DNA of 64,000 bases from Nonomuraea gerenzanensis (GTDB lineage Bacteria > Actinomycetota > Actinomycetes > Streptosporangiales > Streptosporangiaceae), in assembly GCF_020215645.1 (NCBI RefSeq), contig NZ_CP084058.1, positions 3,968,001 to 4,032,000 of the forward strand. The letters are read 5' to 3'. A program made the position numbers and the translations under genes. The notes below the pieces were generated by a model. That model had not been told where the DNA came from and searched no databases. It worked only from the letters and a program-made list of their open reading frames with translations. Below, piece after piece: positions 1-64,000 of the stretch; position 1 is the first letter of the stretch, and every line of letters begins with the position of its first letter.

Positions 1-401
1 CGGCGCTCGGCGCGGTGCCCGGCTCCACCCTCGTCTCCATCGAGACCGAGGAGAACGGCAGCCTGTGGGAGGTGCAGGTCGTCGGCAAGGACGGCACCGA
101 GCACCAGCTCGACGTGGAGTCCGGCAAGGTCGTCGCGGGGCCCACCACCGAGCAGGAGGACGCCGACGACAAGGCCAAGCACCGAGCCCGGGTGTCGGCG
201 GCCAAACTCGACTACGCCCAGGCGGCCGACAAGATCGTCGCCGCGGTGCCCGAAGGGCGGGTCACGGAGCTGAACCTGGACACGGAGCAGGGCAAGACCG
301 TGTGGGAGGCGGATGTGATCGGGGCGGACGGGGTCAAGCACGAGGTGGCGGTGGACGCGGCCACGGGCGCGGTCACCAGGAACAACGCCGCCACGTCCTG
401 A
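1..401 (+). CDS. PepSY-domain protein, 5'-truncated by the window edge
   Basis: The frame is open from the first base and ends at TGA 399-401, so this is the C-terminal part of a longer protein. Two PepSY-like repeats are visible. The first reads ALGAVPGSTLVSIETEENG, then WEVQVVGKDG and LDVESGKVV. The second begins near AKLDYAQAADKIVAAVPEG and continues with WEADVIGADGVKHEVAVDA. PepSY proteins are small secreted or membrane-anchored proteins, often thought to modulate peptidases or to act at the envelope. A signal peptide cannot be judged because the start is missing. The GTG at 15 is an internal valine, not a credible start. The fold is fairly certain; the function is not. Confidence 0.75.
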   Translation, partial: ALGAVPGSTLVSIETEENGSLWEVQVVGKDGTEHQLDVESGKVVAGPTTEQEDADDKAKHRARVSAAKLDYAQAADKIVAAVPEGRVTELNLDTEQGKTVWEADVIGADGVKHEVAVDAATGAVTRNNAATS

Positions 402-526
402 CAAACCACGGCACGCGCCCAGCGCCACGGCACGAAGCCCGGGGATCACCACATGCGGAAGGGGCGATCGCAGGCGGGCACGGGGCCGCTGTGTGCTGCC
501 GAGGGTGCGGTGGAGCCCCCAGGCCA

Positions 527-578
527 GGGGACGTCTGAGGTCAGGGACGCCTTGGGCGGGGGACGTCTGAGGTCAGGG
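527..578. repeat. Direct repeat across the stop codon of the downstream hydrolase
   Basis: A 20-bp sequence beginning GGGGACGTCT occurs at 527-546 and again at 559-578 (period 32 bp). The second copy contains the stop codon (573-575) of the minus-strand hydrolase. The rest of the 402-572 gap shows no gene. The same kind of 3'-end duplication recurs at four other genes in this window. Confidence 0.8.
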
Positions 579-1334
579 GAGCAGGGCTGTGAGGGTGCGG
601 GCGAAGGCCTCGGGGTTGTCGAGCATGATGTTGTGCCCGGATTCCGGCACCTCCAGCACCCGCACCCCGGCCTCCCGCAACCCCGCGACCCCGGCGGGCT
701 CGGCCCCCTCCGGGTACAGGAAGGCGCGCGAGATCGACAGCCCGGCCAGCAACTCGCGCACGGCCGGTTCCGTCCCCCTGGCCAGGCTGACCGCGGTGCG
801 GTGCAGTGCGCGCAGGTCGGCGAGGCGCATCGTGGACCACCAGTGCGGCCCCACCCGATCCCGCACCTGCCTCCACCCTCCCGCCAGGAACTCCTCCTCC
901 CCGAACGCCGCGATGCCGCTGCTCCCGGGCGGGACCGGCGTAGGCGGGTAGGGGTCGAGGTTGGCGTCGACCAGCACCAGCCGCGCGACCAGCTCCGGAT
1001 GGCGCGCGGCCAGGACCGTGGCCACCGCCCCGCCCATGCTGTGCGCGATCACCGAGGCCCCCGCCACCCCGGCTTTGCGCAGCCCCTCCGCCAGTGTTTC
1101 CGCGTGCTCCTCCAGCGTGTACGAGAACTCCCGCGGCCGGTCGCTGATCCCGAACCCGAGCAGGTCGATCAGCAGGGACCGGTGGCGGGGCAGCAGGGGA
1201 TGGGCCGCGACCTCCGCGTAGTAGGGGGCCGAGGTGGCGCCGAGTCCGTGGACGTAGACACGCGCCGGCTCCTCGCCTGGCAACTCCACCCAGCGCATGC
1301 GAGCGCCGCTGTGATGGACGATGGCATCGTGCAT
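573..1334 (-). CDS. Alpha/beta hydrolase
   Basis: The 253-residue protein has a standard alpha/beta-hydrolase plan. An oxyanion-side segment VYVHGLGATS lies near residue 26. The nucleophile elbow is AHSMGGAV near residues 97-104, with Ser in the G/A-x-S-x-G position. A late acid is probable, and the catalytic His lies in the C-terminal PESGHNIMLDNPEAF. The start ATG at 1334 is preceded by GAGGAGA on the minus strand (about 1341-1347), a good ribosome binding site. It is transcribed divergently from a PadR regulator 50 bp away, so it may be a PadR target. The substrate cannot be deduced; it resembles proline-iminopeptidase or haloalkane-type relatives. Confidence 0.85.
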   Translation of the reverse strand: MHDAIVHHSGARMRWVELPGEEPARVYVHGLGATSAPYYAEVAAHPLLPRHRSLLIDLLGFGISDRPREFSYTLEEHAETLAEGLRKAGVAGASVIAHSMGGAVATVLAARHPELVARLVLVDANLDPYPPTPVPPGSSGIAAFGEEEFLAGGWRQVRDRVGPHWWSTMRLADLRALHRTAVSLARGTEPAVRELLAGLSISRAFLYPEGAEPAGVAGLREAGVRVLEVPESGHNIMLDNPEAFARTLTALLP

Positions 1335-1348
1335 GACGGATCTCCTCG

Positions 1349-1378
1349 TATATCGGCACCAATATATATCGGATCCGA
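1349..1378. promoter_or_regulatory. Probable PadR operator/divergent promoter
   Basis: The 47-bp divergent gap has an AT-rich core unlike the GC-rich surroundings. TATATCGG occurs twice in direct orientation (1349-1356 and 1365-1372). The second copy runs into a perfect 10-bp palindrome TCGGATCCGA (1369-1378). Such symmetry between a PadR gene and its neighbour is typical of an autoregulatory site. Confidence 0.5.
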
Positions 1379-1381
1379 GGT

Positions 1382-1927
1382 ATGATGACAGTCATGCTGG
1401 AGCTGGCCATACTCGGGTTTCTCAGAGATCGGCCCCTACACGGTTACGACCTGCGCCGCAGGGTGGCGGCGCTGATGGGGCACGTACGCCCGGTGGCCGA
1501 CGGCACGCTCTACCCGGCGATCAAGCGGATGGCCGCGGCCGGCTGGCTCGTCAGGAAGGACGAGCCGGGGGTCGCCGCCGCACCCCGCCGCACCCTCTAC
1601 CTGACGCCCGAGGGCCGCGCAGAGCTGGAACACCGGCTGCGCGACCCGGACGAGCTCGACATCAGCGACGAGAACCGCTGGTTCGCGCTGCTCGCCTTCC
1701 TCCGGCACCTGGACGAGCCCAAGGAGCAGGCGGCGGTGCTGCGCAGGCGGCTGGCGTTCCTGGAGGAGCCGACGAGCTTCTTCTACGACGGGGACAGGCC
1801 GATGGGCGCCGAGGAGTTCGCCGACCCGTTCCGTCAGGGCCTGCTCACCATCGCCCACGCCACCAGCCAGGCCGAGCTGGCCTGGCTGCACCACACCATC
1901 GCGACCCTCGAATCGGTCACCGGCTGA
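1382..1927 (+). CDS. PadR-family transcriptional regulator
   Basis: The N-terminus MLELAILGFLRDRPLHGYDL is the diagnostic PadR winged-helix opening. It is followed by DGTLYPAIKRMAAAGWLVRK (recognition helix region) and the wing YLTPEGRAELEHRL. The C-terminal half (residues about 100-181) is helical, as in PadR dimerisation domains with a Vir-like tail. ATGs at 1382, 1385 and 1394 are all possible starts; GAGG at 1377-1380 fits 1385 or 1394 better than 1382. The gene ends at 1927, overlapping the convergent RIO kinase by 11 bp. It probably represses itself and the divergent hydrolase through the AT-rich palindrome at 1349-1378. The inducer is unknown. Confidence 0.9.
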   Translation: MMTVMLELAILGFLRDRPLHGYDLRRRVAALMGHVRPVADGTLYPAIKRMAAAGWLVRKDEPGVAAAPRRTLYLTPEGRAELEHRLRDPDELDISDENRWFALLAFLRHLDEPKEQAAVLRRRLAFLEEPTSFFYDGDRPMGAEEFADPFRQGLLTIAHATSQAELAWLHHTIATLESVTG

Positions 1928-2792
1928 GCCCAGCCTCCTTGCGGAGCAGGGCGGCCAGGTCGTCCGGGTCGGCGGCGGCCACGCCCTTGGCGGCGAACCA
2001 CGTCGCCACGTTCCGGGCGTCGCGGTCGAGGAACGACGGCCCGGCCGGATGCGCGATCACGTCCACGATCTGCGGCAGGTCGATCACCACCAGCCTGCCC
2101 TCATGTACCAGCAGGTTGTACGGGGACAGGTCACCGTGCGCGAGCCCCTCCCTGGCCAGCGTCACCATGGCCGCCACGAGCTGCTCCCACAACCCGTCGA
2201 GCCCCTCGGCCACCTGCGCCAGCCGCGGCGCCGCGTACCCGTCGGCCGTCCCGACGAACTCCTGAAGGATCTCCGTCCCGACGATCTGCACCGGGTACGG
2301 CACCGGCACCCCCAGCTCCCACAGCCGGCACAGCGCCGAGAACTCGGCCACCGCCCACTGCGCGGCGATGGCCTGCTTGCCGAAGGCGGTGCGGCTGGCC
2401 ATGGCCCGGTTCATGCGGTCGTCGCGCGTCCTGCGGCCCTCCAGGTAGCCCGAGTCGCGGTGGAACAGGCGGTGCTCGGACGAGCGGTACCGCTTGGCGG
2501 CCAGCAGGCACACCCGGTCGGTGCCGGGCACGCCACGCGAGATCAGGTGGACGTCGGCTTCCTTGCCGGTCTTGAGTATGCCGTGCTCGGTGTCGACGGC
2601 GGCCAGCTCGGTGACCAGCCAGTCAGGGTGAGGGCGGGGGCCCTTCTCGGTCGGGGTGCTCTGGTCCCAGGTGGACCAGCGGTCGCCCTCAGGCGGGCCG
2701 TCGAGCGCCTCGGGGGCGTTGTCGAGCCATTCGAGGTCGTCGGCGTCGAGGGCGTTCCTGCCACGGCGGCGGTGTTGCGAGTGCTTCGGCAC
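1917..2792 (-). CDS. RIO-type serine protein kinase
   Basis: The 291-residue product carries an atypical RIO kinase fold. The phosphate-loop region ILKTGKEADVHLIS includes the RIO signature STGKEA-like motif. The ATP-anchoring Lys lies in LLAAKRYRSSEHRLFHRDSG. The catalytic loop is HGDLSPYNLLVHEG (Asp and Asn visible), and the metal-binding Asp lies in VVIDLPQIVD. The insert DDRMNRAMASRTAFGKQAIA with a W/E segment is typical of bacterial RIO proteins. These are cytoplasmic kinases or ATPases, in archaea and eukaryotes linked to ribosome assembly; bacterial targets are largely unknown. The start ATG at 2792 opens with a basic segment PKHSQHRRRGRN. The gene overlaps the PadR 3' end. Its upstream region (2793-2989) holds no gene. 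Confidence 0.88.
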   Translation of the reverse strand: MPKHSQHRRRGRNALDADDLEWLDNAPEALDGPPEGDRWSTWDQSTPTEKGPRPHPDWLVTELAAVDTEHGILKTGKEADVHLISRGVPGTDRVCLLAAKRYRSSEHRLFHRDSGYLEGRRTRDDRMNRAMASRTAFGKQAIAAQWAVAEFSALCRLWELGVPVPYPVQIVGTEILQEFVGTADGYAAPRLAQVAEGLDGLWEQLVAAMVTLAREGLAHGDLSPYNLLVHEGRLVVIDLPQIVDVIAHPAGPSFLDRDARNVATWFAAKGVAAADPDDLAALLRKEAGLSR

Positions 2793-2989
2793 GGTGGGAT
2801 GACTCCAGGTCTGAGGCCCACCGGCGGGTCGCGATCAGGTCGGCTGACGCCTGGTGGGAAGGAATGAGGACGCGGAAAACGGCACGCGGACAGTCGTTGT
2901 CACGGTCTCAGCCTCCCTTCGTGCAGCGGTGATCGATACGAGCTCAGAGTATGGCGACGCGGCCGGTACCGCCGCAACCCCTTTACCGC

Positions 2990-3565
2990 TCAGCGCGCGG
3001 CTGCCTCCAGGTCGAGGTCGATGTCCACGTCGAAGCCGATGCTGGTACGCAGGCGCTTGCGGTGGATGCCAGTGGGGACATATGCCCTGACCGAGGGTTC
3101 GAGCTCGAACGTGTAGACCACGGGCAGCGCATCCTCTTGCTCCACGCGCCAGAAGTGCCTGATGCCGGCGTCCGAGTACTTGATGGGCTTGGTGGTGCGG
3201 TCGCGCTCTCTGGACTCGTCCGAGACGACCTCGACGGCCAAGTGGACATCCTCGGGTTTGAACGAGGTGGTCTTCGCGGTGAAGGCGGAGCGCCTGACGA
3301 TGAGGATGTCGGGCTCCGGCCGCTGCCGCAGGCCCAGCGTCACCGTCATCTCCCGGGCCACCAGGAACTCCTCGGGCGGGCGGAGCGACCGCTCCAGCAG
3401 GCGAAGCATGAGCATATGGAAGCCGGTCTGCGGCGACCTCATGATGAGGGACTCATCGATCAGCTCGACGTGCCGGGGCGCGTCAGGGGGAAGGTGATCG
3501 AGCATGTCGGCGGTCCACCCACCGGGAGGCCCGGGGTAGAACCACTCGGGAAGGGCCATGCTCAT
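2990..3565 (-). CDS. Uma2-family (DUF820) putative endonuclease
   Basis: This 191-residue protein shows the Uma2 pattern of the PD-(D/E)xK nuclease superfamily. VELIDESLIM comes first, the acidic EPDILIVRRS follows, and then LAVEVVSDESRERDRTTKPIKYSDAGIRHFWRV. The last segment supplies the catalytic E and the K of the ExK-like centre. Uma2 proteins are very common in cyanobacteria and actinobacteria, often in many copies; their biological role is unresolved. ATG 3565 was chosen, with GGAGGTGC just upstream on the minus strand (3568-3575). It stands alone between the RIO kinase and a membrane protein, and no partner antitoxin or methylase is visible. Confidence 0.85.
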   Translation of the reverse strand: MSMALPEWFYPGPPGGWTADMLDHLPPDAPRHVELIDESLIMRSPQTGFHMLMLRLLERSLRPPEEFLVAREMTVTLGLRQRPEPDILIVRRSAFTAKTTSFKPEDVHLAVEVVSDESRERDRTTKPIKYSDAGIRHFWRVEQEDALPVVYTFELEPSVRAYVPTGIHRKRLRTSIGFDVDIDLDLEAAAR

Positions 3566-3624
3566 CGGAGCACCTCCTCAGTGAACTTCACGCGTCGCAT
3601 CCATGGTGACACATGGAGTGACTG

Positions 3625-4230
3625 TCAGGGCCGGTCCCTGCGCTCCTCCATCGAGCGCCGGTACAGCTCGTCGATCTGGTCCAGCGGGTCGGGGGCGTGG
3701 CGGCGGGCCTCGATCTCCAGGTCGGTGCGGGAGTGGAGGTCGGCGATGCCGGTGGCGGTGTGCTGGACCTGGTCGCCGAGGAGGTCGGCGCGGATGCGGG
3801 CGCACATCGCCGTCAGCTTGGCCTGGTGCTCCCTGAGCCGGTCGAGGGTGGCGTGGTCGACGTACGGGGACAGGCGGCGCTGCTGGGCGTACATGCCGAG
3901 CTGCCCGTCGTGCACGTCGGCCTGCGCCGTCAGGTCGGCCAGGAGGCGGGGCAGGTCGCCCAGGCCCCAGCCGAGGCTCTGCGCGTGCTCGACGGCCTGG
4001 CGGGTGAGGGTGACCTCGCGGCGCAGGTCCAGCCGGAGGCGCTCGACCTCGGCGGCGTCGCCGGTGCCCATCGCGTTGACGTGCGTGCTGAGGCGGGCGG
4101 TGGCCTGCTTGGCCTTGACCGCGGCCTTCTTGCCCAGCTTGACCAGGACGTAGATGCCGACGCCGCCCAGCAGCAGGAGGAACGCCAGGATCACCAGCAC
4201 GATGACAAGGAACTCGCCGATCTTCGCCAC
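3625..4230 (-). CDS. Membrane-anchored coiled-coil protein of unknown function
   Basis: I do not recognise the family. Taken from GTG 4230 the protein is about 201 residues. One strong N-terminal transmembrane helix (IGEFLVIVLVILAFLLLLGG) is followed by a lysine-rich stop-transfer stretch (KLGKKAAVKAKQ), and then a long charged, helix-rich cytoplasmic part with heptad-like Leu/Arg patterns (AEVERLRLDLRREVTL, LDRLREHQAKLTAMCARIRADLL). The open frame extends upstream to 4380, but the extension lacks hydrophobicity and overlaps the divergent SDR gene. The start is uncertain because the AGGAGG sits directly against the GTG. A scaffold or envelope-associated role would be a guess. Confidence 0.6.
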   Translation of the reverse strand: MAKIGEFLVIVLVILAFLLLLGGVGIYVLVKLGKKAAVKAKQATARLSTHVNAMGTGDAAEVERLRLDLRREVTLTRQAVEHAQSLGWGLGDLPRLLADLTAQADVHDGQLGMYAQQRRLSPYVDHATLDRLREHQAKLTAMCARIRADLLGDQVQHTATGIADLHSRTDLEIEARRHAPDPLDQIDELYRRSMEERRDRP

Positions 4231-4304
4231 CTCCTGTTGGTGTTGGTGCCTTGAAGGATAGTCGGCTCCGGCGGTTCGGGCGCGCCTCGCGGGCGCTGCG
4301 GTGA

Positions 4305-5150
<846 letters not shown>

Positions 5151-5948
5151 ATGCCGTACGCGGAGGTCGAGCGGGGGGTGCGGCTCTTCTACACCGACGA
5201 CGGCGTGGCGGGCTCGCCGCCGTTGCTGCTGGTCCACGGCTGGGGGACGGACTCGCACCAGTGGTCGTGGCACATCGACGCGCTCTCCTCCGCGCACCGC
5301 GTGCTCGCCGTGGACCTGCGCGGCCACGGCTACTCCTCGGTCCCGGAGACCGGCAACACGCCGCGCGCGATGGCCGGTGACCTGGACGTCCTGCTCGACC
5401 GGCTGGCGATCCCCCAGGTGGTCGCCGTCGGGCACTCCATGGGCGGCCAGGTGGTCTCCATCCTGGCCGTCGAGCATCCGGAACGAGTGCGGGCGCTGGT
5501 CACCCTCGACCCCGGCTACGGCATGTCCGCCGAGATCGCCCGCGGCTTCCCCCGCATGATCGCGGGGCTGAAGGGCGAGCGGCCGCACGAGGCGGCCGAG
5601 CGCATCGACGAGTGGTGCACGAACGCGGCCACTCCCGCCGTCATCAGGCGCTGGCACAAGCGGCGGTTGTACGGCATGCCGCCGCACGTGCTCGTGCAGG
5701 CGTTCGAGGCCATGTTCACCGGCCCGGGGGCCATCGGGGTGCGGCCGGCCAGCGACGAGTACCTGGCCCGGAGGCGGTGCCCGGTGTTGTCGATCTGGGC
5801 CGATGCCGGGCGGGCTAGCTGGGAGGCGGGGCTGCTCAAGGATCCCGCGTCGGTGGTGCTGTCGTGGGAGGGCGCCAGCCACCGGCTGCACGAGGAGCGC
5901 CCCGACGACTTCGTCAACGCCGTGGACGGCTGGTTGAGCCGCCTGTGA
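5151..5948 (+). CDS. Alpha/beta hydrolase, coupled to the SDR
   Basis: This 265-residue alpha/beta hydrolase has the oxyanion HGWGTDSHQW, DLRGHGYSSVP after strand 4, the nucleophile GHSMGGQV (Ser near residue 96) and a C-terminal ASHRLHEERPDDF segment holding the catalytic His. It starts at ATG 5151, immediately after the SDR stop codon, so translation is likely coupled. A 9-bp GC-rich hairpin follows at 5972-5999. The pairing with an SDR suggests a small catabolic module (ketone or alcohol and ester steps), which is an inference only. A second, unrelated hydrolase of the same fold is at 573-1334. Confidence 0.88.
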   Translation: MPYAEVERGVRLFYTDDGVAGSPPLLLVHGWGTDSHQWSWHIDALSSAHRVLAVDLRGHGYSSVPETGNTPRAMAGDLDVLLDRLAIPQVVAVGHSMGGQVVSILAVEHPERVRALVTLDPGYGMSAEIARGFPRMIAGLKGERPHEAAERIDEWCTNAATPAVIRRWHKRRLYGMPPHVLVQAFEAMFTGPGAIGVRPASDEYLARRRCPVLSIWADAGRASWEAGLLKDPASVVLSWEGASHRLHEERPDDFVNAVDGWLSRL

Positions 5949-5971
5949 TGAGCCACGCCGAATGTGCTGGG

Positions 5972-5999
5972 CCCGGCGGCACGGATGTCCCGCCGGGCG
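5972..5999 (+). terminator. GC-rich hairpin after the SDR-hydrolase pair
   Basis: GCCCGGCGG (5972-5980) pairs perfectly with CCGCCGGGC (5991-5999) across a 10-nt loop, 24 bp after the stop codon of the hydrolase. No U-run follows, as is usual for GC-rich actinobacterial terminators. Confidence 0.6.
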
Positions 6000-6089
6000 C
6001 CAGCGCGTGTGAGCGTGCCAGGGTTGGGGGCCACGGATTGACGCCCACACGTTTCGATCCCTTTGTTCGCTACCTCGCCCCCACGGTAG

Positions 6090-6110
6090 GCGCCGGCCTC
6101 CCGCCGGCGC
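6090..6110. terminator. GC-rich hairpin between convergent genes
   Basis: GCGCCGGC (6090-6097) and GCCGGCGC (6103-6110) form an 8-bp perfect stem with a 5-nt loop. It lies 25 bp beyond the end of the minus-strand DUF4126 gene and probably ends its transcript. The rest of 5949-6134 shows no gene. Confidence 0.5.
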
Positions 6111-6134
6111 GTCACCCCGCGGGTGGAGATGGGG

Positions 6135-6743
6135 TCACCCTGGCGGGTGATGCCCCCGGGCGGCCCTCCTGCGCGCACGCGAGCGGCGTACCCGGCGCAG
6201 CACCCACCACGCTCCTACCGCGAGCAGCAGCAGCACGACCAGCACCAGCACGGGCAGGAACAGCGCGATCAGGCTCATGCCGAACGACCCGGCGTCCTCG
6301 ACCGTGCTGACGACCGGCGCGCCGACCCCGGCCGTGCCCGCGTTGATCACCGGACGGGCGGCGGACTTGAGCGCGTGCACGGCCAGCGCCATCACGATGC
6401 CCAGCAGCCACCCCGCCCACGGGTTCTGCGTCATCCAGGAGGAGTTCTCCAGCTCGGCGGCGGCGCTGGTGGCGGAGAAGACCACGCCGCCGGAGGCGGG
6501 GCGCACCACGGTCTGGATGGCGTCGTTGACGCTGTCGACGGCGGGCACCTTGTCCAGGACCATCTCGGCCAGCAGCAGCACCGCGAGGATGGCGAGCACG
6601 CCCCAGTTGGACAGCCACGCGTAGCCGTCGGGCAGCCGCACGGCGTCGGTGACGTTCGCCAGCACCCCCACGACCAGGAGCGGGATGTATGCGTTCAGCC
6701 CGGCGGCCGTGGACAGCCCCAGACCGGTCAAAGCGGCCAGCAT
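6135..6743 (-). CDS. DUF4126 membrane protein
   Basis: The 202-residue sequence opens MLAALTGLGLSTAAGLNAYI, the characteristic DUF4126 start, followed by PLLVVGVLANVTDAVRLP. It has about four to five hydrophobic segments, a central loop with VDKVPAVDSVNDAIQT-like text and RPASGGVVFSATS, a late double-length hydrophobic stretch (SLIALFLPVLVLVVLLLLAVGA), and an Arg-rich tail (VRRSRARRRAARG) on the cytoplasmic side. The function of the family is unknown. The gene lies 4 bp after the stop of the choline-kinase-like gene on the same strand, so the two are probably co-transcribed. Confidence 0.85.
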   Translation of the reverse strand: MLAALTGLGLSTAAGLNAYIPLLVVGVLANVTDAVRLPDGYAWLSNWGVLAILAVLLLAEMVLDKVPAVDSVNDAIQTVVRPASGGVVFSATSAAAELENSSWMTQNPWAGWLLGIVMALAVHALKSAARPVINAGTAGVGAPVVSTVEDAGSFGMSLIALFLPVLVLVVLLLLAVGAWWVLRRVRRSRARRRAARGHHPPG

Positions 6744-6747
6744 GCCC

Positions 6748-7674
6748 CTAGTCTGCCCGGGCGGCCTCGTCCATGAGGCGTGTCAGCGCGGGATCGGTGA
6801 ACTCGGTCATCGCCCGCTCGTACTTCTCCATGCCCCACGACCAGAAGTCGAAGTCGATGGTGTCGTTGGCGCCGTCCTGGATGGAGGCCCACAACGTCCA
6901 GCCGTACTTGGACATGAGGCCGAGCAGGCGCGCCCGGGCGATCTTGTGGCGCAGGCGGCGGCCGTAGTACGCGGTGACCAGCTCGTCCAGGTGCCCGGGT
7001 GGCAGGTCGGACTCGCTCCAGATGTTGCCCAGCTCGAAGCAGGGGTCGTTGTTGCCCGCGTACTCGTAGTCGATCAGCCAGAGGCGCTCGCCGTCGTCCA
7101 GGATGTTCCCCGGCAGCAGGTCGTTGTTACACGGAACCGTCCCCTCGTCCCTGATGGCCAGACATTTCCGGATCTGGGCGACGGCGGGCATGAAGTCGAG
7201 GTAGCGAGGCGGCAGCCGGAAGCCGCGATCCCGCACGATCTCCAGGTAGCGCCGCTGCACCTCGAACATGTCGAAGTCGCGCACGAAACGCGGCCCGGCG
7301 TGCAGCCGCCGGCACGCCTCCGCCACGCGCGGCAGGTTCGCCGGATCCCGCAGGTCGGCCTCCGTGTACGTGCGGCACCCCGGCAGGAACCCCACCACGA
7401 GCACCCCCAGCTCCGGCAGGTAGTCGTGCACCGGCGCGCCGACCCCGGCCTTCGCCGCCGCGATCGAGTTGGCGTGCTCGGCGGCCCTGTCGATGGCCAG
7501 CAGCTCGCCGTCGCTGGCCCACACGCGCACCACGTACACGCCGGACGGTGTCGTGACCTTGTAGTTGTGGTTGGTGAGCCCGCCGGGCAGCTCCTCCACG
7601 GAGCGCGGCACGCCGGACAGCAGGGGGATGCGATCGAGGACCTCGGGCGCGGCCATGCTCGATGCTAGCTCCAC
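6748..7674 (-). CDS. Choline/ethanolamine kinase-like phosphotransferase (LicA/APH fold)
   Basis: This phosphotransferase of the choline/ethanolamine kinase family runs about 302-308 residues. It shows LPGGLTNHNYKVTTPSGVYVVRV (nucleotide side), the catalytic-loop motif VPCNNDLLPGNIL near residue 190 and the metal site WLIDYEYAGNNDPCFELGN. Family members phosphorylate choline, ethanolamine or similar amino alcohols with ATP. The GTG at 7674 and the ATG at 7656 are alternative starts; neither has a perfect ribosome binding site. It is divergent from the dimethylglycine/sarcosine dehydrogenase-like gene across a 50-bp gap with a GntR-type operator. This context suggests use of N-methylated amines, with both arms under one regulator (inference). 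Confidence 0.85.
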   Translation of the reverse strand: MELASSMAAPEVLDRIPLLSGVPRSVEELPGGLTNHNYKVTTPSGVYVVRVWASDGELLAIDRAAEHANSIAAAKAGVGAPVHDYLPELGVLVVGFLPGCRTYTEADLRDPANLPRVAEACRRLHAGPRFVRDFDMFEVQRRYLEIVRDRGFRLPPRYLDFMPAVAQIRKCLAIRDEGTVPCNNDLLPGNILDDGERLWLIDYEYAGNNDPCFELGNIWSESDLPPGHLDELVTAYYGRRLRHKIARARLLGLMSKYGWTLWASIQDGANDTIDFDFWSWGMEKYERAMTEFTDPALTRLMDEAARAD

Positions 7675-7684
7675 CGCCCTAAAC

Positions 7685-7694
7685 GGTCTAGACC
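7685..7694. promoter_or_regulatory. GntR/HutC-type operator
   Basis: GGTCTAGACC is a perfect 10-bp palindrome in the 50-bp divergent gap. It equals the core of the HutC-subfamily site known for DasR (GGTCTAGACC flanked by TG/CA). The locus encodes its own HutC-type regulator at 10063-10833, the likeliest binder; a global DasR homologue elsewhere is the alternative. Confidence 0.6.
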
Positions 7695-7724
7695 TTTACA
7701 GGCGCGCCGGTTAACCTCGCGACC

Positions 7725-10085
7725 ATGAGCGACTCGGCCCGGATCGTGATCATCGGCGGCGGGGTGGGCGGCGCGTCCGTCGCCTACCACCTCGCCCAAC
7801 TCGGCGAACGCGACGTCGTCCTGCTGGAGCGGGACGAGCTCACCAGCGGCTCCACCTTCCACTCCGCCGGGCTCGTCGGGCAGTTGCGCGCCGACCCCAC
7901 CCTGACCCGGATGAACCAGTACTCCGTCGAGCTCTACCGCACCCTCGACGCGGGATGGACCGAGTGCGGCGGCATCAAGCTCGCCTCCACCCCGGAGCGG
8001 ATGGCGGAGATCCGCCGCCAGATCGGCTGGGCCCGCACGTTCGGCCTGCCGCTGGAGGAGATCTCCGTGGCCGAGGCCGTGGAGCTGTTCCCGCTCATGG
8101 ACCCGGCGGGCGTGGTCGGCGCGGCGTACCTGCCGACGGACGGGCAGATCGACCCGTCCCAGCTCTGCTACGCGCTCGCGAGCCGCGCCCGCGAGGCCGG
8201 CGTCACCGTCCGCACCCGCACCCGCGTGCTCGGCATCACCGTCGAGCGGGGCCGCGTCACGGGTGTGCGCACCGACCAGGGCGATCTCGCGTGCGAGATC
8301 GTGGTCAACTGCGGCGGCATGTTCGCCGCCGAGATCGGCCGCATGGCCGGGGTGCGGGTCCCGATCGTGCCGATGTCGCACCAGTACGTCGTCAGCGACG
8401 CCTTCCACGACCACACGGGCCTGCCCACCCTGCGCGACCCCGACCTGCTCATCTACTACCGCCAGGAGGTCCAGGGCCTGGTCATGGGCGGCTACGAGCG
8501 CCAGTGCGCCCCCTGGACGGCCGGGCAGAACGCCTACGACGCGGTGCCGGGCGACTTCAACGGCCGCCTCCTGCCGGAGGACTGGCCCAGGTTCGAGGAG
8601 ATCTCCGACAACTCCCGGATCCGCGTGCCCGCCATGGCCGACGTCGGCATCCGCAAGCTGATCAACGGGCCGGAGGCGTTCACCCCCGACAACGAGTTCT
8701 GCCTGGGCGAGACCGAGGTGGCCGGGTTCTTCGTGGCCGCGGGGTTCTGCGCCCACGGCATCGCGGGCGCGGGCGGCATCGGCAAGGTGATGGCCGAGTG
8801 GATCGTCGAGGGCGAGCCCAGCATGGACCTGTGGCACATGGACGTGCGCCGCTTCGGCCGCCACTACCGCTCGCCGTCGTACACGATCAAGCGGGCGGTG
8901 GAGAACTACGAGACGTACTACGACATCCGCTACCCCGGCCACGAGCGGTCGGCGGGCCGGCCGCTGCGGGTCTCGCCCGCCTACGGCTGGCACGCCGCCC
9001 ACGGGGCCGTCTTCGGCGAGAAGTCGGGATGGGAGCGGGTCAACTACTACGCCGCCAACGAGCATCCCGGCGAGGAGGAGCGCCCGGACGGGTGGGCCGG
9101 GCGGCTGTGGTCCTCCGCGATCGGGGCCGAGCACCGGGCCACGCGCACGGCCGCCGGGCTGTTCGACGAGAGCTCGTTCGCCAAGATCGAGGTCACCGGC
9201 CCCGACGCCGCCGAGCTGCTGGAATGGGTGTGCGACAACCGGGTGGCCAGGCACGTGGGCGCCGTCACCTACACGCAGGCGCTCAACCGGCGCGGCGGCA
9301 TCGAGTGCGACTTCACCGTCACCCGCCGCGGCGAGCAGGAGTTCCTCATCGTCACCGGCACCGCGTTCGGCGCGCACGACCTGGGCTGGCTGCGCAAGCA
9401 GGCCGCGCTCACCGGCTCGACGGCCAGGATCGCGGACGTGACCGGCCAGTACGCCTGCTTCGCGCTGTGGGGGCCGCGGGCCCGCGACGTGCTGGGCGGG
9501 CTGTCACCCGATCCGCTGGACTTCCCGTTCATGTCGGCGCGCGAGCTGACCGTGGGGGACGTGCCCGTGCTGGCGCTGCGGGTGACGTTCGTGGGGGAGC
9601 ACGGGTGGGAGCTGTACTGCTCCAGCGAGTACGGCCTCGCGCTCTGGCAGACGCTGTGGCGGGCGGGGGAGCCGCACGGGCTGGTGGCCGGTGGCTACCG
9701 GGCCATCGACAGCCTGCGGCTGGAGAAGGGATACCGGGTGTGGGGGGCCGACCTCGGGCCCGAGACGACGCCGTACGAGGCAGGGCTGGGCTTCTGCGTC
9801 AAGACCGACAAGGACTTCCTCGGCAGGGACGCCCTCGACCCGGCGCCCGCGCGGCGGCTGCGCTGCCTGACGCTGCGCGATCCGCGCGCCGTCGCGCTCG
9901 GCAACGAGCCGGTGCGGGTGGACGGGCGGGTGGCGGCCCGGGTGACCTCCGGCGGGTACGGCTACACCGCCCGTGAGTCGATCGCCTACGCCTACCTGGA
10001 GGCCGAGCCGGGGACACCGGTGGAGGTCGAGGTGGAGGGGCGGTGGGTGCCCGGGGTGGTGGTCAAGAGCCCTCTGGTGCCGTGA
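7725..10085 (+). CDS. FAD-dependent oxidoreductase with GcvT domain (dimethylglycine/sarcosine dehydrogenase-like)
   Basis: The 786-residue fusion has the architecture of dimethylglycine and sarcosine dehydrogenases. An N-terminal DAO domain (residues 1 to about 370) carries the Rossmann motif IIGGGVGGASVAYHL and the GSTFHSAGL segment, whose His is in the position used for covalent FAD attachment in this family. A middle FAO-type region follows. The aminomethyltransferase (GcvT) domain runs from about 430 to 690 (FDESSFAKIEVTGPDA, YTQALNRRGGIECDFTV, GEHGWELYCSSEYG), with a GcvT C-terminal barrel after it. Such enzymes oxidatively demethylate N-methyl glycine derivatives, with folate taking the C1 unit. 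ATG 7725 has no clear ribosome binding site. It overlaps the convergent GntR gene by 23 bp. Confidence 0.9.
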   Translation: MSDSARIVIIGGGVGGASVAYHLAQLGERDVVLLERDELTSGSTFHSAGLVGQLRADPTLTRMNQYSVELYRTLDAGWTECGGIKLASTPERMAEIRRQIGWARTFGLPLEEISVAEAVELFPLMDPAGVVGAAYLPTDGQIDPSQLCYALASRAREAGVTVRTRTRVLGITVERGRVTGVRTDQGDLACEIVVNCGGMFAAEIGRMAGVRVPIVPMSHQYVVSDAFHDHTGLPTLRDPDLLIYYRQEVQGLVMGGYERQCAPWTAGQNAYDAVPGDFNGRLLPEDWPRFEEISDNSRIRVPAMADVGIRKLINGPEAFTPDNEFCLGETEVAGFFVAAGFCAHGIAGAGGIGKVMAEWIVEGEPSMDLWHMDVRRFGRHYRSPSYTIKRAVENYETYYDIRYPGHERSAGRPLRVSPAYGWHAAHGAVFGEKSGWERVNYYAANEHPGEEERPDGWAGRLWSSAIGAEHRATRTAAGLFDESSFAKIEVTGPDAAELLEWVCDNRVARHVGAVTYTQALNRRGGIECDFTVTRRGEQEFLIVTGTAFGAHDLGWLRKQAALTGSTARIADVTGQYACFALWGPRARDVLGGLSPDPLDFPFMSARELTVGDVPVLALRVTFVGEHGWELYCSSEYGLALWQTLWRAGEPHGLVAGGYRAIDSLRLEKGYRVWGADLGPETTPYEAGLGFCVKTDKDFLGRDALDPAPARRLRCLTLRDPRAVALGNEPVRVDGRVAARVTSGGYGYTARESIAYAYLEAEPGTPVEVEVEGRWVPGVVVKSPLVP

Positions 10086-10833
10086 CGCCGCTGCGTACCG
10101 TGATGCGGACCCGGTCCGGGCGGAACAGGTCGCGGGCGTACTCCACCGGCGTGCCGCCCGCCGCGTAGGCGGTGCGCTCGATCAGCATCAGCGGCGTGCC
10201 GGGCTCGATGCCCAGCTCGGCGGCCTCGGCCGGCTGGGCGATGACCGGGTCGAGGTGCTCGGTCGCGGTGCGCGGCTCCAGGTCGTACCGGGTGGCCAGG
10301 AGCGCGTACAGGGAGCCGGTGAGGTCCTCGTCCAGCAGGCCGGGCAGGCTGGGAAAGTACGAGCGTTCCAGCGCCACCGGCGACCGCCCGGCCGACCGCA
10401 CCCGCGCCACCTCGTGCACCGCGGCGCCCGGCGCGACCCCCAGGGCCCGCGCGGCGGCGGCGGGCGCGGGCACCGTCGCCGCCCGCAGGATCCGTGCCTC
10501 GGCCCGCAGGTGGGCGCGGCGCATCTGCTCGGTGAACCCGGCCAGCCCCGTCAGGTCGCAGTCGATGCGCGGCTCCGGGCGCGGCTCGGCGACGAACGCG
10601 CCGCCCGACCGGCCGGGCACCCGCACCAGCACGCCGTCGCGTTCCAGCGAGGCCAGCGCCTGCCGCAGCGTCATCCTGCTCACGCCGAGCCGCCCGGCCA
10701 GCTCCCGCTCGCCGGGCAGCCGGTCGCCCGGCGCCAGCTCGCCGCCGGCGATCGAGGCGAGCAGCCAGCGCTCGATCTGCACGTGCGCGGGGACGCCGGT
10801 GCCGCGTTCCAGCTCAGGCGGAGTCCCGACCAC
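10063..10833 (-). CDS. GntR-family (HutC subfamily) transcriptional regulator
   Basis: The 256-residue protein has an N-terminal winged helix (VPAHVQIERWLLASIAGGEL, LPGERELAGRLGVSRMTLRQ, LERDGVLVRVPGRSGGAFVA). The C-terminal UTRA ligand-binding domain shows RSAGRSPVALERSYFP, EHLDPVIAQPAEAAELGIE and LIERTAYAAGGTPVEYARDL. UTRA regulators bind small effectors (sugars, amino-acid derivatives) and usually repress. The gene points toward the dehydrogenase, overlapping its 3' end, and the matching operator GGTCTAGACC sits upstream of that dehydrogenase. Control of the choline-kinase-like/dehydrogenase pair is therefore the simplest reading. The effector is not known; a methylated glycine or choline derivative would fit the context. 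Confidence 0.9.
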   Translation of the reverse strand: MVGTPPELERGTGVPAHVQIERWLLASIAGGELAPGDRLPGERELAGRLGVSRMTLRQALASLERDGVLVRVPGRSGGAFVAEPRPEPRIDCDLTGLAGFTEQMRRAHLRAEARILRAATVPAPAAAARALGVAPGAAVHEVARVRSAGRSPVALERSYFPSLPGLLDEDLTGSLYALLATRYDLEPRTATEHLDPVIAQPAEAAELGIEPGTPLMLIERTAYAAGGTPVEYARDLFRPDRVRITVRSGVTAPEGS

Positions 10834-10871
10834 AGGCGCAGGTTACCTCCTGGCAAAAAGCGGGCAACCTC

Positions 10872-10932
10872 CGGGCGTCACCCTTCCGACAGGCTTCCGG
10901 CAGGTGGCTTCGGGCGTCACCCTTCCGACAGG
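10872..10932. repeat. Direct repeat across the stop codon of the flavin oxidoreductase gene
   Basis: A 22-bp sequence beginning CGGGCGTCAC is present at 10872-10893 and 10911-10932 (period 39 bp, exactly 13 codons). The second copy contains the stop codon (10917-10919) and last codons of the minus-strand gene. The first copy carries an in-frame second TGA (10878-10880), so the gene ends in two stops spaced 13 codons apart. Confidence 0.8.
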
Positions 10933-12044
10933 TGGCGCAGCCGCTCGATCGCCTCGCCGAACTCGCTGACCATGTCGTAGACCACGTCCCTGGCCGGCCG
11001 CACCTGGTCGAGCTGGCCTACGACCTGCCCCACGAAGTAGTTGACCAGCTCCACGGCCCCCGGCTCGCCCTTCTCCGCCGCCGCCCCGATGCGCGCCATC
11101 GCGCCCTCGGCCAGCAACATCTGCAGCGGCATCCCCAGCGCGCCGGGGCTCTCCTGACCGGCGTCCCACTCATCCGTCCAGGCGGACTTGAGCTGCCGGG
11201 CCGGCTTGCCCGTGCGGGAGCGGGAGCGGACCGTGTCCAGCGACGAGGCCGCCAGGAACTTGGCCTTGACCGCCGGCGCCGTCTCGGCCTCCTCGGTGGT
11301 GAGCCACACCGAGCCGCACCACACGCCCTCGGCGCCGAGCGCCATGGCGGCGGCCATCTGCCGCCCCGACGCGATCCCGCCCGCCGCCAGCACGGGGACG
11401 GGGGCGACCGTGTCCACGACCTGGGGCACCAGCACCATCGTGGAGACCTCGCCGGTGTGCCCGCCGGCCTCCGTGCCCTGCGCCACGATCAGGTCCGCGC
11501 CCGCCGCCACCTGCCTGCGGGCGTGCTCGACCGTGCCGACCAGCGCGGCCACCGGCACGCCCGCCTCCCTGGCCCTGGACACCATCTCGGGCGGCGGCGG
11601 CCCCAGGGCGCTGGCGATCAGCCCGATGCGGTGCTTGAGCGCCACGTCGATCAGCCCCGTCGCACCGGCCGCCGTCACCCGCCTGCCGAACTCGTCGGCC
11701 ACCGCCGTCATCGGCTGGCCGGGGGCGCTGACGCCGTACTTGGCCAGGAGATGGGTGACGAAGTCGCGGTGACGGTCGGGGACGGCCTCCATGAGGTGCG
11801 TGCGTCGGTCGAGCGCCGAGGCGTCGACCTTGCCGGGGACGAGCACGTCCACCCCGTACGGCCGGCCGCCCACCCGTTCGTCCAGCCAGGTCAGCTCCGT
11901 GTCGAGCTGCTCCGGCGAGTACGCGATCGCGCCCAGCACCCCGAAACCGCCCGCGTTCGTGACGGCGGCCACCACGTCGCGGCAGTGGCTGAAGGCGAAC
12001 AGCGGGAACTCGATGCCCAAACGCTCACAGATGGCGGTCCGCAT
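10917..12044 (-). CDS. NAD(P)H-dependent flavin oxidoreductase / nitronate monooxygenase family
   Basis: This 375-residue FMN-dependent TIM-barrel protein shows the family features. The start is MRTAICERLGIEFPLFAFSH, with NAGGFGVLGAIAYSPEQLD next. IVAQGTEAGGHTGEVSTMVLVPQVVD is the FMN-phosphate region with its conserved His, and VPVLAAGGIASGRQMAAAMALGAEGVWCGS completes the barrel. Members oxidise nitronates or act as enoyl-reductase-like flavoproteins. The actinobacterial type is often annotated as nitronate monooxygenase without proof. It is monocistronic here. ATG 12044 is a clear start. The 3' end lies in a duplicated segment (10872-10932). Confidence 0.88.
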   Translation of the reverse strand: MRTAICERLGIEFPLFAFSHCRDVVAAVTNAGGFGVLGAIAYSPEQLDTELTWLDERVGGRPYGVDVLVPGKVDASALDRRTHLMEAVPDRHRDFVTHLLAKYGVSAPGQPMTAVADEFGRRVTAAGATGLIDVALKHRIGLIASALGPPPPEMVSRAREAGVPVAALVGTVEHARRQVAAGADLIVAQGTEAGGHTGEVSTMVLVPQVVDTVAPVPVLAAGGIASGRQMAAAMALGAEGVWCGSVWLTTEEAETAPAVKAKFLAASSLDTVRSRSRTGKPARQLKSAWTDEWDAGQESPGALGMPLQMLLAEGAMARIGAAAEKGEPGAVELVNYFVGQVVGQLDQVRPARDVVYDMVSEFGEAIERLRHLSEG

Positions 12045-12089
12045 GGAACGACGCTAACTGTCAGAACCTTGTTCGGTCCAGAGGGTGAC

Positions 12090-12734
12090 TCAGGGGATGA
12101 TGTCCAGCGTCACGGGTGTGTGCCAGCCCAGCTCCGGCGTGTAGCCGCGCACACGCCTGGCGGGCACCCCCGCCACCACGCTGTGGTCGGGGAACTCACC
12201 GCGCACCACCGCGCCGCCCGCCACCACGCAGTGCCGCCCCAGCGTGGTGCCCGGCAGGATGATCGCGCCCGTGCCCAGCCACGAGCCGGAGCCGATGGAG
12301 ACGGGGCTGTTGCGCGGCCACTGCCGGCCGATCGGGATGTCGGGGTCGTCGTAGACGTGGTTCTGGTCCGTGATGTAGACGTACGGCCCGGTGAAGACGT
12401 CGTCGCCGATCTCGACCGACTGGTGCGCCACGAGGTGCGAGCCCCGGCCGATCGAGCAGCTCGCGCCGATCCGCAGGATCGTGTCGGGGCCGAGGTCCCG
12501 GTCGGGGACCATGCCGCACGACATCGACACCCGCTCCCCGATGAGCGTGTGCTCGCCGATCTCGATCCACTGCTCGCCGAAGATCGCTCCAGGGGGGAAC
12601 GCGATGCTGACTCCGGCGCCGAGCCGGCGGAAACGGTAGCCGGCGGGACTGGCGGGGGAGATCTCACCGGCGTGGCGGATCGCCGCGTAGGCACGGTGAA
12701 TCAACGCGCCCAAAGCCCGCCGTACTAGTGACAT
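12090..12734 (-). CDS. Left-handed beta-helix acyltransferase
   Basis: From ATG 12734 the protein has about 214 residues. The middle is a left-handed beta-helix with hexapeptide repeats: IEIGEHTLIGERVSM, ILRIGASCSIGRGSHLV, VEIGDDVFTGPYVYI, and later SIGSGSWLGTGAIILPG, TLGRHCVVAGGAVVRG, VVAGVPARRVRGY. TDQNHVYDDP includes the His typical of the maltose/galactoside O-acetyltransferase active site. Such enzymes transfer acyl groups from acyl-CoA to a sugar or other hydroxyl. The substrate is unknown. The open frame reaches 12857, but those 41 residues lack family similarity and would overlap pyrG; the ATG at 12734 was preferred for that reason. Confidence 0.85.
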   Translation of the reverse strand: MSLVRRALGALIHRAYAAIRHAGEISPASPAGYRFRRLGAGVSIAFPPGAIFGEQWIEIGEHTLIGERVSMSCGMVPDRDLGPDTILRIGASCSIGRGSHLVAHQSVEIGDDVFTGPYVYITDQNHVYDDPDIPIGRQWPRNSPVSIGSGSWLGTGAIILPGTTLGRHCVVAGGAVVRGEFPDHSVVAGVPARRVRGYTPELGWHTPVTLDIIP

Positions 12735-12799
12735 AGGCACCAAAGTTACCGCTAGGTCATGCCGTTCAGGCATGTGAGGGGCGTTGTTTGATATCCTGA

Positions 12800-15117
<2,318 letters not shown>

Positions 15118-15132
15118 CGGAAGGACCAGTTC

Positions 15133-16038
15133 GTGGAGGCGGTGCTCTCCAGCTACCTCGCCCATCTGGCCGTGGAGCGCGGCCTGGCCGCCAACACGCT
15201 CGCGTCCTACCGTCGTGACCTGCGCCGATACTTCGAGCATCTCCAGGCGCGCGGGCGCCTGGAGCTCGGCGAGGTGGGGGAGGCCGACGTGCTGGCCTTC
15301 CTCGCCGCGCTGCGCGAGGGCGACGGCGAGCACCCCGCCCTGGTCGCCAGCTCCGCGGCCCGCGCCGTCTCCGCCGTGCGCGGGCTGCACCGCTTCGCCC
15401 TGCGCGAAGGCGTCACGGCCCACGACCCCGCCCACGAGGTACGCCCGCCGCGCCAGCTCCGCCGCCTGCCCAAGGCCATCGGCGTGGACGAGGTCGAGCG
15501 CCTCATCGCCGCCTCAGGCCCCGACGGCGCGCCGCTCACGCTGCGCAACCGCGCCCTGCTGGAGGTCCTGTACGGCACCGGCGCCCGCATCTCCGAGGCC
15601 GTGGGGCTGGCCGTGGACGACCTGGAGGACGACCAGGTACGCCTGCACGGCAAGGGCAACCGCACCCGGGTCGTGCCCCTGGGGCGCTACGCCCGGTCCG
15701 CGCTGGACGCCTACCTCGTACGGGCTCGGCCGGGGTTGCTCGCCCACGGGCGCGGCACCCCGGCGGTCTTCCTCAACGCCCGCGGCGGGCGGCTGACCAG
15801 GCAGGGAGCCTGGGAGGTGCTCCAGGCCGCCGCCGAACGAGCCGGACTCGACGGGATAAGCCCGCACGTACTCCGGCATTCCTTTGCAACTCACCTGATC
15901 GACGGCGGCGCGGACGTTAGGGTGGTACAGGAGTTGCTCGGCCATGCCTCTGTGACGACCACTCAGGTCTACACCCTGGTCACGGTCGACAAACTCCGCG
16001 AGGTCTACGCCGCCGCGCATCCACGTGCCCGGCAGTGA
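15133..16038 (+). CDS. xerD: Tyrosine recombinase XerD
   Basis: The 301-residue site-specific recombinase has an N-terminal SAM-like core-binding domain ([23 protein letters not shown]) and a catalytic domain with all usual residues. Arg lies in [13 protein letters not shown], Lys in the beta-hairpin [13 protein letters not shown], the H-x-x-R in [11 protein letters not shown], His in [13 protein letters not shown] and the nucleophile Tyr in that last segment. XerD with XerC resolves chromosome dimers at dif; many actinobacteria keep xerD beside scpA/scpB. The GTG start 15133 follows GAAGGA. It is the chromosomal housekeeping type, not a mobile-element integrase. Confidence 0.95.
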
Positions 16039-16080
16039 TCTATAGTCTTTTGGGACGTGCGCCGCCCACGGCGTGCCGCC

Positions 16081-16122
16081 TTGCCGCGTTAAGTGGTGAC
16101 GCCATAGTGTCCGTCCGGACGG
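16081..16122 (+). promoter_or_regulatory. Probable parA promoter with palindrome
   Basis: TTGCCG (16081-16086) and TAGTGT (16105-16110) form a -35/-10 pair spaced by 18 bp in the 117-bp xerD-parA gap. A perfect 12-bp palindrome CCGTCCGGACGG (16111-16122) covers the expected start site, so a repressor could bind there. parA-scpA-scpB-rluB would be the transcript. Confidence 0.4.
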
Positions 16123-16155
16123 TCCGGTTCGGGATCGTCAGGGAGGTTCGAGCTG

Positions 16156-17097
16156 GTGACTGTGACGACCAAGGGTTCGACCCCGGGGACCCCCGACAAC
16201 CCCTGGGGCGACACGAAGACCAACGCGCCTTCCAACGGCGTCAACCTCGGCCCGACGCAGCGGCCCCGGCCGGTGTTCCCGGAGCCGGTGCCCCCGGCGG
16301 TGCACGGCCCGGCGCGCGTGGTCGCGATGGTCAACCAGAAGGGCGGCGTCGGCAAGACGACCACCACCATCAACCTGGGCGCCGCGCTCGTCGAATACGG
16401 CCTCAAGGTGCTGCTGGTCGACTTCGACCCGCAGGGCGCGCTCTCCGTCGGCCTGGGCATCAACCCGCTCCAGCTCGACCTGACCGTCTACAACCTGCTC
16501 ATGGAGCGCGGCGTCACCGCCGAGGAGGTGCTGCTGCAGACCGGCGTCGAGGGCCTCGACCTGCTGCCCAGCAACATCGACCTGTCCGCGGCCGAAGTGC
16601 AGCTCGTCACCGAGGTCGCCCGCGAGCAGGTGCTCGGCCGCGTCATCAAGCCGCTGCTGCCGCACTACGACGTGTGCCTCATCGACTGCCAGCCGTCGCT
16701 CGGCCTGCTCACCATCAACGCCCTCACCTGCGCCCACGGCGTCATGGTGCCGCTGGAGTGCGAGTTCTTCGCGCTGCGCGGCGTGGCGCTGCTCATGGAC
16801 ACCATCTCCAAGGTCCAGGAGCGGCTCAACGAGGAGCTCGAGATCGAGGGCCTGCTCGCCACCATGTACGACGCCCGCACCCTGCACGGCCGCGAGGTGC
16901 TGGCCCGGGTCGTGGAGGCGTTCGGCGACAAGGTGTTCCACACCGTCATCAACCGCACGGTGCGCTTCCCCGACGCGACGGTGGCAGGTGAGCCCATCAC
17001 CACCTTCGACCCGTCGTCCCTCGGCGCCAACGCCTACCGTGAGCTGGCCCGCGAGGTGCTCTCGCGCTGGCCGGCGCCTGCGACAATGGCCAGGTGA
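16156..17097 (+). CDS. ParA-family ATPase linked to scpAB
   Basis: This 313-residue ParA/Soj-type ATPase has a deviant Walker A MVNQKGGVGKTTTTINLG after a roughly 55-residue Pro-rich N-terminal extension. Walker A' and B segments are VLLVDFDPQGALSVGLG and YDVCLIDCQPSLGLLTINAL, and C-terminal TVINRTVRFPDATVAGEPI is present. No parB follows, so this is the orphan ParA that accompanies scpA/scpB in actinobacteria rather than the oriC partition ParA. The GTG start (16156) is preceded by GGGAGG at 16141-16146. The 3' end overlaps scpA (GTGA), implying translational coupling and a role together with SMC-ScpAB in nucleoid organisation. Confidence 0.93.
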   Translation: MTVTTKGSTPGTPDNPWGDTKTNAPSNGVNLGPTQRPRPVFPEPVPPAVHGPARVVAMVNQKGGVGKTTTTINLGAALVEYGLKVLLVDFDPQGALSVGLGINPLQLDLTVYNLLMERGVTAEEVLLQTGVEGLDLLPSNIDLSAAEVQLVTEVAREQVLGRVIKPLLPHYDVCLIDCQPSLGLLTINALTCAHGVMVPLECEFFALRGVALLMDTISKVQERLNEELEIEGLLATMYDARTLHGREVLARVVEAFGDKVFHTVINRTVRFPDATVAGEPITTFDPSSLGANAYRELAREVLSRWPAPATMAR

Positions 17098-17915
17098 CCA
17101 CCGAGCAGCAGCCGCCCCCGCAGGGCTTCCAGGTTCACCTGGACGTCTTCGAGGGTCCGTTCGACCTGCTCCTCGGCCTCATCGCCAAGCACAAGCTCGA
17201 CATCACCGAGGTCTCGCTCTCCAAGGTCACCGACGAGTTCATCGCCTACATCCGCTCCCGCGGCCCCGAGTGGGACCTCGACCAGACCAGCCACTTCCTG
17301 CTGGTCGCCGCCACCCTGCTCGACCTCAAGGCGGCCCGGCTGCTGCCCACCGGCGAGGTCGAGGACGAGGAGGACCTGGCACTCCTGGAGGCCAGGGACC
17401 TGCTGTTCGCCCGGCTGCTGCAGTACAAGGCCTACAAAGAGGTGGCCAAGGTCTTCGCCGGGCGGATGGCCGAGGAGGCGCTGCGCTACCCCCGTACGGC
17501 GCCGATGGAGGAGCAGTTCGCCAACCTCCTGCCCGAGCTCATCCTCGGCATCGGCCCCGAGCAGCTCGCCCGCATCGCCGCCAGGGCCTTCACCCCCAAG
17601 CTGCCGCCCACCGTCAACCTGGGGCACGTCTACCAGCCGCTGGCCAGCGTCAAGGAGCAGGCGGCGATCCTCGTCATGCACCTGCGCCGGCTCCGCCGCG
17701 CCACCTTCCGCGCGCTCGTGGCCGACTGCGACGGCACCTTCGAGGTCATCGCGCGGTTCCTGGCCGTGCTGGAGCTCTTCCGGGAGTCGGCGGTGACGTT
17801 CGAGCAGGTGGAGCCGCTGGGGGATCTGCATGTGACGTGGACGGGGGCTGACGAGGGGGATGTGGCGGTGGGCGACGACTACGAGGAACCCGCGGAGAGA
17901 CCAACCGATGACTGA
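17094..17915 (+). CDS. scpA: Segregation and condensation protein A
   Basis: The 273-residue kleisin subunit has its N-terminal SMC-neck-binding region FQVHLDVFEGPFDLLLGLIAKHKLDITEVSL, which is diagnostic. Acidic linker sequence GEVEDEEDLALLEARDLLF lies in the middle. The C-terminal winged helix HLRRLRRATFRALVADCDGTFEVIARFLAVLELFRESAV binds the SMC cap. It bridges the SMC heads with ScpB to organise and segregate the chromosome. The GTG start overlaps the parA stop, and its stop overlaps the start of scpB, so parA-scpA-scpB form one coupled operon. About 30 acidic residues follow the winged helix. Confidence 0.95.
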   Translation: MTTEQQPPPQGFQVHLDVFEGPFDLLLGLIAKHKLDITEVSLSKVTDEFIAYIRSRGPEWDLDQTSHFLLVAATLLDLKAARLLPTGEVEDEEDLALLEARDLLFARLLQYKAYKEVAKVFAGRMAEEALRYPRTAPMEEQFANLLPELILGIGPEQLARIAARAFTPKLPPTVNLGHVYQPLASVKEQAAILVMHLRRLRRATFRALVADCDGTFEVIARFLAVLELFRESAVTFEQVEPLGDLHVTWTGADEGDVAVGDDYEEPAERPTDD

Positions 17916-19113
17916 CGACAACCCGTTGCCCAATCCTCGCCGTTCGCCGGATTCGGAGCCGCCGTTGCCTGCCTGGATGACTCTTCCCGGGTCGTTGGCG
18001 CAGCCTGGGGCGCCTGAGGTGGAGGGTGAGGATGGGGAGGTGGGGGGTGAGGGCACTGAGGCGGGCCCGGCCCCCGAGGTCGAGCCCGCCGGTGACAGCG
18101 CCCGTGCAAGTGCCCGTGAGGGCGCCGGTGACAGCGCCGGTGACGGTGGTGAGAGTGCCCGTGACGGCGCCGGTGGCGGTGACAGCGGCGCGGGTCGGCT
18201 TGACGCGGAGTTCGACGGCGCCGGGTCGGCGAGCCGTGGTGCGGCGGTGCTCGGCGCGGTGCGCGCGCCCGAGCAGGCGGCTGAGGCGGATGCGGAGCGG
18301 GACGACGCGTCCCTTGAGGCGGATGCGAGCCGTGAGGATGCGTCGTGGGTGGCAAGTGCCGGCTCTGAGGATGCGTCGCAGGGGGCGGATGCGCAGAGCG
18401 CCGGCGAGCGTGCCGGTGAGGGCGCGGGTGGGCCTGGCGCGGGGTTCGACGGTGCCGGGTCGGCGAGCGGCGGTGCGGTGGTGCTCGGCGCGGTGCCCGC
18501 GTCCGAGAAGGCCGCTGAGGAGGCGCAGGAGCAGGGGGCCGACGAGCCCGTTGGGCTCGGAAGTGGCGAAGGCCCGGCACTGGAGGCCGCCCTGGAGGCT
18601 ATCCTGCTGGTGGTGGACGAGCCGGTCGCCGAGGTGACCCTCGCCCAGGTGCTGGAGCGGCCCACGCACGAGGTGACCACCGCACTGCGCGCCCTGTCGG
18701 CGGAATATACCGCCGCCGGCCGGGGTTTTGACCTGAGACAAGTCGCGGGCGGCTGGCGGTTCTACACGCGGGCCGACTGCGCGCCGCTGGTCGAGCGGTT
18801 CGTACGCGACGGCCAGCAGACGCGGCTGACCCAGGCCGCGCTGGAGACACTGGCGGTCGTGGCCTACCGGCAGCCGGTGAGCCGTGCCCGCGTCGCCGCG
18901 GTGCGCGGCGTCAACAGCGACGGCGTCATGCGGACACTCGTCGCCAGGGGGCTGGTCGAGGAGGCCGGCACCGACCCGGAGAGCCAGGCAGTGCTCTACC
19001 GGACAAGCTCATACTTCCTTGAACGTCTGGGACTGCGGGATCTGAGCGAGCTCCCCGAGCTCGCGCCCTTCCTCCCCGACGACGTGGAGAATCTCGAGGA
19101 GACAACAAAGTGA
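17908..19113 (+). CDS. scpB: Segregation and condensation protein B with long repetitive N-terminal extension
   Basis: The ScpB core occupies only residues about 223-401. ALEAALEAILLVVDEPVAEV starts it, then RGFDLRQVAGGWRFYTRADC, TQAALETLAVVAYRQPVSRA and VNSDGVMRTLVARGLVEEAG follow; these are the tandem winged helices that dimerise and bind ScpA. The first 220 residues are a low-complexity Ala/Gly/Glu/Asp tract, with an internal imperfect duplication: EFDGAGSASRGAAVLGAVRA and, about 80 residues later, GFDGAGSASGGAVVLGAVPA, separated by Asp-Ala-Ser repeats. Typical ScpB proteins are about 200 residues, so this one is doubled in size by disorder. The start ATG 17908 overlaps scpA. Confidence 0.93.
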   Translation: MTDDNPLPNPRRSPDSEPPLPAWMTLPGSLAQPGAPEVEGEDGEVGGEGTEAGPAPEVEPAGDSARASAREGAGDSAGDGGESARDGAGGGDSGAGRLDAEFDGAGSASRGAAVLGAVRAPEQAAEADAERDDASLEADASREDASWVASAGSEDASQGADAQSAGERAGEGAGGPGAGFDGAGSASGGAVVLGAVPASEKAAEEAQEQGADEPVGLGSGEGPALEAALEAILLVVDEPVAEVTLAQVLERPTHEVTTALRALSAEYTAAGRGFDLRQVAGGWRFYTRADCAPLVERFVRDGQQTRLTQAALETLAVVAYRQPVSRARVAAVRGVNSDGVMRTLVARGLVEEAGTDPESQAVLYRTSSYFLERLGLRDLSELPELAPFLPDDVENLEETTK

Positions 19114-21008
19114 TCAACAGGCGTAGCACCCCGTCCGGTGATGGACGCGGTCGTGGACGTACCGGCGGCTCGGGCCGCGGCGGGCGTCCCGCCTTCCGCT
19201 CCGACGACACCCGGGGCGGTGCCCGCGGCGGCTTCCGCCGCGACGACGACGATTCCCGCGGCACCGGCGGCGGCCCGCGCCGCGACGGTGGTTTCCGCGA
19301 CGGTGGCTTCCGTGACGGTGGCTTCCGTGACGGTGGTTTCCGTGACAGCTCCTCGCGCGACTCCCTGCGCGCCGACCGGGGCGGCGTCCGCGCCCGGTAC
19401 GGAGGCAGGCGCGACGGCGAGAACGACGGCCGTTCCTCCCGCGACGAGCGGTTCGCCGGCCGTGAGGGCCGTTCCACCGGTCGTGGCGACCGGTCTGACG
19501 ACCGCAGCACCCGCTTCGGAGACCGTGGTGACCGTGGCACCCGCTCCGTGGACCGTGGCGAGCGTGGCGCCGGTTTCGGCGACCGTGGCGAGCGTAACGA
19601 CCGCTTCGGCGAGCGCGGTGACCGCTTCGGCGGCCGTGGCGACCGGTTCGGTGGCAGCGGCGACCGCGGGGGCCGCTTCGGCGGTGGCGGTGACCGTGAG
19701 GACCGCTTCGGCGCCCGTAGTGGGCGTCCCGCTCGTGACGACCGCTTTGGCGGTCGCGGCGACCGTCCGGCTCGTGACGACCGTTTCGGTGGCCGGAGCG
19801 ACCGTCCGGCTCGTGACGACCGTTTCGGTGGTCGGAGCGACCGTCCCGCTCGCGACGACCGTTACGGCCGCGGCGAGCGTCACGAGCGCCCCGCCCGCGC
19901 CGAGGACCGGGGCGGCTACCGTCCCCAGACCCGTGACGACTACCGCGACGGCGGGCGCGACGACCGGGCCGGTGGTTTCCGGGCCGGGCGGAGCGGCCGC
20001 AGGGAGGACGCCGCCCCCAGGGCGGCGAGCTCGACCCGCTCCCGCTACGGCAAGCGCGACGGCGACGCCAGGCAGCCGGGAGCAGGCGGCGACCGCCGCA
20101 CCTCCCGGGCGCCGCGCCGCGACGACGTGCAGACCATCGGGGGCGGCGCCAGGCGCGGCGGCACCGGCTCGCAGGGTTACAGCAGCCCGCAGCACAGCAG
20201 GGTGAAGGCCGCGCGGCAGCCCATCCGCGACCGCGACCTCTTCCCCGAGGGCTACACCGACGAGCGCGACACCACCGAGGTCCCCGGCGGCGTCCGGCTG
20301 CAGAAGGTGCTCGCCCAGGCGGGCGTGGCCAGCCGCAGGGCCTGCGAGGAGATGATCGGCGAGGGCCGCGTCACCGTGAACGGCCAGGTCGTGCGCCGGT
20401 TCGGGGCCAAGGTCGACCCCGCGACGCAGATCATCCACGTGGACGGCAAGCGCATCCCGACGGCGCCCGACCTCGTCTACTACGCGCTGAACAAGCCCAT
20501 CGGCGTCGTCTCCACGATGGACGACCCGCAGGGCCGCCCGTGCCTGGCCGACTACGTCGAGGAGCTGGCGCCCCGGCTGTTCCACGTGGGCAGGCTCGAC
20601 ACCGAGACCGAGGGCCTGCTGCTGCTCACCAACGACGGCGAGCTGGCCAACAGGCTGACGCACCCCAGCTACGGCGTGCAGAAGAAGTACTGGGCCAAGG
20701 TGCCGGGGCCGATCCCGCGTGACCTGGGCCGCAGGCTCAAGCAGGGCATCGAGCTGGAGGACGGCATCGTCAAGGCCGACTCGTTCTCGATCGTGCAGGA
20801 GCACGGTCAGCAGGCGCTGGTGGAGGTCGTGCTGCACGAGGGCCGCAAGCACGTCGTGCGGCGGATGCTGGAGGAGGCCGGTCACCGCGTGATCGACCTG
20901 GCCAGGATCGAGTTCGGGCCGGTGAAGCTGGGCAGGACCAAGCCCGGCACCGTCAGGGCGCTGACCTTGAAGGAAGTCGGCGAGCTGTACGCGGCCGTGA
21001 AGCTGTAA
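19110..21008 (+). CDS. Pseudouridine synthase (RluB/RsuA family) with long Arg/Gly/Asp-rich N-terminal tail
   Basis: The enzyme domain is C-terminal. An S4 RNA-binding domain (about 393-450: VRLQKVLAQAGVASRRACEE, GRVTVNGQVV) precedes a pseudouridine synthase domain carrying the catalytic-Asp motif HVGRLDTETEGLLLLTNDG, then KKYWAKVPG and VVLHEGRKHVVRRMLEEAGH. It isomerises uridine in 23S or 16S rRNA. The first roughly 390 residues are disordered, rich in Arg, Gly, Asp and Phe, with tandem RDGGF units and later DRFGG-x-x-DRPARD units. Homologues in other actinomycetes also carry basic Gly-rich tails, but this one is unusually long and regular. It starts at GTG 19110, overlapping the scpB stop. 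Confidence 0.92.
   Translation: MINRRSTPSGDGRGRGRTGGSGRGGRPAFRSDDTRGGARGGFRRDDDDSRGTGGGPRRDGGFRDGGFRDGGFRDGGFRDSSSRDSLRADRGGVRARYGGRRDGENDGRSSRDERFAGREGRSTGRGDRSDDRSTRFGDRGDRGTRSVDRGERGAGFGDRGERNDRFGERGDRFGGRGDRFGGSGDRGGRFGGGGDREDRFGARSGRPARDDRFGGRGDRPARDDRFGGRSDRPARDDRFGGRSDRPARDDRYGRGERHERPARAEDRGGYRPQTRDDYRDGGRDDRAGGFRAGRSGRREDAAPRAASSTRSRYGKRDGDARQPGAGGDRRTSRAPRRDDVQTIGGGARRGGTGSQGYSSPQHSRVKAARQPIRDRDLFPEGYTDERDTTEVPGGVRLQKVLAQAGVASRRACEEMIGEGRVTVNGQVVRRFGAKVDPATQIIHVDGKRIPTAPDLVYYALNKPIGVVSTMDDPQGRPCLADYVEELAPRLFHVGRLDTETEGLLLLTNDGELANRLTHPSYGVQKKYWAKVPGPIPRDLGRRLKQGIELEDGIVKADSFSIVQEHGQQALVEVVLHEGRKHVVRRMLEEAGHRVIDLARIEFGPVKLGRTKPGTVRALTLKEVGELYAAVKL
19285..19860 (+). repeat. In-frame tandem repeats encoding RGG/FGD-type tail of the pseudouridine synthase
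   Basis: Near 19285-19345 a 15-bp unit coding RDGGF is repeated four to five times. Around 19737-19860 a 39-bp unit coding DDRFGGRxDRPAR is repeated three to four times with few changes. Between them a looser FGDRGER/FGGRGDR pattern continues. Because the units are multiples of 3 bp and GC-rich, several other frames also stay open here; they are not genes. Confidence 0.8.
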
Positions 21009-21024
21009 TCTGGCCGGACGAAGG

Positions 21025-21050
21025 AGCCCGTGCGTACCTCCGCACGGGCT
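21025..21050 (+). terminator. Perfect hairpin between the pseudouridine synthase gene and aroH
   Basis: AGCCCGTGCG (21025-21034) pairs with CGCACGGGCT (21041-21050) over a 6-nt loop, 17 bp after the stop codon. No T-run follows. It could end the parA-scpAB-rluB transcript or form the leader of aroH. Confidence 0.55.
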
Positions 21051-21079
21051 TCGCGGTTATGGGGAAGGGGACCAACCAC

Positions 21080-21439
21080 ATGGTGCGGGCGATCCGTGGG
21101 GCGATCCAGGTGGACGCCAACGACCGCGACTCGGTCATCTCCGGGACGACCGAGCTGGTCAACGCGATCATGGGGCGCAACAACCTGACCCCGGACGACG
21201 TGATCAGCGTGTTGTTCACGGCCACGCCCGACCTGACGGCGGAGTTCCCGGCGCTCGCGGCCCGCAAGCTGGGTTTCCACGAGGTGCCGCTGATCTGCTG
21301 CACCGAGATCGACGTGCCGGGCGCGCTGCCGCGCGTCGTGCGGCTCATGGCGCACGTGGAGACCGACCGCCCGCGTTCGGAGATCCAGCACGTCTATCTG
21401 CGCGGTGCGGTGGCGCTGCGCCAGGACATCGCCCAGTAG
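21080..21439 (+). CDS. aroH: Chorismate mutase, AroH type
   Basis: The 119-residue protein matches the trimeric AroH chorismate mutase of Bacillus subtilis type. MVRAIRGAIQVDANDRDS contains the active-site Arg region. IMGRNNLTPDDVISVLFTATPDLTAEFPA, VPLICCTEIDVPGALPRVVRL and IQHVYLRGAVALRQDI follow in the known order. It converts chorismate to prephenate for Phe and Tyr synthesis. ATG 21080 was preferred over the frame's first ATG at 21059 because homologues begin with this MxxRxIRGA pattern and a purine-rich GAAGGGGA lies upstream. The next gene, 88 bp on, is prephenate dehydrogenase, the following pathway step. Confidence 0.93.
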   Translation: MVRAIRGAIQVDANDRDSVISGTTELVNAIMGRNNLTPDDVISVLFTATPDLTAEFPALAARKLGFHEVPLICCTEIDVPGALPRVVRLMAHVETDRPRSEIQHVYLRGAVALRQDIAQ

Positions 21440-21527
21440 CCGCCACCCGGAGCGTCCCCGTCAAGCGCGCGGCAAGCCGGCCGCGCGACACTACCAGCCC
21501 GTCGGCCCGACAACTCAGGACATCGAG

Positions 21528-22622
21528 ATGGAACTTCGTACCGTGCTCGTCGTCGGCACCGGTCTCATCGGCACCTCCGCGGCGCTGGCGCTGCGCAAGC
21601 GCGGGGTGCGGGTGCTGCTCGCCGACCGCGAGCAGGGCGCCGTGCGGCTGGCACGGGAGCTCGGCGCCGGCGAGGAGTGGCAGCCCATGAAGGGCGAGCA
21701 GCCGGCCGAGCGGGTGGACCTGGCGATCATCGCGGTGCCGCCGGCCCACGTGGCGACCGAGCTGCTGGCGCTGCAGCGCCTCGACGCGGCCCGCTTCTAC
21801 ACCGACGTCGCCAGCGTCAAGGCCGAGCCCATCCACCGGGCCGCGCAGCTCGGCTGCGACCTGGCCAGCTACGTCGCCTCCCATCCGCTGGCCGGCCGCG
21901 AGAAGTCGGGGCCGGGCGCGGCCAGGGACGACCTGTTCCTCGGCCGTCCGTGGGCGCTGTGCCCGACGGAGGAGGCCGATCCCGAGGCGAAGGCGGCGGT
22001 GCTGCGGCTGATCGAGCTGTGCGGCGCCAACGCCGTCGAGGTGAGCGCGATCGACCACGACCGGGCGGTCGCCGTGGTGTCCCACGCGCCGCACGTGGCT
22101 GCCTCCGCCGTGGCAGCCCGCCTGGCCGACGCCACCGACGTCGCGCTGGGGCTGGCCGGGCAGGGCGTGCGCGACGTGACGCGGATCGCGGGCAGCGACC
22201 CGGGGCTGTGGCTGGGCATCCTGTCGGGCAACGCCTCGCCGGTCGCCGAGGTGCTGGAGGCCGTGGCCAACGACCTGGCCGAGGCGGCAGGCGCGCTGCG
22301 TGCCCTGGCCGACGGCGACGGCACCGCCACCAACGAGATCACCCAGCTGCTCAAGCGCGGCGTGGTCGGCCACGACCGCATCCCGGGCAAGCACGGCGGC
22401 CCCGCCTCCTCCTACGCCGTCGTCCAGGTCGTCATCGGCGACCGGCCCGGCCAGCTCGCCCGGCTGTTCCAGGCGTGCGACGAGGTCGGCGTCAACGTCG
22501 AGGACGTGCGCCTGGAGCACGCCCCCGGCCTGCCCCTGGGCATCGCCGAGCTGTCGGTGGAGCCCGACGCGGCCACCGCGCTCACCGAGGCCCTGCACGA
22601 GCGCGGCTGGCAGGTTCCCTAG
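21528..22622 (+). CDS. tyrA: Prephenate dehydrogenase with C-terminal ACT domain
   Basis: This 364-residue enzyme has an NAD-binding Rossmann start (VLVVGTGLIGTSAALALRKRG), LAIIAVPPAH, TDVASVKAEPI and the active-site SHPLAGREKSGPGAARDDLF. The helical domain includes DHDRAVAVVSHAPHV. An ACT-like domain closes the protein (YAVVQVVIGDRPGQLARLFQ, then VNVEDVRLEHAPG), suggesting feedback by tyrosine. It oxidatively decarboxylates prephenate to 4-hydroxyphenylpyruvate. It starts at ATG 21528; the frame is open to 21405 but that stretch overlaps aroH. In Streptomyces tyrA is followed directly by cmk; here a 5.4-kb block intervenes. Confidence 0.93.
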   Translation: MELRTVLVVGTGLIGTSAALALRKRGVRVLLADREQGAVRLARELGAGEEWQPMKGEQPAERVDLAIIAVPPAHVATELLALQRLDAARFYTDVASVKAEPIHRAAQLGCDLASYVASHPLAGREKSGPGAARDDLFLGRPWALCPTEEADPEAKAAVLRLIELCGANAVEVSAIDHDRAVAVVSHAPHVAASAVAARLADATDVALGLAGQGVRDVTRIAGSDPGLWLGILSGNASPVAEVLEAVANDLAEAAGALRALADGDGTATNEITQLLKRGVVGHDRIPGKHGGPASSYAVVQVVIGDRPGQLARLFQACDEVGVNVEDVRLEHAPGLPLGIAELSVEPDAATALTEALHERGWQVP

Positions 22623-22639
22623 GAGCTTCCGCGTGCAGA

Positions 22640-22667
22640 TGTCACATCCGCGCCTCCTCGATCCGTC
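22640..22667 (+). promoter_or_regulatory. ECF41-type sigma factor promoter
   Basis: TGTCACA (22640-22646) is followed 17 bp later by CGTC (22664-22667). These two elements are the -35 and -10 reported for ECF41-group sigma factors, whose targets are carboxymuconolactone decarboxylases, oxidoreductases and epimerases. The gene downstream is an oxidoreductase. The -35 sits inside the palindrome GATGTCACATC (22638-22648). The sigma factor gene is not in this window. Confidence 0.6.
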
Positions 22668-22689
22668 TGCAAGCACGAATCGAGGAGGC
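22652..22689 (+). promoter_or_regulatory. Perfect inverted repeat covering the ribosome binding site
   Basis: GCCTCCTCGAT (22652-22662) is the exact complement of ATCGAGGAGGC (22679-22689), with a 16-nt loop. The right arm contains the Shine-Dalgarno GAGGAGG of the flavoprotein gene. In RNA reading through from tyrA the site would be hidden. RNA started at the ECF41 promoter would begin near 22674 and lack the left arm. Confidence 0.6.
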
Positions 22690-22696
22690 AACGAAG

Positions 22697-23905
22697 ATGA
22701 CCGACATCCTGGTACTCGGCGGAGGCTACACCGGCGTCACGGCGGCCATCAGGCTCGCGCGCAAGGCCCGCTCCACGGGCGCGCGCGTCACGCTGGTGAA
22801 CGCCTCCCCCAGGTTCACCGAGCGGCTGCGCCTGCACCAGACGGCGGCGGGCGAGCGGCTGGCCGATCACGCGCTGAGCGACGTGCTGGCGGGCAGCGGC
22901 GTCGAGCTGGTGGTGGGCCGGGTGGCCGCGATCGACCCTGAGCTGCGGCAGGTCCGGCTCCACAGCGACGCCCCGGAGCGGCCCGCGCTGGACGGCGACG
23001 CCGCTCCTCACGGCGACGCCGCTGAGCCCCCCGTGCTCCGCTACGACAAGCTGATCTACGCCCTCGGCACCGTCACCGACGCGACCGTCCCCGGCGTCGC
23101 CGAGCACGCCCACGTCTTCGACGACTACACGGCCACCGTCCGCCTGTCACGGCGGCTGGACACGCTCACCCGCGGCACGGTCGTCGTGGCAGGCGGCGGC
23201 CTGACCGGCGTCGAGGCGGTCACCGAGCTGGCCGAGGCCCGCCCGCACCTGCGCGTCGTCCTGCTGACCAGGGGACGCCCCGGGTCGATGATGGGCCAGG
23301 CCGCCCGCGCGTACCTGGACAGGGCGCTGGAGCGGCTCGGCGTCGAGGTGCGCTCCGGCGTGAGCATCACCAAGGTGCTGCCCGACGGCGTCGAGCTGGG
23401 CGACGGCGAGCTGATCCACTCCGACGCCACGATCTGGACCACCGGCACCCGGGCGCTGCCGCTGGCCGCCGAGGCGGGGCTGAGCGTGGACGCGCGCGGC
23501 CGGATCGTGGTGGACGAGGTGCTGCGCTCGGTCTCCCACCCCGACGTGTACGCGGTCGGCGACGCCGCCGCCATCACCCAGAAGTTCGGCGTCATGCACG
23601 GCACCTGCCAGGGCGGCATCCCCACGGGCCTGGGCGCGGCCGACTCGCTGGCCGCCACGCTGCGCGGCAGGACGCCCCCGCCGTTCAGGTTCGGGTACGT
23701 GCATCAGCCCGTGAGCCTCGGCAGGAAGGACGCCGTCATCCAGTTCACCCGCCCGGACGACTCCCCGCGCCGCGGGTACCTGACGGGCCGGGCGGCCATC
23801 GCCTACAAGGAGACGGTCAGCAGCAGCCCGATCACCCTGTGGAAGCTGCTCAAGCGCGGCCTGGTGCCGGTCCGGGTGTTCGGGTTGACGGCCGGGCGCG
23901 CATGA
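22697..23905 (+). CDS. NAD(P)/FAD-dependent oxidoreductase, NDH-2/AIF-like
   Basis: The 402-residue flavoprotein has two dinucleotide folds. The FAD site is DILVLGGGYTGVTAAIRLARK near residue 3. The NAD(P) site is GTVVVAGGGLTGVEAVTELAE around residue 160. ATIWTTGTRALPLAAEAGLS and the C-terminal FAD contact DVYAVGDAAAIT are also present. It resembles type II NADH dehydrogenases but lacks an obvious C-terminal membrane helix. ATG 22697 follows GAGGAGG, which lies in a perfect inverted repeat. An ECF41-type promoter just upstream suggests stress or sigma-dependent expression. Ring or quinone reduction is plausible but unproven. It ends convergent with the DUF2795 gene. Confidence 0.88.
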   Translation: MTDILVLGGGYTGVTAAIRLARKARSTGARVTLVNASPRFTERLRLHQTAAGERLADHALSDVLAGSGVELVVGRVAAIDPELRQVRLHSDAPERPALDGDAAPHGDAAEPPVLRYDKLIYALGTVTDATVPGVAEHAHVFDDYTATVRLSRRLDTLTRGTVVVAGGGLTGVEAVTELAEARPHLRVVLLTRGRPGSMMGQAARAYLDRALERLGVEVRSGVSITKVLPDGVELGDGELIHSDATIWTTGTRALPLAAEAGLSVDARGRIVVDEVLRSVSHPDVYAVGDAAAITQKFGVMHGTCQGGIPTGLGAADSLAATLRGRTPPPFRFGYVHQPVSLGRKDAVIQFTRPDDSPRRGYLTGRAAIAYKETVSSSPITLWKLLKRGLVPVRVFGLTAGRA

Positions 23906-23962
23906 CGGGGACGCGCGACGGGCGGGGCCCCGAGTGGCCCCGCCCAACGCACCCCCACGAAT

Positions 23963-24157
23963 TCAGCGTTTGGTGACCGCCTCGCTGACAGCGTTCGGGC
24001 CGTCGTACTGGCGGTCGGGCATGTTCTGCAGCGCCTGGACGATGTCGTCGCCCGCGTCGTGCTCACGGGCGGCCTTGACCAGGTCGTCCTTGGAGGCGGG
24101 GTAGTCGACCCCGCTCAGGTGCTTCTGCAGGTCGATCGGGTTGGGTGCAGTGCTCAT
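23963..24157 (-). CDS. DUF2795 small protein
   Basis: This 64-residue protein begins MSTAPNPIDLQKHLSGVDYP, then ASKDDLVKAAREHDAGDDIV and ALQNMPDRQYDGPNAVSEAV, which is the DUF2795 pattern (a small helical fold, possibly nucleic-acid or protein binding). Its function is unknown; such genes are abundant in actinobacteria. The ATG at 24157 was chosen because the longer open frame upstream runs through the neighbouring glycosyltransferase. It lies 20 bp after that gene on the same strand and may be co-transcribed. Confidence 0.8.
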   Translation of the reverse strand: MSTAPNPIDLQKHLSGVDYPASKDDLVKAAREHDAGDDIVQALQNMPDRQYDGPNAVSEAVTKR

Positions 24158-24177
24158 ACCCGCCTGCTGCCCCGCGT

Positions 24178-25074
24178 TCACGAGACGTAACGGCGGGCTC
24201 GCGAGTTCTCCTGCGAGGCCTCCAGGCTCGCCAGCCTGGCCTCCACGCGTGGCGGCACGCGCCGCCGCTCGGCCAGCACCCACGGCAGCCCGCGCAGGGC
24301 GTCCAGGGCCGCCAGCGCCGACACGCGGTCGCGCGGCACCGTCCTGGCCAGGTGCACGGTACGCCGCAGCGCCGCCCGCACCGGCCGCCGCAGCCAGGTG
24401 AACCAGAGCGTGTTGCGCAGCCCCACCCGCCGCCTGCCGTGCGAATCCCGCAGGGTCGAGGCCTGGTGGTGCACGGTCAGCTCCTCCAGGTAACACAGCT
24501 CCCAGCCCGCCGTGGCCAGGTCCACGGCCAGCAGCTCCTCCTCGCCGCCCAGCCACAGCCGCCGGTTGAAGCCGCCGCACTCCAGGAACGCCTCCCGCCG
24601 CAGCACCGACGCCCCCGCCAGGAAGCTGCCCAGCGCGGGGCCGGGCAGCCAGTCGGGCCCGCGTACGGGCGAGCCGCGCAGCTCGGCCACGATCGGGTCG
24701 TCGCGCCCGCCCGGCTCGGCCAGGATGCGGGCCGTCACGACGGCCAGGCGGGGATGGGCGTCCAGCACGTCGGCCGCCCGCGCCAGGGAGCCCGGCGCCC
24801 ACCACGTGTCGTCGTCGGCGAAGGCCACGTACGGCGTGCGCAGCCGCCCGACCCCCACGTTGCGGCCCACGGCGCCCAGGTTCTCGTCGAGGGCGACCAG
24901 GTCCACCTCGGGATAGGCGCGCGCGACGGCCTCGGCGGTGCCGTCGGTGGAGCCGTTGTCCACCAGCACCACCTGGGGCCGTTCCGGCAGCGCGAGCAGG
25001 CGGCCCAGCGCGGTGAGCGCCTCCTCGCGCCGGTTCCAGGTGATCACGACGGCGCCCACGCGCGGATCAGTCAT
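24178..25074 (-). CDS. Glycosyltransferase family 2 (second of a tandem pair)
   Basis: The 298-residue GT-A fold enzyme shows VGAVVITWNRREEALTALGR, VVLVDNGSTDGTAEAVAR, ALDENLGAVGRNVGVGRL and the metal-binding DxD region TPYVAFADDDTWWAPGSLAR. Later come AGASVLRREAFLECGGFN and the catalytic-base region GGEEELLAVDLATAGWELCY. No membrane helices are seen, so it is probably cytoplasmic. It is a close paralogue of the preceding gene, overlaps it by 8 bp, and both share the ADVLDAHPRLAV block. The donor and acceptor are unknown, and no polysaccharide polymerase or flippase lies nearby. Confidence 0.88.
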   Translation of the reverse strand: MTDPRVGAVVITWNRREEALTALGRLLALPERPQVVLVDNGSTDGTAEAVARAYPEVDLVALDENLGAVGRNVGVGRLRTPYVAFADDDTWWAPGSLARAADVLDAHPRLAVVTARILAEPGGRDDPIVAELRGSPVRGPDWLPGPALGSFLAGASVLRREAFLECGGFNRRLWLGGEEELLAVDLATAGWELCYLEELTVHHQASTLRDSHGRRRVGLRNTLWFTWLRRPVRAALRRTVHLARTVPRDRVSALAALDALRGLPWVLAERRRVPPRVEARLASLEASQENSRARRYVS

Positions 25075-25915
25075 CGGCCCGCTCCAGCGTGCGCCGCGCC
25101 CGTTCCACGGAGACCGGCAGCTCGCGCCGCTCCGCCAGCGCCCTCGGCAGCCTGCGCACCGCCGTACGCAGCCCCTCCCTGCCCGCCGAGCCGCTGCGCA
25201 GCGCCTGGAACGAGCGCCGCGCCACCACCCGCCACGGGCGGCGCAGCACGGCGGTCAGCACCGCGTTGCGCGCGGCCAGCACCTGCCTGCCGCGCGGGTC
25301 CCTGGCGGGCGAGGGGTGGTGGTGCGCCACCACGTCGTCCACGTACGCCAGCCCCCAGCCCTTGGCGGCCAGGTCCACGGCCAGCCGCTCCTCCTCGCCG
25401 AAGAAGAAGATCACGTCGTCGAAGCCTCCCGCGTCGAGGAACGCCTCCTTGCGCACCACCGCCCCGCACGCCAGGAACCCCAGCACGCTCGGCCCCGGCA
25501 GGTCCGCCTCGACGCCGAGCGGGGAGTGGCGCATCTGCTCCGACACCGGGTCCAGCCGCTCCTCGGGGCCGACCAGCACGCGCGCGCCCAGGACCGCCAG
25601 GCGCGGGTAGGCGTCCAGCACGTCGGCGGCCCGCTCCAGGGCGCCGGGCGCCCACCAGGAGTCGTCGTCGGCGAAGGCCACGTAGGGGGTCTCGGCCATC
25701 TGGACGCCGATGTTGCGGCCGGGGGCGCCCAGGTTCCTGCCCGCCTCGACCACGTGGACGTCGGGGAAGTGGCGCCGGACGAACGTGGCGGTGCCGTCCG
25801 TGGAGCCGTTGTCGACGAGGATCACCGGGCGTGGGTGCAGGGGGAGCGAGCGGGTCAGCGCCGGCAGCCGGTCCTTGCTCGCCACGACGACCGTGACGCG
25901 GGCTCCGTTCTTCAC
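25067..25915 (-). CDS. Glycosyltransferase family 2 (first of a tandem pair)
   Basis: This 282-residue GT2 enzyme is built like its neighbour: RVTVVVASKDRLPALTRSL, VILVDNGSTDGTATFVRRHF, GRNLGAPGRNIGVQMAETPY, then the DxD region YVAFADDDSWWAPGALERAA and GGFDDVIFFFGEEERLAVDL near the base. ATG 25915 begins with a short MKNGARVTVV lead. The two genes appear to be a local duplication, with conserved order of motifs and similar C-terminal Arg-rich helices (RRLPRALAERRELPVSVERA). It is divergent from the TetR gene across 117 bp. Confidence 0.88.
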   Translation of the reverse strand: MKNGARVTVVVASKDRLPALTRSLPLHPRPVILVDNGSTDGTATFVRRHFPDVHVVEAGRNLGAPGRNIGVQMAETPYVAFADDDSWWAPGALERAADVLDAYPRLAVLGARVLVGPEERLDPVSEQMRHSPLGVEADLPGPSVLGFLACGAVVRKEAFLDAGGFDDVIFFFGEEERLAVDLAAKGWGLAYVDDVVAHHHPSPARDPRGRQVLAARNAVLTAVLRRPWRVVARRSFQALRSGSAGREGLRTAVRRLPRALAERRELPVSVERARRTLERADD

Positions 25916-25962
25916 ACGATGTCACTTACCGGAGGGGACCGCCTTACTCCTCCACCGATCCG

Positions 25963-26045
25963 TTGACGGGTGCCGGGGGGAGGCGTATGAAGGAGGTAAC
26001 AGTGTTACCGACAAGAAACGGCGTTACCAAGCATGACGGTTACCG
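25963..26045 (+). promoter_or_regulatory. TetR promoter and operator cluster
   Basis: TTGACG (25963-25968) and TATGAA (25986-25991) are spaced by 17 bp, a good sigma-70-type promoter. A perfect palindrome GGTAACAGTGTTACC (25995-26009) covers the expected start site. Further GTTACC half-sites follow at 26023-26028 and 26040-26045. Autorepression by the TetR protein encoded from 26033 is the natural reading. Confidence 0.65.
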
Positions 26046-26662
26046 CGTACCAGCAGGCCCAGCGGGAAGGCCAGAGCGCCGTCAGGGCGGCCATCCTCGA
26101 CGCGGCCAAGCGGCTGCTCATCGCGGAGGGGCCTGGGGCGCTCACCGTGCGGCGGATCTCCGGCGAGGCAGGCTGCTCCACCAAGGTGATCTACACGCTC
26201 TTCGGCGGGAAGGACGGGCTGGGCGAGGCGCTGTGGCTGGAGGGGTTCGCGCGGTTCGAGCGGTGGATGCTGGCCCTGCCGCCGCACGACGACCCCTTCA
26301 CGCGGCTGCACCGGGGGCTCATGGCCTACCGCGAGTACGCGCTGAGCGAGCCCGACTACTACCGGGTCATGTTCCAGGGGGCGCTGCCGGGGCTGCGGCC
26401 GGGGCGTGAGGCGGTGCAGGCCGCCAAGCGCACGTTCGAGCTGCTGGTGCGCGGGGTGGCCGACTGCCTGGACGCCGGGCTGCTGCGCGGGGCGGAGGCC
26501 GGAGAGATCGCCGACGTGTTGTGGATGGCCGTCCACGGTGCCGTAGGTCTTGAAATTTCGGGATTTTTCGATCGGGACGTGGCCGAACGGCGTTACCGGC
26601 TCCTCTGCACCTCGGTGCTCACGCCGTTCCTGGCCTACGACGAGGGAAGGGACACGCCATGA
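26033..26662 (+). CDS. TetR/AcrR-family transcriptional regulator
   Basis: The 209-residue regulator has an N-terminal helix-turn-helix (VRAAILDAAKRLLIAEGPGA, LTVRRISGEAGCSTKVIYTLFGGKDGLGEAL) and a helical effector domain of the TetR_C type (FTRLHRGLMAYREYALSEPD, YYRVMFQGALPG). Its own promoter region has a 15-bp palindrome and added half-sites. The 3' end overlaps the carotenoid oxygenase start (ATGA), so sensor and enzyme are translated together. The ligand may be an apocarotenoid or other hydrophobic substrate or product of the oxygenase (inference). Confidence 0.9.
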   Translation: MTVTAYQQAQREGQSAVRAAILDAAKRLLIAEGPGALTVRRISGEAGCSTKVIYTLFGGKDGLGEALWLEGFARFERWMLALPPHDDPFTRLHRGLMAYREYALSEPDYYRVMFQGALPGLRPGREAVQAAKRTFELLVRGVADCLDAGLLRGAEAGEIADVLWMAVHGAVGLEISGFFDRDVAERRYRLLCTSVLTPFLAYDEGRDTP

Positions 26663-28008
26663 CCACTCCGTTCAAGGATGGATTCGCCCCGGTCAGCGAG
26701 GAGGTCACCGCCTTCGACCTCGACGTCACCGGCCGCATCCCGGCCGAGCTGAACGGCCGCTACCTGCGCAACGGGCCCAACCCGCTCAGCCTCGACGACC
26801 CCAGCGCCGGCCACCTGTTCTTCGGCGAGGGCATGGTGCACGGCGTGCGGCTGCGCGACGGCCGCGCCGAGTGGTACCGCAACCGCTGGGTCCGCAGCGC
26901 CCGCGTGGCCGAGCGGCTCGGCGAGGAGCCCAGGCCCGGGCCCGTGCACGCCGGTCTCGACTTCGCGGCCAACACCCACGTCATCGGGCTGGGCGGGCGC
27001 ACGTTCGCCACGGTGGAGGCGGGGGCGCTGCCGTACGAGCTGGGCTACGAGCTCGACACCATCGGCGCGTGCGACTTCGACGGCGGGCTGCCGGGCGGCT
27101 TCGCCGCGCACACCCACCTCGACCCGGTCGCCGGCGAGCTGCACGCGCTGGCCTACTTCTTCGGCTGGGACCACCACCAGCACCTCGTGCTCGACCCCAA
27201 GGGCGTGGTCCAGCGGGTCACGGACATCCCGGTCGCCGACAAGCCGATGGTGCACGACTTCGCGCTCACCGAGCGGTTCGTGGTGATCTACGACCTGCCG
27301 GTCACCTTCAGCATGGACCACGCGGAGCGGGGCGCCCGCCTGCCGTACGCGTGGAACGACGAGCACCCCGCGCGCATCGGGCTCATGTCGCGCGAGAGCG
27401 GCGACCTGCGGTGGGTGGACGCGCCGCCGTGCTGGGTCTTCCACACCCTCAACGCCTACGACGACGGCGACGAGGTGGTCGTGGACGTGGTCAGCTACCC
27501 CAAGGGGTTCGTGGACGCGCGGCTCGACCTGGGCGGCAGGCCCACGCTCGACCGGTGGCGGATCAACCTCACCACGGGCAGGGTCGGGCAGGCGCGGCTC
27601 GACGACCGCGCCCAGGAGTTCCCGCGCATGGACGAGCGCCGCACCGGCCGCCCCTACCGCTACGGCTACACCGCCACCACCCGCGAGCTGATCGACGTGG
27701 TGGGCGGCGAGCTGGAGGACCTGCCGGACGACGCCTTCGACAACACGCTCATCAAGCACGACCTGCGGCGGGGCACGCAGGAGACGCGGCCGCTGGGGCG
27801 CGGCGCGTACGTGGGCGAGCCCGTCTTCGTCGGCGCGGGGCAGGCCGAGGACGACGGTTACGTGCTGTCGTTCGTCAACAACCCGGCCAGGGGAGCCGCC
27901 GACCTGGTCATCCTGTCCGCGCAGGACTTCACCGGCGAGCCGGTCGCCACCGTGCATCTGCCGGCCCGGGTGCCGCTCGGCTTCCACGGAAGCTGGATCG
28001 CCGACTGA
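26659..28008 (+). CDS. Carotenoid cleavage oxygenase family protein
   Basis: This 449-residue enzyme of the RPE65/carotenoid oxygenase family opens ELNGRYLRNGPNPLSLDDP with FFGEGMVHGVRLRDG. The four iron-binding histidines are visible in FAAHTHLDPV (second His of the pair), PMVHDFALT, CWVFHTLNAYDD and LGFHGSWIAD. The second-shell Glu is likely present in later strands. These seven-bladed propeller enzymes use Fe(II) and O2 to cleave conjugated double bonds of carotenoids, stilbenes or lignin-type compounds. No carotenoid biosynthesis gene is nearby, so the substrate could be an imported or exogenous stilbene or carotenoid. It is coupled to TetR by a 4-bp overlap. Confidence 0.92.
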   Translation: MTTPFKDGFAPVSEEVTAFDLDVTGRIPAELNGRYLRNGPNPLSLDDPSAGHLFFGEGMVHGVRLRDGRAEWYRNRWVRSARVAERLGEEPRPGPVHAGLDFAANTHVIGLGGRTFATVEAGALPYELGYELDTIGACDFDGGLPGGFAAHTHLDPVAGELHALAYFFGWDHHQHLVLDPKGVVQRVTDIPVADKPMVHDFALTERFVVIYDLPVTFSMDHAERGARLPYAWNDEHPARIGLMSRESGDLRWVDAPPCWVFHTLNAYDDGDEVVVDVVSYPKGFVDARLDLGGRPTLDRWRINLTTGRVGQARLDDRAQEFPRMDERRTGRPYRYGYTATTRELIDVVGGELEDLPDDAFDNTLIKHDLRRGTQETRPLGRGAYVGEPVFVGAGQAEDDGYVLSFVNNPARGAADLVILSAQDFTGEPVATVHLPARVPLGFHGSWIAD

Positions 28009-28062
28009 CTCGGAGGCGGTAGCCTCTTCAGGTTGGACCTAACACGTGAAGAGGGAGAGGCC

Positions 28063-28791
28063 GTGACCGGTCTGGTCGTCGCCATGGACGGACCTTCTGG
28101 GTCGGGTAAGTCGAGCGTGTCGCGCGGTGCCGCCCGCGCGCTGGGCCTGCGTTACCTCGACACCGGGGCGATGTACCGCGCGATGACCTGGTGGGTGCTC
28201 CAGCAGGGCATCGACCCGGCCGACCACGCCACGGTCGCGGCCCGCTGCGGCGAGCCCGCCATCGTCTCCGGCACCGACCCCGACGCGCCCGCGATCCACG
28301 TCGACGGCGTGGACGTCGCGGGGCCGATCAGGCAGGCCGAGGTCACCGGCGCGGTCTCGGCCGTCGCCGCCGTGCCCGAGGTGCGCGCGCGGCTCGTCGC
28401 GTTGCAGCGCGAGATCATCGGCACCGGTGACATCGTGGTCGAGGGCCGCGACATCGGCTCGGCCGTCTGGCCCGAGGCGCCGGTCAAGATCTACCTGACG
28501 GCGAGCGCGGAGGCCCGCGCCCGCAGGCGCAGCGCCGAGGTCGCCGGCTCCACGGTGGAGGCGCAGCAGGAGGCCATGGCCAGGCGTGACACCCTGGACT
28601 CAACACGTAAGACGGACCCGCTCTCGATGGCGGTTGGCGCCATCGAGCTCGACACCACCGCGCTGACCTTGGATGAGGTTGTGGCGGAGGTGCTGAGACT
28701 GGTCGCGGAGCGGAGGAGCTCGGGAGGAGAGCGCGAGGGACGAGCCGACGAGTCCCGAAGCGGCCGCGACCATATCCGCGAGCGCACCTGA
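28063..28791 (+). CDS. cmk: Cytidylate kinase
   Basis: This is a roughly 242-residue CMP/dCMP kinase. Its P-loop is VVAMDGPSGSGKSSVSRGAA, followed by LRYLDTGAMYRAMTWW, VEGRDIGSAVWPEAPVKIYL and the lid ARARRRSAEV; RRDTLDSTRKTDPL is the substrate-binding part. It phosphorylates CMP with ATP. The GTG at 28063 has GGGAGAGG in front and was preferred over the TTG at 28033. A charged tail of about 25 residues (GGEREGRADESRSGRDHIRERT) extends the normal length. It is followed 39 bp later by der, the usual partner; plsC, which lies between them in Streptomyces, is missing here. Confidence 0.95.
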   Translation: MTGLVVAMDGPSGSGKSSVSRGAARALGLRYLDTGAMYRAMTWWVLQQGIDPADHATVAARCGEPAIVSGTDPDAPAIHVDGVDVAGPIRQAEVTGAVSAVAAVPEVRARLVALQREIIGTGDIVVEGRDIGSAVWPEAPVKIYLTASAEARARRRSAEVAGSTVEAQQEAMARRDTLDSTRKTDPLSMAVGAIELDTTALTLDEVVAEVLRLVAERRSSGGEREGRADESRSGRDHIRERT

Positions 28792-28830
28792 ACCGTTCAG
28801 GTGCGGTACTCACTGTAAGGACGAGACATC

Positions 28831-30225
28831 GTGTCAACGGGGGATTGGGTCGAGGCCGACCTCGACGAGCTGGAGATCGACGAGCAGGAGCACCACGGCG
28901 TGCCGCTGCCGGTCGTGGCCATCGTCGGGCGGCCGAACGTCGGCAAGTCCACGCTGGTCAACCGCATCATCGGCCGTCGTGAGGCGGTCGTCGAGGACGT
29001 GCCGGGCGTCACCCGCGACCGCGTCACCTACGACGCCAACTGGCGCGGCCGCCGCTTCACCGTGGTCGACACCGGCGGCTGGGACCCTGACGCCACCGGC
29101 ATGAACCTGCGCATCGCCGAGCAGGCCCAGGTCGCCGTGGAGCTGGCCGACGTGATCGTGTTCGTCGTGGACGCCACCGTGGGCGCCACCGACGCCGACG
29201 AGATCGTGGGCTCGGTGCTGCGGCAGTCCGGCAAGCCGGTCATCCTGGCCGCCAACAAGGTCGACAACCAGCAGCTGGAGCTGGAGGCCGCCGCGCTGTG
29301 GGCGCTCGGCCTCGGCGAGCCGTACCCTGTCTCGGCGCTGCACGGCCGCTCCAGCGGCGACCTGCTCGACGTGGTGCTCGAGGCGCTGCCCGAGACGCCC
29401 GAGGTGACCTTCGGCGCCGAGCGCGGGCCCGCCCGCGTCGCGCTGCTCGGCAAGCCCAACGTCGGCAAGTCCTCCCTGCTCAACAAGCTGGCGGGGGAGG
29501 AGCGGGTGCTGGTCGACCCGATGGCGGGCACCACCCGCGACCCCGTGGACGAGCTGATCGAGCTGGGCGGGCGCACCTGGCGCTTCATCGACACCGCCGG
29601 CATCCGGCGGCGCGACCGCGAGCTGCAGGGCGCCGACTTCTACGCCGCCATGCGCACCCGCGCGGCGCTGGAGCGCACCGAGGTGGCGATCGTGCTGATC
29701 GACGCCAGCGAGCCGCTCACCGAGCAGGACCTGCGCATCATCGGCCTGGTCATCGAGTCGGGGCGGGCCATGGTGGTGGCCTTCAACAAGTGGGACCTGG
29801 TCGACGAGGACCGGCGCTACTACCTGGAGAAGGAGATCGACCGGCAGCTCGTCCGCACCCCGTGGGCGCTGCGGGTCAACATCTCCGCCAAGACCGGCCG
29901 GCACGTCGACCGGCTCGTCCCGGCCCTGGAGAAGGCGCTCGACTCCTGGTCCACCCGGGTGCCGACGGCCCGGCTCAACGCGTTCCTCACCGAGCTGGTG
30001 CAGCAGACGCCGCCGCCGGTGCGCGGCGGCAAGCAGCCGAAGATCCTGTTCGCCACGCAGGCGTCCGTCGAGCCGCCCAAGTTCGTGCTGTTCACCTCCG
30101 GGTGGCTGGAAGACACCTACCGCCGCTTCATCGAGCGCCGCATCCGCGAGGAGTTCGGCTTCGCCGGATCCCCGATCGAGGTGACGATGAAGATCAGGGA
30201 AAAGCGCGCGAAGAAGGACAAGTGA
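28831..30225 (+). CDS. der: Ribosome-assembly GTPase Der (EngA)
   Basis: The 464-residue tandem GTPase has a first G domain with [25 protein letters not shown] and AANKVD, and a second with [25 protein letters not shown] and [10 protein letters not shown]-terminal KH-like domain follows ([40 protein letters not shown]). It acts in 50S subunit maturation. A short acidic N-terminal extension ([18 protein letters not shown]) precedes the first G domain. The GTG start 28831 was taken. The stop TGA is followed by the T-box leader of aspS2. Confidence 0.96.
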
Positions 30226-30250
30226 CTGGGGTACGATTCAGCGCAACGCG

Positions 30251-30500
30251 TTGACGGAGACGAGTAGCCAGCGGGTCCGCACGGGCCGAGAGAGCCGCCG
30301 GTAGCTGCGAAGGCGGTGCCGTGCCCCGCTGGTGAAGACACTCCCGAGTGCGGGGAGGAAATGCCCCGCCGGTCTGACCCCCGTCATCGGGTCGCCGAGG
30401 CCGCCTCCGTCGTGGGGCGGCGAAAGTGCGGTGGCACCGGGAGCTCCCTTCTCCCCCGCACTCCCAAGGGGTCATGCACTTCCTTCATCGAGGAGCTGTA
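30251..30500 (+). promoter_or_regulatory. T-box riboswitch, aspartate-specific, upstream of aspS2
   Basis: Stem I is readable. CCAGCGGG (30268-30275) pairs with CCCGCTGG (30325-30332), GCACGG (30279-30284) with CCGTGC (30319-30324) and GCCGCC (30294-30299) with GGCGGT (30312-30317), with a GAGAGA-type bulge and distal loop between. The specifier loop is TGAAGACA (30333-30340), giving codon GAC (Asp) at 30337-30339. The antiterminator or antisequestrator is AGTGCGG (30425-30431) paired with CCGCACT (30456-30462). Its T-box bulge TGGCACC has UGGC to pair with tRNA 3' GCCA, fitting the G73 of tRNA-Asp. AGCTCC (30442-30447) can instead pair with GGAGCT (30492-30497), the ribosome binding site. 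No U-run exists, so control is probably translational. Confidence 0.9.
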
Positions 30501-31763
30501 ATGATCTCTCGTGTCATGTCGGCGGAGCTGTCCGAGCACGCCGGCCAACGAGTGACGATCGCCGGCTGGGTCCATCGCCGCCGGCGACTCAAATCCGTGT
30601 CCTTCCTCGTCGTCAGGGACCGTACCGGGCTGGCGCAGGCCATCTCGGGCGGTGACCTGCCGCCCGAGGAGAGCGTCGTCCGGGTCACCGGCACGGTGGC
30701 CGCCAGCGAGCAGGCACCCGGCGGCTACGAGCTGGTCTCGCCCGAGGTCGAGGTGCTCGCGCAGCCGTGCGAACCGCCGCCGTTCGACCTCTACCGGCCC
30801 GTGGTCGGGGCGGCCCTGCCGGCCGTGCTCGACCACGCGCCGGTCGCGCTGCGGCACCCGCTGCTGCGCGCCGGGCTGGAGATCTCGGCCGCGAGCGTGG
30901 CCGGGTTCCGCGAGACGCTCGACCGGCTCGGCTTCACCGAGATCCACACACCCAAGATCGTCGAGTCGGCCACCGAGTCGGGCGCGAACGTCTTCGGCAT
31001 CGACTACTTCGGCCGGCCCGCCTACCTCGCCCAGTCGCCGCAGTTCTACAAGCAGGCGATGGCCGGGGTGTTCGAGCGGGTCTACGAGGTGGGCCCGGTC
31101 TTCCGCGCCGAGCCGCACGACACCGTGCGGCATCTGGCCCAGTACACCAGCCTGGACGCCGAGCTGGGCTTCGTCCGCGACCACCGGGACGTGATGGTGG
31201 TGCTGCGGGAGGCCGTGGCGGGCATGCTGGAGTCCGTACGCGGCCGCGCCGGCGCCGCGCTCGGCCTGCTCGGCGTCGTCCCGCCCGCGGTGCCCGCCGA
31301 GATCCCCGCCATCCACTTCACCGAGGCGCAGCGGCTGACCTCCAGCGACGAGTCCGACCTGGCGCCCGCCCAGGAGCGGTGGCTGTCGGAGTGGGCGGAG
31401 CGGGAGCACGGGTCGCAGTTCCTGTTCGTCACCGGGTTCCCGATGTCGAAGCGGCCGTTCTACACCCATCCGGACCCGGCGCGGCCCGCGTACTCCAACG
31501 GGTTCGACCTGCTCTTCCGGGGGATGGAGCTGGTGACCGGGGGGCAGCGGCTGCACCGGTACGAGGACTACGTGCGGGCGCTGGGCTCACGGGGGGAGGG
31601 GACTGCGGCGTACGAAGGGTATCTGCAGGCCTTCCGGTACGGGATGCCGCCGCACGGTGGGTTCGCGCTCGGGCTGGAGCGGTGGACGGCGCGGCTGACC
31701 GGGGCGGCCAACGTCCGGCAGACCACCGCGTTTCCGCGCGACCTGCACCGGCTCTCACCGTGA
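30501..31763 (+). CDS. aspS2: Archaeal-type aspartyl-tRNA synthetase (AspRS2)
   Basis: The 420-residue class IIb synthetase has an OB-fold anticodon domain (AGQRVTIAGWVHRRRRLKSV, FLVVRDRTGLAQAI) and a catalytic domain. The latter shows TPKIVESATESGANVFGIDY, AQSPQFYKQAMAGVFERVYE, motif 2 VFRAEPHDTVRHLAQYTSLD, VTGFPMSKRPFYTHPD and motif 3 GGFALGLERWTARLTG. Length, order and the missing GAD insertion place it with archaeal/eukaryotic AspRS, not the roughly 590-residue bacterial enzyme. It is probably a second AspRS beside the usual aspS. It could be non-discriminating or resistant to an AspRS inhibitor. ATG 30501 follows GAGGAG. A T-box with an Asp specifier controls it. Confidence 0.92.
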   Translation: MISRVMSAELSEHAGQRVTIAGWVHRRRRLKSVSFLVVRDRTGLAQAISGGDLPPEESVVRVTGTVAASEQAPGGYELVSPEVEVLAQPCEPPPFDLYRPVVGAALPAVLDHAPVALRHPLLRAGLEISAASVAGFRETLDRLGFTEIHTPKIVESATESGANVFGIDYFGRPAYLAQSPQFYKQAMAGVFERVYEVGPVFRAEPHDTVRHLAQYTSLDAELGFVRDHRDVMVVLREAVAGMLESVRGRAGAALGLLGVVPPAVPAEIPAIHFTEAQRLTSSDESDLAPAQERWLSEWAEREHGSQFLFVTGFPMSKRPFYTHPDPARPAYSNGFDLLFRGMELVTGGQRLHRYEDYVRALGSRGEGTAAYEGYLQAFRYGMPPHGGFALGLERWTARLTGAANVRQTTAFPRDLHRLSP

Positions 31764-31767
31764 ACGC

Positions 31768-31809
31768 GCGTGCCCGTCCCGTCCCTGTCGAGGGGTGGGG
31801 CGGGCACGC
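31768..31809. terminator. Bidirectional hairpin between aspS2 and the MFS gene
   Basis: GCGTGCCCG (31768-31776) pairs with CGGGCACGC (31801-31809), and the interior CCC/GGG runs extend the stem imperfectly. It sits in the 72-bp gap between two convergent genes and can serve both. Confidence 0.7.
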
Positions 31810-31835
31810 CTCAGCGGCTTTCCACGGTGCGGCCT

Positions 31836-33587
31836 TCAGCGGCGTGGCATCAGGACGGCGACCGCCGCGCCCAGCAGGCAGATGAACGCCGTCACCAGGA
31901 ACATCTCGGTGTACTCGGTGTGCAGGGCCGCCTGCACCTTGGCGGTGTAGTCGGCCAGTCGCCGCTGGTACGTCTCCCGATCCACGCCGAACGGGAGCGG
32001 CGTGTCCAGGTGGGCCGTCAGCGACTGGAACCGGTAGAACCCCCACGCCGACACCGCCGCGATGCCGATCAGCATGCCCATCATCCTGGCCACCACGACC
32101 GCCGCCGACGCCACCCCGTGCTGCGCCGCCGTACTCGCGCGCAGCACCGCCGACGACACCGGCGCGATCACCAGCCCCAGCCCCAGCCCGGCGAGCACCA
32201 GGTCACGATCCATCGCCGGCCCCGCCCCGGCCAGGTCGAGCGGCCAGTGGCTCATCAGCCAGTAACCCCCGGCCGCCAGCGCCATGCCCGCCACCGCCAC
32301 GACCCGCTCACCCAGCCTGCGCGCCAGCAGCCCGCCCAGCAGGGCCGCCACCGCCAGCGCCGCCAGGAACCTGGCCAGCACCAGCGACGCGTCCAGCGCC
32401 TCCTTGCCGAGCAGGGTCTGGGCGGTGATCTGCACGAACACCATGGTGACCAGCAGCGCGGCGCCGGCCAGGAAGCTGACGGCGAGGGTGGCCAGGAGCG
32501 GTCGCTTGCGGGTGGTGGCGAGGTCGAGCAGGCGTACGGGGGAGCGGATCTCCCACCAGACGAAGGCCACGGCCACCAGCACGCCGGCCACTATCACGGG
32601 CGGGCCCCAGGGTGGGAGGACGGCGGTGGCGGGGTCGGGGTTGTACAGGCCCACGACTAGGAGCGCCAGGGCCAGGGCGAGCAACACCCCGCCCACCACG
32701 TCCACCCGCTTCGCCGCCACCCCGTCGGCGGCCGTCGTCTCGGCACTCGCTACCTCGCCGGGCGCCGTCACGCCAGCAGCCGCCGTCTTGGCGCTCGCTA
32801 CCTCGCTGGGCGCCGTCACGCCTGTGGCCGCTGTCTCGCCGCTCCCCACCTCGCCGGCGGCTGTCACCTGGCCGGCCGCAGCCTTGCCGGGGGCCGACGG
32901 GCCGGGCGTCACGGCACCGACCCTCATCTCGCCGGGTGCGGACACCTCACCGGGCGTCGCTTCCGGTCCGCCCGCCCGGACCGCGTTCGGGCGATGGGGT
33001 GGGATCGTGAGGTGGATGGCGACGGCGGCCAGGGCGGCGAGCGGGACGTTGACCCAGAAGATGGCATGCCACCCACCAAGCTCCACCCCCGCCACCACCG
33101 CACCGGGCACCCCCGCCAGCAACCCTCCGTACAACGGCCCCAGCGCACTGCCCAGCTCCTGCGCCGCCCCCACAGCCCCCAGGGCGACCGGCCGCTCGCG
33201 CTCCTCCCACAGATCCCCGATGAGCGCCATCGTGATCGGCAGCAGCGCGCCTCCGGCCACCCCCTGCACGGTACGCCCGGCCACCACCATCACCTCCCCG
33301 GCCGCCAGCGCCGTCAGCACCGAGCCGAGGGCGAAGGCCGCCAGGCAGGCGTGGATGAGGGGCCGCCGGCCGTACCGGTCGGAGAGCTGGCCGAGCAGCG
33401 GCATCGCGGCGACGTACCCGAGCAGGAAGCCCGTGACGATCGGGGTGGCCCGCTCCAGGTGGTTGAGCGGGATGCCGACGTCCTCGGCGATGTCGATCAG
33501 GACCGTCACCACCACGTACGCGTCCAGCGCCGCCAGCAGCACCACCGCGCCGCCGGTACCGAGCACCACCCGCCGGGCGCGCCTCAT
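31836..33587 (-). CDS. MFS transporter, DHA2/P55-like, 14 TM
   Basis: This is a roughly 583-residue major facilitator of the 14-helix DHA2 class. Motif A is [20 protein letters not shown] after TM2. [20 protein letters not shown] is TM4 with motif B, and multiple later hydrophobic helices end with [14 protein letters not shown] roughly 100-residue low-complexity Ala/Thr/Val/Glu loop, including three 48-bp tandem repeats ([20 protein letters not shown]), interrupts the protein near the middle. The ATG at 33587 (with GAGGG upstream) was preferred; a GTG at 33647 would add 20 Pro/Arg-rich residues. It lies directly downstream of an LprG-type lipoprotein on the same strand, the order of the mycobacterial lprG-Rv1410c (P55) lipid-export operon. 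Confidence 0.87.
32745..32888 (-). repeat. Three 48-bp tandem repeats in the MFS cytoplasmic loop
   Basis: Units begin at about 32745, 32793 and 32841, each coding 16 residues of the form VTAPxEVASAxTAAxG. The first two are nearly identical and the third has diverged. The repeat is in frame, so copy-number changes would alter only loop length. Confidence 0.7.
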
Positions 33588-33672
33588 CGCACCGCCCTCA
33601 CGTCGCAGGACATCCAGGACGGCGGGTGGCGGCGGCCGGTCGCGCACGGCATGTCAGACAAGCCGGCGGGCC

Positions 33673-34323
33673 TCACTTGGTGGCGGGCGGCGTGATCGTG
33701 ACGGGCGCGTCGTAGTCGCTGAACGTCACCGTGACCGTGCCGCCCTGCAACGGCAGGCTGGCCTTGGTGAGCCGGCTGCTGGCCTGGTCGAGCCAGACCT
33801 TGCCGTTCACGTCCTGCGTGACGCCCGGCACGATCGGGGAGACGACGGCGGCGGGGAAGGTGGTGGCGACCCGGTAGGAGCCGTCCTCGACGCCCTCCAC
33901 CTTGGGGCCGGTGGCCGAGGCGAGCAGCTGGGAGATGCCCTTGGTGGGCTGCAGGATCACCGACGGGTCGTAGATCTGCGCGAGCTGCGCCCGCGTCATC
34001 TTCTGGAAGCCGCCCGTCGGCCCCTTGAAGTGCACCGTGTCGCCGACCAGGGCGAAGGAGACCTCCTGCAGGGTGCCCAGGATGTCGAGGGTGAGCGTGC
34101 CGTCGGCGTCGCCCTGCGCCGTCAGCCGGCCGTCGGCCTTCTTGATCGGCACCTGCGGCTCGCCCTCGGTCGCGATCGCGAAACCGGCCGACTTGACGGC
34201 CTTCATCGCCTCGGAGGCCTTGTTCATCAGCTCGGGCCCGGCGGGCAGCTCGGCCCCGCCGCCGCCCGATGAGCACGCCGCCGCTAACGCGAGCGCGGCC
34301 ACGACGAGGAGTCTTCTGAGCAT
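33673..34323 (-). CDS. LppX/LprA/LprF/LprG-family lipoprotein
   Basis: The 216-residue protein has a type II signal sequence: MLRRLLVVAALALAAACSSG, with lipobox LAAAC and Cys at residue 17. The mature part shows LMNKASEAMKAVKSAGFAIA, then VNGKVWLDQASSRLTKASLPL and repeated beta-strand segments (TVTVTFSDYDAPVTITPP), matching the LppX_LprAFG fold that holds lipid in a hydrophobic pocket. In Mycobacterium, LprG carries triacylglycerols or lipoglycans with the MFS pump P55. The MFS gene follows 85 bp downstream here, so a similar lipid-export pair is likely. A MarR gene lies upstream on the same strand. The longer frame to 34524 is not coding. Confidence 0.88.
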   Translation of the reverse strand: MLRRLLVVAALALAAACSSGGGGAELPAGPELMNKASEAMKAVKSAGFAIATEGEPQVPIKKADGRLTAQGDADGTLTLDILGTLQEVSFALVGDTVHFKGPTGGFQKMTRAQLAQIYDPSVILQPTKGISQLLASATGPKVEGVEDGSYRVATTFPAAVVSPIVPGVTQDVNGKVWLDQASSRLTKASLPLQGGTVTVTFSDYDAPVTITPPATK

Positions 34324-34382
34324 GCCCGGATCGTATCGACCGGTGGCGGAGACCGTGCGCCGTCGCGGATATCGGTTGGGTG

Positions 34383-34841
34383 TCAGCGCAGCTTCTTCAG
34401 CTGCTCCACCAGCGGCGCGTACGCCTCCTCGATGGCCTCCAGCTGATCGTCGGTGAGCCGGTCGACGAAGTGCTCCCGGACGCTCGCCACGTGGAACGGC
34501 GCCACCCGCTGGATCGTCTCCCACCCCTCGTCGGTCAGCACCGCGAACGTGCCCCGGCGGTCGTCACGGCAGTCCTCCCTGACGACCAGGCCCTTGGCCT
34601 CCATGCGGGAGATCTGGTGGGACAACCGGCTGCGCGACTGGATCGTCGCGTCGGCCAGGTCGCTCATCCGCATGCGCCGGCCCGGGCTCTCGGAGAGGTT
34701 GACGAGGATCTCGTAGTCGTTCAGCGAGAGTGAGTGCTCCTGCAGCTCGCGGTCGAGCCGGTGCATGAGCAGCTTGTGCAGCGCCAGGTGCGTACGCCAG
34801 GCACGCTGTTCGGCGGGTGAAAGCCAGCGAGGCGTGCTCAT
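34383..34841 (-). CDS. MarR-family transcriptional regulator
   Basis: The 152-residue winged-helix protein contains LHKLLMHRLDRELQEHSLSL, then NDYEILVNLSESPGRRMRMS, DLADATIQSRSRLSHQISRM (recognition helix) and EAKGLVVREDCRDDRRGTFA (wing with the D-x-R-G motif), followed by a C-terminal dimer helix. MarR proteins usually repress transport or resistance genes and respond to small aromatic or lipophilic molecules. The gene runs into lprG and the MFS gene on the same strand (59-bp gap), so it may control that operon. It is divergent from the CDF transporter gene across 276 bp. Confidence 0.9.
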   Translation of the reverse strand: MSTPRWLSPAEQRAWRTHLALHKLLMHRLDRELQEHSLSLNDYEILVNLSESPGRRMRMSDLADATIQSRSRLSHQISRMEAKGLVVREDCRDDRRGTFAVLTDEGWETIQRVAPFHVASVREHFVDRLTDDQLEAIEEAYAPLVEQLKKLR

Positions 34842-34933
34842 CGGAACCCCTTAAGTGTGCGGGCCTCGTCCTTCGGCCTGGGAAGGGAACGCGGTTCGGC
34901 GCCGCAGGATCGAACTCCTCCAAGTATCGCTCC

Positions 34934-34958
34934 CCTGCGGCTCCGCAGCAGCCGCAGG
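34934..34958. promoter_or_regulatory. Strong hairpin in the MarR/CDF divergent gap
   Basis: CCTGCGGCT (34934-34942) pairs with AGCCGCAGG (34950-34958) over a 7-nt loop. It is 160 bp upstream of the CDF start and could be a leader hairpin or attenuator. No gene was found in 34842-35117. Confidence 0.45.
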
Positions 34959-35011
34959 AGCTCCTCGCCGGTGGAACGGCGCAACGTCTGTGGCGCTGAG
35001 GTGGGACTCAA

Positions 35012-35027
35012 GAGGAGGTACCTCCTC
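35012..35027. promoter_or_regulatory. 16-bp perfect palindrome upstream of the CDF transporter
   Basis: GAGGAGGTACCTCCTC is fully symmetrical and lies 90 bp before the CDF start codon. It is a candidate dimeric repressor site (metal sensor or MarR). In RNA it would hide an AGGAGGT Shine-Dalgarno-like core. Confidence 0.5.
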
Positions 35028-35117
35028 GGCGGGCGATCGGCGGCGAAGCAGGAATCCCTCCCGACAGGCAGGGAATCAGCCAAGATCCCCAATCTAGCGC
35101 ACGTAGAGTTGAACGCC

Positions 35118-36050
35118 ATGGGGGAGGGCACATCGGGGGAGAGCCTGGGCACCGTGCTCGTAGCCGGTGCCGCGAACCTCGCCATCGCGCTGGCCAAGCT
35201 CGTCGCCGGGCTGATCGGCGGCTCGGCGGCGATGTTGTCGGAGTCGGCGCACTCGGCCGCCGACACCGTCACCGAGCTCCTGCTGCTGGTGTCGGTGCGC
35301 CGGTCGGGCAAGCCCGCCGACCGGCGGCACCCGTTCGGGTACGGCAAGGCCGGCTTCGTCTGGGCCATGATGGCGGCGGTGGCGACGCTGGTGGGCGGGG
35401 CCGGGTTCTCGATCACGCACGGGTTGCACGAGATCAGCCATGGTGAGGAGCTGGCCGATCTCACGCCGTCCTATGTCGTGCTGGCCGTCTCGTTCGTCAT
35501 CGAGGCCATCTCGTTCACGAAGGCGTACCGGCAGTTGCGGAAGGAGGCGCGCCGCTACGAGGTGAGCCCTGTGCGGCTGGTGCGGCTGACGTCCGACACC
35601 GCGCTGAAGGCCGTGCTGTTCGAGGACGCCGCCGCGCTCGTCGGGCTGGTCATCGCCGGCGCGGGGCTGCTCGGCTCGCAGCTGAGCGGCTCGGCGCTCT
35701 GGGACGGTGCCGCGTCCGTCGCGATCGGCCTGCTCCTGCTGGTGGTGGCGCTCATCCTGATCCAGTCGAACCTGTCGCTGCTCATCGGGCAGGCGGCGCC
35801 GCAGGGCGTGCAGCTCGGCATCCGGGCCGTGCTGATGGCCCAGCCCGAGGTGGAGGACGTCGTCGAGCTGCTGACCATGATGATCGGCCCCGGTGCGGTG
35901 CTGGTCGCCGCGAAGATCGACTTCAGGGACGAGGCCAGCGCCGCGGGGGTGGAGATCGCCTGCGAGGAGGTGGACCGGCGGCTGCGGGAGCGTTTCCCCG
36001 GGGTCAGGCAGGTCTTCCTCGACCCGACCCCGACCCGCCGCCGCTTCTGA
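35118..36050 (+). CDS. Cation diffusion facilitator (CDF) family transporter
   Basis: This 310-residue protein has about six transmembrane helices. TM2 carries the CDF metal site SESAHSAADTVTELLLL (H-x-x-x-D), followed by the HPFGYGKAGFVWAMMAA signature. TM5 has VLFEDAAALVGLVIAG in place of the usual HxxxD, as in the divergent ZnT9-like branch, and SGSALWDGAASVAIGLLLL follows. A cytoplasmic C-terminal domain of about 90 residues follows TM6 (LMAQPEVEDVVELLTMMIGP). It should export a divalent ion (Zn, Mn or Fe) with proton exchange, but the altered TM5 site makes the ion uncertain. ATG 35118 was chosen; the open upstream frame has no family residues. Confidence 0.88.
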   Translation: MGEGTSGESLGTVLVAGAANLAIALAKLVAGLIGGSAAMLSESAHSAADTVTELLLLVSVRRSGKPADRRHPFGYGKAGFVWAMMAAVATLVGGAGFSITHGLHEISHGEELADLTPSYVVLAVSFVIEAISFTKAYRQLRKEARRYEVSPVRLVRLTSDTALKAVLFEDAAALVGLVIAGAGLLGSQLSGSALWDGAASVAIGLLLLVVALILIQSNLSLLIGQAAPQGVQLGIRAVLMAQPEVEDVVELLTMMIGPGAVLVAAKIDFRDEASAAGVEIACEEVDRRLRERFPGVRQVFLDPTPTRRRF

Positions 36051-36095
36051 CGCCTGACCGGGCCTGCGCTGGTCATGGGGCCGGATCCGGATCGG

Positions 36096-36692
36096 TCACA
36101 GGTGCTGGCCCGGGATGGGCACGCGGCCGGCGGGGCTGTCGGTGACGACCGCCACCCTGATGTCCGGCCCGGCGCTCCACTCCAGCAGATGCCGGCCCGT
36201 CAGGTCCTCGCCGCTCTCGCCGACCTTGTCGAGCGTCAGCTCGCCGCGCTTGATGAGTGCCTCCTTGCGGGTCCAGTGCCTGATCAGCTCGTCGTTGCCG
36301 GTGACCATCGCCCGCTCGCGCGGGGTGAGCACGCGGTCGGCCAGCACCGTGTCGAGCGGGCCGGGGCGGACGCGCTCGGCGTCCACGCCGACCTTGCCGG
36401 GGCCCGCCCCCGCGCACACGTATCCGCGCGTGTGGCTGAAGCTGACCCCCAGGTCAGGGGCCTGTTCCAGGTACGGCCTGCCGTGGCCGAAGCCGTGCAG
36501 GTCGCAGTACTGGAGCAGGGTCAGCTCAGCCGGATCGGCGCCGAGCACCTCGGCGGCGCAGAGCCGGACGAGGAGGTGGGCGGCGATGAAAACGGTGCGG
36601 TCGTGGTCGAACTTGAAGCGGGCGGCCCGCTCCTGCTCCACCTCGGTGAGCCATTCGTCGGGGGCGCGCACCTCGTCGGGGCGCCCGCCCAT
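36096..36692 (-). CDS. 4'-phosphopantetheinyl transferase (Sfp superfamily)
   Basis: The 198-residue protein contains the two PPTase motifs: KVGVDAERVRP (Mg-binding D-x-E) near residue 100 and RHWTRKEALIKRGEL (W-x-x-KEA) near 140. SFSHTRGYVCAGAGPG is also typical. It moves phosphopantetheine from CoA to acyl- or peptidyl-carrier proteins. The N-terminal subdomain is shorter than in Sfp (about 230 residues), and no better upstream start is seen. It lies 17 bp after the Mce-associated gene on the same strand and is likely the last gene of the mce transcript, unexpected because no PKS or NRPS is in the window. Confidence 0.85.
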   Translation of the reverse strand: MGGRPDEVRAPDEWLTEVEQERAARFKFDHDRTVFIAAHLLVRLCAAEVLGADPAELTLLQYCDLHGFGHGRPYLEQAPDLGVSFSHTRGYVCAGAGPGKVGVDAERVRPGPLDTVLADRVLTPRERAMVTGNDELIRHWTRKEALIKRGELTLDKVGESGEDLTGRHLLEWSAGPDIRVAVVTDSPAGRVPIPGQHL

Positions 36693-36709
36693 CGCTAAGG
36701 GGCCGATCG

Positions 36710-37453
36710 TCAGTCCTTCTTCTTGTCGTCGCCGTCGAGGTTGTACTGGTCCTCCGACGCCGCGCCGAGCACGGTCACGTCATGAATCTTCCAGGTCCCC
36801 TTCTCCTTGACAAGGCTGATCTTAAGGTGCGAGTCCTTGACCGAGCGGATCGCCTCCGAAGTGTTCACCTGCTGGTCCACGACGACGATGGCGTGGGCGG
36901 TGGCGTCGTCCACGTCGGCCAGGTAGACCTTGCGCACGGTGGCCTGCGAGGTGGCCTTGAGCTTGACGATGACCTGGGCCATGGCGCCGCCGAACGCGGC
37001 GTCGTAGGTGGTCAGGAAGTCGCCCGTGGCCTGGGCGGCGAGGGTGGAGCGGGTGCTCTGGAGGTTCTGGTAGTCGTAGCTGAGCAGGGCGCGGCTGAAC
37101 GCGCTCGCGGCGCCGGACACCTCCAGGCGCAGGGCGCGCTCGGACTCCAGGCTCGCCCGGGCGTCCTCGGCCTGGGCGGCGGAGATCCACTGCAGGACCG
37201 CGGTGGCGGTGATCGCGGTCACCAGCATCGCGGCCAGCGCGCCCACCACCTTGGCCCGCGTGAAGCGGCGGCTCCTGGAGGGCGCCCCGCCGTCGGGTGC
37301 GGCGTCCGTGTCGGGTGCGGCCTGCGCGTCGGGTTCGGCCTCTGTGTCGGGGGTGGCCTGCGCGTCAGCGTCAGCGTCAGCGTCGGCAGGGGCGGGGGCG
37401 GGGGCGGGCGGGGGGTCGGCGACGGGGGTGCCGGTTCCGGGCTCGTCGGTCAA
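36710..37453 (-). CDS. Mce-associated membrane protein (Mas)
   Basis: The 247-residue protein has a long cytoplasmic N-terminus rich in Asp/Ala/Pro (ADADADADAQATPDTEAEPD). One transmembrane helix follows (VVGALAAMLVTAITATAVLQ), then an extracytoplasmic domain: SAFSRALLSYDYQNLQSTRS, TGDFLTTYDAAFGGAMAQVI and DATAHAIVVVDQQVNTSEAI, the pattern of Mce-associated proteins with a NTF2-like fold. Such proteins stabilise or assist Mce transporters. It starts with TTG 37453 (GAGGAG just upstream on the minus strand), overlapping the mceF stop (TTGA). The DA repeat is encoded by a GCGTCA hexanucleotide run (about 37365-37386). Confidence 0.87.
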   Translation of the reverse strand: MTDEPGTGTPVADPPPAPAPAPADADADADAQATPDTEAEPDAQAAPDTDAAPDGGAPSRSRRFTRAKVVGALAAMLVTAITATAVLQWISAAQAEDARASLESERALRLEVSGAASAFSRALLSYDYQNLQSTRSTLAAQATGDFLTTYDAAFGGAMAQVIVKLKATSQATVRKVYLADVDDATAHAIVVVDQQVNTSEAIRSVKDSHLKISLVKEKGTWKIHDVTVLGAASEDQYNLDGDDKKKD

Positions 37454-38790
37454 GGTGACTCCTCACGGCGGCGGGCGGCCCGGCCCACCGCGATCCAGCC
37501 CACGATGCCACCACTCACCACCACGGCGAGGAAGATCGCGGCAACCAGCGGGGCGACGTTCATCGGGCTTCCTGACGCGGCCCGCGTGGCGGCCGCGCTC
37601 CTGGACGATTCGGCGGTGCTCTCCAGCGACGGAGCCGGAGACGGGGAAGGCTCCTCGCCCGGCGACTCCGTGGCCCCGGCGGCGTCGGCGGGCAGAGCGG
37701 TGTTCGCGGAGGAGCCAGGCTCGGGCCCCGGGTCGGGGACGGGCCGGCGGGCGGGGCAGGCGCGCGTCCCGGGCACGGGGGGAGGCCCCAGGGCACTGGC
37801 GTACTCCTCGGCGGGGGTCGGCCCGCCCGGCACGCTGAAGATGAAGGACGCCTTGCCGTACACGGTGCCGCCGCGCCGGTCGGTGATGTCGCCGGCCAGG
37901 GAGAGCGCGGTCGGCACGATGCTCAGCAGGTGGTGCACGTCGCGCTCGGTCTGGGGGGAGAAGACGGGCTGGTGCGGCAGGCCGGCCGCCGTCAGCAGGC
38001 AGGAGAAGCCCGGCCTGGACGTGCGCACGGCCGTGTCGAGCTGGGCGAAGACGCCCGGCCCCTGGTCGAGGAAGGCGTTCAGGTCCGTACGGGAGGCCCG
38101 CAGCACCGCCGTCACCGTGCTCAGGTCGGAGATCCCGGAGGCCAGCTGCCCCCGCTTCCCGGCCAGCGTGTGAGTGAGCCGGGTGAGCTGCACCGACAGG
38201 TCGTCCAGGACGGCGGCGTTGTCGGCCAGGGTGCCGGTCAGGGTGTGGGCGTCGTCGACGATGCGCCTGATCGCGGGCGCCCGCCCGTCCAGTGCGACGG
38301 CCAGCTCGTGCACGATGGTGTCGGCGTCCTCGGGCGGCACCGCGTTCAGCAGCTTGCCGACCCCTTCGAACAGCTTCTTGTAGTCCAGCGGCACCGTCGT
38401 GCTGGCCAGCGGGATCGTGTCGCCGGGCGCGAGCGCGGGCCCGGTGACGCCGGTGGGCGGCGGCGAGAGCGCCACGTACGGCTCGCCGATGGCCGAGCGG
38501 CGCCGCACCTCGGCGGTGACGCCCTTCGGCAGCCGGATCTCCCTGTCGATGTCCAGCCCCACGACGATCTTGCCGGGCGCCAGCCGCACCTCCCCGATCT
38601 TGCCGACCCGGACGCCCAGGTACGCCACGTCGAACCCGCGGATCAGCCCGGGCGAGGAGACGAACTCGGCCGACACCCGGTACGGCCGCTCGATCGCGTC
38701 CAGCCGGATGATCGTGCTGAACGCCCAGACCGTCATGACGATCCCCAGCAGCACGAAGAACCCGAGGTTGACGTAGATGCGGCTTCTCAT
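37450..38790 (-). CDS. mceF: MCE-family protein MceF
   Basis: The 446-residue protein is the last of six MCE proteins. It has an N-terminal membrane anchor (RIYVNLGFFVLLGIVMTVWAF), an MlaD/MCE domain (ERPYRVSAEFVSSPGLIRGF, DVAYLGVRVGKIGEVRLAPG, IGEPYVALSPPP) and a helical region that forms part of the tunnel. The C-terminus is unusual: a Pro/Ser/Glu-rich stretch (GTRACPARRPVPDPGPEPGS) followed by a second transmembrane helix (VAPLVAAIFLAVVVSGGIVG). Together with MceA-E it should form a needle that moves lipid or sterol across the envelope. It overlaps mceE (ATGA) and the Mas gene (TTGA). Confidence 0.9.
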   Translation of the reverse strand: MRSRIYVNLGFFVLLGIVMTVWAFSTIIRLDAIERPYRVSAEFVSSPGLIRGFDVAYLGVRVGKIGEVRLAPGKIVVGLDIDREIRLPKGVTAEVRRRSAIGEPYVALSPPPTGVTGPALAPGDTIPLASTTVPLDYKKLFEGVGKLLNAVPPEDADTIVHELAVALDGRAPAIRRIVDDAHTLTGTLADNAAVLDDLSVQLTRLTHTLAGKRGQLASGISDLSTVTAVLRASRTDLNAFLDQGPGVFAQLDTAVRTSRPGFSCLLTAAGLPHQPVFSPQTERDVHHLLSIVPTALSLAGDITDRRGGTVYGKASFIFSVPGGPTPAEEYASALGPPPVPGTRACPARRPVPDPGPEPGSSANTALPADAAGATESPGEEPSPSPAPSLESTAESSRSAAATRAASGSPMNVAPLVAAIFLAVVVSGGIVGWIAVGRAARRREESP

Positions 38791-39785
38791 CGCGGCGGCT
38801 CCAGCAGCAGGCTGAAGTCCCCGCCGCGCTCGGTCACGGGTGTCCCGCGCACGCTCGGCAGCAGCCCCTTCAGCCACACGTAGATCAGCACCTGCCCGTT
38901 CACGGTGATCGGCGGCGTGTCGATGAACGACTGCAGCTCGGCCACCAGCGCCTTGAGATCCTCCTTGCCCCGCTGCATGGCCGTCGAGACGGTCTCCAGC
39001 TCGCGCAGCAGCGTGCGCAGCCGCTGGGCGTGGCGCGGGTAGACGGTGAGGTTGGCCTGCTCGGCCAGCCTGGTGAGCGCGACGATCGTCTTCTTGACGT
39101 GCCTGCGGCCGTGCGCGAGGCGCCCGGTGGCGGCGGCGAGCGTGCCCGGCAGCCGGTCCAGCTCGGCGCTGCCCTCGGCCAGGTCGTCGCCGAGCCTGGC
39201 CAGGGCGTCGATGGAGGTGCCGAGGTCGCGGCGGGCGGCGGCGTAGGCGTCGGTGACCTGCGCCGTCTGCTTGATCAGCCGGTTCACCTCATCGCCCTGT
39301 CCGGCGAAGGCGGTGGAGGCGGCGTCGAGGATGGCGTTGACGTCCTGGGCGCCGAGCGCCTCGATGAGCGGCCCCGCCTTGGCGGTGACCTGCTCGATGT
39401 CCGGCTCGACCGAGGTCTGCGCGATGGTGGCGCCGTCCTTGATGTACGGGCCCGTGGCCAGGTCCTTGCCGGCGGGCGGGGCGAGGCGGACGTAGTTCTC
39501 GCCCAGCACGGACGTCTTGGCCACGGTGGCCGTGCTGCCCTCCGGCACCCGGTGGGCGGACTGGACCGACATGGTCACCCTGGCCCGGTAACCCTCCAGC
39601 CGGATGCCGGTGACCGTGCCCACCCGCACGTCGGCGATCTGCACGCTGTGCCCGGCCACCAGGCTCTGCACGTCGTCGAAGACCGCGTGCAGGGTGAGGT
39701 CGCCGGTGGTCGCGCCGAGCGTCTGCAGCGAGCAGCCGGCGGTCAGGGCCAGCGCCGCCAGCCCGGCGGCCAGCCGTCTGATCAT
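38787..39785 (-). CDS. mceE: MCE-family lipoprotein MceE
   Basis: This 332-residue MCE protein has a lipobox: MIRRLAAGLAALALTAGCSL (Cys at residue 18). The MCE domain follows (TLHAVFDDVQSLVAGHSVQI, ADVRVGTVTGIRLEGYRARV, VLGENYVRLAPP), then a long helical region (AKAGPLIEALGAQDVNAILD and onward). This corresponds to LprK/MceE, the lipoprotein component of mycobacterial Mce complexes. It overlaps mceD and mceF by 4 bp each, so all are translationally coupled. Confidence 0.9.
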   Translation of the reverse strand: MIRRLAAGLAALALTAGCSLQTLGATTGDLTLHAVFDDVQSLVAGHSVQIADVRVGTVTGIRLEGYRARVTMSVQSAHRVPEGSTATVAKTSVLGENYVRLAPPAGKDLATGPYIKDGATIAQTSVEPDIEQVTAKAGPLIEALGAQDVNAILDAASTAFAGQGDEVNRLIKQTAQVTDAYAAARRDLGTSIDALARLGDDLAEGSAELDRLPGTLAAATGRLAHGRRHVKKTIVALTRLAEQANLTVYPRHAQRLRTLLRELETVSTAMQRGKEDLKALVAELQSFIDTPPITVNGQVLIYVWLKGLLPSVRGTPVTERGGDFSLLLEPPR

Positions 39786-40807
39786 CGCGAGCCTCCCCGT
39801 TGCTCGAAGGGGCAGTTGCTCAGCCCGGCGGGCAGGCACGGCACCGGGCCCAGGTTCAGCGCGTCGAACAGCGGGGTCAGCCAGGCCCTGGTCATGGCGT
39901 TCAGCACGACGCGGATCTTCAGCACGTGCTGCTTGCGGTCCCAGGAGTCGATCAGCACGTCGGCGAAGTCGGCCGCGCCCTTGACCGCCCGCGCGGTGGA
40001 GGCGCTGTTGGCCCGGACGGTCAGCACCAGCTCGGCCAGCGTCGTGGCGGCCTGGGGCAGCCGCTTCGTGTACTGCTCGATGATCACGTCGCCGTTCCGC
40101 ACGAACCCGGCCATCGCCGTGACGAACCCGCGCAGCCGCCGCCGCTCCTCCGCCAGGATCGCGCTGGCCTCGGAGAAGGCGTCGATGGTGCCGGTCACCT
40201 GGCTCTCGCGCTCGTTCAGGCTGGTGGCCAGCTCGTTCAGGCTCCTGGCCAGGTCCACGAGCTGCTGGTCCTGCTTGGCCAGGACGCCGGTGAGGTCGGC
40301 GGTGTCGGCGATCGCGTCGTTGATCGTCTCGCCGCGCCCCCGCACCCCGTCGGCCAGGTCGCCCGCCACGTCGCCCAGCTTCTCGTCGTCGAGCGCGTCG
40401 GTCAGCTTGGTGAACGCGTCGAGCGCCTCGTCGATCTCGACCGGCAGCTCGGTGCGCTCCAGCGGGATCGTCGCCCCCGGCTGGATGCGCTGGTCGCCGG
40501 GCCGCCACGGGGGGTGCAGCACGACGTTGCGCTCGCCGAGCGTGTTCTGCGGCGCGACCACGGCCCTGACGTCGGACGGCAGCGGCACGTGCCGGTCGAT
40601 CCGCAGCTCCACCCGTACCTTGTCGCCGGCGATCCGGATCCGGTGCACGTAGCCGGCGTCGAGCCCCATCACCTTCACCCGCGCCTCCTCGTACAGGGAG
40701 GGCGCCTGACTGAAGATCGCGACCAGCGCGTACGGCCCCGCCCCGCCCACCGAGCACCCGGACGCCAGCAGCACCCAGGCGAGCAACACCGCGGCCAGCC
40801 GCCTCAT
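39782..40807 (-). CDS. mceD: MCE-family lipoprotein MceD
   Basis: The 341-residue protein begins MRRLAAVLLAWVLLASGCSV, with a clear lipobox (LASGC, Cys at 18). The MCE domain is VAIFSQAPSLYEEARVKVMG, LDAGYVHRIRIAGDKVRVEL, TLGERNVVLHPPW. The helical part includes FVTAMAGFVRNGDVIIEQYT and ends CLPAGLSNCPFEQRGGSR. By position it is MceD, yet it is a lipoprotein like the following MceE; in mycobacterial loci usually only MceE is lipidated. ATG 40807 overlaps the mceC stop. Confidence 0.88.
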   Translation of the reverse strand: MRRLAAVLLAWVLLASGCSVGGAGPYALVAIFSQAPSLYEEARVKVMGLDAGYVHRIRIAGDKVRVELRIDRHVPLPSDVRAVVAPQNTLGERNVVLHPPWRPGDQRIQPGATIPLERTELPVEIDEALDAFTKLTDALDDEKLGDVAGDLADGVRGRGETINDAIADTADLTGVLAKQDQQLVDLARSLNELATSLNERESQVTGTIDAFSEASAILAEERRRLRGFVTAMAGFVRNGDVIIEQYTKRLPQAATTLAELVLTVRANSASTARAVKGAADFADVLIDSWDRKQHVLKIRVVLNAMTRAWLTPLFDALNLGPVPCLPAGLSNCPFEQRGGSR

Positions 40808-41829
40808 CGCCCGTCCTCCCTGTCGTCGGCGATGGCGGCCAGCACCTCGGGGTTGATCGGCCCCAGCCCCGTGGCGATGGCCTCCAGCCACGGCCCTTGC
40901 CCGCCCATCGTGGCCAGCCCGGAGAACGTCGGCCCCGCCCAGGCCAGCAGCGAGTTGAGCTGCTCGGTGCTGCCGCTGAGCCGTGTCGTGATGGCCGCGT
41001 TGTCGTCCAGCACCTTGACCAGCGTCCGCTCGTGCTCGGTGATCAGCCGGGTGGTGCTCTGTACCAGGTCGCTGCCGTCGCCGAGGATCGTGCGCAGCTC
41101 GTCGCGGCGCCTGCGCAGCTCGTTCAGCATGATCTCGACGGCGTCGATCAGCCGCCCGAGCTGGGCGTCCTTGCGCTCCAGCACCTCGATGATCCGGGTG
41201 CCGTTGTCGAGCAGCCGCTGCAGTTGCGGCTCGCTCGCGCTGATGGTCTCCGACAGGTCGCCGATGTTGTCCAGGAGCCGGGTGACGCGGCCGTGCTTGA
41301 AGGTGTCGATCTTGCCCAGCTCGGTGAGCAGCTCGTCCACGGCCTCGGTGTCGAGCCGCTCGACCAGCTTGGTGGCGTCCTTGACGGCGTCGTTGACCAG
41401 GGTGGGCACGCCGGTCCGCTGCACCGGGATGCGCCGCTGGGCCTCGGGGAGCTGGTCCAGGTACGGGGGCGCGACCGCGCCGGTGAGCTTGACGTACCGG
41501 CCGCCGAGCAGGTTGGACAGGGCGATGTCGGCCCTTGTGGAGCGGCCGAGCCGCACGCCGTCGTCCACCTTCCAGGTGACGACCACGTGCCCCTGGCCGT
41601 AGTCGGCCCGCACCTCGGTCACCTTGCCCACCCGCACCCCGGCGACGCGTACGTCGTTGCCGGCGCGCAGCCCGCCGGAGTCCACGAACACCCCGGACAC
41701 GGTGTAGCCGCCCTCCAGCAGCCCCAGGTTGCCGACCAGGAACGTGGTCACGAGGATCGCGGCGAGCGTGGCCATCGACACCAGGCCGACGGCGTACTTG
41801 TTGCGGTCACGGAACGACTTGAGTGCCAT
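40804..41829 (-). CDS. mceC: MCE-family protein MceC
   Basis: This 341-residue protein has an uncleaved signal/anchor helix (VGLVSMATLAAILVTTFLVG) and an MCE domain (GGYTVSGVFVDSGGLRAGND, VRVAGVRVGKVTEVRADYGQ, LLGGRYVKLTGAVAPPYLDQ). A long helical segment with heptad-like repeats follows (LLDNIGDLSETISASEPQLQ, LLDNGTRIIEVLERKDAQLG). It is one ring of the hetero-hexameric lipid channel. Its start overlaps the mceB stop (TGATG), and its own stop overlaps mceD. Confidence 0.9.
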   Translation of the reverse strand: MALKSFRDRNKYAVGLVSMATLAAILVTTFLVGNLGLLEGGYTVSGVFVDSGGLRAGNDVRVAGVRVGKVTEVRADYGQGHVVVTWKVDDGVRLGRSTRADIALSNLLGGRYVKLTGAVAPPYLDQLPEAQRRIPVQRTGVPTLVNDAVKDATKLVERLDTEAVDELLTELGKIDTFKHGRVTRLLDNIGDLSETISASEPQLQRLLDNGTRIIEVLERKDAQLGRLIDAVEIMLNELRRRRDELRTILGDGSDLVQSTTRLITEHERTLVKVLDDNAAITTRLSGSTEQLNSLLAWAGPTFSGLATMGGQGPWLEAIATGLGPINPEVLAAIADDREDGR

Positions 41830-42872
41830 CACCGGCCCACCAGCAGCTTCCTGAGGTCGTTCTCGCTCTGGATCCTGGTGTTGCGCAGCGGCGGCGGCGT
41901 CTGCATCCCGTACGGGCAGGGCGCGGCGCTCAGCGCCAGGCAGGGGACGGCGGTGATGAAGTAGTGGCCCCGGTTGACCGACGAGTACGCCCGCGTGAGC
42001 AGCGGCGGGAACGTGCTGACCACCTTGTCGATCTCGCCCACGTGCCGCCTGATGCCGCCCGTCAGCCCCGACAGGTTGTCCACCAGCCGGCCGAGCTCGT
42101 CGGCGTTCTTGCCGATCACCTCGTTGGAGGTGTGGAAGGTGGCCGACAGCTCCACCAGCGCGTCGTCCACCAGCCGCCGGTTGTCGGCGAACGCCTCCGA
42201 CAGAGTGACGAGGTTGTCCACGAGCCGCTCGATCTGCTTGTCGCGCTTGGCGACCACGCCGGTGACGGTGGCGTAGTCCGCCAGCAGCCGCTCGATGGTC
42301 CGCCCGCGCTCGTTGACCGTGGTGGTGATCGCGTTGACGTTGTCGAGCAGGCGCGGGATGTTGTGCTCGTTGCCCTTGAGCGACGTGGCCGCGGCCGTCA
42401 GGAGCTGGTTGATCTGGTCGGGGTCCAGGCTGCGGGTGAGCGGGCCGAGGTCGCTGATCAGCTCGCCGATGTCCACGACGGAGGAGGTGCTGGTGATGCG
42501 CGAGCCGGGCGGCAGCATGCCGGGCGCGGTGCCGGGCAGCAGGTAGATCACGCGCTGGCCGACGGCGTTGCGCCACCGGACGGCCGCCTCGGTGTCGGCG
42601 GGCACCTTGACCGACTCCTGCACCTCCATGGTCACCTCCGCCCGCCCGTTCACGACCGTGATCGTGTCCACCTGGCCGACGGGCGCTCCGGCGATCTTCA
42701 CCTGGTCGCCCTCGACCAGCCCCGACACGTCGTCGAACACGGCGACCAGCCGGTAGCCGCCGCCGGTGCTCACCCGCGCGATCTGCACGGCGATGAAGGC
42801 GATCAGCGACAGGGTCAGGCCGACGAACAGTACGAACCGCACGAACGTCCACCGGCGGCGCACGCGTTCCAT
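41829..42872 (-). CDS. mceB: MCE-family protein MceB
   Basis: The 347-residue protein has an Arg-rich start (MERVRRRWTFVRF), a membrane helix (VLFVGLTLSLIAFIAVQIAR), and an MCE domain (GGYRLVAVFDDVSGLVEGDQ, VKIAGAPVGQVDTITVVNGR, AVGQRVIYLLPG). Helices follow that repeat the pattern NxLVxLSExFADNRRLVDDA. The start ATG 42872 lies in the second copy of a 24-bp tandem duplication, so two near-identical Shine-Dalgarno/ATG sets sit between mceA and mceB. Confidence 0.9.
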   Translation of the reverse strand: MERVRRRWTFVRFVLFVGLTLSLIAFIAVQIARVSTGGGYRLVAVFDDVSGLVEGDQVKIAGAPVGQVDTITVVNGRAEVTMEVQESVKVPADTEAAVRWRNAVGQRVIYLLPGTAPGMLPPGSRITSTSSVVDIGELISDLGPLTRSLDPDQINQLLTAAATSLKGNEHNIPRLLDNVNAITTTVNERGRTIERLLADYATVTGVVAKRDKQIERLVDNLVTLSEAFADNRRLVDDALVELSATFHTSNEVIGKNADELGRLVDNLSGLTGGIRRHVGEIDKVVSTFPPLLTRAYSSVNRGHYFITAVPCLALSAAPCPYGMQTPPPLRNTRIQSENDLRKLLVGR

Positions 42873-42914
42873 GCCTCAGCGCCTCCCGTCTTCCATGCCT
42901 CAGCGCCTCCCGTC
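42867..42914 (-). repeat. Perfect 24-bp tandem duplication at the mceA/mceB junction
   Basis: The segments 42867-42890 and 42891-42914 are identical; read on the minus strand each begins GACGGGAGGCGC, then TGA, GGC, ATG, GAA. The first copy in transcription order ends mceA at TGA 42900-42902 and then opens a five-codon ORF (M-E-D-G-R-R, stop). The second copy provides the ribosome binding site and ATG of mceB. Confidence 0.9.
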
Positions 42915-43913
42915 GGTCGGGCCGCAGGCGCCGACGATCAGCTCGCAGATGTCGGTGGCCACGAACGCCTCCACCTGGAGCTGGCGGCTGTTGCCCGGGC
43001 CCGGCGCCTCGATCAGCTCGTTGAGCAGGTCCACCAGCGTGTCCAGCCCGCGCACGCCGTCGCCGGCCAGGCCCAGCTGGGCGTAGATGAGCGCGGCCAC
43101 CCGCTCGCCCGAGTGCACGCCGGCCCGGAGGTCGCGCCGGTGCTCGGCCAGGCCGTGGGTGACCTGGCCGGAGACCGAGGTGATCTCCTGCAGCAGCACG
43201 CGCACCTTGTCGGCCCGCTCCAGCAGGTCGGGGGTGATGACGTTGACGTCGGAGGAGATGGCGATCAGCTCGTCGCCCCTGTCCGACAGCGCGGTGCCGA
43301 GCAGCGCCGTGTCGTGCAGGAACTGCCTGGCCCGGTGCCGGTGCTCGTGGGCCACGCCCACGACGGTGCCGGCGTCGCCGATCAGCTCGCGCAGGTCCGT
43401 GCCCTGGCCCTCCAGGCCCTTGGCCAGCGTGTGCACGATGACCGTGACCTCGCGCGGATCGACCGCCTCCAGGCCCTCGTAGGCGTCGCCGAGCGTGTCG
43501 GACAGGTCGAGCGGGTCGCGGGTGTCGGTGATGACGGCGCCGGAGGCCAGGTAGGGGCCGGTGGTCTCGCCGGAGCCCGGTTCCAGGGCGACGTACTTGG
43601 GGCCGAAGACCGAGGCGGGCTCCACGGACGCCACCGTGGTCGCGGGCACCTGGGTGGTCACGTGCATGGTGACGACGGCCCGGCCCTTGACGTCCAGCGA
43701 CAGGCTGGTCACCTCGCCGACCGTGATGCCGCGGATCTTGACGGGGGAGCCGGTGTCGAGGCCCTGGCCGGCCCGGCCGAACACCGCGTCCAGGCGGATG
43801 CCGGGGACGAGGGTGGCGGTGCGCACGGCGTACAGGGCGGCGGCGGCGAAGACGGCCAGCACGGCCAGCGCGATGCCCAGCCGGGCGGCGAGAGGAAGTT
43901 CAGCTCGGGCCAC
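42900..43913 (-). CDS. mceA: MCE-family protein MceA
   Basis: The 337-residue protein is first of the six. The N-terminal helix is LGIALAVLAVFAAAALYAVR. The MCE domain is IRLDAVFGRAGQGLDTGSPV, KIRGITVGEVTSLSLDVKGR, VFGPKYVALEPG. The helical part ends in a short tail with two cysteines (VATDICELIVGACGPTDG). It starts at GTG 43913, 4 bp after the second permease gene, and ends in the duplicated junction. With the YrbE permeases it defines a complete mce operon; the energising ATPase (MceG/Mlk type) is not in this window. Confidence 0.9.
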   Translation of the reverse strand: MARAELPLAARLGIALAVLAVFAAAALYAVRTATLVPGIRLDAVFGRAGQGLDTGSPVKIRGITVGEVTSLSLDVKGRAVVTMHVTTQVPATTVASVEPASVFGPKYVALEPGSGETTGPYLASGAVITDTRDPLDLSDTLGDAYEGLEAVDPREVTVIVHTLAKGLEGQGTDLRELIGDAGTVVGVAHEHRHRARQFLHDTALLGTALSDRGDELIAISSDVNVITPDLLERADKVRVLLQEITSVSGQVTHGLAEHRRDLRAGVHSGERVAALIYAQLGLAGDGVRGLDTLVDLLNELIEAPGPGNSRQLQVEAFVATDICELIVGACGPTDGRR

Positions 43914-43917
43914 CGGC

Positions 43918-44772
43918 TCACCCCGTCAGCGGTATGTTGCCACCGCCGCCCCAGAACAGGTACGACAGCAGCAGGTTGAGCAGCACGATCGTGACGATCG
44001 ACTGGCGGATGGCCCGGCCCGCCGCCACCCCCACGCCCACCGGCCCGCCCGTGGCGTGGAAGCCGTGGAAGCAGTGGATGACGATGACGGCGAAGGCGAA
44101 CACCGCGACCTTGGCGACGCTGAACACGATGTCGCTGACCGGCAGGTACAGGTAGAAGTAGTAGTCGTAGACCCCGGGCGCCAGCCCGAACAGCACGGTG
44201 CACATCAGCCGCGTGGCGAAGAAGCTCGCGAACAGCGCGATGAGGTAGATCGGCACCAGCGCCAGCAGCGCCGCCACGACCCGGGTGCAGATCAGGTAGG
44301 TGAAGGCGTTGATGCCCATCACCTCCAGCGCGTCGATCTCGTCCGAGATGCGCATGGCGCCCAGCTCCGCCGTGAACGACGAGCCGACCTGCGCCGCCAG
44401 CGCCGTGGCCGCGATGATCGGGGTGATCTCGCGGACGTTGGCGAAGCTGCCGACCAGCCCCATGAACGACTCCGCGCCGATGGCCTGCAAGCCCTGGTAG
44501 CCCTGCAGGCCCACGGTCGCGCCCACGACGAACGCCATCGTGAACACCACGAAGATCATGCCGCCGCCGATGACGGTCGCCCCCACGCCCACGACGACGT
44601 CGCTGACCTGCCGCAGGACGACCTTGACGTACTTGAGCCTGAGCACGATGTCGCGCACGGAGTAGAACAGCACCCGCCACACGAACAGCGGCCAGTCGGC
44701 CAGCGACGCGAACCGCTCGGCGGCGTCCCGCCCCTTGAGGGCGATCCGCAGGCCCGCGGTCCGGGTGACCAT
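43918..44772 (-). CDS. MlaE-family ABC permease YrbEB
   Basis: This 284-residue polytopic protein is typical of the second Mce permease. An N-terminal amphipathic part (FASLADWPLFVWRVLFYSVR) precedes the MlaE domain: GGGMIFVVFTMAFVVGATVG, GSFANVREITPIIAATALAA, QVGSSFTAELGAMRISDEID, ALEVMGINAFTYLICTRVVA. The glutamate-rich EIDALEVMG coupling region contacts the ATPase. It pairs with YrbEA to form the inner-membrane part of the Mce importer. ATG 44772 overlaps the stop of yrbEA (TGATG). Confidence 0.92.
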   Translation of the reverse strand: MVTRTAGLRIALKGRDAAERFASLADWPLFVWRVLFYSVRDIVLRLKYVKVVLRQVSDVVVGVGATVIGGGMIFVVFTMAFVVGATVGLQGYQGLQAIGAESFMGLVGSFANVREITPIIAATALAAQVGSSFTAELGAMRISDEIDALEVMGINAFTYLICTRVVAALLALVPIYLIALFASFFATRLMCTVLFGLAPGVYDYYFYLYLPVSDIVFSVAKVAVFAFAVIVIHCFHGFHATGGPVGVGVAAGRAIRQSIVTIVLLNLLLSYLFWGGGGNIPLTG

Positions 44773-45563
44773 CAGAGCGACCTCGGCGGGTAGGCCAGGA
44801 AGTACACGGCCGAGATCACGTAGTTGAACGTGAACACCAGCATGAACGTCACCACGGTCGCCTGGTTGACCGCCCGCCCCACCCCGACGGGGCTGGTCGC
44901 GCACGTCATACCCTTCCAGCAGGCCACGCCCGCCGCGATGAACCCGAAGATCCACGCCTTGAACAGGGTCACGTACAGGTCGGAGGCCACGACGAGCGAC
45001 AGCGCCCCGTCGAAGTACGCACCCGGCGTGACGCCCTGCACCACGACGTTGAAGAAGTAGCCCCCCGTCGCGCCCGCCACGATGACCAGCGGGCACAGGC
45101 AGACCGCGATCGTGCTGGCCGCCCACATGCGCGGCGTGACCAGGCGATGGATCGGGTTGACCGACATGACCTCCATCGCGCTCAGCTCGTCGCGGATGTG
45201 CCGGGCGCCGATGTCGGAGGTCATCGCGCTGCCGCCGGCCCCCGCGATGAGCAGCGCGCTGGCCAGCGGCGCCACCTCGCGGATCAGGCCGACGAAGACC
45301 GCGCTGCCGGTGGCGGAGCCGGCGCCGAGCTGCCTGGCCAGCTCGCCCACCTGGAGGGCCACGGTGGCGCCGAGGGGCAGGGCGACCAGCAGCACGGGCA
45401 CGCTGGTGACGCGGGCCAGGAACCAGCACTGGTCGACGAACTCCCACCACCAGCGCCTGACGTCCCAGCTCCGGCGCAGGCCCTCCAGCACGATGACGAA
45501 CAGGTCACCGACCTGGCCGAGCGCCGAGCCGGCCCGGCGCCCGACGTACCCGGACCAGGCCAT
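44772..45563 (-). CDS. MlaE-family ABC permease YrbEA
   Basis: The roughly 263-residue permease is first gene of the mce operon. Its signature segments are FLARVTSVPVLLVALPLGAT, SAVFVGLIREVAPLASALLI, AGAGGSAMTSDIGARHIRDE and LSAMEVMSVNPIHRLVTPRM, the MlaE coupling helix. About five to six hydrophobic helices are present. The ATG at 45563 with GGAGG five bases before it was preferred to the GTG at 45569. An inverted repeat (45594-45617) lies 30 bp upstream. Confidence 0.92.
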   Translation of the reverse strand: MAWSGYVGRRAGSALGQVGDLFVIVLEGLRRSWDVRRWWWEFVDQCWFLARVTSVPVLLVALPLGATVALQVGELARQLGAGSATGSAVFVGLIREVAPLASALLIAGAGGSAMTSDIGARHIRDELSAMEVMSVNPIHRLVTPRMWAASTIAVCLCPLVIVAGATGGYFFNVVVQGVTPGAYFDGALSLVVASDLYVTLFKAWIFGFIAAGVACWKGMTCATSPVGVGRAVNQATVVTFMLVFTFNYVISAVYFLAYPPRSL

Positions 45564-45593
45564 CACCACCTCCGCCGCCTACGGATCGCCAAC

Positions 45594-45617
45594 CCTACTG
45601 ACGGGCTGTCCAGTAGG
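45594..45617. promoter_or_regulatory. Inverted repeat upstream of the mce operon
   Basis: CCTACTG (45594-45600) and CAGTAGG (45611-45617) are exact complements separated by 10 bp. Position and symmetry suit a repressor site for the mce operon. No regulator gene is adjacent, so the binder is unknown. Confidence 0.5.
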
Positions 45618-45699
45618 CCATGGCTTGGCGGGAATTTGCGCGAAAGGTATGAGGGCGGGTTCGTGCCTTGTCAGCCGGGTACGAATAGTGGCCGTTCCG

Positions 45700-47091
45700 T
45701 TACAGCAGCGCACCCATCCAGGACTCGATCTCGTCCGGGTGGCGGGGGAGCGCCGACGACATCAGGGTGGCGCCGTCGGCGGTGACGACCAGGTCGTCCT
45801 CGATGCGGATGCCGATCCCGCGCAGCTCCTCCGGCAGCGTCAGGTCGTCCGGCTGGAGGTACAGGCCCGGCTCGACGGTCAGCACGTGGCCCTCCTCCAG
45901 GACGCCGTCGAGGTAGACCTCGGAGCGGGACTTGGCGCAGTCGTGCACGTCCAGGCCGAGCATGTGGCCGCTGCTGCACAGCGTGTAGCGCCGGTACAGG
46001 CCGGTCTCCATCAGCTCGTCGGTGGACTGCTTGAACAGGCCCCAGTCGCGCAGCCCGTCGCAGATGACGCGCATGGCCGCGAGGTGGAAGTCGCGGAAGC
46101 GGGCGCCGGGGCGCAGGGTGGCGATCGCCGCCGACTGCGCCTCGTAGACCAGCTCGTACGCCTGCCGCTGCACCGCGCTGAACCGGCCGGACATCGGGAA
46201 GGTGCGGGTGACGTCGGCCGTGTAGAGCGTGTCGGCCTCGACGCCCGCGTCCATCAGCAGCAGGTCGCCGGCGTCCAGGGCGCCGTCGTTGCGGATCCAG
46301 TGCAGCACGCAGGCGTGCGAGCCGGCGGCCACGATGCTGTCGTAGCCGACCGCGTTGCCCTCCAGCCGCGAGCGCAGCCCGAACACGCCCTCCAGGTACC
46401 GCTCGCCCCGCGGGTGCCCGAGCGCCTGGGGCAGCGCGCGCACGACGTCCTCGAAGCCGCGCGCGGTCGCGTCCACGGCGCCCTGCAGCTCGCCCAGCTC
46501 CCACTCGTCCTTGACCAGCCGCATCTCCGACAGGAACGACTCCAGCTCCGCGTCGCCGTCGCCCTTCTGGACGCGGGCGTCCACGGAGGCGTCCACGCCG
46601 CGCAGCACCCTGGCCGGGCCCGACAGGTCCAGCTCCCGGATGTGGGCGCACTCGATCTGGTACAGCTCGGCCGCCTCCGCCAGGTCGGGGCGCGGGCCGG
46701 CCCAGAACTCGCCGTAGCGGCGGTCCCGGTAGAACTCCTGGCCCTCCTCGCGCGGGGCGCGCGGCCTGACGTACAGGACGCCCTGGCCCGACGGCTCGAT
46801 CACCAGCACGTCGTCCGACTCGTTCGCCCCCGTCAGGTACGCGTACGCGCTGTGCGGCCTGAACCGGTAGTCGCAGTCGTTGCTGCGGACCTTCAGCGTG
46901 CCCGCCGGGATCACCAGCCGCTCACCGGGGAAACGCTGCGCCAGCGCGGCCCGCCGCTTGGCCGCCCAGGGGGCGATCGGCCGCGCGCTCACCCCGGCGT
47001 CACCGCGCCGCCCCCAGCCGGTGCGCATGAACGCGGCCAGCTCCTCGGTGACGGGCAGATCGTGGCTTCCGGTGTTGAGCGGCTCGGTCAT
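45700..47091 (-). CDS. pepP: Xaa-Pro aminopeptidase (aminopeptidase P, M24B)
   Basis: The 463-residue metallopeptidase has an N-terminal creatinase-like domain (SNDCDYRFRPHSAYAYLTGA, DDVLVIEPSGQGVLYVRPRA) and a pita-bread catalytic domain. The dinuclear-metal ligands are visible in DLLLMDAGVEADTLYTADVTR (two Asp), CSSGHMLGLDVHDCAKSR (His), HVLTVEPGLYLQPDD (Glu) and GIGIRIEDDLVV (Glu). It removes an N-terminal residue preceding proline. ATG 47091. It is transcribed toward the mce operon start, ending about 137 bp before yrbEA, and has its own palindromic promoter region. Confidence 0.95.
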   Translation of the reverse strand: MTEPLNTGSHDLPVTEELAAFMRTGWGRRGDAGVSARPIAPWAAKRRAALAQRFPGERLVIPAGTLKVRSNDCDYRFRPHSAYAYLTGANESDDVLVIEPSGQGVLYVRPRAPREEGQEFYRDRRYGEFWAGPRPDLAEAAELYQIECAHIRELDLSGPARVLRGVDASVDARVQKGDGDAELESFLSEMRLVKDEWELGELQGAVDATARGFEDVVRALPQALGHPRGERYLEGVFGLRSRLEGNAVGYDSIVAAGSHACVLHWIRNDGALDAGDLLLMDAGVEADTLYTADVTRTFPMSGRFSAVQRQAYELVYEAQSAAIATLRPGARFRDFHLAAMRVICDGLRDWGLFKQSTDELMETGLYRRYTLCSSGHMLGLDVHDCAKSRSEVYLDGVLEEGHVLTVEPGLYLQPDDLTLPEELRGIGIRIEDDLVVTADGATLMSSALPRHPDEIESWMGALL

Positions 47092-47106
47092 CTGGCAGTC
47101 CTTGGG

Positions 47107-47138
47107 TGATATTTCGGTCTCTGTACGATATTTCGTAC
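47107..47138. promoter_or_regulatory. Palindrome and direct repeats upstream of pepP
   Basis: GTACGATATTTCGTAC (47123-47138) is symmetrical (6-4-6). GATATTTCG occurs twice in direct orientation (47107-47115 and 47127-47135, 20 bp apart). The AT-rich block lies between the divergent pepP and CBS genes, 16-47 bp before the pepP start. Confidence 0.55.
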
Positions 47139-47229
47139 GCCAAGCAGCCTACGTGAACCATTGACTCCATCCCCACGGGCTTGTTTGCCTGGATGCAGGC
47201 TTGGAAGACTGAGGGCAGAGGTGGTGCAC

Positions 47230-47658
47230 ATGCTCATCGGGACGATCCTTCGCGGCAAGGGCAGTGGCGTGACGACCGTGGCGCCTGAGGCCACCGTGCG
47301 GGAGCTGCTGGCCAAGCTGGCGGAGCACAACATTGGAGCCGTCGTCGTCTCGACCGACGGTGAGAGCATCGAGGGGATCGTCTCGGAGCGCGACGTCGTG
47401 CGGCGCCTGCACGATCGCGGCGCCGCGATCCTCGACTCCCCGGTCTCCTCGATCATGACGACCGAGGTCACCACGGTCGGTCCGGGCGAGAACGTCGACT
47501 CGCTGCGCCGCACGATGACCACGCAGCGCTTCCGGCACATGCCGGTGGTGGAGGACGGCAGGCTCGTCGGCATCGTCAGCATCGGCGACGTGGTCAAGAG
47601 CGCGATCGAGGAGCTGGAGACGGAGAAGGCGTCGCTCGTCGACTATCTCCACCGTTGA
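47230..47658 (+). CDS. CBS-domain protein
   Basis: The roughly 142-residue protein is a CBS pair. The first is VTTVAPEATVRELLAKLAEH, NIGAVVVSTDGESIEGIVSE, RDVVRRLHDRGAAI. The second is SIMTTEVTTVGPGENVDSLR, FRHMPVVEDGRLVGIVSIGD, VVKSAIEELE. No other domain is attached. Stand-alone CBS pairs bind adenosyl ligands (AMP, ATP, SAM) and act as energy-state sensors for partner proteins. The ATG 47230 has AGAGG upstream; GTG 47221 is an alternative. It is followed 24 bp later by a membrane protein gene on the same strand. Confidence 0.9.
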   Translation: MLIGTILRGKGSGVTTVAPEATVRELLAKLAEHNIGAVVVSTDGESIEGIVSERDVVRRLHDRGAAILDSPVSSIMTTEVTTVGPGENVDSLRRTMTTQRFRHMPVVEDGRLVGIVSIGDVVKSAIEELETEKASLVDYLHR

Positions 47659-47682
47659 CAGGGATGGCACGCTTGGTCCGTG

Positions 47683-48309
47683 ATGTACGGGCCTCCGCCA
47701 GCTGACTACCCTCGGTACCCCGAGTACCCGCGGGCGACGAACAGTCCGCCGATCATCGTGCTCGTCTCGGGGCTGGCCGCGCTGCTGGGCTTCCTGCTGG
47801 GCGTGCTCGTCGGGTTCGGGGCGGGGACGACGTCGGAGGAGGAGCCCGAGCCGAGGGTCACGGTGACGATCGACGAGACCCCGCCGCAGGAGAGCGTCCC
47901 GGCCCCGACCGCCCCGCCCGAGGGCACCCAGCCCCCGGCCCAGAGCCAGCCCCCGGCGCAGACCCCGCCGGGCCAGACCCCGCCTGGCCAGACCCCGCCT
48001 GGTCAGACCCCGCCTGGTCAGACCCCGCCCGCTCAGGGGGCGACGACGCCGGGCGCGGGGGCCACGGCTCCGGCCGTCGAGCTGTCCTCGCTGCTGCGCA
48101 CGCTCGTCGTCGGCACCGACATCCAGCCCGGCACCTACCGCACGACCGGCCCCATGTCCGGCTTCCCCCTGTGCTACTGGGCCAGGCTGCGCACCCCGAC
48201 CGGCGGCGTGATCGCCACCGGCATGCCGAACGGCCCGGCCACCGTCACGATCGCGGCCTCGGACAAGGCGTTCCAGACGGGCGGCTGCGTGGAGTGGACC
48301 AAGGCCTGA
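47683..48309 (+). CDS. Membrane protein with PPGQT repeat linker and small extracytoplasmic domain
   Basis: I do not recognise a named family. The roughly 208-residue product has a Pro/Tyr-rich cytoplasmic start (MYGPPPADYPRYPEYPRATN) and one transmembrane helix (PIIVLVSGLAALLGFLLGVL). A charged stretch leads to a Pro/Thr/Gln linker with five PPGQT units. A C-terminal domain of about 75 residues follows (SLLRTLVVGTDIQPGTYRTT, FPLCYWARLRT, GGCVEWTKA). The two Cys probably form a disulphide outside the cell. Similar domains occur in actinobacterial secreted proteins beginning with IQPGTYRT. ATG 47683 or GTG 47680 may start it. Confidence 0.75.
   Translation: MYGPPPADYPRYPEYPRATNSPPIIVLVSGLAALLGFLLGVLVGFGAGTTSEEEPEPRVTVTIDETPPQESVPAPTAPPEGTQPPAQSQPPAQTPPGQTPPGQTPPGQTPPGQTPPAQGATTPGAGATAPAVELSSLLRTLVVGTDIQPGTYRTTGPMSGFPLCYWARLRTPTGGVIATGMPNGPATVTIAASDKAFQTGGCVEWTKA
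47959..48033 (+). repeat. Five 15-bp tandem repeats coding QTPPG
   Basis: The unit CAGACCCCGCCTGGT and its variants recur five times from 47959. The repeats are in frame, so slippage would change linker length in steps of five residues. They form a wall-spanning type linker. Confidence 0.85.
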
Positions 48310-48369
48310 CCTGTTTGCACTGGTAGGGCCAGCGTAGGAGGATGCGCTCAGCCCACCAAGGAGGAAGAC

Positions 48370-49143
48370 ATGTCGGTGTTGCAGAGCTTCGTGGACAGCG
48401 TGCGCAGCGGGGCGATCGAGGTGATCGATCTGACCGCGCCTCTCTCCTCGCAGACGCCGATCCTCCAGCTCCCCGAGCCTTTCGGCAACACGATCCCGTT
48501 CCGGCTGGAGGAGATCAGCCGGTACGACGACCGCGGCCCGGCCTGGTACTGGAACGACATCCACACCGGTGAGCACACCGGCACCCATTTCGACGCCCCT
48601 GTGCACTGGGTCACCGCCCGCGACGGGCAGGACGTCTCCCAGGTGCCCGCGCGCAGCCTGATCGCGCCGGCCGTGGTGCTCGACTTCGCGGCGGAGGCGT
48701 CCAAGGATCCCGACTTCCTCCTGCGGATCGAGCACGTCAAGGAGTGGGAGCGGGCCAACGGCCCGCTGCCCGACGGCGGCTGGCTGCTCTACCGCACCGG
48801 CTGGGACACCCGCTCCGGCGACCAGGCCGCCTTCCTGAACGCCGACGAGACCGGGCCGCACACGCCCGGCATCTCCGTGGAGTGCGCCCAGTGGCTGGCC
48901 GCAGAGACGCCCATCCTCGGCCTCGGCGTCGAGACCGTCGGCACCGACGCGGGCGCCGCCCACTCCTTCGACCCGGCCTTCCCCTGCCACTCCTTCCTGC
49001 TGGGCGCGGGCAAGTACGGCCTGACCCAGCTGCGCAACATCGACCGCCTCCCGGTCACCGGCGCCGTCGTGGTCGCCCCGCCGCTGCCCATCGTGGGCGG
49101 CTCGGGCAGCCCCGTTCGCGTGCTGGCCCTGGTCGAGCGTTGA
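48370..49143 (+). CDS. Cyclase-family (metal-dependent amidohydrolase-like) protein
   Basis: The 257-residue protein has the cyclase/kynurenine-formamidase signature HTGEHTGTHFDAPVHW (HxGTHxDxPxH), the metal-binding core, near residues 65-80. VIDLTAPLSSQTPILQLPEP and LGLGVETVGTDAGAAHSFDP, with the second conserved His region, follow. Relatives include kynurenine formamidase and isatin hydrolase, which open amide rings. ATG 48370 with AGGAGG upstream. The stop overlaps the TTG of the TPP enzyme (TTGA), so they work as a pair. The substrate cannot be deduced. Confidence 0.88.
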   Translation: MSVLQSFVDSVRSGAIEVIDLTAPLSSQTPILQLPEPFGNTIPFRLEEISRYDDRGPAWYWNDIHTGEHTGTHFDAPVHWVTARDGQDVSQVPARSLIAPAVVLDFAAEASKDPDFLLRIEHVKEWERANGPLPDGGWLLYRTGWDTRSGDQAAFLNADETGPHTPGISVECAQWLAAETPILGLGVETVGTDAGAAHSFDPAFPCHSFLLGAGKYGLTQLRNIDRLPVTGAVVVAPPLPIVGGSGSPVRVLALVER

Positions 49144-50801
49144 TCGTCGCGCAGGCCGTCGGCCGCGCCCTGGCGGCGTGCGGGGCGGACACCGTCTTCG
49201 GGGTGGTCGGCAGCGGCAACTTCCACGTCACCGACGCCCTCGTGGCGAGCGGCGCGCGCTTCGTCGCCGCCCGCCACGAGGGCGGCGCCGCCACCATGGC
49301 CGACGCCTACGCCAGGATGAGCGGGCGGATCGGCGTGGTGTCCGTGCACCAGGGGCCGGGGCTCACCAACGCCATGACCGGCCTCACGGAGGCGGCCAAG
49401 AGCCGTACCCCGCTGATCGTGCTGGCCGCCGAGGCCACCGAGACCCGCTCCAACTTCCACATCGACCAGGCCGCCCTGGCCACCGCGGTCGGTGCGGTGG
49501 CGCTGCGGGTGACCTCGGCGGGGACGGCGGTGGCGCAGGCGGTCGAGGCGTACCGGGTGGCGGTGCGGGAGCGGCGCACGGTGCTGCTGAACCTGCCCCT
49601 CGACGTCCAGGCCGCCGCCTGCGAAGGGCCTGACGACCTGGACGCGCTCGTCGCCCGCCTCCTGCCTGCCGCGCAGCCCGCCGGGCCCGCTGACGCGTCC
49701 AGCCGAGAGCTGCCGGGTGAGGTGGCGGCGCTGGCCGGAGCGTTGGAGGCGGCGCGGCGGCCGGTGTTCATCGCCGGGCGCGGCGCCAGGCACGCGCGCC
49801 GCGAGCTGGAGGAGCTGGCCGAGCGGACCGGCGCGCTGCTGGCGACGTCCGCCGTGGCCAAGGGGCTCTTCCGTGGCAGCCCGTGGGACCTGGACGTGTC
49901 CGGCGGTTTCGCCACGCCCCTGACCGCCGAGCTGATCCGCGGGGCCGACCTGGTCGTCGCCTGGGGCTGCGCCCTGAACATGTGGACCACCCGCCACGGC
50001 TCCCTCATCTCCCCGGGAGCCACGGTCGTCAAGGTGGACCTCGACGCCGCGGCGCTCAAGGCGCACGTCCCCGCCGACCTGGGCGTGGTGGGCGACGTGG
50101 CCGAGGTCGCCCGCGCGGTGACCGCCCAGGCCGTGCGGTCGCCCGGTTACCGTACGCCGGAGCTGGCCGGCCGCATCCGGGCCGAGGGGCGCTGGCAGGC
50201 CGTGCCGTACGAGGACGAGAGCGGCGGCGGGCGGATCGACCCGAGGACGCTCACGATCGGCCTGGACGAGCTGCTGCCTCCGGAGCGGATCGTCTCCACC
50301 GACTCCGGAAATTTCATGGGATATCCGGCGATGTTTCTGGATGTCCCGGACGAGGGTGGGTTCTGCTTCACGCAGGCGTTCCAGTCCGTCGGGCTGGGCC
50401 TGGCGACGGCGATCGGCGCCGCCGTGGCCCGTCCCGACCGCCTGCCCGTGGCCGCGCTCGGCGACGGCGGCTTGTTGATGGGGCTGGCCGAGCTGGAGAC
50501 CGTGGTCAGGCTCGGGCTGCCGATGGTGATCGTGGTGTACGACGACGAGGCGTACGGGGCGGAGGTTCATCACTTCGGCCCGCACGGGCTCCCGCTCGGC
50601 ACCGTCACCTTCCCTCCCGCCGACCTGGCCGCCATCGCCCGCGGCCACGGCCTGGCCGCCGTGACCGTCACCGCCCGCGAGGACCTGGCCGGCGTGGCGG
50701 ACTGGCTGAACGGCCCTCGCGACCGGCCGCTGCTGGTGCACGCCAAGGTGGCGGGGGAGCGCGGCTCGTGGTGGCTGGAGGAGGCCTTCAAGGGCCACTG
50801 A
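49140..50801 (+). CDS. Thiamine-diphosphate-dependent enzyme (acetolactate synthase/benzoylformate decarboxylase-like)
   Basis: The 553-residue protein has three ThDP-enzyme domains. The N-terminal Pyr domain carries the catalytic Glu in FVAARHEGGAATMADAYARM. A middle DHS-like domain follows (ARRPVFIAGRGARHARRELE). The C-terminal PP domain carries GDGGLLMGLAELETVVRLGL and YDDEAYGAEVHHFG. The usual second Asn of GDG-Nx is replaced by Asp (VVYDDEAYG). It probably decarboxylates or ligates a 2-keto acid. TTG 49140 overlaps the cyclase stop. The cyclase partner suggests a ring-opening then keto-acid step, an inference only. Confidence 0.88.
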   Translation: MIVAQAVGRALAACGADTVFGVVGSGNFHVTDALVASGARFVAARHEGGAATMADAYARMSGRIGVVSVHQGPGLTNAMTGLTEAAKSRTPLIVLAAEATETRSNFHIDQAALATAVGAVALRVTSAGTAVAQAVEAYRVAVRERRTVLLNLPLDVQAAACEGPDDLDALVARLLPAAQPAGPADASSRELPGEVAALAGALEAARRPVFIAGRGARHARRELEELAERTGALLATSAVAKGLFRGSPWDLDVSGGFATPLTAELIRGADLVVAWGCALNMWTTRHGSLISPGATVVKVDLDAAALKAHVPADLGVVGDVAEVARAVTAQAVRSPGYRTPELAGRIRAEGRWQAVPYEDESGGGRIDPRTLTIGLDELLPPERIVSTDSGNFMGYPAMFLDVPDEGGFCFTQAFQSVGLGLATAIGAAVARPDRLPVAALGDGGLLMGLAELETVVRLGLPMVIVVYDDEAYGAEVHHFGPHGLPLGTVTFPPADLAAIARGHGLAAVTVTAREDLAGVADWLNGPRDRPLLVHAKVAGERGSWWLEEAFKGH

Positions 50802-50810
50802 GCGCGAGAG

Positions 50811-50895
50811 CCCGGGCGTCCGGAGCCTGCGAGAGGCGCCGGGTGGCCCGGGCGTTCACAGCGCTGAGAAGACACGCGGCCCGGGCGTTCAGAGC
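50811..50895. repeat. Three imperfect direct repeats reaching into the dhaM stop codon
   Basis: Copies start at about 50811, 50847 and 50880; the last two are CCCGGGCGTTCACAGC and CCCGGGCGTTCAGAGC, 33 bp apart. The third contains the dhaM stop codon (50889-50891). In the second copy the stop codon is repeated in frame (50856-50858). It fills the 87-bp gap between convergent genes. Confidence 0.75.
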
Positions 50896-51263
50896 TTGCG
50901 GAAGGCGCGGGCCTCCTCGGCCGCCTCCAGCACGTCGGCCAGCGGCGCGCCCGCGCCCGCCGCCACCGCCGCCGCGATCGCCCCCTCCACGAACGGCACG
51001 TCGGCCACCACCACCCGCCCGTCCTCCTCCAGCAGCCGGGCGGTCAGCACCGAGCTGCCCAGATCCGGGATGATCACCACCCCGACCCCGCGATCGACGT
51101 CGCGCACGGCCGCCTCGATGAGGTCCAGGCTCGTGCCCAGCCCGCCGTCCGCCGTGCCCCCGGCCGCCGCCACGGGCGCGTCCTCGCCCGCGATCCCGCG
51201 CGCCAGCGCCGCCGCCTCGGCCGCCAGGCCCGCGCTGTGCGAGACCAGCACCAGACCCACCAT
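50889..51263 (-). CDS. dhaM: Dihydroxyacetone kinase phosphotransfer subunit DhaM (EIIA domain only)
   Basis: This 124-residue protein is a mannose-type EIIA: MVGLVLVSHSAGLAAEAAAL (active His in SHS), then ADGGLGTSLDLIEAAVRDVD, GVGVVIIPDLGSSVLTARLL and VADVPFVEGAIAAAVAAGAG. Escherichia coli DhaM is a fusion with HPr and EI-like domains; here only the EIIA part is present, so general PTS proteins must supply phosphate. It passes phosphate to DhaL-ADP. ATG 51263. It is the last gene of dhaKLM. The 3' end overlaps a direct repeat. Confidence 0.88.
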   Translation of the reverse strand: MVGLVLVSHSAGLAAEAAALARGIAGEDAPVAAAGGTADGGLGTSLDLIEAAVRDVDRGVGVVIIPDLGSSVLTARLLEEDGRVVVADVPFVEGAIAAAVAAGAGAPLADVLEAAEEARAFRKL

Positions 51264-51317
51264 CACGCCGCCCCCGCCACCTCCCGTCGTCGTACCACCG
51301 GCCACCCGGGGCACCGG

Positions 51318-51935
51318 CTAGCCCGCCACGCCGGCCAGCGCGGCCATGATCAGCGTCGCCGACGCCGCGCCAGGGTCCTCGTGCCCGATGCTGCGCTCGC
51401 CGAGGTAGCTGGCCCGCCCCTTCCTGGCCTGCATCGGGATCGTGGCCTTGGAGCCCTCCGCCGCCGCGCGGGCCGCCTGGTCCAGCGCCTGGCGGACGCC
51501 CACGCCGTCGCGTACGGCCAGGGCCAGCGCGCGCGAGGCGGGCGCCAGCGCGTCCACCATGGTCTTGTCGCCCAGCGCGGCCTTGCCCAGCCGCTCGACC
51601 GCCACCACGCCCTCCTCGAACGCCGCGGCGAACGCGGCCAGCGTCACCGGCGACTCCAGCGCCTTGCCCATCTGCCGGAACAGCGACCCGTACAGCGGCC
51701 CGGAAGCACCCCCGACGCGGCGGATCAGCGTCGCGCCCGCCGTCGTCAGCACCTCGGCCTCCGACCCGGGCGCCGAGTCGGCCAGCGCCTTGAGCACCTC
51801 GGTGAAGCCGCGGTCGAGGTTGGTGCCGTGGTCGGCGTCGCCGATCGCCGCGTCCAGCCGGGTCAGCCGGTCGCGGTCGGCGCGCACGAGCCTGGCGCAC
51901 TCCTCGAACCAGGCCACGAACAGCGCGGTCTCCAT
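51318..51935 (-). CDS. dhaL: Dihydroxyacetone kinase ADP-binding subunit DhaL
   Basis: This is a 205-residue DhaL domain. The nucleotide-binding Asp motif is LDAAIGDADHGTNLDRGFTE, and VGGASGPLYGSLFRQMGKAL with MQARKGRASYLGERSIGHED follow, as in the family. It holds ADP/ATP as a bound cofactor and phosphorylates dihydroxyacetone held on DhaK. The ATG 51935 overlaps the dhaK stop (TGATG). Confidence 0.93.
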   Translation of the reverse strand: METALFVAWFEECARLVRADRDRLTRLDAAIGDADHGTNLDRGFTEVLKALADSAPGSEAEVLTTAGATLIRRVGGASGPLYGSLFRQMGKALESPVTLAAFAAAFEEGVVAVERLGKAALGDKTMVDALAPASRALALAVRDGVGVRQALDQAARAAAEGSKATIPMQARKGRASYLGERSIGHEDPGAASATLIMAALAGVAG

Positions 51936-52915
51936 CACCGCCCCCAGCGCAGGGCGGGCGTCTCGACCGGCGCGTCCCACAGCCGGGTCAGCGCGTCGTC
52001 GAGGCGGCAGACGGTCACCGAGAAGCCCTGCATCTCCAGGCTCGTCACGTAGTTGCCCACCAGCGACCGGGCCACCCGCGCCCCCTTGCCCTTGACGAAC
52101 GCCGCCACCTCAGCGAAGACCACGTACAGCTCCATGAGGGGGGTGCCGCCCATGCCGTTCACCATCACCAGCAGGTCGCCCTGGAGCGGCAGGTCGCTGT
52201 GCACGGCCTCCATGGCCACGCCCGCCAGCTCGCGCGCCGACACCATCGTCACCCTGGCCCGCCCCGGCTCGCCGTGGATGCCGATGCCCAGCTCCACGTC
52301 CGTCTCCGGCAGGTCGAACGTGGGCTTCCCGGCCGCCGGGGCCGTGCACGAGGACAGCGCGATGCCGAACGACCTGCTGCGCTCGTTCACCTCGGCCGCC
52401 ACGGCCGCCACCTCGTTCAGCGCGGCGCCCCGCTCGGCCAGCGCGCCGGCCGTCTTCTCCACGAACAGCGTCGCGCCGGTGCCGCGGCGGCCCGCCGTGT
52501 AGAGGGAGTCCTGGACGGCCACGTCGTCGTCGATCAGCACGCTGGTCACCTCGACGTCCTCCACCAGCTCGGCGGCCATCTCGAAGTTGAGCACGTCGCC
52601 GGTGTAGTTCTTGACGATGTGCAGCACCCCCGCGCCGCCGTCGACGGCTCTCGTGGCGTCGATGATCTGGTCGGGGACGGGTGAGGTGAAGACCTCACCG
52701 GGGCAGGCGGCGTCGAGCATGCCGTACCCGACGAACCCGGCGTGCAGCGGCTCGTGCCCCGAGCCGCCACCGGAGACCAGGCCCACCTTCCCCTGGCGCG
52801 GGCCGTCTGCCCGGTAGACCACCTGGTCGCGGATGCGCAGCGACGGGTGGGCCGCCGCCATGCCGTTCAACGCGTCTTCAACCACGGAGTCGGCCGAGTT
52901 GATGAGCTTCTTCAT
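51935..52915 (-). CDS. dhaK: Dihydroxyacetone kinase substrate-binding subunit DhaK
   Basis: The 326-residue protein shows [20 protein letters not shown], the strongly conserved [19 protein letters not shown] with [13 protein letters not shown], and [13 protein letters not shown], whose His binds dihydroxyacetone covalently as a hemiaminal. It works with DhaL and the PTS component DhaM to make DHAP from dihydroxyacetone, feeding glycolysis. ATG 52915 was chosen; an upstream TTG 52921 is less likely. It is divergent from the P450 gene with a 54-bp gap. Confidence 0.95.
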
Positions 52916-52933
52916 GGTCAAAACATCTGCCCG

Positions 52934-52962
52934 TTTTCACGACCGCGCAAGCGTCGTAGCGT
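52934..52962 (+). promoter_or_regulatory. Promoter for a leaderless P450 transcript
   Basis: TAGCGT (52957-52962) is a fair -10 and TTTTCA (52934-52939) a weak -35 with 17 bp between. The expected start site is at or next to GTG 52970, with no ribosome binding site, so the mRNA is probably leaderless. Confidence 0.4.
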
Positions 52963-52969
52963 GGGCGGC

Positions 52970-54136
52970 GTGGATGTCGTCTACGACCCGTACGACCCCG
53001 CGGTGAACGACGAGCCCTACCCCGTCTACGCCCGGCTGCGTGCGCACGCGCCCCTGTACCACAATCCCGGCCTCGGCTTCTGGGCGCTGTCGCGCCACGC
53101 CGACGTCTCGGCCGCGCTCGGCGACAGCTCGCTGCTGTCCAGCGATCACGGCCCCATGCTGGACCCGGGCGCGTGGGGGCCGCACGCGCGCACGTTCCTG
53201 TCGTTCGTGGCCATGGACCCGCCCGAGCACACCCGCATGCGCGCCGCCATCTCGCGCGGGTTCACCCCGCGCCGGGTGGCCGCGCTCGAACCCATGATCA
53301 GGCAGCTCGCCCGCGGCCACATCGAGCGGGCGGTCGAGCGGCGCACGTTCGACTTCGCCCGGGAGATCGCGGCCAGGCTGCCGCTCGACGTGATCTCCGA
53401 GCTGGTGGGGGTGCCGCCGTCCGACCGGGCGCACGTCCGCAGGAACTTCGGCGCCCTGCTCGTCTACGACCCCGAAGGCAGGATGGCCGAGGACGGGCTC
53501 AAGAGCGTCATCGGCCTCGGCGACTACTACCGCTCGATCATCACAGAACGCAGGAAGTCGCCCCGCGACGACCTCGTCTCCGTGCTCGTCGCCGACGACG
53601 GGCTCACCGACGAGGACATCGTGGCCTTCCTCTTCCTGCTCATCGGCGCCGGCGCGGAGACCACCACCCACCTGCTCAGCGCCGCCTGGTACTGGGCGTG
53701 GCGCAACCCCGGCCAGCGCGCCGCCGCCTTCGACGGGGCGATCGAGGCGTGGGTGGAGGAGACGCTGCGCTACGACACGCCCGCGCACGGCGTCGCCCGC
53801 CGCCTCACGCGCGACACCGACTGGTACGGCGTACGTGTGCCCAAGGACGCCAGGATGTGGCTGCTGATCGGCTCCGCCAACCGCGACGAGGCCGTCTTCC
53901 CCGACCCCGGCACCTACGACCTGAGCCGCGACACCGGCCGCGCCATCAGCTTCGGCTCCGGCCGCCACTACTGCCTCGGTGGCCCCCTCGCCCGGCTGGA
54001 GGCCCGGATCGCCCTGGAGGAGCTGACGAAGGCCGTCGAGCCCGGCTACGACGTCGATCCGGCCGGCATCAGGCGCACCGCGCACGGCAACGTCAGAGGC
54101 ATGGTCAGCCTCCCCACTACCGTGACACCCGCCTGA
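52970..54136 (+). CDS. Cytochrome P450
   Basis: The 388-residue soluble bacterial P450 has the I-helix oxygen-binding segment FLLIGAGAETTTHLLSAAW, the E-x-x-R in VEETLRYDTPAHGVARRL and the heme Cys in ISFGSGRHYCLGGPLARLEA (F-x-x-G-x-H-x-C-x-G). VAMDPPEHTRMRAAISRGFTP is the usual C-helix region. It should hydroxylate a small lipophilic compound with electrons from a ferredoxin; no ferredoxin or reductase gene adjoins it. GTG 52970 fits a leaderless transcript. It lies 18 bp upstream of plsC on the same strand. Confidence 0.94.
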   Translation: MDVVYDPYDPAVNDEPYPVYARLRAHAPLYHNPGLGFWALSRHADVSAALGDSSLLSSDHGPMLDPGAWGPHARTFLSFVAMDPPEHTRMRAAISRGFTPRRVAALEPMIRQLARGHIERAVERRTFDFAREIAARLPLDVISELVGVPPSDRAHVRRNFGALLVYDPEGRMAEDGLKSVIGLGDYYRSIITERRKSPRDDLVSVLVADDGLTDEDIVAFLFLLIGAGAETTTHLLSAAWYWAWRNPGQRAAAFDGAIEAWVEETLRYDTPAHGVARRLTRDTDWYGVRVPKDARMWLLIGSANRDEAVFPDPGTYDLSRDTGRAISFGSGRHYCLGGPLARLEARIALEELTKAVEPGYDVDPAGIRRTAHGNVRGMVSLPTTVTPA

Positions 54137-54154
54137 GTAGGTTACCGTTCGCAC

Positions 54155-54901
54155 ATGGCTGAGATCGTGTACCCGCCGGTGATCGCCGCCGCGCGGACCC
54201 TCTTTCGCGTGCTCGACATCCGCTTCCGCATGGAGGGCACCGAGCACGTGCCGCGGTCCGGGGGAGCGGTGCTGGTGAGCAACCACATCAGCTACCTCGA
54301 CTTCATCTTCGCGGGCTTCGCCGCGCTGCCGTCGAAGCGGCTCGTGCGCTTCATGGCCAAGGAGGACGTCTTCACGCACCGGATCTCGGGGCCGCTGATG
54401 CGCGGGATGCACCACATCCCGGTCGACCGGGGGGCGGGCGCGGGCTCGTACGCCACGGCGCTGCGCATGCTGAAGGCGGGCGAGGTCGTCGGCGTCTTCG
54501 CCGAGGCCACGATCAGCCGGTCGTTCACCGTCAAGGAGATCAAGAACGGGGCCATCCGCATGGCCATGGCCACGGGCACCCCGATCATCCCGGTGGGGTT
54601 GTGGGGCAGCCAGCGGCTGTGGACCAAGGGGCGGCCGCGCAGACTGCTGCAGCGGCACGTGCCGCTCACCATCCTGGTGGGGGAGCCGATCTACCCCAAG
54701 CGCGGGGAGAACGTCAACGAGCACACCGCCGATCTGCACGCCCGGCTGTCCGAGCTGGTGGATCGGGCGCAGCGGACGTATCCGGAGGTGCCGCAGGGGG
54801 TGTGGTGGCAGCCCGCCCATCTCGGTGGCACGGCGCCGACGCCCGAGGAGGCGGCCGCCATGGACGCCGCCGAGGCCGAGGCCCGCGCCAAGCGCGACTG
54901 A
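54155..54901 (+). CDS. 1-acyl-sn-glycerol-3-phosphate acyltransferase-like (PlsC)
   Basis: The 248-residue acyltransferase shows NHISYLDFIFAG (NHxxxxD motif I), VDRGAGAGSYATALRMLKAG, GVFAEATISRSFTVKEIKNG, in place of the usual FPEGT motif III, and PIIPVGLWGSQRLWTKG. The pattern EATISRSF is seen in an actinobacterial PlsC subgroup; here the preceding Pro is Ala. It acylates lysophosphatidate or a similar lipid on the inner membrane. In related genomes plsC sits between cmk and der; here that slot is empty, and this gene may or may not be its equivalent. ATG 54155. Co-transcription with the P450 is likely. Confidence 0.88.
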   Translation: MAEIVYPPVIAAARTLFRVLDIRFRMEGTEHVPRSGGAVLVSNHISYLDFIFAGFAALPSKRLVRFMAKEDVFTHRISGPLMRGMHHIPVDRGAGAGSYATALRMLKAGEVVGVFAEATISRSFTVKEIKNGAIRMAMATGTPIIPVGLWGSQRLWTKGRPRRLLQRHVPLTILVGEPIYPKRGENVNEHTADLHARLSELVDRAQRTYPEVPQGVWWQPAHLGGTAPTPEEAAAMDAAEAEARAKRD

Positions 54902-55045
54902 TCCCCGGGCTGGGCGCCTTTCCGGCCGACCGGCTGTCCGCCGTCGCGTCGCCTGCCGCGTCCTGCCGCACCGGCGCTCAGCGGGCGCGCAACGCCGTCC
55001 GGGCCTCCGGGCCGCACCCGCCGAAGCGCCGCGGCCCGGCGCAGC

Positions 55046-55852
55046 TCAGATCGCGGCCTGGTAGGCGCTGGCCCGCATGCCCGCCAGCAACCCAGCCGTC
55101 TGCTCCGGCGTATACCGCCGCACCGGATCATGATGCAGCAGCCCCTCGATGAGCGGCCGCATCACCCCGGCCCGCCGGGGCGGCGGATACGGCCCGCTGC
55201 GGGCCATGCCGAGCACGGTGGCGGCGTCCTGCCCCGGGTAGGGCGGCTGGCCCTCGATGGCGCTGTAGAGGGTGGCGCCGAAGGACCACATGTCGGCCTC
55301 CTTGCTGGCCGGCCCGCCGTGCAGCCGCTCGGGCGCCATGAAGGCGGGCGTGCCGCGCAGGCGGCGGGAGGTGGTCATGCGGATGTCGCCCTCGGCCGTC
55401 GCGATGCCGAAGTCGGTCAGCACCACCCGGTCGCCGGTCAGCATGACGTTGGCGGGTTTGACGTCACGGTGCAGCACCCCGGCCTGGTGGGCGGTGCGCA
55501 GCGCCGCGAGCAGGTGCTGGCCGATGGCCGCCACCGACTGGGCGGGCAGCGTGCCCACCTGGGAGAGCAACTGGTGCAACGAGAGCCCGTCGAGGTACTC
55601 CATCACGATCCAGAGCTTGCCGCCCTCCTCGATCAGGTCGTGGACCGTGATGATGTTGGGGTGCGTCAGCCCGGCGGCCATCCGGGCCTCACGCAGCACC
55701 CGGCGGCGCACCATCTCGGCCTCACCGGCCAAGGTCAGCTCCTTAAGCGCCACCGTACGGTGGAGGAGCTGATCGAACGCCCGCCAGACGACTCCCATAC
55801 CCCCACGACCGGCCTCCTCGTTCAGGAGGTACCGTCCGCCGATCTTCCGCAT
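55046..55852 (-). CDS. Hanks-type Ser/Thr protein kinase without membrane anchor
   Basis: The 268-residue protein consists almost wholly of the kinase domain. Its P-loop is EAGRGGMGVVWRAFDQLLHR, and the VALKELTL Lys, HRDVKPANVMLTGD catalytic loop, LTDFGIATAEGDIRM (DFG), GTPAFMAPERL (APE) and DMWSFGATLY follow. Only about 15 residues follow the domain, so the transmembrane and PASTA or sensor parts found in most actinobacterial kinases are absent. Autonomous soluble signalling is possible. ATG 55852. The preceding 54902-55045 gap (plus orientation) shows no gene. An inverted repeat spans the region just upstream of the start. Confidence 0.92.
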   Translation of the reverse strand: MRKIGGRYLLNEEAGRGGMGVVWRAFDQLLHRTVALKELTLAGEAEMVRRRVLREARMAAGLTHPNIITVHDLIEEGGKLWIVMEYLDGLSLHQLLSQVGTLPAQSVAAIGQHLLAALRTAHQAGVLHRDVKPANVMLTGDRVVLTDFGIATAEGDIRMTTSRRLRGTPAFMAPERLHGGPASKEADMWSFGATLYSAIEGQPPYPGQDAATVLGMARSGPYPPPRRAGVMRPLIEGLLHHDPVRRYTPEQTAGLLAGMRASAYQAAI

Positions 55853-55855
55853 ACC

Positions 55856-55875
55856 ATCCCCTCAAGCTCGGGGAT
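55856..55875. promoter_or_regulatory. Inverted repeat just upstream of the kinase start
   Basis: ATCCCC (55856-55861) and GGGGAT (55870-55875) are complementary with 8 bp between, and on the minus strand the GGGGAT arm lies 3 bp before the kinase ATG and contains its Shine-Dalgarno-like GAGGGG. It may act as an operator or as an RNA hairpin hiding the start. Confidence 0.4.
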
Positions 55876-55908
55876 AATCATGTCACCTCAGCACAGGCTG
55901 TAGGGTGC

Positions 55909-57156
55909 CTAACGTGATCTGGATATGTCGGAAAGTGTAGGTTCGCTGGTCAGAGGCCCAGAAAATTGATCTGACAAAGCGCGCCACACCAGACCGACTG
56001 CCACCAAACATACTCCTGTGGCGCCCACGAGGGCGGCCGTAAGGCCGGCCAGCTCCGCCACGACGCCGCCCAGGGCCGCTCCCAGCGGCATGCCACCCAT
56101 CCCGATGAGGCGGTATGCCGAATTGACCCGGCCGAGCAGTTCCGCCGGGATCAGGCGCTGCCGGGTGGAGATCAACAGCACGTTCCCGGCGGCGCCGAGC
56201 AGGCCCCACAGCACCGCCACCGGGTAGAGCGTCCACGGCGACGGCGCCAGCACCGGCACCAGGAGCAGCAGGCTGACGAGCAGCCAGTTGCCCACCAGCG
56301 TGCCCAGCTCGCCGAAGAGCGCCGCCGCCCGCCCGGCCAGCAGCGACCCGAACACCGCCCCGACCGCGAAGGCCGTGGTCATCAGGCCGTACTCGCCGGG
56401 CTCCAGCCCGATGCGCGAGCCGTCGCCGACCGCCCACAGCACGAAGACGGCGAAGTAGCCGGCGTTGGCCAGGTTGAGCAGGCCGGCGGTGACGGCGAGG
56501 CTGCGCAGGATCCGGTGGCCCCACAGGTAACGCAGGGCCTCGGCGATGTCAGCCCGCATCGGGCGGCGCGCGGACGGCCCCGGCAGCCGGTACGTGCCGC
56601 GCATGCCCAGCAGGAGCAGCCCCGCGGCGCCGTACAGGAGGGCGGGGGAGCCGAAGACGGCGGCGGGCAGCGCCACGACGAGCAGCCCCGCCACGGGAGC
56701 GCCGACGAAGTCGTTGCCGATCAGCTGGGCGGTGGAGACGCGGCCGTTCGCCCTGGTCAGCTCCCCCTCGGGGACGGTCATGGGCAGCACCGACTGCGCC
56801 GACAGGTCCGCGAACACCTCGCACACCCCGGCCAGCAGCACGGCGGCGAGCAGCAGCCAGAGGTTCAGCGCGCCGAGGACGGCCAGGACGGTGACGGCGG
56901 CCAGGAGGGCGGCGCGGACGAGGTTCGCCACGACCATGATCCAGCGCCGGTCGGCCCGGTCGGCGACGGCGCCCGCGTGCAGGGCCAGCAACAGCCAGGG
57001 CAGCGTGGTGGCGGCTCCGACGAGGGAGACGAGGGTGGGGGAGCGGGTCATCGTCACGGCCAGCAGCGGCGCCCCGATCTTCAGTACGCCGTCCGCCAGG
57101 TTGGACGCACCCGTGGATGACCAGAGGAAGGCGAACGATCGCCCGAGACGTTCCAC
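55909..57156 (-). CDS. MFS transporter (12-TM, macrolide-efflux-like)
   Basis: The roughly 415-residue transporter of the MFS_3 type has an N-terminal SFAFLWSSTGASNLADGVLK, ADRADRRWIMVVANLVRAAL (motif A-like loop), GVCEVFADLSAQSVLPMTVP, a central cytoplasmic loop (YRLPGPSARRPMRADIAEAL) and late helices ending LVAVGLVWRALSDQF. The GTG 57156 with GGAG six bases upstream is a good start; the longer frame to 57306 runs through the promoter. It is divergent from an ArsR-like regulator. The transported substance is unknown. Confidence 0.87.
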   Translation of the reverse strand: MERLGRSFAFLWSSTGASNLADGVLKIGAPLLAVTMTRSPTLVSLVGAATTLPWLLLALHAGAVADRADRRWIMVVANLVRAALLAAVTVLAVLGALNLWLLLAAVLLAGVCEVFADLSAQSVLPMTVPEGELTRANGRVSTAQLIGNDFVGAPVAGLLVVALPAAVFGSPALLYGAAGLLLLGMRGTYRLPGPSARRPMRADIAEALRYLWGHRILRSLAVTAGLLNLANAGYFAVFVLWAVGDGSRIGLEPGEYGLMTTAFAVGAVFGSLLAGRAAALFGELGTLVGNWLLVSLLLLVPVLAPSPWTLYPVAVLWGLLGAAGNVLLISTRQRLIPAELLGRVNSAYRLIGMGGMPLGAALGGVVAELAGLTAALVGATGVCLVAVGLVWRALSDQFSGPLTSEPTLSDISRSR

Positions 57157-57169
57157 AGCCGACTCCGAT

Positions 57170-57210
57170 AAAGTGTGTAAGGAAAAGTGTGCACAGGTTT
57201 CTTTGCAAAG
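57170..57210. promoter_or_regulatory. Operator cluster between the MFS and ArsR genes
   Basis: AAAGTGTG is repeated (57170-57177 and 57184-57191). TGTGCACA (57188-57195) and CTTTGCAAAG (57201-57210) are perfect palindromes. The AT-rich block fills the 70-bp divergent gap and is probably the regulator's binding region. Confidence 0.5.
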
Positions 57211-57226
57211 ATAGGCTTGCACAGTC

Positions 57227-57811
57227 ATGCAGATCAAGTCCTTCTCCGCCCGTACGCTCGACGCCAACGCGCTGAAGTCGTTCGCCCACCCGCTGCGCCT
57301 GCGCATCTACGAGCTGCTGGACGAGCACGGCCCCTCGACGGCCACCGGCCTGGCCGCCCTGCTCGGTCAGAACACCGGCGCCACCAGCTACCACCTCAGG
57401 GAGCTGGCCAAGCACGGCATGATCGAGGTCGTGGCCGGCATGGGGCGCGGCAAGGAGAAGTACTGGCGCGTCGTCCCCGGCGGCTTCTCCTACGGCGAGG
57501 CGCGCCCCGCCGACCCCGAGGTGGCGGGCGCGCTCGACTACCTGCTCGACGACCTGGTGCGCACGCGCGGCGCGGAGCTGTCCCGTTGGCGCGCGGAGTC
57601 GGAGACGGCGCCCGAGGAGTGGGTGCAGGCCAGCGTGTACGGGCGGCGCTCCCTGCGGCTCACGCCCGAGGAGACCGCGTCGATGCGGGACCAGGTGTTC
57701 GAGGTGCTGGAGCGGTACCGTGCGCTGTCGGACACCCGGGAGAACGACTCGACCGGCCACGTCATCGTGCACTTCGACGTGCTGCCGACGGGCGTGGGGG
57801 GCGGCGGCTGA
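57227..57811 (+). CDS. ArsR-type helix-turn-helix transcriptional regulator
   Basis: This 194-residue regulator shows LDANALKSFAHPLRLRIYEL, LDEHGPSTATGLAALLGQNT, GATSYHLRELAKHGMIEVVA and GRGKEKYWRVVPGGFSYGEA, the ArsR fold with wing. No metal-binding CxC is present, so it is not a typical metal sensor. The C-terminal part (about 100-194) is helical with EWVQASVYGRRSLRLTPEE, common in actinobacterial ArsR proteins tied to MFS pumps. ATG 57227. It likely represses itself and the divergent MFS gene. Confidence 0.88.
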   Translation: MQIKSFSARTLDANALKSFAHPLRLRIYELLDEHGPSTATGLAALLGQNTGATSYHLRELAKHGMIEVVAGMGRGKEKYWRVVPGGFSYGEARPADPEVAGALDYLLDDLVRTRGAELSRWRAESETAPEEWVQASVYGRRSLRLTPEETASMRDQVFEVLERYRALSDTRENDSTGHVIVHFDVLPTGVGGGG

Positions 57812-57841
57812 GGCCGGGTCAGGGGTGCGGCGGCGATCACA

Positions 57842-57861
57842 ACCTAGGGATTTCCCTAGGT
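57842..57861. promoter_or_regulatory. LuxR/NarL-type palindrome in a gene-poor stretch
   Basis: The 20-bp sequence at 57842-57861, core CCTAGGGATTTCCCTAGG, is symmetrical (CCTAGGGA, two bases, TCCCTAGG). This form resembles sites used by actinobacterial LuxR-type response regulators. It sits about 90 bp before an ATG with an AGGTAGGAG ribosome binding site (57953), but no recognisable gene follows. Confidence 0.55.
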
Positions 57862-57952
57862 GCCGCCCTGAAGCCACGGCTTCCCGCGACCCCTTAGTTT
57901 CATCGGCACCCGGCCTATCACGAGCAGTGCTCAACCGAGGTAGGAGACGACC

Positions 57953-58252
57953 ATGGCACGCAGCACCGACACGGGTGGTGGCCGGACCGCGGACCCTGGG
58001 CCTCGCACCCCATCCGGCCTCCTGGAACGCTCCAAGGCCGGCGGGCGCGGGTCGCTCCCATGGGCGGCAGGCGGGGGCTCGCCCGCGCGCGAGCGCGCCC
58101 GTACGCGGTCCGGGCACGTCCGGTCGTGTGCCGGGATACCGGGCGCGGCGCCGCCGTCGGAGCGGGCGATGTTCGGCGGCGCCGCTGCCCATCGGCGTGG
58201 GGGCGGTCCGCGCGTCAGGCGGACGGCGAGCCTCCGGGTCCACCGGACATAG
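57953..58252 (+). other. Doubtful 99-codon ORF behind a good ribosome binding site
   Basis: ATG 57953 follows AGGTAGGAG and an upstream LuxR-type palindrome, so it looks like a real translation start. The product (MARSTDTGGGRTADPGPRTP and on) is Gly/Arg/Pro-rich with no recognisable domain, and third-position GC is lower than in neighbours. It may be a remnant or a chimera made when the original gene was lost. The interval 57812-58428 otherwise holds only this ORF and repeats. Confidence 0.3.
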
Positions 58253-58330
58253 GGCCCGGAGGGGCGGCGCCCTCGCCCCGGGCTGGAGGGACGGGGGCGC
58301 CGGCTCCTCGATCGTTCGGGGGAGCAGGCT

Positions 58331-58446
58331 CGGCCGTTCAGGGAGCAGGCTCAGCACTGGGGGGAGCAGGCTCGGCCGTTCAGGGGAGCAGGCTCAGGCA
58401 GGCACTTCAGGGCAGCAGGCTCGGCCGTTCAGGGGAGCAGGCTCAG
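58331..58446. repeat. Direct repeats across the stop codon of the DJ-1/PfpI gene
   Basis: A 24-25-bp unit beginning CGGCCGTTCAGG occurs at 58331-58354, 58373-58397 and 58422-58446, with shortened GGGAGCAGGCT copies between (periods 42 and 49 bp). The last copy contains the stop codon (58429-58431) and final codons of the minus-strand gene. All copies therefore lie downstream of that gene's end. Confidence 0.85.
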
Positions 58447-59052
58447 CGCGCGCTCCATCATCGCCTGGGACGCCGTGCCGGCCGAGCCGGAGTCGAACGG
58501 CGGCTGCGGATCGTACTCGATCATGAGCTGCACGCTGCGCGCCGTCTCCTCGTCGCGCGCCTGCCCCAGCAGCGTCAGCGCCATGTCGATGCCCGCCGAC
58601 ACCCCCGCCCCCGTCACGATCCTGCCGTCGGTGACCACGCGCTCGCTCACCGGCTCGGCCCCGTACCGCTTCAGCTCGTCCAGCACCGCCCAGTGCGAGG
58701 TGGCCCGCACCCCGTCCAGCAGCCCCGCCTTACCGAGCAGCAGCGAGCCGCTGCACACCGAGGTCGTCCACCGCGTGTGCTCGTGCGCCTGCCTGATCCA
58801 CCCGACCAGGGCCTCGTCCGACAGCGCGTCGAAGGTGCCGCTGCCGCCGGGCACCACGATCACGTCCGGCTCGGGCAGGTCGGTGTAGGAGGCGGTGGCG
58901 GTGATCGCCAGCGTGCCGTGGTCGTCCGCGACCGGGCCCACCTGGCCTGCCACGAACGTGACCGTGCAGCCCGGTGCGAAGGCCAGCACCGTGTACGGCC
59001 CCACCGCGTCGAGCGCGGTGAACCGGGGATAGAGCGGGATCGCGACGTTCAT
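58429..59052 (-). CDS. DJ-1/PfpI-family protein (isonitrile hydratase-like)
   Basis: The 207-residue class I glutamine-amidotransferase-like protein begins MNVAIPLYPRFTALDAVGPY. It has VIVVPGGSGTFDALSDEALV, then the nucleophile Cys in TSVCSGSLLLGKAGLLDGVR, ATSHWAVLDELKRYGAEPVS and GVSAGIDMALTLLG. This set matches the group that includes isonitrile hydratase. It overlaps the GlxA-type regulator by 4 bp, and its 3' end is duplicated. The substrate is unknown; a reactive carbonyl or isonitrile compound is possible. Confidence 0.88.
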   Translation of the reverse strand: MNVAIPLYPRFTALDAVGPYTVLAFAPGCTVTFVAGQVGPVADDHGTLAITATASYTDLPEPDVIVVPGGSGTFDALSDEALVGWIRQAHEHTRWTTSVCSGSLLLGKAGLLDGVRATSHWAVLDELKRYGAEPVSERVVTDGRIVTGAGVSAGIDMALTLLGQARDEETARSVQLMIEYDPQPPFDSGSAGTASQAMMERALSLLP

Positions 59053-60029
59053 GGGCCTCGCCTTTCCTTGGAGTGGAACCGCCTGCGGTGGTCGCCGGGC
59101 GAGATCCGCCAGTGCCGGCGGAAGACCCGGTAGAGCGTCTCCTGCGTGCCGAGGCCCGACTCCCTGGCCACCGCCGCCAGCGGGAGCCCGGTCACCTCCA
59201 GCAGGCGCCTGGCGGCGTCGGCGCGGCTGCGCTCGACGTACCGGCCGGGTGACAGGCCGGTCTGCTCGGTGAAGACGCGGGAGAAGTGCCGCTCGCTCAT
59301 CCCGGCGCGGGCGGCCAGCGCGGGCACGCTGAGGTCGGCCGCCGGGTTCGCGTCGATATAGGCCTGCAGCTCCCTGAGCGGCTCGCTGCGCGGCGTCATG
59401 GCCCGCATCGGAGTGCTGAACTGGCTCTGCCCGCCCGGCCTGTGCAGGTACACCACGAGGCCGCGGGCGACGTTCGTGGCGAGCTCGTGGCCGTGGTCCC
59501 TGGTGACCAGCGCCAGCGCCAGGTCCACGCCGGACAGCACGCCCGCCGCCGTCCAGACGTCGCCGTCCTCGATGTAGAGCTGGTCGGGGTCCACCTCGAC
59601 CGCCGCGTAGCGGCTGCCCAGCTCGCCGGCCGCCAGCCAGTGCGTGGTGACCCGCCGCCGGTCCAGCAGCCCGGCCTCCGCCAGCAGGAACGCGCCGTTG
59701 CAGACCGAGGCCACCCGCCGGGCGGCGGCGGCCAGGCGGAGGATACCGGCGATCAGCTCCCGGTCCTCGACCTGCTCGGGCACGCTCAGCCCGCCCGCCA
59801 CCAGCAGCGTGTCGATCGGGCCCGTGACGTCGCCGAGCGCGCCGGTCATGACCGTGACGCCGTTCCCCGCCGGCACGGCGCCGCCGGCCGGGCTGACGAT
59901 CTCCACCGCGTAGCCGTCGCGGGGGGAGAGCAGGGCCGCCGTCCCGAACACGTCGGCGGGGCCGGCCATGTCGAGGAGCTGGAACCCGGGGAAGACGACG
60001 ATCACGATCCGTCGTTGCATGTCTTTCAT
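59049..60029 (-). CDS. GlxA-family regulator (DJ-1-like domain plus AraC HTH)
   Basis: The roughly 326-residue protein has an N-terminal DJ-1/PfpI-like sensor domain: RIVIVVFPGFQLLDMAGPAD, DTLLVAGGLSVPEQVEDREL, VASVCNGAFLLAEAGLLDRR, TTHWLAAGELGSRY. A C-terminal AraC domain follows: LSVPALAARAGMSERHFSRV, FTEQTGLSPGRYVERSRADA, and LGTQETLYRVFRRHWRISPG. Such regulators activate nearby genes. Its sensor domain is a clear relative of the enzyme encoded next, and the genes overlap (ATGA), so regulator and enzyme may recognise related ligands. ATG 60029 was chosen; 60020 and 60062 are alternatives. Confidence 0.88.
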   Translation of the reverse strand: MKDMQRRIVIVVFPGFQLLDMAGPADVFGTAALLSPRDGYAVEIVSPAGGAVPAGNGVTVMTGALGDVTGPIDTLLVAGGLSVPEQVEDRELIAGILRLAAAARRVASVCNGAFLLAEAGLLDRRRVTTHWLAAGELGSRYAAVEVDPDQLYIEDGDVWTAAGVLSGVDLALALVTRDHGHELATNVARGLVVYLHRPGGQSQFSTPMRAMTPRSEPLRELQAYIDANPAADLSVPALAARAGMSERHFSRVFTEQTGLSPGRYVERSRADAARRLLEVTGLPLAAVARESGLGTQETLYRVFRRHWRISPGDHRRRFHSKERRGP

Positions 60030-60094
60030 GCTGGTCGCGCCCGGGGATGGCGTCAACGACACGAATATTGCAGATTACGCCACCGCTCCGGGGA

Positions 60095-60135
60095 CGGCGA
60101 GAGCCCCCGGGGGCAGGACCCGGGGGCTCTCGCCG
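60095..60135 (-). terminator. Very strong hairpin after the proline catabolism operon
   Basis: CGGCGAGAGCCCCCGGG (60095-60111) pairs perfectly over 17 bp with CCCGGGGGCTCTCGCCG (60119-60135), with a 7-nt loop. It lies 12 bp past the stop codon of the P5C dehydrogenase gene and separates it from the GlxA gene on the same strand. No T-run follows. Confidence 0.85.
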
Positions 60136-60146
60136 GCGATGGGCGC

Positions 60147-61772
60147 TCAGCCCATGTGCGGGTAACGGTGGTCGGTCGGCGGCACGAACGTCTCCTTGAT
60201 CGCGCGGGCGCTCACCCAGCGCGTCAGGTTGAAGATCGAGCCGGCCTTGTCGTTGGTGCCGGACGCGCGCCCGCCGCCGAACGGCTGCTGGCCCACGACG
60301 GCGCCCGTCGGCTTGTCGTTGACGTAGAAGTTGCCCGCCGCGAACCGCAGCCGCTCGGCCGCCGCGGCGATGGCGTACCGGTCCTGGGCGATGATCGACC
60401 CGGTCAGCGCGTACGGGGCGATGCCCTCCATCTGGTCCACGACCCGGTCGTAGTCGCGGTCCTCGTAGACGTGCACGCCGAGGATCGGCCCGAAGTACTC
60501 CTTGACGAAGATCTCGTCGGCGGGGTCCGCGCACTCCAGGACGGTCGGCTTGACGAAGTAGCCGACGGAGTCGTCGTAGGAGCCGGTGAGCACCTCGATG
60601 CCGGAGGCCGCCCGCGCCCGGTCGATCGCCTCCTTGTGCTTGGCGAAGGCCCGCCCGTCGATGACCGCGCCCATGAACGTCGACAGGTCGGCCGCCACGT
60701 CACCCACGGTCAGCGACTCGGCGGCGGCGACGAACTCGTCGCGCATGCGGCTCCACAGCGAGCGCGGCACGTACGCCCGCGACGCCGCCGAGCACTTCTG
60801 CCCCTGGTACTCGAAGGCGCCCCTGACCAGCGCCGTCGTCAGCACCGCCGGGTCGGCGGAGGGGTGGGCGAGCACGAAGTCCTTGCCGCCGGTCTCCCCG
60901 ACGAGGCGCGGGTAGCCGTGGTAGGCGGAGATGTTGGTGCCGATCGTGCGCCACAGGTGCTGGAACGTCGCGGTCGAGCCGGTGAAGTGGATGCCGGCCA
61001 GCGCCGGGTGGCCGAGCGCCACCTCCGAGACGGCCTGCCCGTTGCCCGTCACCAGGTTGATCACGCCGGGCGGCAGCCCCGCCTCCTCCAGCAGCCGCAT
61101 CGTGAAGTGCGCGGCGAACTGCTGCGTCGGGGACGGCTTCCACACCACGACGTTGCCCATCAGGGCGGCCGAGGTCGGCAGGTTGCCGGCGATCGCGGTG
61201 AAGTTGAACGGCGTGATCGCCAGCACGAAACCCTCAAGGGGGCGGTACTCCATGCGGTTCCACACGCCGGGCGAGGAGATCGGCTGGTCGGCGTAGAGCT
61301 GCCGGGCGTAGGCCACGTTGAAGCGCAGGAAGTCGATCAGCTCGCAGGCCGCGTCGATCTCCGCCTGCTGCACCGACTTCGACTGCCCCAGGACCGTCGC
61401 CGCGTTCAGCGTCGCCCGCCAGGGGCCCGCCAGCAGGTCCGCCGCCTTCAGGAAGATCGCCGCCCGCTCGTCGAACGACAGCGCCCGCCACGCCGGCGCC
61501 GCCTGCAGCGCCGCGGAGATCGCGTCCTGCACGTCCTGGGCCGTAGCGTCGTTGGTACGGCCCAGGACGGAGGCATGGTTGTGCGGCTGCACGACGTCGA
61601 TGGGGGCGCCGCCGCCGAGCCGCTGCTCGCCGCCGATGGTCATGGTCAGGTCGAGCGACGCGCCGGCCAGCTCCTTGATGCGGTCCGCCAGCGTCTCCCG
61701 CTCGGCGCTGCCGGGCGCGTAGCCGTACACGCGCTCGTTCGCGGGCACGGGGACGTTGCTGATGGCATCCAT
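60147..61772 (-). CDS. pruA: L-glutamate gamma-semialdehyde (P5C) dehydrogenase
   Basis: The 541-residue aldehyde dehydrogenase of the P5C type shows VVQPHNHASVLGRTNDATAQ, TPFNFTAIAGNLPTSAALMG (oxyanion/NAD region), VVVWKPSPTQQFAAHFTM, HFTGSTATFQHLW, LVGETGGKDFVLAHPSADP with the conserved Glu, FEYQGQKCSAASRAYVPRSL holding the catalytic Cys, and VKEYFGPILGVHVYED. It oxidises glutamate semialdehyde to glutamate with NAD+. ATG 61772 directly follows the proline dehydrogenase TAA, so the two form one operon (second step downstream of the first). Confidence 0.95.
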   Translation of the reverse strand: MDAISNVPVPANERVYGYAPGSAERETLADRIKELAGASLDLTMTIGGEQRLGGGAPIDVVQPHNHASVLGRTNDATAQDVQDAISAALQAAPAWRALSFDERAAIFLKAADLLAGPWRATLNAATVLGQSKSVQQAEIDAACELIDFLRFNVAYARQLYADQPISSPGVWNRMEYRPLEGFVLAITPFNFTAIAGNLPTSAALMGNVVVWKPSPTQQFAAHFTMRLLEEAGLPPGVINLVTGNGQAVSEVALGHPALAGIHFTGSTATFQHLWRTIGTNISAYHGYPRLVGETGGKDFVLAHPSADPAVLTTALVRGAFEYQGQKCSAASRAYVPRSLWSRMRDEFVAAAESLTVGDVAADLSTFMGAVIDGRAFAKHKEAIDRARAASGIEVLTGSYDDSVGYFVKPTVLECADPADEIFVKEYFGPILGVHVYEDRDYDRVVDQMEGIAPYALTGSIIAQDRYAIAAAAERLRFAAGNFYVNDKPTGAVVGQQPFGGGRASGTNDKAGSIFNLTRWVSARAIKETFVPPTDHRYPHMG

Positions 61773-62690
61773 TTACTTACCCCCAAGGGCACGAAGGAAG
61801 AAGGCGACGTTGGCCGGGCGCTCCGCCAGGCGGCGCATGAAGTAGCCGTACCAGTCGTCGCCGTAGGGGACGTACACGCGGACCGTGTGACCGGCCCCGG
61901 CCAGGGCCTCCTGCCGGTCGGTCCTGATTCCGTAGAGCATCTGGAACTCGTGGTCGCCGATCGTCCTTCCGAAGCGGTCGGCGAGCAGCTCGGTGATCGC
62001 GATCATGCGGTCGTCGTGCGTCGCCACCATGGGGTAACCCTTCCCCGCCATGAGGATGCGCAGGCATCGCACGTACGCCTTGTCCACGTTCGTCTTGCCC
62101 TGGTGCGCGACCGACGCGGGCTCGCGGTAGGCGCCCTTGACCAGCCGTACGCGGGAGCCCTCCGAGGCCAGGTCGCGGCAGTCCTGCTCGCTGCGGAACA
62201 GGTACGCCTGGATCGCCACGCCCGTGGCGGGGTAGTCCTCGCGCAGCTTGCGCAGGATCGACAGCGTGGAGTCGACCGTGGTGTGGTCCTCCATGTCCAG
62301 GGTGACGGTGGAGCCGCCGGCAGCGGCGGCGGCGCAGATCTCGCGGGCGTGCTCCAGCGCCATGGACTCGTCGAGCCGCTGCCCGACGGCCGACAGCTTC
62401 ACCGACACCTCGCCCCGGCTGCCGAGCTTGAGCGGCTCGACGGCCCGCAGCAGCGTGAGGTAGGCGTCGGCGGTGTCCTCGGCGGCGCGCGCGTCGAGCG
62501 TCTCCTCGCCGAGGTGGTCCACGGTCACGGCGAGGCCGGCGTCACGCAGGCGTTCGATCGCGGCGCGGGCCTCCTGGACGCCCTCGCCCGCGACGAACCG
62601 CTGCACGACCCGCTTCGTGAGCGGGAATCCTGACACGGTACGGCGTACGACGCCGCTCCTCGAAGCGGCGAGCAGCAGTTGACCCAGCAT
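61773..62690 (-). CDS. Proline dehydrogenase (monofunctional)
   Basis: This 305-residue FAD-dependent TIM-barrel enzyme shows AVTVDHLGEETLDARAAEDT, VSVKLSAVGQRLDESMALEH, VTLDMEDHTTVDSTLSILRK, then the flavin region RLVKGAYREPASVAHQGKTN and VATHDDRMIAITELLADRFG, HEFQMLYGIR and YVPYGDDWYGYFMRRLAERP. It oxidises proline to P5C. It is the separate enzyme, not the PutA fusion. ATG 62690; the frame is open to 62774 but that part is promoter. It is divergent from a PucR regulator and immediately upstream of pruA. Confidence 0.95.
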   Translation of the reverse strand: MLGQLLLAASRSGVVRRTVSGFPLTKRVVQRFVAGEGVQEARAAIERLRDAGLAVTVDHLGEETLDARAAEDTADAYLTLLRAVEPLKLGSRGEVSVKLSAVGQRLDESMALEHAREICAAAAAGGSTVTLDMEDHTTVDSTLSILRKLREDYPATGVAIQAYLFRSEQDCRDLASEGSRVRLVKGAYREPASVAHQGKTNVDKAYVRCLRILMAGKGYPMVATHDDRMIAITELLADRFGRTIGDHEFQMLYGIRTDRQEALAGAGHTVRVYVPYGDDWYGYFMRRLAERPANVAFFLRALGGK

Positions 62691-62766
62691 GCGTTCAGTG
62701 TAGAAACCGCAGCTCAGAGGGGGCCATCGACGGGCGTAACGCCGGTTGTGGCAGGCTGTCGTACAA

Positions 62767-63858
62767 ATGCACAACTCCGCTGACCTACAAGAGATCGTCG
62801 ATGAGATCGCCGCCCGGCTGGGGGCGTCCGCGACGCTGGAGGACCGCTCGTTCCGGCTGCTGACCTACGGCGCGCAGCACGGCGACATCGACACGGTCCG
62901 CCAGGAGTCGATCCTGCGCCGGCGCGCCACGGGCGAGGTCCGCGAGTACTTCGAACGCTACGGCATCGCCAGGGCCGGCGGCCCGGTCAGGATCCCCGCC
63001 GACGCCGAGCTGAAGGTGCTGGCCAGAGTCTGCTGGCCGCTGCGGCACGCCGACGTCACCTACGGCTACCTGTGGCTGCTCGACTCCGGCGAGCTGACCG
63101 ACGAGCGGCTGCGGGCCGCCGCCCCCCTGGTCGCGCGCGCCGCCGCCGCGCTCGCCCAGGAGGCCAGGAGCCGCCAGGACCTCGGGCACGGCCTGCGCGC
63201 GCTGCTCTCCGCCGACCCCGAGGAACGCGCCGGCGCCACCATCGAGGTGCCTGGCCCGGTCGCGGCCATCGCCGTCCGCGAGTCGCCGGAGCGCGTGGCG
63301 GCGCTCTGGACGCTCCCGCGCGGCGTCCTGGCCCGAGCCGGCTCGCCCGTCGCCCTGCTCGCCCCCGCCCACCTGGCGGGGGAGGTCGCGCAGATCGTGC
63401 AGAGCGCGTACGGCACCGCGGCCGGCATCGGCGCCACCCGCGCCGACCCGGCCGACGCCTGGCTGAGCTGGCGCGAGGCCCGCCAGGCGCTGCGCATCGC
63501 CGAGCACTTCCCGCGCCACGCGCCCATCGCCCGCTGGGAGGACCTGGGCGTGCACCGCCTGCTCGCCCGGCTCGGCCAGGCCGACCTGCGCGAGCTGGCC
63601 GCCGAGACCGCGGCGCTGGACAGCGAGCTGGCCCAGACCGTGGAGGTCTACCTCGACCGCGGCGGCCACGTCCAGAAGACGGCCGCCGAGCTGGGCGTCC
63701 ACCGGCAGACGCTGTACTACCGGCTGGGCAAGGCCGAGCGGCTGCTGCACCGCGACCTGTCCGACGGCGACGACCGCCTGGCCGTGCACATGGGGCTCAA
63801 AGCCGCCCGGCTGCGCGCCCAGGACCCCGCTAACCCGCCAGGACCTGCCGGAGCTTAG
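62767..63858 (+). CDS. PucR-family regulator, probable proline-catabolism activator
   Basis: The roughly 363-residue protein has a middle GGDEF-like ligand-sensing part (LRVCWPLRHADVTYGYLWLL-type segments, AWLSWREARQALRIAEHF). The C-terminal PucR HTH_30 domain is VEVYLDRGGHVQKTAAELGV, HRQTLYYRLGKAERLLHRDL. Such activators control amino-acid and purine use; in Streptomyces a PucR-type regulator governs proline dehydrogenase genes. Its divergent position from proline dehydrogenase (76-bp gap) supports the same role here. ATG 62767 was chosen over the upstream start at 62746. It overlaps the next convergent gene by 29 bp. Confidence 0.88.
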   Translation: MHNSADLQEIVDEIAARLGASATLEDRSFRLLTYGAQHGDIDTVRQESILRRRATGEVREYFERYGIARAGGPVRIPADAELKVLARVCWPLRHADVTYGYLWLLDSGELTDERLRAAAPLVARAAAALAQEARSRQDLGHGLRALLSADPEERAGATIEVPGPVAAIAVRESPERVAALWTLPRGVLARAGSPVALLAPAHLAGEVAQIVQSAYGTAAGIGATRADPADAWLSWREARQALRIAEHFPRHAPIARWEDLGVHRLLARLGQADLRELAAETAALDSELAQTVEVYLDRGGHVQKTAAELGVHRQTLYYRLGKAERLLHRDLSDGDDRLAVHMGLKAARLRAQDPANPPGPAGA

Positions 63859-64000
63859 CGGCGAAGGCCTCGGGCTGGCCCGGCATGCCGAACTCGTCGC
63901 CCATGAAGCCCCCGTGGTTGCTGGGGAAGATCACCGGCTCCGCACCGAGCCGCGCGGCCACCCCCTCGCCACCGCGGCGGGCCATCTCCCCCTCCGACTC
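63830..64000 (-). CDS. Alpha/beta hydrolase, C-terminal fragment cut by the window edge
   Basis: On the minus strand the frame is open from the window end to TAG (63830-63832), giving 56 residues: ESEGEMARRGGEGVAARLGA, EPVIFPSNHGGFMGDEFGMP, GQPEAFAAKLRQVLAG. The segment FPSNHGGF with a following PEAFAAKLR is typical of the last strand and catalytic His of alpha/beta hydrolases. The rest of the gene is outside. It overlaps the PucR 3' end. Confidence 0.65.
   Translation of the reverse strand, partial: ESEGEMARRGGEGVAARLGAEPVIFPSNHGGFMGDEFGMPGQPEAFAAKLRQVLAG

What the first reader, a model, noticed from the sequence alone, without database searches (positions are those of the whole stretch)
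30251..30503. Asp-specific T-box riboswitch that appears to control translation of an archaeal-type AspRS
Three independent elements agree. The specifier GAC (30337-30339) sits in the expected place after a stem I with three perfect helices. The T-box bulge has UGGC, which pairs with the GCCA end of tRNA-Asp (G73). AGCTCC (30442-30447) in the antisequestrator loop can pair with GGAGCT (30492-30497), which overlaps the Shine-Dalgarno. Both alternative structures cannot form at once and no U-run exists, so ribosome access rather than termination is controlled. Translational T-boxes in actinobacteria are best known for ileS; one guarding a second, archaeal-like aspS is unusual. It may keep a reserve AspRS silent until uncharged tRNA-Asp accumulates, for example under an AspRS inhibitor.
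Basis: partly seen in the sequence, partly recalled or inferred. Interest (0 to 1): 0.85.

Follow-up and report, generated by a model that had tools for sequence, protein, structure and literature searches.

The report
Asp T-box riboswitch before second AspRS
The leader of a spare aspartyl-tRNA synthetase gene in a soil actinomycete is a tRNA-sensing RNA switch that probably controls translation, and its relatives share an extra pairing next to the switch that I did not find described for such switches.

Summary
Window 30242-30462 matches the Rfam T-box model (RF00230: 63.5 bits, E 1.3e-13, below the gathering score of 93). An orthologous leader in Actinocrispum reaches 93.1. It precedes an archaeal-type AspRS gene in a Nonomuraea-type genome that also has a bacterial AspRS, a GatB, and no AsnRS over the cut-off. 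Specifier GAC and bulge UGGC fit the genome's tRNA-Asp(GUC, G73). An open pattern reads GAC in 131 of 134 leaders with a readable long Stem I. No terminator was found, so translational control is likely. One feature goes beyond the finding: the A2 apical loop (CCCUU) can pair with AAGGG 4 nt past helix A1, with compensatory changes (CCCAA/UUGGG, CCCUG/CAGGG, UCCCG/CGGGG). I read it as a pseudoknot that helps lock the ON state. The pairing has comparative support, modest within groups; its role is inferred.

The parts
30242..30462 (+). T-box leader, match to RF00230 (Stem I to antisequestrator)
   Evidence: cmscan 63.5 bits, E 1.3e-13, below gathering 93
30337..30339 (+). specifier GAC (Asp), followed by the conserved purine A30340
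   Evidence: Rfam alignment; open pattern reads GAC in 131 of 134 distinct leaders where it could be applied
30381..30386 (+). CCGTCA, the F-box of Stem IIA/B
   Evidence: read in sequence; F-box letters as given in PMC7583486 passages
30400..30421 (+). Stem III (approximate ends)
   Evidence: Rfam alignment
30426..30461 (+). antisequestrator: A1 30426-30431/30456-30461, T-box bulge 30432-30438 (UGGC 30432-30435), A2 30439-30442/30452-30455 (plus a likely G30443-C30451 pair)
   Evidence: ten of ten pairs in 179 of 179 parsed leaders; both-side changes at one A1 and one A2 pair
30446..30450 (+). 5' strand of the A2-loop:tail pairing (CCCUU)
   Evidence: changes in step with 30466-30470 across clades
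30466..30470 (+). 3' strand of the A2-loop:tail pairing (AAGGG), 4 nt after helix A1
30458..30464 (+). anti-Shine-Dalgarno GCACUCC, mostly in the A1 3' strand; can pair with 30492-30499 (GGAG, bulged C, UGU)
   Evidence: 99.6% of cells; longer in some relatives
30467..30509 (+). local hairpin of the Nonomuraea type holding Shine-Dalgarno and AUG
   Evidence: predicted in 41 of 41 sequences of this type, segment folded on its own; consensus fold
30492..30495 (+). Shine-Dalgarno GGAG
   Evidence: 5 nt before the ATG at 30501
30501..31763 (+). aspS2, archaeal-type (non-discriminating type) AspRS, 420 aa
   Evidence: NF003483 524.3 bits over cut-off 353; TIGR00458 330.9 under cut-off 368.4; nearest solved chain T. 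thermophilus AspRS2 1n9w

Best explanation
The leader is a translational T-box riboswitch that reads tRNA-Asp and controls an archaeal-type AspRS. When uncharged tRNA-Asp binds (GAC:GUC at the specifier, UGGC:GCCA at the bulge), the antisequestrator A1/A2 forms and takes up the anti-Shine-Dalgarno GCACUCC. The A2 apical loop CCCUU then pairs with AAGGG just downstream as an H-type pseudoknot, which also takes the 5' strand of the sequestering hairpin, so the Shine-Dalgarno and AUG are freed and AspRS2 is made. When tRNA-Asp is charged, the antisequestrator fails, GCACUCC pairs with the Shine-Dalgarno region and/or the local hairpin forms, and translation stops. Supported by comparison: T-box identity, specifier, bulge, antisequestrator and the loop:tail pairing. 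Inferred: ligand binding, direction of the switch, the ON-state role of the pseudoknot, and what AspRS2 is for.
For: T-box model match (an orthologous leader passes gathering). tRNA-Asp GUC with G73 in the genome. Open pattern: GAC in 131 of 134 distinct leaders; a narrower pattern that admits only GAC or GAT finds GAC in 140 and GAT in 0 of 150. Bulge UGGC in 139 and UGGU in 11 of 150. No terminator. Anti-Shine-Dalgarno against Shine-Dalgarno: summed longest helix 351 over 69 combinations, shuffled mean 322.9, highest 350, 0 of 3000 as high. Loop:tail helix: fixed register 102 of 130 pairs over 26 distinct combinations, shuffled mean 85.6, highest 100, 0 of 20000 as high; the best helix stays inside the A2 loop in 73 of 74 combinations, the exception being L066. 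Its 3' strand lies in the predicted start-site hairpin of the Nonomuraea type and of L039, L069 and L075.
Against: The shuffle tests ignore the tree. Within two groups the loop:tail signal is weaker (0.038 and 0.024), with control stretches at 0.97 and 0.90. Within the Nonomuraea type the loop:tail helix never varies, so there it is untested. With a full 6-bp A1 the 4-nt linker cannot span the stacked helix (31.5 A against 26 A); it can if A1 keeps 4 bp (idealised helix, recalled constants). With the 5' half of the antisequestrator removed, L047, L053 and L073 fold the loop:tail pairing as a plain hairpin, so it could compete with A1/A2 rather than coexist. Folding puts the antisequestrator and the start-site hairpin together in the window's own sequence, so how tRNA opens that hairpin is not settled. 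The anti-Shine-Dalgarno helix is 4 unbroken pairs or fewer in 30 of 69 combinations. L055 of Amycolatopsis pairs its Shine-Dalgarno with the A2 loop and A2 3' strand instead.
Confidence: 0.7

Rival explanations
1. Classic translational T-box with no functional pseudoknot: the antisequestrator's 3' strand alone switches the Shine-Dalgarno, and the A2-loop:AAGGG complementarity is a by-product of C-rich and G-rich stretches or an inherited relic.
For: The anti-Shine-Dalgarno pairing has cross-clade support. Most leaders share CCC in the loop and GGG in the tail, so complementarity is partly fixed by composition; within-group tests are modest.
Against: Both-side changes at the same register: CCCAA/UUGGG in L181 and L184, CCCUG/CAGGG in L039 and L170, ACCCA/UGGGA (four pairs) in L175. 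AA of AAGGG is invariant in the Nonomuraea type although the start-site hairpin uses at most one of the two.
Confidence: 0.3
2. The loop:tail helix belongs to the OFF state or competes with the antisequestrator: alone as a hairpin, or with the anti-Shine-Dalgarno:Shine-Dalgarno helix as an H-type pseudoknot that hides the ribosome site.
For: The strands of the two helices lie next to each other in many leaders (sequence). L047, L053 and L073 fold it as a hairpin once the antisequestrator's 5' half is removed, and in L066 it extends through A2's 3' strand into a 14-bp hairpin.
Against: In the predicted sequestering hairpins of L039, L069, L075 and of the Nonomuraea type the AAGGG-like strand is already paired elsewhere. 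The helix does not reach into A2's 3' strand in 73 of 74 combinations, as a competitor would. In the L047 fold with this hairpin the Shine-Dalgarno is left mostly open.
Confidence: 0.2
3. One reading: AGCTCC in the A2 loop pairs with GGAGCT over the Shine-Dalgarno.
For: 97.2% of cells pair in the Nonomuraea-type alignment; with Watson-Crick pairs only it beats all 3000 shuffles over all clades; L055, L065 and L083 pair A2-loop letters with the Shine-Dalgarno in predicted folds.
Against: No both-side changes; one pair broken in 5 of 35 rows; with wobble pairs allowed 0.038 of shuffles are as high; it does not by itself compete with helix A1.
Confidence: 0.1

Closest known systems
Translational T-box riboswitches of actinobacterial ileS (PMC1262725, passages; Sherwood 2015 known only from reference lists, not held)
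   Same: T-box core and Shine-Dalgarno sequestration by a hairpin competing with the antisequestrator; this genome's own ileS leader looks to be of that kind (read by eye).
   Different: Asp specifier, aspS2 as target, a short A2 with a loop that can pair downstream, and mostly a long Stem I. A long Stem I is not unique: PMC7583486 says a few translational T-boxes have it (passage). The genome's ileS leader has an A2 loop read as GCCA with no such partner.
T-box of a Clostridium acetobutylicum aspS/gatCAB operon (PMC2494555 figure legend says one of its three aspS genes is T-box regulated, passage; Saad 2012 and 2013 seen only as references)
   Same: T-box controlling one of several AspRS genes.
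   Different: By recall it answers to tRNA-Asn and tRNA-Glu and acts on transcription; here the specifier is GAC and no terminator is found.
Rfam RF00230 (T-box leader)
   Same: Whole model matched: Stem I, Stem II, IIA/B, Stem III, T-box bulge.
   Different: Scores under the gathering cut-off in the window; the 3' sequestrator and the loop:tail helix are outside the model.

Membership tests
T-box riboswitch (RF00230) | covariance model match at gathering score | tested here: not met
   window 63.5 bits against 93; met by the orthologous leader in L044, 93.1 bits; E 1.3e-13 is far beyond chance, so the family claim rests on the features below
T-box riboswitch (RF00230) | specifier codon in Stem I matching the gene's amino acid | tested here: met
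   GAC in 131 of 134 distinct leaders by open pattern; gene is an AspRS
T-box riboswitch (RF00230) | UGGN bulge pairing with tRNA NCCA | tested here: met
   UGGC; tRNA-Asp has G73
T-box riboswitch (RF00230) | antiterminator/antisequestrator helices A1 and A2 | tested here: met
   10 of 10 pairs in 179 of 179 parsed leaders; both-side changes at two pairs
T-box riboswitch (RF00230) | binds uncharged tRNA and responds to charging | not testable with these tools
   needs binding and reporter assays
Translational T-box | no terminator; Shine-Dalgarno held in a structure competing with the antisequestrator | tested here: inconclusive
   no terminator; Shine-Dalgarno paired in 41 of 41 Nonomuraea-type folds but not in all of the 39 representatives folded (e.g. 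L047, L073, 3' segment alone); which helix competes in Nonomuraea is undecided
Archaeal-type non-discriminating AspRS | NCBIfam model over cut-off | tested here: inconclusive
   NF003483 met (524.3 over 353); TIGR00458 aspS_nondisc not met (330.9 under 368.4); charging of tRNA-Asn not testable here

The most novel reading that the evidence does not exclude
T-boxes of the aspS2 type carry an expression platform not described in the passages I could read: the apical loop of antisequestrator helix A2 forms a conserved H-type pseudoknot with the tail a few bases past A1, so that tRNA-stabilised A1/A2 pulls open a downstream Shine-Dalgarno/AUG hairpin that its own helices do not overlap. The same knot is kept although Stem I varies from long to very short and the sequestering hairpin differs between clades.
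Probability: 0.4. Interest if true: 0.72.

Novelty: new variant of a known kind. Interest (0 to 1): 0.57.

Why it matters
It extends translational T-boxes from ileS to an Asp-specific leader kept across Nonomuraea, Micromonospora, Actinoplanes, Amycolatopsis and others, and puts a spare, archaeal-type AspRS under tRNA-Asp control in a genus whose 39 searched genomes all keep the bacterial enzyme. If the loop:tail pseudoknot is real, it suggests how a T-box can switch a start-site hairpin lying wholly downstream of its antisequestrator, and it can be tested with a small set of compensatory mutants. The series also contains leaders with long and with apparently very short Stem I, useful for asking what Stem I length does.

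Tried and rejected
Rejected: (1) A 10-bp helix between 30346-30355 (GAGTGCGGGG) and 30454-30463 (CCCCGCACTC), present in the minimum-energy fold: relatives L029 and L030 keep Stem II by a compensatory change (GCGAGG/CCTCGC) that breaks this helix, so it does not look selected. (2) Intrinsic termination: no site found. (3) CrfA and ASdes matches (23.1 and 16.2 bits, under their cut-offs of 38 and 40) taken as chance. (4) Within-clade covariation to choose among the three Shine-Dalgarno pairings: no both-side changes, undecidable. (5) Two tRNA-Asp patterns found nothing because they demanded C after GTCA, where the genome has A; a looser one found it.

Literature: 9 searches. T-box + aspS2 gave 0 papers; T-box + Micromonospora + riboswitch + tRNA synthetase gave 0. 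T-box + antiterminator + pseudoknot + loop + helix A2 gave one review (PMC7583486); the pseudoknot passages shown to me are on Stem IIA/B (passages only). PMC10651847 likewise (passages). The library holds open papers only; Sherwood 2015 and the paper I looked up as Vitreschak 2008 were not held. TBDB scanned actinobacterial reference genomes (PMC7778990, passages) but could not be queried here, so these leaders may be listed there.

L053 was left out of alignment A2 (36 of 37 distinct rows used) for its long insert. The specifier count used a pattern that admits only GAC or GAT; one search repeats it with an open pattern.

Full report
What is there. The window lies in a genome of 12,066,052 bases, taken as Nonomuraea because the Nonomuraea loci are 76-91% identical to its AspRS2 while other genera are lower. 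Between der (28831-30225) and an archaeal-type AspRS gene (30501-31763) lies a 275-base leader. RF00230 matches 30242-30462 over the whole model, 63.5 bits, E 1.3e-13. This is under the gathering score of 93, so a default scan misses it. Of eight relatives scanned, the Actinocrispum leader (L044) reaches 93.1, five others (L047, L055, L059, L060, L066) match at E up to 0.01, L059 only in its Stem I half, and two (L069, L075) do not match.

Specificity. GAC 30337-30339 is followed by A and the CUCC strand of Stem I. The bulge is UGGC. The genome has a tRNA-Asp with anticodon GUC whose acceptor stem is followed by G73 (read). Among 150 distinct leaders an open pattern (GAA, any three letters, A or C, 30-80 nt after AGAGAG) could be applied to 134; 131 have GAC there and 3 give another triplet only. 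One leader that the pattern cannot read, L053, has GAC followed by G when read by eye. Many leaders also give a second triplet further on, from Stem II. A narrower pattern (GAC or GAT only) finds GAC in 140 of 150. Of the ten it misses, L066 has GAC in place by eye and nine have no long Stem I but a TGACG word that could be the specifier of a very short one (L062, L069, L070, L075, L083, L084, L181, L182, L184); such a word is not rare by chance, so this is a suggestion. The bulge is UGGC in 139 and UGGU in 11 of 150.

Gene and genome. The protein passes NF003483 (aspartate--tRNA(Asn) ligase) but not TIGR00458. Its nearest solved chain is Thermus thermophilus AspRS2, 1n9w. The genome also has a bacterial AspRS over cut-off, a GatB over cut-off and no AsnRS over cut-off, so Asn-tRNA is presumably made by amidation. 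All 39 genus genomes searched have the bacterial AspRS over cut-off; 35 of 37 other same-genus genomes in another draw have AspRS2, one of them (G895) in two pieces. At E 1e-100 AspRS2 is in 242 of 300 genomes of the family of G204 (which I take for Micromonosporaceae from its likeness to named loci), in 85 of 297 of the window's family, and in 2 of 396 drawn across the phylum, the window's own included. Extra AspRS genes in Actinomycetales were reported in 2014 (PMC4206432, passages). The spare enzyme is therefore not new; its control is the point.

Antisequestrator. Of 81 leaders in the first set 80 parse; with the second set 179 of 181 loci parse, all with ten of ten A1/A2 pairs. The parser chooses the best-pairing spacing, so the changes on both sides, at one A1 and one A2 pair in 36 rows and more across clades, carry more weight than the count. 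No terminator-like site lies in 30150-30600.

What hides the ribosome site. None shows both-side changes, so this clade alone cannot decide. Across clades the A1-strand pairing changes in step in many leaders: ACCUCC/GGAGGU in Micromonospora and Actinoplanes, GCACUCCC/GGGAGUGC in L042, CGCACUCC/GGAGUGCG in L072, GCACCUCC/GGAGGUGU in L039. It is weak in others: 30 of 69 combinations have four unbroken pairs or fewer, among them most Nonomuraea (with the bulge), some Micromonospora with GGAGCA, and Amycolatopsis. The cross-clade shuffle test gives 351 against a mean of 322.9 with 0 of 3000 as high for it, and 408 against 394.8 with 0.038 as high for the A2-loop pairing; with Watson-Crick pairs only, both beat all 3000 shuffles. 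These tests ignore the tree. The genome's ileS T-box uses the classic arrangement by my reading (CCUUCACGC with GCGUGGAGG).

The extra helix. The A2 loop carries CCCUU and the tail carries AAGGG four bases after A1. Over 26 distinct combinations in one fixed register, 102 of 130 pairs form (shuffled mean 85.6, highest 100, 0 of 20000 as high). Changed pairs at the same place: CCCUG/CAGGG (L039, L170), CCCAA/UUGGG (L181, L184), UCCCG/CGGGG (Micromonospora), ACCCA/UGGGA (L175, four pairs). Seven of the 26 combinations form three pairs or fewer, L182 only two. Within the Micromonosporaceae set and within the rest the test is modest (0.038 and 0.024), with 0.97 and 0.90 in control stretches. When the register is left free, the linker from A1 to the helix is 3-7 nt, 4 in 42 of 76 distinct pairs of loop and tail. 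The best helix stays inside the A2 loop in 73 of 74 combinations, L066 being the exception, as a knot that coexists with A2 would. A 4-nt linker needs A1 shortened to about 4 bp to reach; 4 bp is what the Rfam consensus shows for A1.

How it probably works. I take the antisequestrator plus this knot as the ON state. In the window's clade it and the bulged A1-strand pairing are the conserved links I found between A1/A2 and the start-site hairpin, and its 3' strand is part of the predicted start-site hairpin there and in L039, L069 and L075. Against this, L047, L053 and L073 fold it as a plain hairpin when the antisequestrator's 5' half is removed. That it forms on tRNA binding is inference. An OFF-state or competing helix and a by-product are live rivals.

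Verdict.

Noticed in passing
L093 about 1400-1690 (G000:C1:3839289-3839455, - strand): A second T-box in the genome, apparently before ileS (40.4 bits, under the cut-off), read by eye as having the classic anti-Shine-Dalgarno arrangement and an A2 loop GCCA without a downstream partner. The ileS label is from my reading, not from a family search.
   Followed up: partly
L062, L069, L070, L075, L083, L084, L181, L182, L184 upstream of the aspS2 relative: Leaders with no recognisable long Stem I but the same kind of antisequestrator; Stem I seems reduced to a very short hairpin with TGACG.
   Followed up: partly
L066, 3688-4000: An Anaerolineae MAG carries the leader before an AspRS2 relative; there the loop:tail helix extends into A2's 3' strand and makes a 14-bp hairpin, unlike the others.
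   Followed up: partly
G895:C6:162667-163808: In one same-genus genome aspS2 matches in two pieces, as if broken; G851 and G928 have no AspRS2 match at 1e-100.
   Followed up: no
window 31836-33647 (-): An MFS efflux-type gene (best match TIGR00711, DHA2 family) converges on aspS2; the 25 NCBIfam matches shown are all under their cut-offs.
   Followed up: no
L055, L056, L058, L061, L064, L071, L073 upstream of the aspS2 relative: Amycolatopsis leaders keep the loop:tail letters but lack the A1-strand anti-Shine-Dalgarno; in the sequence GAGAAGG (GAGAAG in L073) near the start complements the A2 loop and A2 3' strand. The predicted fold shows it for L055 but not for L073; the other five were not folded.
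   Followed up: partly
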